In this document: positions 1-23,747 of the stretch, piece by piece
Layout: every line of letters begins with the position of its first letter
How positions within the stretch are numbered: position 1 is the stretch's first letter
Origin: a virus
Length of the DNA stretch: 23,747 nt
Virus record (IMG/VR): IMGVR_UViG_3300042397_000002
Location: 1-23,747 of that record
Strand: one strand, 5' to 3'
Translations under genes and position numbers: made by a program
The notes under the pieces: generated by a model
The model's input: the letters and a program-made list of their open reading frames with translations, nothing else
Told to the model about the DNA's origin: nothing
Databases searched by the model: none

Positions 1-625
1 TCTTCACGCCACTCACATCCAGCTTGGCCTTGGTGACTTTGGAGCGCAGTGTGGCCAAATAACCCTTGAACACCAGCTCCTCGATGCTGACAGGCGTGAG
101 CAGATCGTCAAACAGCGCAGGCTTGTCGGTGATCAAACCATGCCCCAAGCGGTAAGGCGTGGCAGTCAGGCCAATCACACGCAGGTGCGGATTGATGGCC
201 TTCAACTCGCCAAGCAGCTTGCGATAGCCACCCTCGTCCTTGTGGTTGACCAAATGGCACTCGTCGATGATCACCAGATCAATGTGGCCAAGTTCACGCG
301 CCTTGGTGCGCACAGACTGGATGCCAGCGAACGTGATCGGCTCGCTCAAGTCTTTCTGGCCAATGCTGGCGCTGTAGATGCCCATCGGTGCACCAGGCCA
401 ATGCTGGCGCATCTTCTCGGCATTCTGCTCGATCAACTCCTTGACATGAGTCAGCATGAGCACCCGAGTCTCTGGCCAGTTCTGCAAAGCATCCTTGCAC
501 AGCGCAGCCACGATGTGCGACTTGCCTGAGCCAGTCGGCAGCACCAAGCAAGGATTGCCAGCATTGCCAGCCTCAAACCATCGGTACAGCTCGTCGATGG
601 TGCGCTGTTGGTAGTCACGGAGCAT
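1..625 (-). CDS. Superfamily 2 DEAD/DEAH-type helicase, 3' end outside window
   Basis: An open frame reads leftward from ATG at 625 to the window edge (208 codons visible) with no stop, so only the N-terminal helicase half is present. It starts MLRDYQQRTIDELYRW, a Q-motif-like lead typical of phage SF2 helicases. Visible motifs are Walker A PTGSGKS (about residues 30-36), motif Ia-like MLTHVKEL (57-64), Walker B as DECH (121-124) and motif III-like TATPYR (154-159). These are the ATP-binding and hydrolysis motifs of the first RecA-like domain; the second would lie left of the window. The family unwinds or remodels DNA or RNA using ATP; here it probably serves phage replication or recombination, because it closes an operon of DNA-metabolism genes. 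Its ATG directly follows a TAA of one upstream reading frame (626-628) and overlaps the 615 stop of another, so translational coupling to the methyltransferase is likely. Confidence 0.9.
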   Translation of the reverse strand, partial: MLRDYQQRTIDELYRWFEAGNAGNPCLVLPTGSGKSHIVAALCKDALQNWPETRVLMLTHVKELIEQNAEKMRQHWPGAPMGIYSASIGQKDLSEPITFAGIQSVRTKARELGHIDLVIIDECHLVNHKDEGGYRKLLGELKAINPHLRVIGLTATPYRLGHGLITDKPALFDDLLTPVSIEELVFKGYLATLRSKVTKAKLDVSGVK

Positions 626-1458
626 TTAAAAGTCTCCAGACTGTTGCTGCCACTTTTGGAACTTGTCCATTGCCAATGGCTTTAAGTCGGTCCACTCTTG
701 CGGCCACCCCATCAGCCACTCGACCCACGTTGGGTTCAGCGGCCCACCAGCCTGTGCCGCTAGGGGGATTTCGTTCCTCTTGTACTCCGAGGGATTTCCA
801 CCGTCTTTGTGCATTCTGGCCACTGGTGTTGGCCACAGTCTTGGATTGTTCACTTGGTCCACCAGTCTGATCTGGATGGGCTGGCCATTCTTTCGATGAT
901 TCTGGCCTTGTTTGAGTAGGCCAGAGGTCCCCCCCCCCCCCCGTGTCTGGAGTGCGCCACAATCCACGCTCTGTCCCTCTGATGCGGTGCGCCAACATCG
1001 ACTGCTCCCATAACAGTCCATCGCGTGTCATACCCGAGACTGGAAAGGTCGCCAAGGACTCGTCCGAGTCCTCTATGAATGAGCATTGGGCTGTTTTCCA
1101 CGAATACGAATCTGGGTCGAACTTCGCTAACCACCCGCGCCATGTGATACCACATTGAGGACTGCTCTCCATCAAGTCCTGCGCCTCGGCCTGCGATGGA
1201 AATGTCCGTACAGGGAAAGCCTCCCGAAACAACGTCAACAATTCCTCGCCACGGTTGTCCGTCAAAGGTTTGAACATCATCCCAAATCGGGAAAGGCGGG
1301 AGAAGTCCGTCATTTTGTCTGGCGACAAGTACGCAAGCTGCGTAGGGTTCCCATTCGACTGCACAGACGGTTCGCCATCCGAGCAAATGTCCCCCAAGTA
1401 TTCCTCCACCAGCGCCTGCGAATAAAGCCAGCTCATTCAATTCTCCTTGTTCGTTCAT
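615..1458 (-). CDS. DNA (cytosine-5) methyltransferase, frame interrupted at a G14 tract
   Basis: The frame starting at 1458 encodes the catalytic part of a C5-cytosine methyltransferase: motif I FAGAGG (residues 13-18), motif IV GGFPCTDIS with catalytic Cys83, motif VI as ENSP (121-124) and motif VIII QRDR (160-163). Directly after motif VIII comes a run of 14 G (929-942 on the plus strand), and this frame then stops at 850. The frame ending at 615 holds the missing C-terminus: GRVADGVAARVDRLKAIGNGQVP, matching motifs IX and X (SAM binding). One G fewer (13) would join the two into a protein of about 280 aa. As written the gene is truncated; this may be phase variation, programmed slippage or a homopolymer sequencing error. 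The start overlaps the nuclease stop (ATGA, 1455-1458). There is little room for a target-recognition domain, as in other short phage enzymes. Likely role: methylating phage DNA against host restriction, or an orphan regulator. Confidence 0.85.
626..942 (-). other. Alternative C-terminal reading frame of the methyltransferase
   Basis: In the third frame after the G tract there is an open stretch ending at 626 with TAA, immediately followed by the helicase ATG (623-625). It contains LWPTPVARMHKDGG and then GGPLNPTWVEWLMGWP followed by EWTDLKPL. From memory these are common in the C-terminal part of phage C5 methyltransferases (WPTP..., LNPxWVEWLMGxP). The same bases in another frame give the motif IX/X tail VGRVADGV...GNGQVP. 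This frame would join the catalytic part if the tract had 15 (or 12) G. Which tail is used cannot be settled from the sequence alone. Confidence 0.55.
929..942. repeat. Homopolymer C14 (G14 on coding strand) in the methyltransferase gene
   Basis: Fourteen consecutive C on the plus strand, reading as G on the methyltransferase coding strand and encoding glycines just after motif VIII. Such a run is prone to replication slippage and to sequencing length error. With 14 G the protein ends at 850; with 13 G it continues to 615 with motifs IX and X; with 15 G it continues to 626 with another methyltransferase-like tail. Confidence 0.95.
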
Positions 1459-2480
1459 CCCACAATCCTTCCACCAAAGTCCTTGCGCATCTCAGCGATC
1501 AAAGGATCACCACTGGCGCAGGCCTCGGCATTGGCCAGCAACTCCTTGCTACCCCAAACGCCTTCCTGCTCAGGATCGCCATTGGCCAGATTCACGCCAT
1601 TGATCTCATACACAGCAGTGAACTCGTCTGGCCCATCCATGCGCTTCCAAGGCACCAGATCAGGATGCAGGACATGCGACTCACAACCAGTGCGCTGGGA
1701 ATCCAAAGGAATCTCAGCATCCCACTTGGCGCAGTGCCAAGTCGAGTCAGGCATCGGTGTGGCCAAGGCGCAGGTTCGGCAGTTCACATGCTTGGTGGTC
1801 TTGGACTGGTGGCAGAACTCATGCGCATCACAGAACTTGCACTGATACCAGCTCGCATCTGAGCTGATCGGCTCAGGCATGCGGTCACTCAAAGCAATGC
1901 GCTGGCCGCGAGCAATGGCCTTGCCTGCCACATCCTTGTCGAACTTCACGCGCTCGGTGTGGATGCGGTCGTCATCCTTGCAAACGGTCAAGTACAGCGC
2001 ACGATCGATGCTAGTGCCTGCCATGTAGACCTGCATCTGCACAAAGTGCTCAGGCTTGGACTTCTCCACGCCATTCTTCTCAAGATCATCAAATGCTTTT
2101 TTGGATGCTGTTTTGAACTCGGCAATGTGCTTGGACTTGGGCGCTTCTGGCACACCCTTGTCGATGATCGCATCAATGCTGCCAGACACATGGCTGCCAA
2201 AGTCGACACGGTGCTGGGCAGACACCTTGCGCACATCGATGCCAATGGCACGCAGGTCGCTGATGATGTTGGCCTCCTCTTGGTGGCCACGCCTGAACAG
2301 ACGCAGGATTCGACCAGGGAAGCTCGGCTGCACAGCCCAGCGGAAAGACAGCCACAGCCACCGATCACATACATGGCCAAGCGTACTGGCTCCAAGGTGT
2401 GGGCGAGGCACCTCGGCAATGGCCTCATGGTGCTTGTCAATCAATGACTGGATGCTATTATCTGGCTCAGGGATTTTCAT
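1455..2480 (-). CDS. PD-(D/E)XK (Cas4/RecB-like) nuclease with cysteine clusters
   Basis: A 341-aa protein with the core of a PD-(D/E)XK nuclease: an acidic residue in GSIDAIID (Asp103), the E-x-K pair in AEFKTA (Glu121, Lys123) and a following QMQVYM helix (Gln148, Tyr152), the RecB-type signature. Cys38 near the N-terminus together with Cys214, Cys217 and Cys223 (C-x2-C-x5-C) copies the split 4Fe-4S cysteine arrangement of Cas4 and AddB nucleases. A second group, Cys234, Cys237, Cys250 and Cys266, could bind zinc or another cluster. The expected activity is exonuclease or end resection for phage recombination or replication. The start is preceded by AAAGGAGAG on the minus strand. It follows the DUF669 gene after a hairpin, and its stop overlaps the methyltransferase start. 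Family assignment is firm; substrate and polarity are unknown. Confidence 0.85.
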   Translation of the reverse strand: MKIPEPDNSIQSLIDKHHEAIAEVPRPHLGASTLGHVCDRWLWLSFRWAVQPSFPGRILRLFRRGHQEEANIISDLRAIGIDVRKVSAQHRVDFGSHVSGSIDAIIDKGVPEAPKSKHIAEFKTASKKAFDDLEKNGVEKSKPEHFVQMQVYMAGTSIDRALYLTVCKDDDRIHTERVKFDKDVAGKAIARGQRIALSDRMPEPISSDASWYQCKFCDAHEFCHQSKTTKHVNCRTCALATPMPDSTWHCAKWDAEIPLDSQRTGCESHVLHPDLVPWKRMDGPDEFTAVYEINGVNLANGDPEQEGVWGSKELLANAEACASGDPLIAEMRKDFGGRIVG

Positions 2481-2502
2481 GTTGTCTCTCCTTTGATGAG
2501 TT

Positions 2503-2539
2503 TGCCCAGACCAGTTCGCGCTAGTCTGGGCATTTTTTT
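2503..2539 (+). terminator. Strong hairpin plus T7, oriented opposite to the surrounding operon
   Basis: TGCCCAGACCAG - TTCGCG - CTAGTCTGGGCA forms a 12-bp stem (one G-T wobble) with a 6-nt loop, followed on the plus strand by TTTTTTT (2533-2539). This is a textbook intrinsic terminator for rightward transcription, yet both neighbours read leftward. On the minus strand the hairpin lies between the DUF669 stop and the nuclease ribosome binding site and has no following U-run, so it should not terminate the operon efficiently. It may block antisense transcription, or act as an mRNA-stabilising or processing hairpin in the leftward message. Confidence 0.75.
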
Positions 2540-2541
2540 GC

Positions 2542-3042
2542 TTACTTCTTAGCCCAAGGTGGGGCTGCCTTGGCAGTCGCTGCCTGAGCAGCCTCAGCCT
2601 GCTTCACAAAGGGCGGCACGTTGGCGGCTGGCGCTGCACTGCCAGACACAGACTTGAAGCCCTTCACCTCATTGCTTGCACCGTACTGAGCGTCCTCTTT
2701 GACCTCTAACTTGATGGCGATCTGGCCACCAATCAACTGATCGGTGTCGGTCACTTTGGCCAAGCCAATCGCACGCATGATGTCTCCTAGCTGCTGGCGA
2801 CCAATCTCCTCGGCCTTGGGGTTGGCATTCTTGATGTTCAGATTGCCAAACACCACACGACCTTGATGGCTTGGGCCAGTGATGTCGTAACGCAGTTTGA
2901 TGTACTGGCCATTGCCAGCCTTAGTTGCCTTCAACTCAGACTGAGAGATGGTGGCCGTGTACCAGCCAGCAGGCAGAGGCTCAAAGTTGCCATTGCCTTG
3001 AGGCAGTTCGTTGACATTGAATTCTTCGTTTAAAAAAGCCAT
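2542..3042 (-). CDS. DUF669-family phage protein, probable ssDNA-binding or recombination accessory
   Basis: A 166-aa protein beginning MAFLNEEFNVNELPQ, with a central region (PAGWYTATISQSELKATKAG, then YIKLRYDITGPSHQGRVVF) that resembles the DUF669 family of phage proteins, followed by a low-complexity Ala/Pro tail ending PPWAKK. DUF669 proteins sit in phage replication and recombination operons and are thought to act on single-stranded DNA; the biochemical role is not established. A flexible tail ending in a short conserved tip recalls SSB-like proteins, where the tip contacts partners, but here the tip is basic, not acidic. The ribosome binding site AAGGAG lies over the end of the preceding gene, 3 nt away. 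Neighbouring AAA ATPase and nuclease support a recombination role. Family call from memory of the motif pattern. Confidence 0.75.
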   Translation of the reverse strand: MAFLNEEFNVNELPQGNGNFEPLPAGWYTATISQSELKATKAGNGQYIKLRYDITGPSHQGRVVFGNLNIKNANPKAEEIGRQQLGDIMRAIGLAKVTDTDQLIGGQIAIKLEVKEDAQYGASNEVKGFKSVSGSAAPAANVPPFVKQAEAAQAATAKAAPPWAKK

Positions 3043-3045
3043 GAT

Positions 3046-3450
3046 TTACTCCTTGGGGATAATTTTGAAAGATGGGCGGCCAGGCTTGGCCGTGATTGCA
3101 CCGGCAAGCGGTTTGGTGATGGATTCATCTGCTGCCTTCCAGATGGCCATGTTGATCTCAGGCTTCCAGCGAAACAGCTTGGCCAAGTGATCGGTCAGAC
3201 CGAACTCAGCGGCAAGCTCTTGCACCTTGTCTCCATCGACTTTGCGGTCGATGCGGCCAACGATTTTGATCTCGAATCGACCAGGCTCGACGGTCTCTGT
3301 GCCATCAAGGTTTTCGGCAATAGTTGCCAGCTTCTTGATGTGGTCCTCAATATCGCGTCGATCCGCTGTCGCATCTTCTTCCTGCTTCTTGGCAGCCAGC
3401 CACATGCTGGCCAGCTCATTCATGTCATTGGGCAATACCTTGGCGGTCAT
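3046..3450 (-). CDS. Conserved phage protein of unknown function in recombination operon
   Basis: A 134-aa soluble protein. The N-terminal half (residues 8-48, NDMNELASMWLAAKKQEEDA onward) is predicted helical and highly charged, probably a coiled coil; the C-terminal half carries EIKIVGRIDRKVDGDKVQ and a WKPEINMAIWKAA segment, and the protein ends in a basic, Pro/Gly-containing stretch. Similar small proteins accompany AAA ATPase plus DUF669 pairs in many phages, but no function is known to me. Its ATG overlaps the stop of the ATPase gene (ATGA at 3447-3450), and its own end contains the ribosome binding site of the DUF669 gene, so the three are likely translated together. It may be a structural partner of the ATPase; that is inference from position only. 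Confidence 0.75.
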   Translation of the reverse strand: MTAKVLPNDMNELASMWLAAKKQEEDATADRRDIEDHIKKLATIAENLDGTETVEPGRFEIKIVGRIDRKVDGDKVQELAAEFGLTDHLAKLFRWKPEINMAIWKAADESITKPLAGAITAKPGRPSFKIIPKE

Positions 3451-4124
3451 GCTTTGCCCCCAATCTTGGCGATGATTGCACCCAGATCAGGTGCTTCCCA
3501 AGCCTCCAACTTGCCAGAGCGATCCTTGGCCAACCAGAGGCCATCAGAGTCGCACATCAGCGCACGCTGGGTCACGCCTTCGGCATCACGCTCAACACGC
3601 AGCGCCAGCACTTCATCAAAGAAGTACGGCAGGCCTTGTGTCAGGCTCTTGCCAGGCATGCCTGGGTTGTAGAGCATCTTGCCCATTTCATCGGTGGACT
3701 TCTCCAGCTTTGCCGACATGTAGACATGCTTGCCTGGCAGATCGCGAAAAGCGCGAATCAGCTCCTGCATGGTGCTGTTCATCTCACCATAAGCTGCGCG
3801 GCCATCCTTGGACTTCTTCATCTCATGGGACAACACCACCTCAGCAACTTCACTGATCGAGTCAAGCGCCACCGATTGAAAGCCTGCGGCCTCCTTGCTG
3901 TCTCTGGCCCATGTGAAGGCCTCGCGCAAGTCGTCCATCGAGGCGATCTCGATATAAGGCAGGTCAGCGTCCTGAATGGACAGCAGGCCACCCTCGGCAC
4001 TGAGAACGATCACATTGGGCAGGGTCTTGACAAGCGTGGTCTTACCAGCACCGGCTTGGCCGTACACCAACAACTTCACTCCATTGGCAGACAAGCTGCC
4101 GGTCGATTTCAAATTGATAGCCAT
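3447..4124 (-). CDS. AAA-family (RecA-fold) ATPase, phage nucleotide-binding protein
   Basis: A 225-aa P-loop ATPase resembling the AAA_24 phage nucleotide-binding family. Walker A is GQAGAGKT (residues 22-29) and a hydrophobic strand ending at Asp88 (QSVALDS) is the likely Walker B. The later KHVYMSAKLEK segment fits a sensor strand. In phages such proteins are encoded with DUF669 proteins and nucleases and are presumed to work as recombinase or recombination mediator. The gene is first in the leftward operon, preceded by the ribosome binding site AGGAGAG about 5 nt before the ATG and by a run of nine A on the minus strand. A candidate promoter lies in the divergent gap upstream. No C-terminal DNA-binding domain is recognisable. 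Confidence 0.85.
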   Translation of the reverse strand: MAINLKSTGSLSANGVKLLVYGQAGAGKTTLVKTLPNVIVLSAEGGLLSIQDADLPYIEIASMDDLREAFTWARDSKEAAGFQSVALDSISEVAEVVLSHEMKKSKDGRAAYGEMNSTMQELIRAFRDLPGKHVYMSAKLEKSTDEMGKMLYNPGMPGKSLTQGLPYFFDEVLALRVERDAEGVTQRALMCDSDGLWLAKDRSGKLEAWEAPDLGAIIAKIGGKA

Positions 4125-4247
4125 TTGGCTCTCCTTTTTTTTTGCACCTCCGTCTGGGAATCAGTTCGAGGTGTGACGTAACTATAAACCATTTTTTAGT
4201 GTAATATCCACACATCGCAATAAATATTTTCAACAAAGGAAAAAAAC
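4125..4247. promoter_or_regulatory. Divergent early control region
   Basis: This AT-rich 123-bp gap separates the leftward recombination operon from the rightward HTH-primase operon, so it must carry promoters for both. For the leftward side a candidate is TGGATA (-35, plus-strand 4205-4210) - 18 bp - TATAGT (-10, plus-strand 4181-4186), 4/6 and 5/6 matches to the sigma-70 consensus. A one-mismatch DnaA box (ATATCCACA, 4204-4212) overlaps that -35. A rightward promoter could not be fixed; AT-rich TAAATATTTT lies at 4221-4230. The rightward ribosome binding site AAAGGA precedes the ATG at 4248. The adjacent HTH protein is the obvious candidate to bind here. Confidence 0.6.
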
Positions 4248-4433
4248 ATGATGACCCTAGAGCAGATACGAGACGCGCTCTCCGACCGAATGCCAGTCAA
4301 GGTGGCAGAAGCCACTGGCGTGCACTACAACACCATTCGCCAAGTGCGCGACAACCCCAACGCAAACCCAACCCACAAAGTCCTGCTGGCGCTGTCCAAC
4401 TACTTGGAAAGCCGCAAGGTGACACATGGCTGA
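4248..4433 (+). CDS. Small helix-turn-helix DNA-binding protein
   Basis: A 61-aa protein almost entirely made of a compact helix-turn-helix: VKVAEATGVHYNTIRQVRDN (residues 17-36) reads as helix 2-turn-recognition helix, followed by a helix KVLLALSNYLE. The pattern resembles small Xre/Cro-like phage proteins. An alternative start is the second ATG at 4251. An AAAGGA ribosome binding site lies 8-10 nt upstream. The gene overlaps the primase start by 8 bp, so the two are translationally coupled. Position beside the divergent gap suggests it controls one or both early promoters, or the switch to replication; neither target nor direction of control can be read from the sequence. Confidence 0.8.
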   Translation: MMTLEQIRDALSDRMPVKVAEATGVHYNTIRQVRDNPNANPTHKVLLALSNYLESRKVTHG

Positions 4434-6441
4434 CCTCTCAAAAGTACTTGGCGGTCCTTGGGCACCACCACCAGAGAAACTCGTCGCACCACCAGAGGTG
4501 CAGCTCATTGACGCAATGCGTTCGGCAGGCCTCCAGCCACCAGAGGAAATCCTGATGGATGGCAAGATTCACCGATTCAAGTCAGGCACCAAAGGTGCAC
4601 CTGGCCACGGTGACAAGCCAGGTTGGTATCTGGTGTTCGGTGATGGCATTCCAGCCGGTCGATTCGGTTGCTGGCGAGCAGGCATGGAAGTGACATGGCG
4701 TGCAGACGTAGGAAGAAAACTCACGCAGACCGAGGAAATGTCACACGCCAAGCGACTGGCCGAGGCCAAAACCCTGCGAGACGCAGCCCTTGAGCGCCAG
4801 CACCAAGTGGCCAGCGACACGGTCGAGAAAATCTGGACAGGCGCACAGGCGGCACTTCCAGATCATCCTTACTTGGCCAAGAAGGGCATTCAAACGCATG
4901 GTGCAAGGGCAACAGGAGACGGTCGACTGGTGCTGCCACTCTACGACGAAGACGGAACACTGGCCACCTTGCAGTACATTGACCACGAAGGTGGCAAGCT
5001 CTATCACCCAGGCGGTCAGACAGGCGGCAAGTTCTGGATGGTAGGCTCACTAGATGAGCCTGGCACTCTGTTCGTGGCCGAGGGCTTCGCAACGGCAGCC
5101 ACAATCCATGAAACCACCGACAGGCCAGTCGTGGTGGCCTACAGCGCCAGCAATCTGGTGCCGGTCACTGGCACACTCAGGGAAATGTATGGAGCAACTC
5201 AAGACATCGTGATCGTCGCAGACCATGACCAAAGCGGTGTCGGCCAACGCTATGCAGAGCAGGCCAGTGCCAAGTACGGTGCACGCATGGTGATGCCTCC
5301 GATCCTCGGTGATGCCAACGATTATGCACAGGCAGGCCACGATCTGGCAGGCCTACTGATGCCACCAGCAGACGACTGGCTCATCCCAGCCGATGACTTC
5401 TGCGCACAACCCAGCCCCATCAGCTGGCTCGTCAAACGCTGGATTCAATCCCAAGCACTGGTGATGGTCCACGGCCCAAGCGGTGGTGGCAAGACATTCG
5501 TGGTGCTCGACTGGTGTCTGCGCATGGCCAGCGGAACCGAGGACTGGGCAGGCCACAAGGTGCGCCAAGGCAACGTGGTCTATCTGGCAGGCGAAGGCCA
5601 CCACGGTCTGCGCGGCAGGGTGGCAGCATGGAAACACCACCACAAAGCAGGCAAGCTGGCCATGTGGCTGTCAAAAGATGGTTGCGACCTCAACACCCCG
5701 ACCGGCTACCTCAAAGTCGTCGAGCAAGTCAGGATGCTTAAAGACAGACCAAGCGTGATCGTGGTCGACACCCTGCACCGATTCCTCTCAGGCGATGAGA
5801 ACTCAGCCCAAGATGCCAAGACCATGCTGGACGCATGCAACGCACTCATGCAGGAATTCAACTGCTCGGTGATCTTGGTGCACCACACAGGCGTGTCAGA
5901 CGAAGCCCAGCACAGGGCACGAGGCTCAAGCGCATGGCGAGGCGCTCTGGACATCGAAATCAGCATCGTGCCAGGCAAGGACAACGTGCCCATGCAGATC
6001 GTGCAGCGCAAGTCCAAAGACGCAGAACTGGCCGAGACCATCCACGTTGAGCTACAACAAGTGGCCATCCCTGGCTGGCGCGACGAAGACGACCAGCAAG
6101 TCACAAGCGCTGTGATCATTCAAGCCCAAGCACCAACAGTGACCAAAAAAGACAGCAAGATCGACAGCCACCGAAAGACTTTCGAGAACGCTTGGTGGGC
6201 ATCAGGCGCAGAAGAACGCAACGGATTGCCTTACCTCAGCCGGTCGGCCATGATGGAATACTTGGTTCAGAAAATGAATGTGAGCGAGTCCTCAGCCAAG
6301 GTTTACATCAAGCCAAGCGCGACAGGAAAACCCATCGCTGACATGCTGGTGGCCGAAATAATCGAGTCCTTTGAGCATGGCTGGATCGTGATTGATGACA
6401 CTCAAGCAAGCGTCATGATGATCAGAAAGTCAGAGCGCTGA
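4426..6441 (+). CDS. Toprim primase fused to RepA/AAA-type helicase
   Basis: A 671-aa replication protein with two modules. Residues about 100-310 resemble the phage/plasmid Toprim primase family: HPYLAKKGI near 145, then Toprim signature VAEGFATA with Glu219 and IVADHDQSG with Asp266 and Asp268, metal-binding residues for primer synthesis or nucleotidyl transfer. Residues about 330-560 form a RepA-like hexameric helicase ATPase: Walker A GPSGGGKT (350-357), VYLAGEGHHGLRGRV, Walker B VIVVD (to Asp448), and the VILVHHTG strand with sensor histidines. The remaining C-terminus (after about 570) looks like a winged-helix-type domain. No zinc-finger N-terminal motif is evident. The protein should prime and unwind the phage DNA; the adjacent downstream non-coding stretch with DnaA boxes is the likely origin. 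It overlaps the HTH gene by 8 bp and ends with TGA immediately before the origin region. Confidence 0.9.
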   Translation: MADLSKVLGGPWAPPPEKLVAPPEVQLIDAMRSAGLQPPEEILMDGKIHRFKSGTKGAPGHGDKPGWYLVFGDGIPAGRFGCWRAGMEVTWRADVGRKLTQTEEMSHAKRLAEAKTLRDAALERQHQVASDTVEKIWTGAQAALPDHPYLAKKGIQTHGARATGDGRLVLPLYDEDGTLATLQYIDHEGGKLYHPGGQTGGKFWMVGSLDEPGTLFVAEGFATAATIHETTDRPVVVAYSASNLVPVTGTLREMYGATQDIVIVADHDQSGVGQRYAEQASAKYGARMVMPPILGDANDYAQAGHDLAGLLMPPADDWLIPADDFCAQPSPISWLVKRWIQSQALVMVHGPSGGGKTFVVLDWCLRMASGTEDWAGHKVRQGNVVYLAGEGHHGLRGRVAAWKHHHKAGKLAMWLSKDGCDLNTPTGYLKVVEQVRMLKDRPSVIVVDTLHRFLSGDENSAQDAKTMLDACNALMQEFNCSVILVHHTGVSDEAQHRARGSSAWRGALDIEISIVPGKDNVPMQIVQRKSKDAELAETIHVELQQVAIPGWRDEDDQQVTSAVIIQAQAPTVTKKDSKIDSHRKTFENAWWASGAEERNGLPYLSRSAMMEYLVQKMNVSESSAKVYIKPSATGKPIADMLVAEIIESFEHGWIVIDDTQASVMMIRKSER

Positions 6442-6446
6442 ATGAC

Positions 6447-6467
6447 TTATCCACAGACTTATCCACA
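6447..6467 (+). repeat. Tandem pair of perfect DnaA boxes
   Basis: TTATCCACA at 6447-6455 and again at 6459-6467, separated by 3 bp, both on the plus strand and both matching the classical consensus TTATNCACA without mismatch. Host DnaA would be expected to bind these cooperatively. Confidence 0.8.
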
Positions 6468-6483
6468 GGCTGAAAATGGTAAC

Positions 6484-6556
6484 AACGGAACGGAACGGAA
6501 AAAAACGGAACGCAGTTCCCTTGGCAAAACAGCGCAAAACGGGAACGGAACGGAAC
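6484..6556 (+). repeat. GGAACGG iteron clusters
   Basis: Tandem AACGG/GGAACGG units run through 6484-6512 and again at 6540-6556, with an A7 stretch inside the first cluster. Between them lies the first CAGTTCCCTTG copy, which carries GTTCC, the reverse complement of GGAAC. These direct and inverted short units look like binding sites for a replication initiator; the binder is unknown. Confidence 0.6.
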
Positions 6557-6574
6557 ACACACCTTTAGGTGTGT
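6557..6574. repeat. Perfect 8-bp hairpin in the origin region
   Basis: ACACACCT-TT-AGGTGTGT is a perfect inverted repeat with a 2-nt centre. With a 2-nt bulge the outer GGA/TCC also pairs. No T-run follows, so a terminator is unlikely; a protein-binding palindrome or an origin hairpin is a better reading. Confidence 0.65.
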
Positions 6575-6637
6575 TCCCAGTTCCCTTGCGATGCGGATCA
6601 ATTCCATGCCGTATTAGTAAAAACCCTTAGTCAAAAG

Positions 6638-6646
6638 TTATCCACA
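6638..6646 (+). repeat. Third perfect DnaA box
   Basis: TTATCCACA followed by GG, identical in sequence and orientation to the pair about 180 bp upstream. It lies just before the start of the small gene at 6661 and marks the right edge of the probable origin. Confidence 0.75.
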
Positions 6647-6660
6647 GGCAGATCAAGAAA

Positions 6661-6843
6661 ATGACCAAACAAAGAGAAACTCCAAACTTCGCAACATGGC
6701 AACATGACACGCTGGCCAAGTTTGCAACTGAGGTCTACATCCGACTCCAAGATGAGCAGGCCGCGAACGAGCAACTCAGGATGGATTTAAAAGATGCCAT
6801 GAAACTAGCGCGAATCGAAAACATGAAGGACAATGCAGCATGA
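6661..6843 (+). CDS. Small helical phage protein of unknown function
   Basis: A 60-aa protein, mostly helical and charged, with NFATWQHDTLAKFATEVYIR near the N-terminus and a heptad-like LQDEQAANEQLRMDLKDAMK stretch that could form a short coiled coil. The Shine-Dalgarno sequence is weak (an AAGAAA stretch just before ATG). The stop TGA overlaps the terminase small subunit start (ATGA, 6840-6843), which supports real translation. Similar small proteins occur just before terminase genes in related phages as far as I remember; no function is known. It contains no cysteine cluster, membrane segment or clear DNA-binding motif. Confidence 0.65.
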   Translation: MTKQRETPNFATWQHDTLAKFATEVYIRLQDEQAANEQLRMDLKDAMKLARIENMKDNAA

Positions 6844-7292
6844 CCACAAAATCACACAAAGCAAAAGCGCCAACCAAGCGAACTAAGCCTGGCAGTGAAG
6901 ACCGAGCCGTGATCAGCCAGATGGTGCTTGAAGGAATGCGAAGCGGCCTGAGCGCTTTCAAAGCATGTCAAGCAGCTGGTGTTCCTCAAAGCACTTTCTT
7001 ACGGTGGGTGGATGATGATGCTATCCTTGCGGAGAATTACGCGCGCGCGAGGGAAGACCTGATCGAACGCATGGCCACAGAGATCATGGAGATCAGCGAT
7101 CAAGACGTTGGCGTGGCCGTTGATGGCAAGAAAGACTGGGCGGCAGTGCAAAAGCACAGGCTTCAAGTCGACACACGCAAATGGCTGTTGTCCAAACTAG
7201 CCCCAAAGAAGTTTGGCGACAAGATCGAAGTTTCTGGCGATCCAGCCAATCCCTTGGTGCAAAGAATTGAGCGCGTGGTCGTCAAAGCATGA
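6840..7292 (+). CDS. Terminase small subunit
   Basis: A 150-aa protein with a basic N-terminal tail (KSHKAKAPTKRTKPG), then a helix-turn-helix: AVISQMVLEGMRSG and FKACQAAGVPQSTFLRWVDD (about residues 40-59), the DNA-recognition part that binds the packaging start site. The C-terminal part contains VDTRKWLLSKLAPKKFGDKI, a very common signature of phage small terminases, and ends in a short strand-rich tail presumed to contact the large subunit. Small terminase rings select phage DNA and regulate the large subunit. Length is close to the 162 aa of P22 gp3, though the sequence type is different. It is coupled by ATGA overlaps to the genes on both sides. Confidence 0.88.
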   Translation: MTTKSHKAKAPTKRTKPGSEDRAVISQMVLEGMRSGLSAFKACQAAGVPQSTFLRWVDDDAILAENYARAREDLIERMATEIMEISDQDVGVAVDGKKDWAAVQKHRLQVDTRKWLLSKLAPKKFGDKIEVSGDPANPLVQRIERVVVKA

Positions 7293-8512
7293 CAGTTCTA
7301 CAGCTTCCAACTCCTGAATGGGCATTGCCCTTGCTGGAGCCAAGCCGCTACAAAGGCGCTTGGGGTGGCCGAGGCTCTGGCAAGTCCCACATGTTTGCTG
7401 AGCTGATGATCGAGGCCCACATCATGGACCAGAAGCGCAGAAGCGTCTGCGTGCGTGAAATCCAGAAGTCACTTAACCAGTCGGTCAAGCGCCTGCTCGA
7501 AATGAAAATCGAGCAAATGAACGCTGGCGCATACTTCGAGGTGCAAGAGGCCGTGATCAAGTCCAAGAAGGGCGATGGCATGATCATCTTCCAAGGCATG
7601 CAAAACCACACAGCCGACTCGATAAAGTCGCTCGAAGGATACGACTGCGCTTGGGTGGAGGAGGCTCAAAGCCTGAGCCAGACCAGCCTCGACCTGCTGC
7701 GGCCAACCATCCGCAAGCCAGATTCTGAGCTGTGGTTTACATGGAACCCGCGCCAGCAGAACGACCCTGTCGACTTCCTGCTGCGCGGTCCAACACCACC
7801 AAAAGACGCGCAGGTCTTGAAGGTCAACTTCACCGACAACCCTTGGTTTCCACAAGTCCTGCGCGATGAGATGGAGTACGACAAGAGGCGTGACCCAGAC
7901 AAATACCAGCATGTCTGGATGGGAAGCTACCTCACAAACAGCAACACCAGGGTGTTCAAGAACTGGCGCGTCGAGGACTTCGAAGCACCACCAGACGCAA
8001 TCCACCGGCTCGGTGCAGACTGGGGATTCGCGGTCGACCCGACCACACTGGTGCGCTGCCATATCATTGGCCGCACGCTCTACATCGACTACGAGGCCTA
8101 CATGGTCGGCTGCGAGATCGTCAACACGCCTGAGCTGTTCATGCAGGTGCCCGAGGCCGAGAAGTGGCCAATCGTGGCCGACTCAGCCAGGCCAGAGACG
8201 ATCAGTCACATGAAAAAGAATGGCTTTCCAAAGATCATGACAGCGGTCAAAGGTCCGAAGTCGGTCGAGGAAGGCATCGAGTTTTTGAAGAACTACGACA
8301 TCGTGGTGCACCCTCGATGCATCCACACCATTGACGAGCTGACGTTGTACAGTTACAAGCAAGACCCACTGACTGGCAAAATCTTGCCGGTGCTCGAAGA
8401 CAAGAAAAACCACGTGATTGATGCCCTGCGTTATGCCTGCGAAGGTGTCAGGCGTGCAGCCATCACGAAGCCTGCAACATTCACTCCATTGCCAAATGTA
8501 AAGAAATGGTGA
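7289..8512 (+). CDS. Terminase large subunit (packaging ATPase-nuclease)
   Basis: A 407-aa packaging motor protein. The N-terminal ATPase has Walker A GGRGSGKS (residues 26-33), and a Walker B strand with the catalytic glutamates in CAWVEEA (Glu124-Glu125), followed by the coupling-type strand ELWFTWNP. The C-terminal RNase H-like nuclease carries the three metal-binding aspartates: Asp244 in GADWGFAVD, Asp298 in IVADSARPE and Asp378 in HVIDALRYA. The protein translocates DNA into the prohead and cuts headfuls or ends. It is shorter than P22 gp2 (499 aa) and looks more like the PBSX/Terminase_3 type, so packaging and capsid modules may have different histories. It overlaps the small subunit (ATGA, 7289-7292). 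Confidence 0.95.
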   Translation: MTVLQLPTPEWALPLLEPSRYKGAWGGRGSGKSHMFAELMIEAHIMDQKRRSVCVREIQKSLNQSVKRLLEMKIEQMNAGAYFEVQEAVIKSKKGDGMIIFQGMQNHTADSIKSLEGYDCAWVEEAQSLSQTSLDLLRPTIRKPDSELWFTWNPRQQNDPVDFLLRGPTPPKDAQVLKVNFTDNPWFPQVLRDEMEYDKRRDPDKYQHVWMGSYLTNSNTRVFKNWRVEDFEAPPDAIHRLGADWGFAVDPTTLVRCHIIGRTLYIDYEAYMVGCEIVNTPELFMQVPEAEKWPIVADSARPETISHMKKNGFPKIMTAVKGPKSVEEGIEFLKNYDIVVHPRCIHTIDELTLYSYKQDPLTGKILPVLEDKKNHVIDALRYACEGVRRAAITKPATFTPLPNVKKW

Positions 8513-8539
8513 GAAAATCACACAAAATGAGGATATAAC

Positions 8540-10600
8540 ATGGCCCGACTCTCAAACGATCAACGCCTTGCGAACCTGCACGACGAAGCTCTCGCGCAAT
8601 TCGATGATGTGCAAAGCGCACTGCGCGACGAGCGCTTGCAATGCCTGCAAGACAGACGCTTCTACTCCCTAGCAGGCAGCCAGTGGGAAGGCCCACTCTG
8701 GGACCAGTACGAGAACAAACCCAAGTTCGAGGTCAACAAGATCATGCTGGCCGTGATCCGAGTGGTCAACGAATATCGCAACAACCGCATCACTGTGGAC
8801 TTTGTCTCCAAAGATGGCGCTGAGAACGACAAACTGGCCGAGGTCTGCGATGGCCTCTACCGAGCCGATGAGCAGGCATCAGTAGCCGATGAAGCCTACG
8901 ACAACGCCTTCGAGGAAGCGGTCGGTGGCGGCATTGGTGCATGGCGCTTGCGCACCGTCTACGAAAACGAGGAAGACCCAGAGGACGATCGTCAGCGCAT
9001 CCGCATCGAGCCGATCTTTGACGCTGACAGCTCGGTGTTCTTTGACCTTGGTGCAAAGCGCCAAGACAAGTCCGATGCCAAGTTCTGCTTTGTCGTCACA
9101 TCGATGACGCGCCAGGCATACAAAGAAACATGGGGCGATGACCCGACCGACTGGCCAAAGATCATCCACCAGTACGAATTCGACTGGTGCACACCCGATG
9201 TGGTTTATGTGGCCGAGTACTACAAGGTCGAGGAAAAGACCGAGACAATCCGCATCTTCCAGACCATCACAGGAGAGGAAGAACGCTACACCAAAGACGA
9301 CTTTGACAAGGATGAAACGCTGGAAGAAACACTGGCAGCCATCGGCACAGTCGAGGTGCGCCAGCGCAGGATCAAGACAAAGCGCGTGCACAAGTACATC
9401 ATGTCGGGCGGCAAGGTGCTCGAAGACGCAGGATACATTGCAGGCAAGTGCATCCCGATCGTGGTCGTTTACGGCAAGCGCTGGTTTGTCGACAACGTCG
9501 AGCGATGCATGGGCCATGTGCGTCTGGCCAAGGATGCCCAGCGCCTCAAGAACATGCAGCTGTCCAAGCTGGGCGAGATCAGCGCCTTGTCCTCAGTCGA
9601 GAAGCCAATCCTCACGCCTGAGCAGGTCGCTGGCCACCAAGTCATGTGGGCCGAGGACAACCTCAAGGACTATCCGTACCTGCTGATCAACCCGATCACC
9701 GACCAGAACGGCAACCAGGCAGTCAGCGGTCCAGTGGCTTACACCAGATCGGCAGCCATCCCACCTGCAATGGCCGCGCTCTTGCAGATCACCGAAACCG
9801 ACATGCAGGACATTCTGGGCAACCCAGCTGGCGCAGACAAAATGGTCAGCAACATCTCAGGCAAGGCCGTGGAGATGATTCAGGCCCGAGTCGATGGCCA
9901 AGCCTTCATCTACATGAGCAACTTTGCCAAGGGCATGAAGCGATGCGGTGAAATATGGTTGTCGATGGCCAAGGACATCTACACCGAAGACAAGCGCAAG
10001 ATGAAGACCATCGCGCCAACTGGCGAGGCTGGCTTGGTCGAGCTGATGCAGCCAACCATCGATCAGGAAACTGGCGAAGTGGTCATGGCCAACGACCTGA
10101 CCAGCGCCACATTCGATGTGATCGCAGACGTTGGACCATCGAGCAGCACCAAGCGACAGGCAACCGTCCGCGCCCTGACCGGCATGCTCCAGATCACTCA
10201 AGACCCAGAGACAGCTCAGGTGCTGACCGCAATGGCCATGATGAACATGGAAGGCGAAGGCGTGGGCGATGCCAATGCTTACTTCCGCAAGAAGCTCCTG
10301 CGCATGGGTGTGGTCAAGCCAACCGACATGGAAGCCGAAGAACTCATGGCCGAAATGCAGGGCAAGCCCCAAGACCCGAATGCCATGTACCTGCAAGCCG
10401 CAGCTGAGAATGAAACTGCCAAGGCAGCCAAAGCCAGAGCCGACACCGTCGAAACCGTGGCCAGCGCAGAACTCAAACGCGCTCAAACACTGGAGACTTT
10501 GGGCAAGGTCGACGAGACAGCGCAGAACATGGCGCTCACAAATGCAGAGGCAGTGCAACAAATTTTGCAAGGCCAAATCGTTCAACCAGTTGTAAGATGA
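8540..10600 (+). CDS. P22-type portal protein
   Basis: A 686-aa protein (P22 gp1 is 725 aa) whose sequence pattern matches P22-like portals: N-terminal wing region with LANLHDEALAQFDDVQSALR, WEGPLWDQYENKPKFEVNKI and IRVVNEYRNNRITVDFVSKD, a long mixed core, and a C-terminal helical barrel region (NETAKAAKARADTVETVASA onward, roughly residues 628-686) rich in Ala, Glu and Gln. Twelve copies form the ring through which DNA enters and leaves the head. A GAGG ribosome binding site sits 7 nt before the ATG. The C-terminal barrel is shorter than in P22. The gene ends with ATGA, which also starts a 19-codon frame of doubtful meaning. Confidence 0.93.
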   Translation: MARLSNDQRLANLHDEALAQFDDVQSALRDERLQCLQDRRFYSLAGSQWEGPLWDQYENKPKFEVNKIMLAVIRVVNEYRNNRITVDFVSKDGAENDKLAEVCDGLYRADEQASVADEAYDNAFEEAVGGGIGAWRLRTVYENEEDPEDDRQRIRIEPIFDADSSVFFDLGAKRQDKSDAKFCFVVTSMTRQAYKETWGDDPTDWPKIIHQYEFDWCTPDVVYVAEYYKVEEKTETIRIFQTITGEEERYTKDDFDKDETLEETLAAIGTVEVRQRRIKTKRVHKYIMSGGKVLEDAGYIAGKCIPIVVVYGKRWFVDNVERCMGHVRLAKDAQRLKNMQLSKLGEISALSSVEKPILTPEQVAGHQVMWAEDNLKDYPYLLINPITDQNGNQAVSGPVAYTRSAAIPPAMAALLQITETDMQDILGNPAGADKMVSNISGKAVEMIQARVDGQAFIYMSNFAKGMKRCGEIWLSMAKDIYTEDKRKMKTIAPTGEAGLVELMQPTIDQETGEVVMANDLTSATFDVIADVGPSSSTKRQATVRALTGMLQITQDPETAQVLTAMAMMNMEGEGVGDANAYFRKKLLRMGVVKPTDMEAEELMAEMQGKPQDPNAMYLQAAAENETAKAAKARADTVETVASAELKRAQTLETLGKVDETAQNMALTNAEAVQQILQGQIVQPVVR

Positions 10601-10624
10601 ACGAAAAAGCGAGAGAATGTGATA

Positions 10625-10655
10625 AACGGCATCCACCCAGCCGTTCTAATGGGTG
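10625..10655 (+). promoter_or_regulatory. Candidate H-type RNA pseudoknot upstream of scaffold gene
   Basis: Stem 1 is AACGGC (10625-10630) with GCCGTT (10640-10645). Inside its loop, CACCCA (10634-10639) pairs perfectly with TGGGTG (10650-10655) downstream, giving stem 2. Linkers are ATC (3 nt), none, and CTAA (4 nt), sterically suitable for a classic H-type fold. The element lies in the portal-scaffold gap, 8 nt before the AGGG Shine-Dalgarno (10664-10667) of the scaffold gene. A role in translational control is inference; P22 scaffold synthesis is known to be autoregulated. Confidence 0.55.
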
Positions 10656-10674
10656 AGTTTGATAGGGTCAGAAG

Positions 10675-11571
10675 ATGAACACAAAGGCAGTATCAGGAGA
10701 AGAAAACCAAGACGATGACACCATCGTCATTGAGGACGAAGGCCAAAGCACTGAGCAAACCACCGATGAGCACAAATCCATCGATGACCAGGGCGAAGAC
10801 CAGAAAACCGAAGATGGCGAAGGCGACAGCGACGAGGTGATCGTATCCATTGGTGAGGAAGCGCCACCTCCCGAAGAACAGACTCATGCGCCTGAATGGG
10901 TACGCGAGCTGCGTAAGACGAACAGAGAATTGCAACGGCAAAACCGTGAACTGCAAGGCAAGCTGCAAAGCACCGCACAGACTGAGACCAAGCCGGTCGT
11001 GCTGGGCAAGAAGCCAAGTCTTGAAGAACACGACTATGACGCTGACAAATTCGAGGCAGCACTGGCTGATTGGTTTGAGCGCAAGCGACAAGCCGATGAA
11101 GCCCAAGCCAAGCAAGAAGCTGAAGTTATGAATCAGCAAAAAGCATGGCAAGCCAAACTGGATGGCTACGGCAAGGCGAAAGCCGAGCTGAGAGTCAAAG
11201 ATTTTGAAGACGCTGAGGCCGTGGCCCAAGAGTTGTTCAACATCACCCAGCAAGGCGTGGTGCTCCAAGGTGCAGATAATCCTGCGCTCGTCATCTACGC
11301 ACTCGGCAAGAACCCAAAGAAAGCCAAAGAGCTGTCCGACATTAAAGACCCTGTAAAGTTTGCCTTTGCGGTAGCGAAACTGGAGAAAGAATTGAAAGTT
11401 ACAAACCGTAAGGCAGCCCCGCCACCCGAGAGAATCGTGTCAGGAACTGGCCGAGTATCTGGGGCGGTGGACTCAACCCTCGAACGGCTGCGAGAAGAAG
11501 CGGCTCGTACTGGCAACATGACGAAAGTCATCCAGTACAAGGCGCAGAAGCGAGCAGCTTCATCTAAATGA
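10675..11571 (+). CDS. Scaffolding protein
   Basis: A 298-aa, highly charged, helix-rich protein directly between portal and coat genes, the P22 gene 8 position (gp8 is 303 aa). The first 75 residues are extremely acidic (runs of Glu, Asp, Gln, Thr), then a coiled-coil-like segment ELRKTNRELQRQNRELQGKL (about 78-97), a long helical middle rich in Lys/Glu/Ala, and a basic C-terminal helix-turn-helix-like end LREEAARTGNMTKVIQYKAQ with further Lys/Arg. In P22 the basic C-terminal hairpin of the scaffold binds coat protein, and this tail fits that role. The protein should direct prohead assembly and leave before or during packaging. An AGGG site lies 7 nt before the ATG, with a candidate pseudoknot further upstream. 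Confidence 0.88.
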   Translation: MNTKAVSGEENQDDDTIVIEDEGQSTEQTTDEHKSIDDQGEDQKTEDGEGDSDEVIVSIGEEAPPPEEQTHAPEWVRELRKTNRELQRQNRELQGKLQSTAQTETKPVVLGKKPSLEEHDYDADKFEAALADWFERKRQADEAQAKQEAEVMNQQKAWQAKLDGYGKAKAELRVKDFEDAEAVAQELFNITQQGVVLQGADNPALVIYALGKNPKKAKELSDIKDPVKFAFAVAKLEKELKVTNRKAAPPPERIVSGTGRVSGAVDSTLERLREEAARTGNMTKVIQYKAQKRAASSK

Positions 11572-11588
11572 TTTTTTAAGGAAATACC

Positions 11589-12881
11589 ATGTCCAATAGT
11601 TTCTCAAAAGAAGAGCGCGTTGCGTTTGAAGACCTCCTCGAAGGCTTCCAAGACGCGCTGGTTTTGTCTCGTCATGTCAACATCTACAACACAGATCAGA
11701 CAATGATGGAACGCGCCAACAACACCATCTGGCGTCCCCAACCCTACATCGCTCAGTCCATCAACAGCACGCCTGGTCAGAGCATTGCTGGCCAATACCA
11801 AGGCATGACTCAGTTGGCCGTTCCAGCTAGCTTGAACTACAGCCAGACTGTGCCTTGGGAAATGACTGCCCTCGAGTTGCGCGATGCATTGCAAGAAGGC
11901 CGTTTGGGTGAGAGCGCCAAGCAAAAGTTGGCCTCTGACATCAACGTGGCCATCATGAGCTCGGCTGCAAACCTCGGCTCTTTGGTTGTGCCTATCGGTG
12001 GCGCTGCTGGTGACTATGACGATGTCTCTTTGTGCGACACCATCATGAACGAGCAAGGTGTTCCTGACTACGATCGTTTCATGGCTTTGTCTAGCCGTGA
12101 CTACAACGGTCTGGCCGGTAACTTGTCTCAAGCCAGCCGTTCGTTCGGCAATGCCAAGTCTGACAAGGCATACGAGCGCAACTACGTTGGCATGGTCGCA
12201 GGTTTCGACACCTACAAGATGGACTACGCAAACCGCTTGGCAGCTGCTGCTGGCACTAGCAAGACCATTGACACAAACGGCTCTAACACACAAGCGAACT
12301 ACGCTCCTCAAGCCACTTCCACAGCTGTGGGCGGCCAGATCAACGTGGACAACCGCTTCCAGACCGTGACCGTGAACAGCACCACCGGCATTGCTGCTGG
12401 CGATGCATTCAAGATCGCTGAAGTCTACGCTGTGCACCACATCACCAAGCAAAGCACTGGTCAGTTGAAGACTTTCCGTGTTGTGTCTGTTGATTCTGGC
12501 ACTACCATGACCATCACGCCTCCAATCATCGGTGCTCAAACCATCGGTGGCACAGGCCCAACAGACGCTCAGTTGCAGTACAAGAACGTGGAAGTTGCCA
12601 TCGCAGCCGATGCAGCCGCAATCACTTTCTTGAACGCCAACGCAGCTTCTGTGAACGTGTTCTGGCAGCGTGACTCCTTGGAAATCTTGCCTGGCCGTTA
12701 CGCAGTGCCCTCTGACGCTGGTGTCGCAGTGATGCGTGCAAGCACAGACCAAGGCATTGAGTTGGTCTTGCAAAAGTGGTACGACATCAACAGCATGACG
12801 ATCAAGTATCGTATGGACACGCTATTTGGTGTGGTCAACAAGAACCCCGAGATGTCCGGCATCTTGTTGTTCAACCAGTAA
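11589..12881 (+). CDS. Major capsid (coat) protein, P22 gp5 type
   Basis: A 430-aa coat protein, the same length as P22 gp5, following the scaffold gene. The N-terminus (SFSKEERVAFEDLLEGFQDA) and TIWRPQPYIAQSINSTPGQS are typical of the P22 coat family, an HK97 fold with an inserted I-domain; the strand-rich segment around residues 225-330 (TAVGGQINVDNRFQTVTVNS onward) would be in or near that insertion. The C-terminal part NSMTIKYRMDTLFGVVNKNP is also family-typical. A strong AAGGA site lies 6 nt before ATG. Codon use differs visibly from neighbours: leucine is mostly TTG, with many TCT, GCT and CGT codons, whereas portal and terminase favour CTG/CTC. This probably reflects high expression. 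A strong terminator follows. Confidence 0.95.
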   Translation: MSNSFSKEERVAFEDLLEGFQDALVLSRHVNIYNTDQTMMERANNTIWRPQPYIAQSINSTPGQSIAGQYQGMTQLAVPASLNYSQTVPWEMTALELRDALQEGRLGESAKQKLASDINVAIMSSAANLGSLVVPIGGAAGDYDDVSLCDTIMNEQGVPDYDRFMALSSRDYNGLAGNLSQASRSFGNAKSDKAYERNYVGMVAGFDTYKMDYANRLAAAAGTSKTIDTNGSNTQANYAPQATSTAVGGQINVDNRFQTVTVNSTTGIAAGDAFKIAEVYAVHHITKQSTGQLKTFRVVSVDSGTTMTITPPIIGAQTIGGTGPTDAQLQYKNVEVAIAADAAAITFLNANAASVNVFWQRDSLEILPGRYAVPSDAGVAVMRASTDQGIELVLQKWYDINSMTIKYRMDTLFGVVNKNPEMSGILLFNQ

Positions 12882-12896
12882 TCTGGCCAAAAGACT

Positions 12897-12918
12897 GGGG
12901 GGCTTCGGCCCCCCTTTT
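12897..12918 (+). terminator. Intrinsic terminator after the coat gene
   Basis: GGGGGGC-TTCG-GCCCCCC forms a perfect 7-bp GC stem closed by a stable TTCG tetraloop, followed by TTTT (12915-12918) and then CC. It lies 15 bp after the coat stop. The short T-run suggests partial read-through, which would let coat be made in excess over the downstream tail genes while keeping a single late transcript. Confidence 0.88.
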
Positions 12919-12934
12919 CCAATAGGAGATCACC

Positions 12935-13105
12935 ATGCCATTGACCAAAGGTTATTCAAGCAAATCCATCGGCAAGAACATCAAAGCCGAGAAAAAAGCA
13001 GGCAAGCCAATGAAGCAGGCTGTGGCCATCGCATTGAATGTGGCCACCAAAGCAGCCAAGGCCGCAGGAAAGCCCAGCAAAGCGCCAAAAAAGGCCATGA
13101 AATGA
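12935..13105 (+). CDS. Small lysine-rich phage protein (56 aa)
   Basis: A 56-aa basic protein starting MPLTKGYSSKSIGKNIKAEK, with the motif GKPMKQAVAIALNVATKAA in the middle and a Lys/Ala/Pro-rich tail. The pattern KGYS-(x)-I-x-x-NI ... QAVAIAL is common in small phage proteins of unknown role. AGGAG sits 6-7 nt before the ATG at 12935. The stop overlaps the next start (ATGA, 13102-13105). It carries about one Lys in three residues and almost no acidic residues, so nucleic-acid binding or packaging with DNA is plausible but unproven. It is the first gene after the coat terminator. Confidence 0.75.
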   Translation: MPLTKGYSSKSIGKNIKAEKKAGKPMKQAVAIALNVATKAAKAAGKPSKAPKKAMK

Positions 13106-13278
13106 AAGCTGGTCTCTATGCCAACATTCACGCCAAGCGTGAGCGCATTGCAGACCAGAAGGCCGCAGGCAAAACGCCTGAGCGCATGCGCAAGCCAGGC
13201 ACAAAGGGCGCACCTACTGCCGCAGCTTTCAAAGCCGCAGCAAAAACAGCAAAGCCCATGAAAAGAAAGGCCAAATGA
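13102..13278 (+). CDS. Second small basic phage protein (58 aa)
   Basis: A 58-aa basic protein beginning MKAGLYANIHAKRERIADQK, then ERMRKPGTKGAPTAAAFKAA and an Ala/Lys tail. The segment GLYANIHAKR...RMRKPG.KGAPT.AAF is, from memory, a recurring pattern in phage genomes, placed next to virion genes. I chose the ATG at 13102 over a far upstream ATG in the same frame, because the latter would read through the coat gene and terminator, while 13102 overlaps the preceding stop in ATGA. Its own stop overlaps the next gene likewise (13275-13278). Function unknown; basic charge suggests nucleic-acid contact. Confidence 0.72.
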   Translation: MKAGLYANIHAKRERIADQKAAGKTPERMRKPGTKGAPTAAAFKAAAKTAKPMKRKAK

Positions 13279-13571
13279 TGGAAGCCATCATTCTCATGCC
13301 AAGGTACGCAAAGAATAGAAAACCTGTCAAGGTGCGCAAGCCATCCAAGCCAATCGACGGTATCAACCACAGATTGCTGCGCGAGCAGGCCGAGGCAGCA
13401 GCCAAAGCCGCAGAAGCTCAGGCTATCGTGCCAGAGGACGATGCATTGCCAACCCGCGAGGAACTTGAGGCAAAAGCCACAGAACTCGGAATTCGCTTTG
13501 ATGGTCGCACAAAAGACAAAAAACTGGGACAATTGATCCAAGACAGATTGTCTGAGAACACAGGAGAATGA
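13275..13571 (+). CDS. Small protein with HeH/SAP-like C-terminal motif
   Basis: A 98-aa protein. The N-terminus is very basic (RYAKNRKPVKVRKPSKPIDG), followed by an Ala/Glu-rich helix and a C-terminal segment REELEAKATELGIRFDGRTK-DKKLGQLI, which resembles the helix-extended-helix (HeH/LEM or SAP-like) motif found in small phage head and tail-associated proteins. The start at 13275 overlaps the preceding stop (ATGA); a later ATG at 13311 (MPRYAKNRK) is a possible alternative. It lies between the small basic proteins and the gp4-like gene. A role in head completion or DNA contact is possible; no firm assignment. Confidence 0.7.
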   Translation: MMEAIILMPRYAKNRKPVKVRKPSKPIDGINHRLLREQAEAAAKAAEAQAIVPEDDALPTREELEAKATELGIRFDGRTKDKKLGQLIQDRLSENTGE

Positions 13572-13572
13572 C

Positions 13573-14055
13573 ATGGGATGGACAAAACGCCAATTCGTCG
13601 CACAGGCCTTCGAGGAAATTGGTCTGGCCTCCTACGTCTTTGATCTGACACCAGAACAGTTGCAGTCTGCCCTGCGCAGGCTGGACACCATGATCGCAGC
13701 ATGGAATGCGCTTGGCATTCGCTTGGGCTATCCACTGCCATCAAGCCCCCAAGACAGTGATCTGGACGAAGAGACCAACGTGCCAGACAGCTCAAACGAG
13801 GCCATCTACACCAATTTGGCCATCAAGCTGGCCCCAAGCTATGGCAAGCAGGTCATGCCTGACACAAAGGCCACGGCCAAGGAGTCCTACAACACTCTGT
13901 TGTCGCGTGCGGCCATGCCAATGGAGCAACAACTGCCAAGCACGATGCCAGCAGGCGCAGGCAACAAGCCTTGGCGCGTATACGACAATCCTTTCATCCG
14001 TCCACCAGTCGATCCAGTCTTGGCCGGTCAAGATGGCCCCATCGAATACAACTGA
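13573..14055 (+). CDS. P22 gp4-like tail accessory (head-completion) factor
   Basis: A 160-aa protein (P22 gp4 is 166 aa) with the family pattern: N-terminal MGWTKRQFVAQAFEEIGLAS, ALRRLDTMIAAWNALGIRLG, then EAIYTNLAIKLAPSYGKQVM, and a C-terminal Pro-rich tail with PWRVYDNPFIRPPVDP. In P22, gp4 binds under the portal ring, helps close the packaged head and provides the platform for gp10; it also has muramidase activity in P22, but I cannot see conserved catalytic residues here. GGAG lies 6 nt before the ATG. It precedes the gp10 homologue by four genes, where P22 has them adjacent. Confidence 0.88.
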   Translation: MGWTKRQFVAQAFEEIGLASYVFDLTPEQLQSALRRLDTMIAAWNALGIRLGYPLPSSPQDSDLDEETNVPDSSNEAIYTNLAIKLAPSYGKQVMPDTKATAKESYNTLLSRAAMPMEQQLPSTMPAGAGNKPWRVYDNPFIRPPVDPVLAGQDGPIEYN

Positions 14056-14067
14056 GGAAACACAATC

Positions 14068-14523
14068 ATGCCAACAATCAATCAACTATCAGGCATCAGC
14101 CAAGTCTCTGGCGGTGATCTGCTTCCGGTTTATGTCTCCAACAATGGTGATGCTCGCAAGGTTTCGATCACGCAGCTGCTGCAATACTTCCAACAGACGT
14201 TTGCATCACCTACCGTGTCCACCAACCTGTACACACCAGCCACTGGCTTCAATATCACAGTCCCAACGCCTGTCAGCGAGCAACAATGGATGGTCATTCA
14301 GCCTGCTGGCACTCTGGCCGCAGGCACGATCACATTGCCTTTGAACACTGGTGTACCTGATGGCACGCAAGTGTTGGTGACCACCACTCAAATCATCACC
14401 AGCTTTACGCTTGCAGTCAATGGTGCAGCCAATGCTTACGGTGCGCCAACAACATTGGCAGCCAATGCGTTCTTTACCATGCGCTTCTACCAAGCCACAA
14501 ATTCGTGGTATCGCGTTGCTTAA
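14068..14523 (+). CDS. Probable virion protein, beta-rich, fibre-tip-like N-terminus
   Basis: A 151-aa protein rich in Thr, Val, Ala and Gly, predicted to be all-beta. The N-terminus MPTINQLSGISQVSGGDLLP followed by VYVSNNGDARKVSITQLLQY strongly resembles the short N-terminal segment seen in many phage tail fibres and adaptors (xINxLPxxSxxxxGDxxPVYxxxxGDxRKxS). The rest reads like a jelly-roll or Ig-like sandwich. It sits among head and tail genes between gp4-like and gp10-like proteins, so it may be a capsid decoration or tail component. No catalytic motif is visible. Confidence 0.68.
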   Translation: MPTINQLSGISQVSGGDLLPVYVSNNGDARKVSITQLLQYFQQTFASPTVSTNLYTPATGFNITVPTPVSEQQWMVIQPAGTLAAGTITLPLNTGVPDGTQVLVTTTQIITSFTLAVNGAANAYGAPTTLAANAFFTMRFYQATNSWYRVA

Positions 14524-14539
14524 TTTTTAGGAGAACACC

Positions 14540-14833
14540 ATGTCCGTAGTCAATCAATTCAGCCCACGCCTTGGCTCAAACCAAGTTGTCACACCAGCAG
14601 CTTCATCTGCAAGCATCACCATCAACCAACAGGACAAAGCAGTCCGTTTGGTCAACAGTGGTGCCAACATTTGCTACGTGCGAATCGGTGATGGTGCTGC
14701 AACCACAGCAGACATTCCTGTTCGTGCCAACAGCGAGATCATCATTCGCAAGTCAACAGAAGACACTGCTTTGTCGCACATTTCGGCATCTGGCACCACA
14801 TTGAACGTGGCCACAGGAGAAGGTGGCATCTAA
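14540..14833 (+). CDS. Small beta-rich probable virion protein
   Basis: A 97-aa protein with MSVVNQFSPRLGSNQVVTPA at the start, then NQQDKAVRLVNSGANICYVR and IGDGAATTADIPVRANSEII. The pattern (VRLVNSG...CYVRIGDG.ATTADxPV) recurs in small phage proteins of unknown role beside structural genes. It is strand-rich and lacks charged clusters, compatible with a decoration or head-tail surface protein. TAGGAG lies 7 nt before the ATG. The last base of its stop is the first base of the next ATG (TAATG at 14831-14835), which implies coupled translation. Confidence 0.68.
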   Translation: MSVVNQFSPRLGSNQVVTPAASSASITINQQDKAVRLVNSGANICYVRIGDGAATTADIPVRANSEIIIRKSTEDTALSHISASGTTLNVATGEGGI

Positions 14834-15117
14834 TGGCCACCAAGGACTCAAGACTCGCTCGCGTTGGTGTGGAAGGCTACAACAAGCCAAAACGCACGCC
14901 AGCGCATCCGACCAAAAGCCACGTTGTTGTGGCCAAGGCCGGTGACCAAGTGAAGACAATTCGCTTTGGTCAGCAAGGCGTGTCTGGTTCTCCAAAGAAG
15001 GAAGGCGAGTCCAAGACAGACAAGACCCGTCGAGAATCATTCAAGGCCAGGCACGCTGAGAACATTGCCAAGGGCAAGATGAGCGCAGCGTACTGGGCCA
15101 ACAAGGTCAAGTGGTAA
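14833..15117 (+). CDS. Conserved basic phage protein of unknown function
   Basis: A 94-aa basic protein with a recognisable layout: RLARVGVEGYNKPKRTPAHP, then KSHVVVAKAGDQVKTIRFGQ-QGVSG, a Lys/Ser/Glu linker, and RRESFKARHAENIAKGKMSA followed by AYWANKVKW. The combination KSHVVVAK...IRFGQQGV...SFKARH..NI.KGK.SAAYWA.KVKW is widespread in environmental phages, as I remember, always among structural genes. No function is established. It follows the preceding gene by a 1-bp TAATG overlap. High Lys content and two well-conserved halves suggest a small structural or nucleic-acid-binding virion protein. Confidence 0.75.
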   Translation: MATKDSRLARVGVEGYNKPKRTPAHPTKSHVVVAKAGDQVKTIRFGQQGVSGSPKKEGESKTDKTRRESFKARHAENIAKGKMSAAYWANKVKW

Positions 15118-15120
15118 GCC

Positions 15121-16533
15121 ATGCAAATCCCAATCCTAAACGGCATCTACGCTGACAACACGCCAGAGTTGCGCACCAGTTATCCTGTGAACATGATGCC
15201 GGTGCCAAAGAAGTCTGGCATCAGCAATGGATTCCTGCGTCCAGGCGATGGCATTGTGGCCAATGGCACAGGACCAGGCATCGACCGTGGCGGCATCAAC
15301 TGGAATGGTGTCTGCTATCGAGTCATGGGCACCAAGCTGGTGTCTGTGGCCAGCAATGGAGCTGTGACGACTTTGGGCGATGTTGGTGGGCCAGTTACTG
15401 ATCTGGTGACACTTGACTACAGCTTCGACTTGCTTGGTATTGCATCCGGTGGTCGGCTGTACTTCTGGGACCCAGTCGCGTCCACACTTACGCAGAACAC
15501 TGACCCAGACCTTGGTGTGGTGCTCGACTTCTGCTGGGTCGATGGCTATTTCATGACCACAGACGGTGCCAATTTGGTCGTGACTGAGCTGTCCAATCCA
15601 CTGACTGTTAATCCATTAAAGTATGGCAGCTCAGAAGTTGACCCAGACCCTGTGGTCGCACTCATTAAGTTGCGCAACGAGGTCTATGCGCTTAACAGCA
15701 ACACCATCGAGGTCTTTGACAACGTTGGTGGCGAGTTGTTTCCATTCGCACGAATCGATGGAGCACAAGTTCAAAAGGGTGTTCTTGGAACGCACGCATG
15801 CTGCATCTTCATTGAACGCATTGCATTTTTGGGTGGTGGCCGCAACGAAGCGCCATCGATCTACATTGGCGCGGCTGCGACAACTCAGAAACTCAGCACG
15901 CAAGAGATCGACAATCTGTTGTTGCAATACACAGAAGCGCAGTTAGTGCGTGTGCAACTTGAAGCACGCAACGACAAAAACCATCAGCACCTCTATGTGC
16001 ACTTGCCAGATCGCACCATTGTCTATGACGCATCAGCATCTGAGGCATTGGGCGAGCCTGTCTGGTTTACGCTGGCCAGCACTGTGGTTGACTTTGCACA
16101 GTATCGCGCACGCAACATGGTCTGGATTTATGACAAGTGGCTAGTTGGCGATCCACAATCCAGCGCCATTGGTTACTTTGTGCAAAATACTGGTGAGCAT
16201 TGGGGCCAGCAAGTGCGCTGGGAATTTGGCACGCTGATCGTCTACAACGAGAGCAATGGTGCGATCTTCAATGAGCTTGAGTTGGTCAGTTTGACTGGAA
16301 GCGTGGCACTAGGTAAAAACCCGCAGATCAGCACCAGCTACAGCGTAGACGGTAAGGCATGGAGCCAAGACAAAAGCATCACAGTTGGAACGACTGGAAA
16401 CACCGTCAAGCGCCTGGCATGGTTCCAACAAGGGCACATGCGCAACTGGCGCATCCAACGTTTCCGTGGTGATAGCGATGCCCATGTATCATTCATTCGA
16501 CTTGAAGCACAGATTGAGGCATTGGCGTACTAA
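15121..16533 (+). CDS. P22 gp10-like packaged-DNA stabilization (tail tube) protein
   Basis: A 470-aa protein, nearly the same length as P22 gp10 (472 aa). It opens with MQIPILNGIYADNTPELRTS and YPVNMMPVPKKSGISNGFLR, typical of the family (a YPVN-type motif followed by a GF-LRPGDGI segment). The body is strand-rich with repeated blocks such as FDLLGIASGGRLYFWDP and DGYFMTTDGANLVVTELSNP, compatible with a beta-propeller-like fold. In P22, gp10 extends the gp4 collar, seals the channel and supports needle and tailspike. The stop shares one base with the fibre start (TAATG, 16531-16535). Confidence 0.9.
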   Translation: MQIPILNGIYADNTPELRTSYPVNMMPVPKKSGISNGFLRPGDGIVANGTGPGIDRGGINWNGVCYRVMGTKLVSVASNGAVTTLGDVGGPVTDLVTLDYSFDLLGIASGGRLYFWDPVASTLTQNTDPDLGVVLDFCWVDGYFMTTDGANLVVTELSNPLTVNPLKYGSSEVDPDPVVALIKLRNEVYALNSNTIEVFDNVGGELFPFARIDGAQVQKGVLGTHACCIFIERIAFLGGGRNEAPSIYIGAAATTQKLSTQEIDNLLLQYTEAQLVRVQLEARNDKNHQHLYVHLPDRTIVYDASASEALGEPVWFTLASTVVDFAQYRARNMVWIYDKWLVGDPQSSAIGYFVQNTGEHWGQQVRWEFGTLIVYNESNGAIFNELELVSLTGSVALGKNPQISTSYSVDGKAWSQDKSITVGTTGNTVKRLAWFQQGHMRNWRIQRFRGDSDAHVSFIRLEAQIEALAY

Positions 16534-19010
16534 TGGCAACCGCACCAACATCCCGCAGACTCAATCTGACGCGAGATCAACTCGCTCAGTTTTTGACTGA
16601 TCAGCAACAGATCAGGCAGTTTGAACTGCTATTTTCCACAGTTGATGAATTGCAAGTCATTGTTGGAACTGACTTTGAGTACCAAGCAGACACAGCAGCG
16701 GCCACTGCAAATGAGGCACTTGCGCAATTCAGTGCATTGGCTCAGGACACGGCAGTTGAGGACGCTGTGCTCAATGCAAAAGTGCAACAGGCCTTGGATG
16801 CCGTGGCTCAATTTGCTCGAACACTTGAGCTTATTGCAACTGCGCCAGCCATCGAAAACAACAACTCGGTGGTGACAGATTACATTGACTTCAACACCAC
16901 CACGCCATCGCCAGCCGTGAAGGTTGGCCGAATGCATTGGAATGGCGGCTATACGCTAAACCTTGAAATGACACCTAATGTCAATCAAGCCATTGGCGAG
17001 TCGCAGTATTACTACATCAAGGCATCGGCAGCCATTGCCAAAGGTGAGCTGGTGATGTTTGATGGCGCAGTTGGTGCGTCTGGCGTGCTGAAGGGAAAAC
17101 CATCAACTGGCGTGACAAACGGCCAGCTCATTATGGGTGTGGCGGCAGAAGCCATCGCAAACAATGGCTTTGGCCTTGTCTCCAGTTTTGGTTTGGTGCG
17201 CGGCTTCAACACCACAGGCACACCTTATGGTGAGGTCTGGGCAGACGGTGACATCCTGTACTACAACCCATCATTTGCTGGTGGCCTAACAAAGAATTTG
17301 CCAACAGCTCCAACCCCTCATGTGGTTGTTGCAGCCGTGGTCAACGCTGCCACAGCAGGCTCTGGCTCAGTTTTTGTCAGAGTTCAAGCCGAGCCATTGG
17401 TCAGTCAACTGTCTGATGTTTACGCACCAACACCAGCCAATAATGATGTGCTGATTTATGATTCAGTTCAACAACGTTGGGAAAATGGACCTATCAGCGC
17501 AGCTGGTGGTGTTACATCAGTCACCGGCACTTCACCTGTCGTATCGTCTGGCGGTACGACACCAGCAATTAGCCTTGCATCAGGTTATGGTGACACGCAA
17601 AACCCATACGCGAGCAAGACAGCCAACTACTTCTTGGCGGCTCCTAATGGTTCAGCTGGCGCTCCAACATTCCGAGCAATGGTTGCGGCTGATGTTCCAA
17701 CATTGAATCAGAACACGACAGGAACAGCATCCAATGTGACTGGCACAGTGGCAATTGCCAATGGTGGAACTGGTGCAACCACAGCAGCGGCAGCGCGTAC
17801 AAACTTGGGCGCGACGACAGTCGGCTCAAACTTTTTCACGCTTGCAAATCCAAGTGCTGTAACGTACACACGCATCAATGCTGACAACAGCATATCCACT
17901 CTGGACGCTGCAACATTCAGAACAGCCATTGGTGCAGGCACAGGCAACGGCACAGTGACTGGTGTTACGGCCTCATCGCCACTGGCATCGTCTGGTGGAA
18001 CAGCGCCAAACATCACGATCACTGGATCGGCCCTGACTAAGACAGACGACACCAACGTCACGCTAACTCTTGGAGGTTCACCAACCACAGCATTGCTGGC
18101 AGCAGCATCGCTAACTCTTGGATGGACTGGTCAGCTTTCCGTCAGCCGTGGTGGCACTGGCCTGTCGTCATTGACCGCAGGGTATATCCCTTACGGCAAC
18201 GGAACAGGTGCGTTCAGCAACAGTTCAAACCTGTATTTCAGCGGCACAAATCTTGCACTTGGTACGACAGCCCCAGACGTTTTTGGTCGTGGGTATAGTC
18301 GGATTTTCGGCATCGACAGCGCCAGCAATGCGGCAATTGAATTAAATGGTGCGGCAGGTAACGCTGTTTATTTTGACATGGGTATCGCAAATTCCCGAGC
18401 TGTCAACATTTACGCAGACTCTACATCTGGTGCTTTATCAACGATTGGCTCAAAAGTCTTCTCGATCGGAACCAATAGCACACCAGCGATTGTGATCGAC
18501 ACAAGCCAGAACGTGTTTCCAAACACAGACAACGCAAAAACGCTTGGCGCAGCAGGCAACCGCTGGTCTGTGGTTTATGCTGGTACGGGCACCATCAACA
18601 CCTCTGACGCACGTCAAAAGACACCAGTGTCTTCGATGAGTCAGCCAGAGATTGCTGCGGCCACACAGTTGGCTCGTGAGATTGGAACATTCAAGTTCAT
18701 GTCGGCAATATCTCAAAAAGGCGACAGAGCACGACTTCACGTTGGGATGACAGTGCAGCGAGCTATTGAGATAATGCAGTCTCATGGCCTTGATCCAATG
18801 ATGTATGGGTTTATCTGCTACGACGAATGGGATCGACAAGAGATCAACATTGCAGAACGATGCGATGAAGATGGAAATGTCTTGGAAGAAGCAAAAACCT
18901 TTGTCACAGAGGCTGGCAACAGATATGGATTTCGTACAGATGAACTTCTTTTGTTCATCGCCAGAGGATTTGAAGAAAGACTCACACTAATTGAAAGGCA
19001 AGTTTTATGA
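16533..19010 (+). CDS. Tail fibre with C-terminal S74 intramolecular chaperone domain
   Basis: An 825-aa fibre. Residues 1-110 are helical, possibly an anchor (SRRLNLTRDQLAQFLTDQQQ). Residues about 115-290 form a strand-rich module (YIDFNTTTPSPAVKVGRMHW ... GELVMFDGAVG ... DGDILYYNPSFAGG). The middle holds fibre repeats: AIANGGTGATTAAAARTNLG near 408-427 and SVSRGGTGLSSLTAGYIPYG near 535. The C-terminus is a Peptidase_S74 domain: SDARQKTPVSS with Ser691-Asp692 at the expected autocleavage point, then KGDRARLHVGMTVQRAIEIM, in place of the usual HVG-(F/V)-IAQE type sequence. Such chaperones trimerise the fibre and then cut themselves off. It lies in the position of the P22 needle gene 26. CGCTAACTCTTGGA is repeated at 18061 and 18109, a local duplication. 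Confidence 0.9.
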   Translation: MATAPTSRRLNLTRDQLAQFLTDQQQIRQFELLFSTVDELQVIVGTDFEYQADTAAATANEALAQFSALAQDTAVEDAVLNAKVQQALDAVAQFARTLELIATAPAIENNNSVVTDYIDFNTTTPSPAVKVGRMHWNGGYTLNLEMTPNVNQAIGESQYYYIKASAAIAKGELVMFDGAVGASGVLKGKPSTGVTNGQLIMGVAAEAIANNGFGLVSSFGLVRGFNTTGTPYGEVWADGDILYYNPSFAGGLTKNLPTAPTPHVVVAAVVNAATAGSGSVFVRVQAEPLVSQLSDVYAPTPANNDVLIYDSVQQRWENGPISAAGGVTSVTGTSPVVSSGGTTPAISLASGYGDTQNPYASKTANYFLAAPNGSAGAPTFRAMVAADVPTLNQNTTGTASNVTGTVAIANGGTGATTAAAARTNLGATTVGSNFFTLANPSAVTYTRINADNSISTLDAATFRTAIGAGTGNGTVTGVTASSPLASSGGTAPNITITGSALTKTDDTNVTLTLGGSPTTALLAAASLTLGWTGQLSVSRGGTGLSSLTAGYIPYGNGTGAFSNSSNLYFSGTNLALGTTAPDVFGRGYSRIFGIDSASNAAIELNGAAGNAVYFDMGIANSRAVNIYADSTSGALSTIGSKVFSIGTNSTPAIVIDTSQNVFPNTDNAKTLGAAGNRWSVVYAGTGTINTSDARQKTPVSSMSQPEIAAATQLAREIGTFKFMSAISQKGDRARLHVGMTVQRAIEIMQSHGLDPMMYGFICYDEWDRQEINIAERCDEDGNVLEEAKTFVTEAGNRYGFRTDELLLFIARGFEERLTLIERQVL

Positions 19011-19342
19011 CCGTATCCATCAAGGTTCTGATCCCACCAAAACAGGCTGAGAACTCACAAACCACGCAGTACACAGCAGTGAACTGCAAGGCGATCATCG
19101 ATAAGTTCACGATCACCAACACCAGCGCAGGCAATGTGACCATCAGCATCAACTTGGTGACCAGTGGCGGCACAGCTGGTGCATCAAACCTGATCATGGA
19201 CACTCGCGCCATTGCACCCGATGAGACTTACACCTGTCCCGAGCTAGTTGGCCAGGCATTGGAATCTGGCAGCTTCATCAGCACCATTGCCAGCGCAGCC
19301 ACATCGCTGACCATCCGCGCCTCTGGCCGCGAAATCACTTAA
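19007..19342 (+). CDS. Small beta-rich virion-associated protein
   Basis: A 111-aa protein with QTTQYTAVNCKAIIDKFTIT, NTSAGNVTISINLVTSGGTA and ETYTCPELVGQALESGSFIS. The pattern QYTA.NCKAIIDKFT.TNTS...V is frequent in small phage proteins next to fibre genes. It looks like an all-beta sandwich without catalytic residues. Its ATG overlaps the fibre stop (ATGA, 19007-19010), so it is made together with the fibre. It may be a fibre-associated or capsid surface protein. The two cysteines (in VNCKA and YTCPE) might form a structural pair. No firm function. Confidence 0.7.
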   Translation: MTVSIKVLIPPKQAENSQTTQYTAVNCKAIIDKFTITNTSAGNVTISINLVTSGGTAGASNLIMDTRAIAPDETYTCPELVGQALESGSFISTIASAATSLTIRASGREIT

Positions 19343-19356
19343 TCAAGGAGAACAGC

Positions 19357-19758
19357 ATGGACAAATTCATGATGATGCCCAAGGGCTTTATGGGCTTGCC
19401 GATGGAGGAAGAATTCATCAGCACAGCCGAGAACAAGAAAAACACCAAGATCGCCATTGACGACTGGATGCTCGGCCCTGAGAATCCAAGCAATGAGCCA
19501 ACAGCCAACAAGACCTACTGGATCGCAGTGGGCAAAGCCATGCAAGTGGACGAAAAAGAAGCTCGTCGTCGTCGCTGCTCGAACTGCGAGTACTACGACA
19601 ACAGCACCATGACGCAGGCAAAGATGGAGCGAATCCCACGCAACGAGTGGGACACCAATGCTGGTTTCCGTGGTTATTGCACCAAATTCAAGTTCATCTG
19701 CCACGACCTGCGCGTCTGCCAGGCATGGGAAGAGCGTGAATTTGAAATGGAAGATTGA
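19357..19758 (+). CDS. Cys-rich, HiPIP-like phage protein
   Basis: A 133-aa protein with five cysteines: Cys74 and Cys77 in RRRRCSNCEYYDN, Cys108 in GYCTKF, Cys115 and Cys121 in FICHDLRVCQAWEE. The spacing C-x2-C ... GYC-x-x-F ... C-x-x-W resembles high-potential iron-sulfur proteins, which bind a 4Fe-4S cluster, though a zinc knuckle is an alternative. The first 70 residues contain MMMPKGFMGLPMEEEFIS and a Trp-containing acidic segment with no known match. An AAGGAG site lies 7-8 nt before ATG. It lies in the late operon between fibre and ejection genes, an unexpected place for a redox protein; it could be virion-associated. Confidence 0.72.
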   Translation: MDKFMMMPKGFMGLPMEEEFISTAENKKNTKIAIDDWMLGPENPSNEPTANKTYWIAVGKAMQVDEKEARRRRCSNCEYYDNSTMTQAKMERIPRNEWDTNAGFRGYCTKFKFICHDLRVCQAWEEREFEMED

Positions 19759-19762
19759 CCAA

Positions 19763-19846
19763 ATGCCAAAATGTGGGAAAATAGTCAGCACTGAGCCGTT
19801 CGAGCCGCCAGTAGCTCACAAGCCCCTGCACAGGAGTTTTCGATGA
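19763..19846 (+). CDS. Possible 27-aa mini-gene
   Basis: A short frame, MPKCGKIVSTEPFEPPVAHK followed by PLHRSFR, fills the gap between the Cys-rich gene and the cupin gene exactly: it starts 5 nt after one stop and its TGA overlaps the next ATG (ATGA, 19843-19846), the coupling style used throughout this operon. A GGAAG lies about 9 nt upstream. No domain can be assigned. The alternative is a simple leader region for the cupin gene, whose own AGGAG ribosome binding site lies inside this frame. Confidence 0.35.
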   Translation: MPKCGKIVSTEPFEPPVAHKPLHRSFR

Positions 19847-20301
19847 GTCATGTTGCGGTTCAGGAAGTCAAAGCTGGCGTGCCAGCCGAGCACCTACCAA
19901 TCTATCGCCTAGAGGCCGAGCTGCTCAAGCTGCCTCAGGTGGACATGCCTGTCGATCACGACTTCTGCAATGGCCTGTACGCTCGGACAATGCACATTCC
20001 TGCTGGCACCGTTTTGACTGGTGCAATCCATAAAGAAGAATCGTTTTTCTTGGTGCGCAAGGGCGAGCTGATCGTCAGCACAGACAACGGCCCACGCACT
20101 CTTAAACCAGGCGACATGAGCGTCTCCAAGATCGGCACCAAGCGTGCCGGCATTGCTTTGACTGAAGTCGAAGTCACCACATTTCACGCAAACCCAAGCA
20201 ACGAGCAAGACCCACAAGCGCTGTGGGATATGTTCACTATTCCAGCGCCAGCAACAGCTCTTGAAACTGCACAGAAAGCGCAATTGGAGGAATCAAAATG
20301 A
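19843..20301 (+). CDS. Cupin-fold phage protein
   Basis: A 152-aa protein with a single small cupin barrel. NGLYARTMHIPAGTVLTGAI-HKEESFFLVRKGELIV covers cupin motif 1 (G-x5-H-x3-E/FxG-like: His, Glu and the KGEL turn), and PRTLKPGDMSVSKIGTKRAG covers motif 2. The metal-binding set is incomplete: His in AIHKEES and Glu are present, but motif 2 lacks an obvious His, so it may be non-catalytic and structural. The N-terminal 40 residues and the Ala/Gln-rich tail are extra. It sits where P22 has gene 14 (172 aa, assembly factor for ejection proteins), directly before the gp7-like gene with an ATGA overlap (20298-20301). AGGAG precedes the ATG. Confidence 0.78.
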   Translation: MSHVAVQEVKAGVPAEHLPIYRLEAELLKLPQVDMPVDHDFCNGLYARTMHIPAGTVLTGAIHKEESFFLVRKGELIVSTDNGPRTLKPGDMSVSKIGTKRAGIALTEVEVTTFHANPSNEQDPQALWDMFTIPAPATALETAQKAQLEESK

Positions 20302-20945
20302 CATTTGGATTATCAGGAGCAGCACTAGCAGGCATTGCCGTTGGTGGTGCCACACTCATCTCTGGCATGTCTCAAGCAGATGCTGCAGAAAGCGCAGCAG
20401 CAGCACAAGCAGGTTCAGCACAACAAGGTATTGATGAACAACGCAGGCAGTTTGATGCAGTTCAAAAATTACTTGCACCTTACGTTTCTGCCGGAGCGCC
20501 AGCACTAGAAGCACAACAAGCATTTCTTGGCCTTCGTGGGCCAGAGGCAGAACGTGCGGCCATTGAGCGCATCAGAGGTGGTGAAACATTTCAAGCGTTA
20601 ACACAGCAAGGCGAGGAAGCACTGCTCCAGCGTGCATCTGCCACTGGTGGTCTGAGAGGTGGCAACATCCAAGGCGCACTGGCTCAGTTTCGTCCACAAC
20701 TCTTGTCAAGCCTGATCGATCAGCAATATGGTCGACTCGGTGGAATGACAGCATTAGGACAGCAGTCTGCTGCCGGTGTTGGAGCTGCTGGTCAGCAAAC
20801 AGGCGTGAATGTGGCAAACTTACTTGGCCAACAAGGTGCAGCATTGGCTGGCGCTGAGATTGCACAGGGCAAAGCATTTGGTGCAATTCCCGCAGCAATC
20901 TCTGGTGGACTTGGATTATTTAGCGGTCTCGGAGGTAAATTCTGA
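20298..20945 (+). CDS. gp7-like DNA ejection (DNA transfer) protein
   Basis: A 215-aa Ala/Gly/Gln-rich protein (P22 gp7 is 229 aa). The N-terminus (LSGAALAGIAVGGATLISGM) is a hydrophobic helix that could insert in the host membrane or be processed, as gp7 is in P22. Next is a helical region and a conserved core GEEALLQRASATGGLRGGNI followed by QGALAQFRPQLL and DQQYGRLGGMTALGQQSAAG, the signature of phage DNA-transfer proteins of the p32 type. The C-terminus ends in a glycine-rich hydrophobic tail. Ejection proteins leave the virion before DNA and help it cross the cell envelope. It overlaps the next gene by one base (TGATG, 20943-20947). Confidence 0.85.
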   Translation: MTFGLSGAALAGIAVGGATLISGMSQADAAESAAAAQAGSAQQGIDEQRRQFDAVQKLLAPYVSAGAPALEAQQAFLGLRGPEAERAAIERIRGGETFQALTQQGEEALLQRASATGGLRGGNIQGALAQFRPQLLSSLIDQQYGRLGGMTALGQQSAAGVGAAGQQTGVNVANLLGQQGAALAGAEIAQGKAFGAIPAAISGGLGLFSGLGGKF

Positions 20946-22267
20946 TGCAACCTATTAACTATGGGGTTCAAATCGCTGACCCAACACAAGCATTCTTAGG
21001 TGCTTTTCAAACTGGTGCAAGCATTCAAGAGGCTCGACTCAAGCAAGAACAGCAACAGCAGCAAATGGCCAACCAGAAGTTGATCCAAGAAGGATTTGCA
21101 AAGTTGCGCCAGCCAGGTGCAACTGCTGCCGATTATGCAAATCTGTCAATGATGCTACCTGAGACGCAGGCAAAGTCTGTGCGCGAGAGTTTTAGCATGT
21201 TGTCAGGCGAGCGTCAGAATGCAGCACTGCAACAATCAGGACAAGTTTTTTCTGCATTCAAGGCAGGAAAGCCAGAGATTGCCATCAGCCTGCTCGATCA
21301 ACAGATCGAAGGAAAACGCAACTCTGGAGACGAAGCTGGTGCTAAGTTCTTGGAGACATGGCGCGATGTGGCCAAAGAAAATCCAAAGGCAACTGAGGAC
21401 TACTTTGGATTCACCATCTCGCAAATGCCTGGTGGCGACAAAGTGATCACCAGCGCGATCGCACTTGAAGGTGAACGCAGAGCAAAAGAGAAGCAGCCAT
21501 ATGAACTGTTAAAACTCAGCTCTGAAGCTATCATCAAGGAACAGGAAGCTAAGTTTGCTCCTGAGAAATTCCTGACTGACATCAATCTGACAAAAGAACA
21601 GATCAATCAAGCTAAAGCAGCGGCATCCGCATCAAGAGCAGCAGCTGCGAAGTCTGGTGCAGATGCTAAACGTGCAGAAGCCGAGGCAAACCAGATTCTG
21701 CAAGGAATCATTCCTGCGGAAAAGCGTCCAGAGCTGGAGACAAAATTCCGCAAGGAATACAACGACCAGACCAAGCCATATCAGGAAGTCAAGTCTGCCT
21801 ACGGTCGCGTGCTCTCGTCAGAGGACAGCGCAGTTGGTGACTTGTCCTTGATCTTTGGTTACATGAAGATGTTGGACCCAGGCTCTGTAGTGCGTGAGGG
21901 TGAATTTGCCACAGCGCAGAACGCAGCTGGCGTGCCAGAGCGCATCACGAACATCTACAACAAGGTAGCAACTGGCCAGCGTCTCAGCCCATCGCAGCGC
22001 GAATCATTCAAAGGTCAGGCCAAAGGCCTGTACAACAGCGCATTGGAAGGCGAGAAAACAGTCCGCACAGGACTGGAGCGCATCTCCAAGGGTTACGGCC
22101 TCAACACAGAAAACATTTTCTACTCGGCCACAGAGCAAGCACCAGTTGGTGCACCACCTGCGCCAGCAGCAAACACCGTCAAGGTTGGCGGCCAGACATA
22201 CACTCGTCCTGCAAACTTCTCTGACGCTCAGTGGGCGGCATACAAGCAATCCGTGGGGGCTAAATGA
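20945..22267 (+). CDS. gp20-like internal virion (ejection) protein
   Basis: A 440-aa largely helical protein in the place of P22 gene 20 (471 aa). It has a Gln-rich N-terminal coiled coil (ARLKQEQQQQQMANQKLIQE), an Ala/Lys/Glu helical middle (residues about 180-240, KAAASASRAAAAKSGADAKR), and a conserved C-terminal domain with GDLSLIFGYMKMLDPGSVVR, EGEFATAQNAAGVPERITNI and LSPSQRESFKGQAKGLYNSA, a block I recognise from many podophage internal proteins. It ends in a short Pro/Ala linker and a YTRPANFSDAQWAAYKQ tail. It is expected to be packaged in the head and ejected. Its stop overlaps the next start (ATGA, 22264-22267). Confidence 0.85.
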   Translation: MQPINYGVQIADPTQAFLGAFQTGASIQEARLKQEQQQQQMANQKLIQEGFAKLRQPGATAADYANLSMMLPETQAKSVRESFSMLSGERQNAALQQSGQVFSAFKAGKPEIAISLLDQQIEGKRNSGDEAGAKFLETWRDVAKENPKATEDYFGFTISQMPGGDKVITSAIALEGERRAKEKQPYELLKLSSEAIIKEQEAKFAPEKFLTDINLTKEQINQAKAAASASRAAAAKSGADAKRAEAEANQILQGIIPAEKRPELETKFRKEYNDQTKPYQEVKSAYGRVLSSEDSAVGDLSLIFGYMKMLDPGSVVREGEFATAQNAAGVPERITNIYNKVATGQRLSPSQRESFKGQAKGLYNSALEGEKTVRTGLERISKGYGLNTENIFYSATEQAPVGAPPAPAANTVKVGGQTYTRPANFSDAQWAAYKQSVGAK

Positions 22268-23747
22268 GTCCAGAAGAATGGTTGGCATCACAGACTAAGC
22301 AGGCAGCTCCAGCAGCTCCTGCTCCATCACCTACGGCCACAGCACCAGCTGCGGCTCCAATGTCTCCTGAGCAATGGGCGGCATCACAGCCAAAGCCAAT
22401 GGGCTTCTTGGAAGGTATCGTTGAGTCGGTCACTGGTCGCGCTCGCGCAACGCCTGAGACCCAAGCATTGCCTGAGTGGACAAGCATGCCTGAACTCAAT
22501 CAAATGAGCGTGGCATCGTTTAAAACAGCACTTGGCACACTCTTGAGCAACCCCAAGGAAACAGTGCAGATTCTGCAAGCCAACTTCCCTGGCGTTCAGA
22601 TTCGTCAAGATGCCAAGGGAAACTACTTACTGCGCTCGTCGGTAGATCAAAAAGAGTATGCAATCCCACCAGGCTTCACGATGGGTGACATCCCACGCGC
22701 AGTCGGTGGCATTGCGGCCTTCACACCCGCAGGCCGAGCTGCAACAATCCCTGGTGCAATCGTGGCTGGTGGTGCAACTCAAGCGGCAATTGAAGCAACC
22801 CAAGCTAGCACTGGTGGCAAGTTCGACACTGGAGAGGTTCTTATGGCTGGCGCTACAGGCCCAGCAGGACAGATCATTCAGCGTGTGGCACCTCCGGTCG
22901 TCCAAGCTGTCAAAAAAGGCGTACAGCGCGTCACAGGCAAAGCGCCAGCACCTGCACCAGCAGCAGGCGCACCAGGCGCTCCAATGGGCACCGCAATGGC
23001 CCCAGAAGCGCCTCCAGCAGCTCCAGTGGCCGCAGCAATGCCAGAGGCAGCACCAACCGTCCCAGAAGTTCCAGTCGCGCCAACTGCACCAGCAGTGGCT
23101 CCATTGGTGACAGAAGTGACCGAGGAAGAAGTTGGCAATCTGGTCAAGAAGGCATCTGGCACAGGCTTTGGCTCGACTGGCGCACGCGACAGGTTGGCCG
23201 ATCTTGCCCAAGTCAACGTGGCAGCCAAGGAAGCAGCCGATCGCCTTGGCATCCAATTGCCTGCCGATGTGTTCAGCGACAACCCACAAGTTCGAGCAGC
23301 CGCAGGCCTGACAAGATCAGCCGCAGGCACTGAGGCCGAGGCTGCATGGCGCAACACCGTCACGCAGGCCGTGGACAAGGCCGATGATGTGATCAAGCAA
23401 TTCGATGCCACATTTGTCGAAGGCGCAGTCGCACCTGGCGTGGTGTCGCAAAAGATCAAAGACTCGCTGACCGCGACTCGCTCAGACCTTAATGCACAGG
23501 CAAGCAAGGTCTACAACGCAGTCGACGAAGTGGTGCCAAAGACATCGGTGGTGGAACTGCCAAAGCTCAAAGCAACCCTTGACACCGTCAAGGCTGAGGT
23601 TGGCGAGAAAGGCATGTCCGCAGCCGAGCGCAACTTGGCCAAGATGATCGAGGAAGGCAACATCACGTATGGCCGACTCAAGCGCGAGAAAACTCTGATC
23701 GGAAACGCCATCAACAAGATGGAGTCACCCTACGGCAGCATGGCCGA
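22264..23747 (+). CDS. gp16-like ejection protein, 3' end outside window
   Basis: An open frame starts at ATG 22264 and runs to the window end (494 codons, no stop). The first 45 residues contain two SPE(E/Q)W(L/A)ASQ copies (MSPEEWLASQ and MSPEQWAASQ) flanking an Ala/Pro stretch. A conserved block follows, FPGVQIRQDAKGNYLLRSSV and EYAIPPGFTMGDIPRAVGGI, then a hydrophobic Gly/Ala region (about residues 150-205) able to insert in a membrane. Next come a long Pro/Ala linker and a helical region that is cut off. The layout and the position after gp7 and gp20 analogues indicate a P22 gp16-type ejection protein (609 aa in P22), which helps DNA cross the inner membrane. Function is by position and composition, not by catalytic motif. 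Confidence 0.8.
   Translation, partial: MSPEEWLASQTKQAAPAAPAPSPTATAPAAAPMSPEQWAASQPKPMGFLEGIVESVTGRARATPETQALPEWTSMPELNQMSVASFKTALGTLLSNPKETVQILQANFPGVQIRQDAKGNYLLRSSVDQKEYAIPPGFTMGDIPRAVGGIAAFTPAGRAATIPGAIVAGGATQAAIEATQASTGGKFDTGEVLMAGATGPAGQIIQRVAPPVVQAVKKGVQRVTGKAPAPAPAAGAPGAPMGTAMAPEAPPAAPVAAAMPEAAPTVPEVPVAPTAPAVAPLVTEVTEEEVGNLVKKASGTGFGSTGARDRLADLAQVNVAAKEAADRLGIQLPADVFSDNPQVRAAAGLTRSAAGTEAEAAWRNTVTQAVDKADDVIKQFDATFVEGAVAPGVVSQKIKDSLTATRSDLNAQASKVYNAVDEVVPKTSVVELPKLKATLDTVKAEVGEKGMSAAERNLAKMIEEGNITYGRLKREKTLIGNAINKMESPYGSMA

Follow-up and report, generated by a model that had tools for sequence, protein, structure and literature searches.

A poly-G tract within two overlapping phage genes as a candidate phase-variation switch of a probable two-subunit C5-methyltransferase

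Results

One Tract Breaks Two Overlapping Reading Frames

Two conserved, overlapping reading frames of a phage methyltransferase locus are both interrupted by a single homopolymeric G tract whose length differs among assembled relatives, and we conclude that this arrangement probably reflects phase variation, by slipped-strand changes in tract length, of a two-subunit C5-methyltransferase that is encoded by the phage and in which one tract disables both subunits. The DNA analysed (hereafter the window) is a 23,747-base IMG/VR virus record, and the length of its own tract is thus assembly-based. Across the window there is a single G/C run of at least 8 bases, which consists of 14 consecutive G directly after the catalytic part of the gene (Table 1), as described in the first-pass annotation. 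Overlapping G8 matches numbered 7, compared to 0.22 expected, a count that was reached in 0 of 100 dinucleotide shuffles.

The frames assigned by that annotation were reproduced: with 14 G the product stops at 850 without motif X, one G fewer leads into the GNGQVP frame with its stop at 615, and one G more leads into the LNPTWVEWLMGWP frame with its stop at 626. What had been missed is a second conserved protein in the frame 615..1436, and the proposal of a meaningful methyltransferase end in either off-by-one state is not supported, as the LNPTWVEWLMGWP tail belongs to this overlapping second gene: the LNP..WVEW motif was in +1 in 36 of 36 tract-less IMG/VR relatives with both tails. We refer to the methyltransferase gene as alpha and to the overlapping +1 gene as beta. 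The tract position of the window is called site 2, and another poly-G position, present in relatives just after motif IV and approximately 20 nt after the start of the GGFPC Cys codon, is called site 1.

Table 1. Position of the tract and of the alpha and beta features in the window.
Feature	Coordinates	Strand	Remark
G14 homopolymer, slippage tract	929..942	-	Window copy in frame state +1 (OFF)
Alpha ORF as read with 14 G: C5-MTase motifs I-VIII, then short out-of-frame end	850..1458	-
Beta ORF, N-terminal half, frame +1, MSWLYSQ...GLWRTPDT	943..1436	-	Nested in alpha
Alpha tail with motif X	615..928	-	Connected to the catalytic part in the ON frame only; phrog_363 238-312
Beta, C-terminal half, with the probable target-recognition region plus motif IX	626..928	-	Connected to the beta N-terminal half in the ON frame only; phrog_1008 191-281
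LNPTWVEWLMGWP, taken as C5-MTase motif IX, beta frame	701..739	-	Assigned partly by the general C5 consensus
GNGQVP, motif X, alpha frame	657..674	-
GGFPC, motif IV catalytic loop of alpha	1210..1224	-
GGAAGG, likely ribosome-binding site of alpha ATG 1458	1467..1472	-	Presumed, by eye
AAGGAG, likely ribosome-binding site of beta ATG 1436	1443..1448	-	Presumed, by eye and from relatives

Two Protein Families Share One Stretch of DNA

The catalytic C5 motifs I-VIII are all present in the window's alpha, of which residues 11-170 matched PF00145 (2.8e-30, 106 bits vs. a cut-off of 22). Alpha also matched M.HhaI at 1.8e-14, while its match to the NCBIfam dcm model was under the cut-off (81.6 vs. 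100.65 bits). With 14 G, motif X is not in the frame of the core and the product ends in unrelated residues; relatives in the ON state or without the tract have motif X in the alpha frame. Judged by its sequence, it is alpha that supplies motifs I-VIII and X.

The frame 615..1436 begins with an ATG of its own at 1436 and stays open throughout the catalytic part. The phrog_363 profile was matched by the core at positions 49-226 and again by the GNGQVP part, whereas phrog_1008 was matched by the upstream part of beta at positions 32-148 and again by the third-frame downstream part (Table 1). Two protein families therefore run through the same DNA, and both are broken at the tract by the same one-base shift. 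Using the +1 protein as a tblastn query, we retrieved 22 phage records, including Salmonella, Acinetobacter, Pseudomonas and Vibrio phages, 10 of which cover at least 80% of the query; all 12 of the 12 aligned +1 proteins begin with MSW. Among 115 loci with such a start, the codon 4 bases before the beta ATG is ATG in 75, GTG in 14 and TTG in 11, and in the 15 loci with no start codon there alpha must start elsewhere. In the window this codon is TTG, with ATG 1458 further upstream.

Beta matched no Pfam or NCBIfam family, and a profile search against the PDB returned just one weak, unrelated match; AlphaFold pLDDT was 41 for beta and 38 for the natural +2 fusion of the core with the downstream part of beta. 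The +1 frame contains LNPxWVEWLMGWP, which we take to be motif IX on the basis of the general C5 consensus, and a PTP-rich region. Actinophage +1 ORFs lend weight to this assignment: they match phrog_1008 and phrog_116, and they carry the same LNP..WVEW-type motif with a GNGV motif after it in one frame. Together with selection in the +1 frame (see below) and the matches to PHROG methylase profiles, the motif layout makes it probable that beta is a subunit carrying the recognition region and motif IX.

The annotation of the two frames in other records is uneven. The PHROG families of both carry the label DNA methyltransferase; in PP083311 (L225) and MG592659 (L231) beta alone is annotated, as a hypothetical protein, and in MW202462 (L164) and MW722521 (L165) alpha alone. 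L229 (MW202674) is a remnant of the gene pair, with the first ~30 residues of both frames intact and unrelated sequence thereafter.

The Two-Frame Layout Occurs Without the Tract

Our collection comprised 114 distinct cores (window included), of which 60 have no poly-G in the stretch covered, 7 of these 60 ending before the tract site. Motif X was found in 49 of the 60 tract-less IMG/VR cores, each time in the open frame of the core, and LNP..WVEW in 36, each time in +1; all 36 tract-less IMG/VR relatives with both tails have the catalytic part and GNGQ in one frame and LNP..WVEW in +1. From motif IV onward, the +1 frame is open to at most 44 nt from the alpha stop in 48 of 49 tract-less loci, the exception being L149, with a beta-frame stop 205 nt past motif IV.

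When the synonymous codons of alpha were shuffled, a +1 ORF of the observed length remained open in less than 1% of shuffles at 64 of 70 loci, the largest open fraction being 6.2%. Over the +1 ORFs of the 70 loci, which are related, 352 stops were expected, against zero by construction, as the stretch tested is the ORF itself (at least 600 nt). The third frame had 1,259 stops in the same test, compared to 1,054 expected.

A scan of bacterial and archaeal genomes with one genome per species, covering 80 of 169 relatives, showed the same frame layout in 58 of 76 bacterial-genome loci with motif IV. The other 18 are made up of 9 loci with motif X in frame and motif IX unmatched, 6 otherwise without one or both matches, and 3 with motif X in another frame. 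Both stops fell within 60 nt in 67 of the 76 loci and did not in the remaining 9, some of which have alpha closed early. One of the 3 loci with a displaced motif X, L312 from a Gallionella MAG, has a G9 tract at site 1, out of frame, and L245 from a Gammaproteobacteria MAG has a G10 tract further downstream; both are possibly prophages.

Low fourfold-site diversity was considered as additional evidence for the overlap and dropped. Diversity in the overlap was about one third of that in neighbouring genes in one set (0.084 vs. 0.258; 8 contigs), with 0.097 (6 contigs) vs. 0.291 (7 contigs) in a second set. As diversity is also reduced at the first and second codon positions, however, recombination or recent common ancestry would account for the difference as well.

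The Selected Frame Changes at the Tract

Variability by alpha codon position (1/2/3) was determined for 52 tract-bearing sequences upstream and 51 downstream of the tract. The upstream values of 0.108/0.049/0.233 represent a normal alpha pattern, and those of the first 60 nt downstream, 0.272/0.120/0.034, a normal beta pattern, which remains dominant to about 180-240 nt downstream (0.165/0.061/0.080) until alpha dominates again over motif X (0.159/0.139/0.279). The tract thus sits where the dominantly selected frame passes from alpha to beta. In 42 tract-less IMG/VR loci and 47 loci from bacteria, the pattern agrees with alpha in the core and motif X blocks and with beta in the motif IX block, although the picking of these loci by their matches to motifs IX and X favours that outcome in both motif blocks; the block just before motif IX was too variable to decide. 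Taken together, these patterns assign motifs I-VIII and X to alpha; beta probably provides motif IX and, among tract-bearing sequences, the recognition region as well.

Upstream of the tract, variability follows alpha only, and the N-terminal half of beta shows freedom from stops with no amino-acid selection of its own in the codon positions, as expected if the +1 frame were a shadow of alpha composition that encodes no protein. Such a shadow is very improbable given a +1 ORF far longer than synonymous-codon shuffles permit and given beta's own codon pattern, which extends from the tract to motif IX in the tract set and recurs in the motif IX block of the two further sets, themselves chosen by that motif. 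Additionally, the +1 ORFs of the actinophages Euratis and Gladiator are annotated as methylases and match phrog_1008 and phrog_116.

Tract Length Sets a Common ON Frame and Varies Among Assemblies

Five contigs with the same recognition region (L486, L487, L490, L493 and L496, which are two near-identical pairs and one single) have no tract, and their linker codes for TG[AQ]GGTSGLL. In each, the core and motif X are in the alpha frame, motif IX is in the beta frame, and both frames are open; a linker of this type, 13 nt in length, is also present in L063, where both frames stay open to the end of the contig, which precedes both tails. As both frames are open in these tract-less linker contigs, the ON frame corresponds to 13 G (modulo 3), and the window's G14 is accordingly OFF for both proteins. 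Relatives with a fixed, non-homopolymer linker had been anticipated at the outset as a refutation of the switch; the five contigs are such relatives, yet they define its ON frame and leave the switch of the tract-bearing lineage standing.

Scanning IMG/VR with a pattern of the tract context yielded 56 contigs, which with L022 and the window make 58 measured contigs, near-copies of one phage included. Site-2 lengths ran from 10 to 17 G (10 G in 2 contigs, 11 in 11, 12 in 12, 13 in 16, 14 in 12, 15 in 4 and 17 in 1), all from metagenome assemblies in which single contigs may be miscounted. For the 47 contigs with both flanking motifs, 15 were in the ON state, 16 in +1 and 16 in +2; there is no excess of the ON frame at site 2, and selection for the enzyme is therefore not visible there. 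An overlapping count over 45 distinct cores gave states of 12/14/14 among 40. A tree of 49 contigs, including three of four contigs outside the 58 with the tract in a slightly different context (L026, L027, L030 and L134), required 24 state changes, compared to a mean of 23.4 with shuffled labels (140 of 200 shuffles as low), indicating that the tract state does not follow descent. As in contingency loci, the repeat lies in a coding region where its length sets the frame, and its length, as assembled, varies among close relatives with intact flanks and tails.

With 32 of the 47 contigs (about two thirds) frame-broken, the tract could be regarded as a neutral run in a dying methyltransferase gene. 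We give this decay reading almost no credence, since none of the 47 site-2 contigs has a closed alpha tail, the beta frame is open up to its motif in 44 of the 45 contigs where that motif was matched (in the exception, L194, identical to L086, a deletion just after the tract closes beta), and the codon-position signals are still seen beyond the tract.

Transcriptional or ribosomal slippage at the poly-G could also be at work, in which case each genome would make some of every frame and the DNA length would be nearly irrelevant. Site-2 frames are equally common (15/16/16), as if length were near-neutral, and both downstream frames are open in nearly all contigs; phase variation explains the open tails equally well, however, and the ON excess of 29 of 40 at site 1 (see below) argues against expression slippage, which we consider unlikely. 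To our knowledge, poly-G is not established as a strong transcriptional slippage site.

The main rival, recognized as such from the beginning, is homopolymer miscounting, whereby the whole clade would have 13 G, the assemblies would mis-size the run and there would be no switch. Lengths at site 2 do centre on 13, the ON length, as noise around a fixed 13 would, and none of the 13 annotated phage-record loci (isolates and assembled) has a tract, with no G/C run of at least 8. Contigs also end within 100 nt downstream of the tract in 7 of 56 cases (L175, L179, L182, L188, L192, L201 and L215) compared to 0.53 expected, an excess that poly-G sequencing trouble would cause and that mixed lengths in a population fit just as well, and L174 has an extra C adjoining its run. 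Against miscounting, 13 G was found in only 16 of the 58 contigs; L193, L202 and L217, which by name come from three IMG datasets (shared reads being possible) and are 99.99-100% alike, all have the OFF length G11; and L206 and L208, 99.83% alike over 6,020 nt and about 98% beside the tract, differ with G11 and G12. The run is, moreover, conserved at site 2 and likewise at two more places within this gene pair. On balance, a miscount of a fixed run appears improbable, and we retain phase variation as the preferred reading.

Several further contigs bear on tract length individually. L175 and L201, from another phage, have G13 each, and L201 ends one base past the run. L174 and L178 were rejected as a clean length-switch pair: they have 14 and 12 G, but the extra C in L174 leaves the frame unchanged. 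In IMGVR_UViG_3300027759_000202 (L116/L224) the tract region is found at both ends, as if a circular genome had been cut there.

Poly-G Tracts at Other Positions and in Other Methyltransferases

A poly-G of at least 9 at site 1 was found in 43 contigs (9 G in 6, 10 in 17, 11 in 17, 12 in 2 and 13 in 1), with 29 ON, 4 in +1 and 7 in +2 among 40, an ON excess (p 6e-7 vs. 1/3) in a set that, like the next, was not deduplicated. A third position, ~138 nt before motif X, has poly-G in 9 contigs, of which L356 is without a confirming motif; the states there were 4 ON, 3 in +1 and 1 in +2 of 8, and the ON excess was not significant (p 0.45). The longer tract and uniform states at site 2 suggest fast switching, and the shorter tract and ON excess at site 1 suggest slower switching together with selection for the enzyme.

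G/C runs of at least 9 outside the gene numbered 3 in 483,296 nt of the 56 tract contigs, while all 56 have one inside the gene, having been fetched by the tract itself. The outside runs, assigned by eye, are in a DPPY-type methyltransferase of L210 (4711-4722), in another gene of L179, and in a ParB-like frame leading to TDPPYN in L223 (6057-6067), a near relative of the window with a tract in both of its methyltransferases. The DPPY methyltransferases of L210 and L223 have, again by eye, a ParB-like N-terminal part. In L223 the ParB-like methyltransferase follows a small ORF, MTKQRETPNFATWQ (near 6057), and in this part of the window (6661-6843 and 6840-7292) an ORF resembling, by eye, a small terminase subunit stands where L223 has this methyltransferase; the ParB-like modification gene thus seems to come and go between close relatives. 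A G9 or longer 8-30 nt before TDPPYN was found in at least 120 IMG/VR stretches (L365-L483 among them), compared to 0 for a C9 control that is weak because the family encodes Gly, not Pro, at that place. Of 119 parsed TDPPYN tracts among the matches listed, 68 were in frame, 35 were out of frame and 16 were assignable to neither.

Discussion

Nested-frame coding is known from a few restriction systems of the 1990s, and the small subunit of M.EcoHK31I is reportedly encoded inside the gene of the large subunit, in a different frame. According to PMC3404938, M.EcoHK31I (YGGCCR) consists of two polypeptides, the larger with motifs I-VIII, motif X and a predicted recognition domain and the smaller with motif IX. 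The same split of motifs, I-VIII and X in one polypeptide and IX in the other, was found in 36 of 36 tract-less IMG/VR relatives in which both tails are present and in 58 of 76 bacterial loci, and it is present in the window in the ON frame only. Likened by this motif layout, the enzyme probably works like M.EcoHK31I, from which it differs in being phage-borne with poly-G tracts and, as codon positions suggest, in having the recognition region in the small-subunit frame, whereas that of M.EcoHK31I is predicted in the large subunit (PMC3404938). M.AquI is likewise a two-polypeptide C5 enzyme, divided close to the recognition region; in contrast, its small subunit has both IX and X. In the present locus, X belongs to the large-subunit frame, and the two frames overlap for nearly their entire length, one nested in the other.

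Among phages, Streptomyces phage Euratis (gp33/gp34) and Mycobacterium phage Gladiator (gp87/gp86) have a catalytic part in frame 0 and recognition region and motif IX in +1, but motif X, too, is found in +1 there, and frame 0 does not stay open downstream. The stretches examined in these two phages contain no G/C run of at least 7. In Streptomyces and Mycobacterium phages (L230:1808-2867, L168:1426-2425 and L166) this arrangement would represent a split enzyme or a candidate programmed frameshift, and in Euratis and Gladiator both of the ORFs bear a methylase annotation. Intragenic poly-G/C tracts set the reading frame of Helicobacter pylori methyltransferases (PMC12003011) and of type III methyltransferases (PMC3711429). 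Unlike in bacterial phasevarions, the tract described here is in phage genomes and shifts two overlapping genes together.

We propose the following mechanism. Almost the same stretch of DNA would encode two proteins in frames 0 and +1, with start codons a short distance apart (a few codons), and alpha (I-VIII and X) and beta (recognition region and IX) probably form one C5-methyltransferase. Replication slippage would alter the G run and so shift alpha and beta together: at 13 G (modulo 3) both proteins would be complete, and at other lengths both would be broken at once. A phage population would then be a mixture of ON virions with modified DNA and OFF virions without it, a plausible hedge against host nucleases that cut either unmodified or modified DNA.

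The initial proposal of a phase-variation device in a phage methyltransferase is supported in that the tract is conserved and varies in length, but not in its form as a three-way switch. A related possibility with three outputs, in which 13 G gives two subunits, 12 or 15 G a fusion of core, recognition region and motif IX, and 14 G no product with core plus recognition region, seems doubtful to us. The core ORF does run on to the end of beta in 13 of 14 +2-state loci (the exception, L086, having the deletion), and with 16 of 47 contigs the +2 state is no rarer than the other two. The fusion also aligned with phrog_116, a single-chain phage methylase profile, from the core into motif IX, but gained almost nothing in score (144.4 bits compared to 144.2 for the core alone). 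It has no motif X, however. The +2 frame was seen in no tract-less relative examined; L491, which is in that frame, has an interrupted tract (G11 then AGG). Were the three-output reading true, the fused chain would have an activity or specificity of its own, e.g., binding or slow methylation, and the phage would switch between modification types, beyond ON and OFF.

Searches of open-access full text showed us no phage-borne phase-variable methyltransferase and no nested phage methylase, which is no proof of absence. If phase variation of a two-subunit enzyme is right, contingency loci such as are known chiefly from work on bacterial pathogens also serve free-living phages, with the locus aimed at DNA modification, which decides the survival of phage DNA against restriction, and a single slip toggles both subunits of an overlapping-gene enzyme. 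It predicts that modification would be mixed among the virions of one stock. It would also suggest that the coding of methylases in overlapping frames is widespread in phages and prophages and incompletely annotated.
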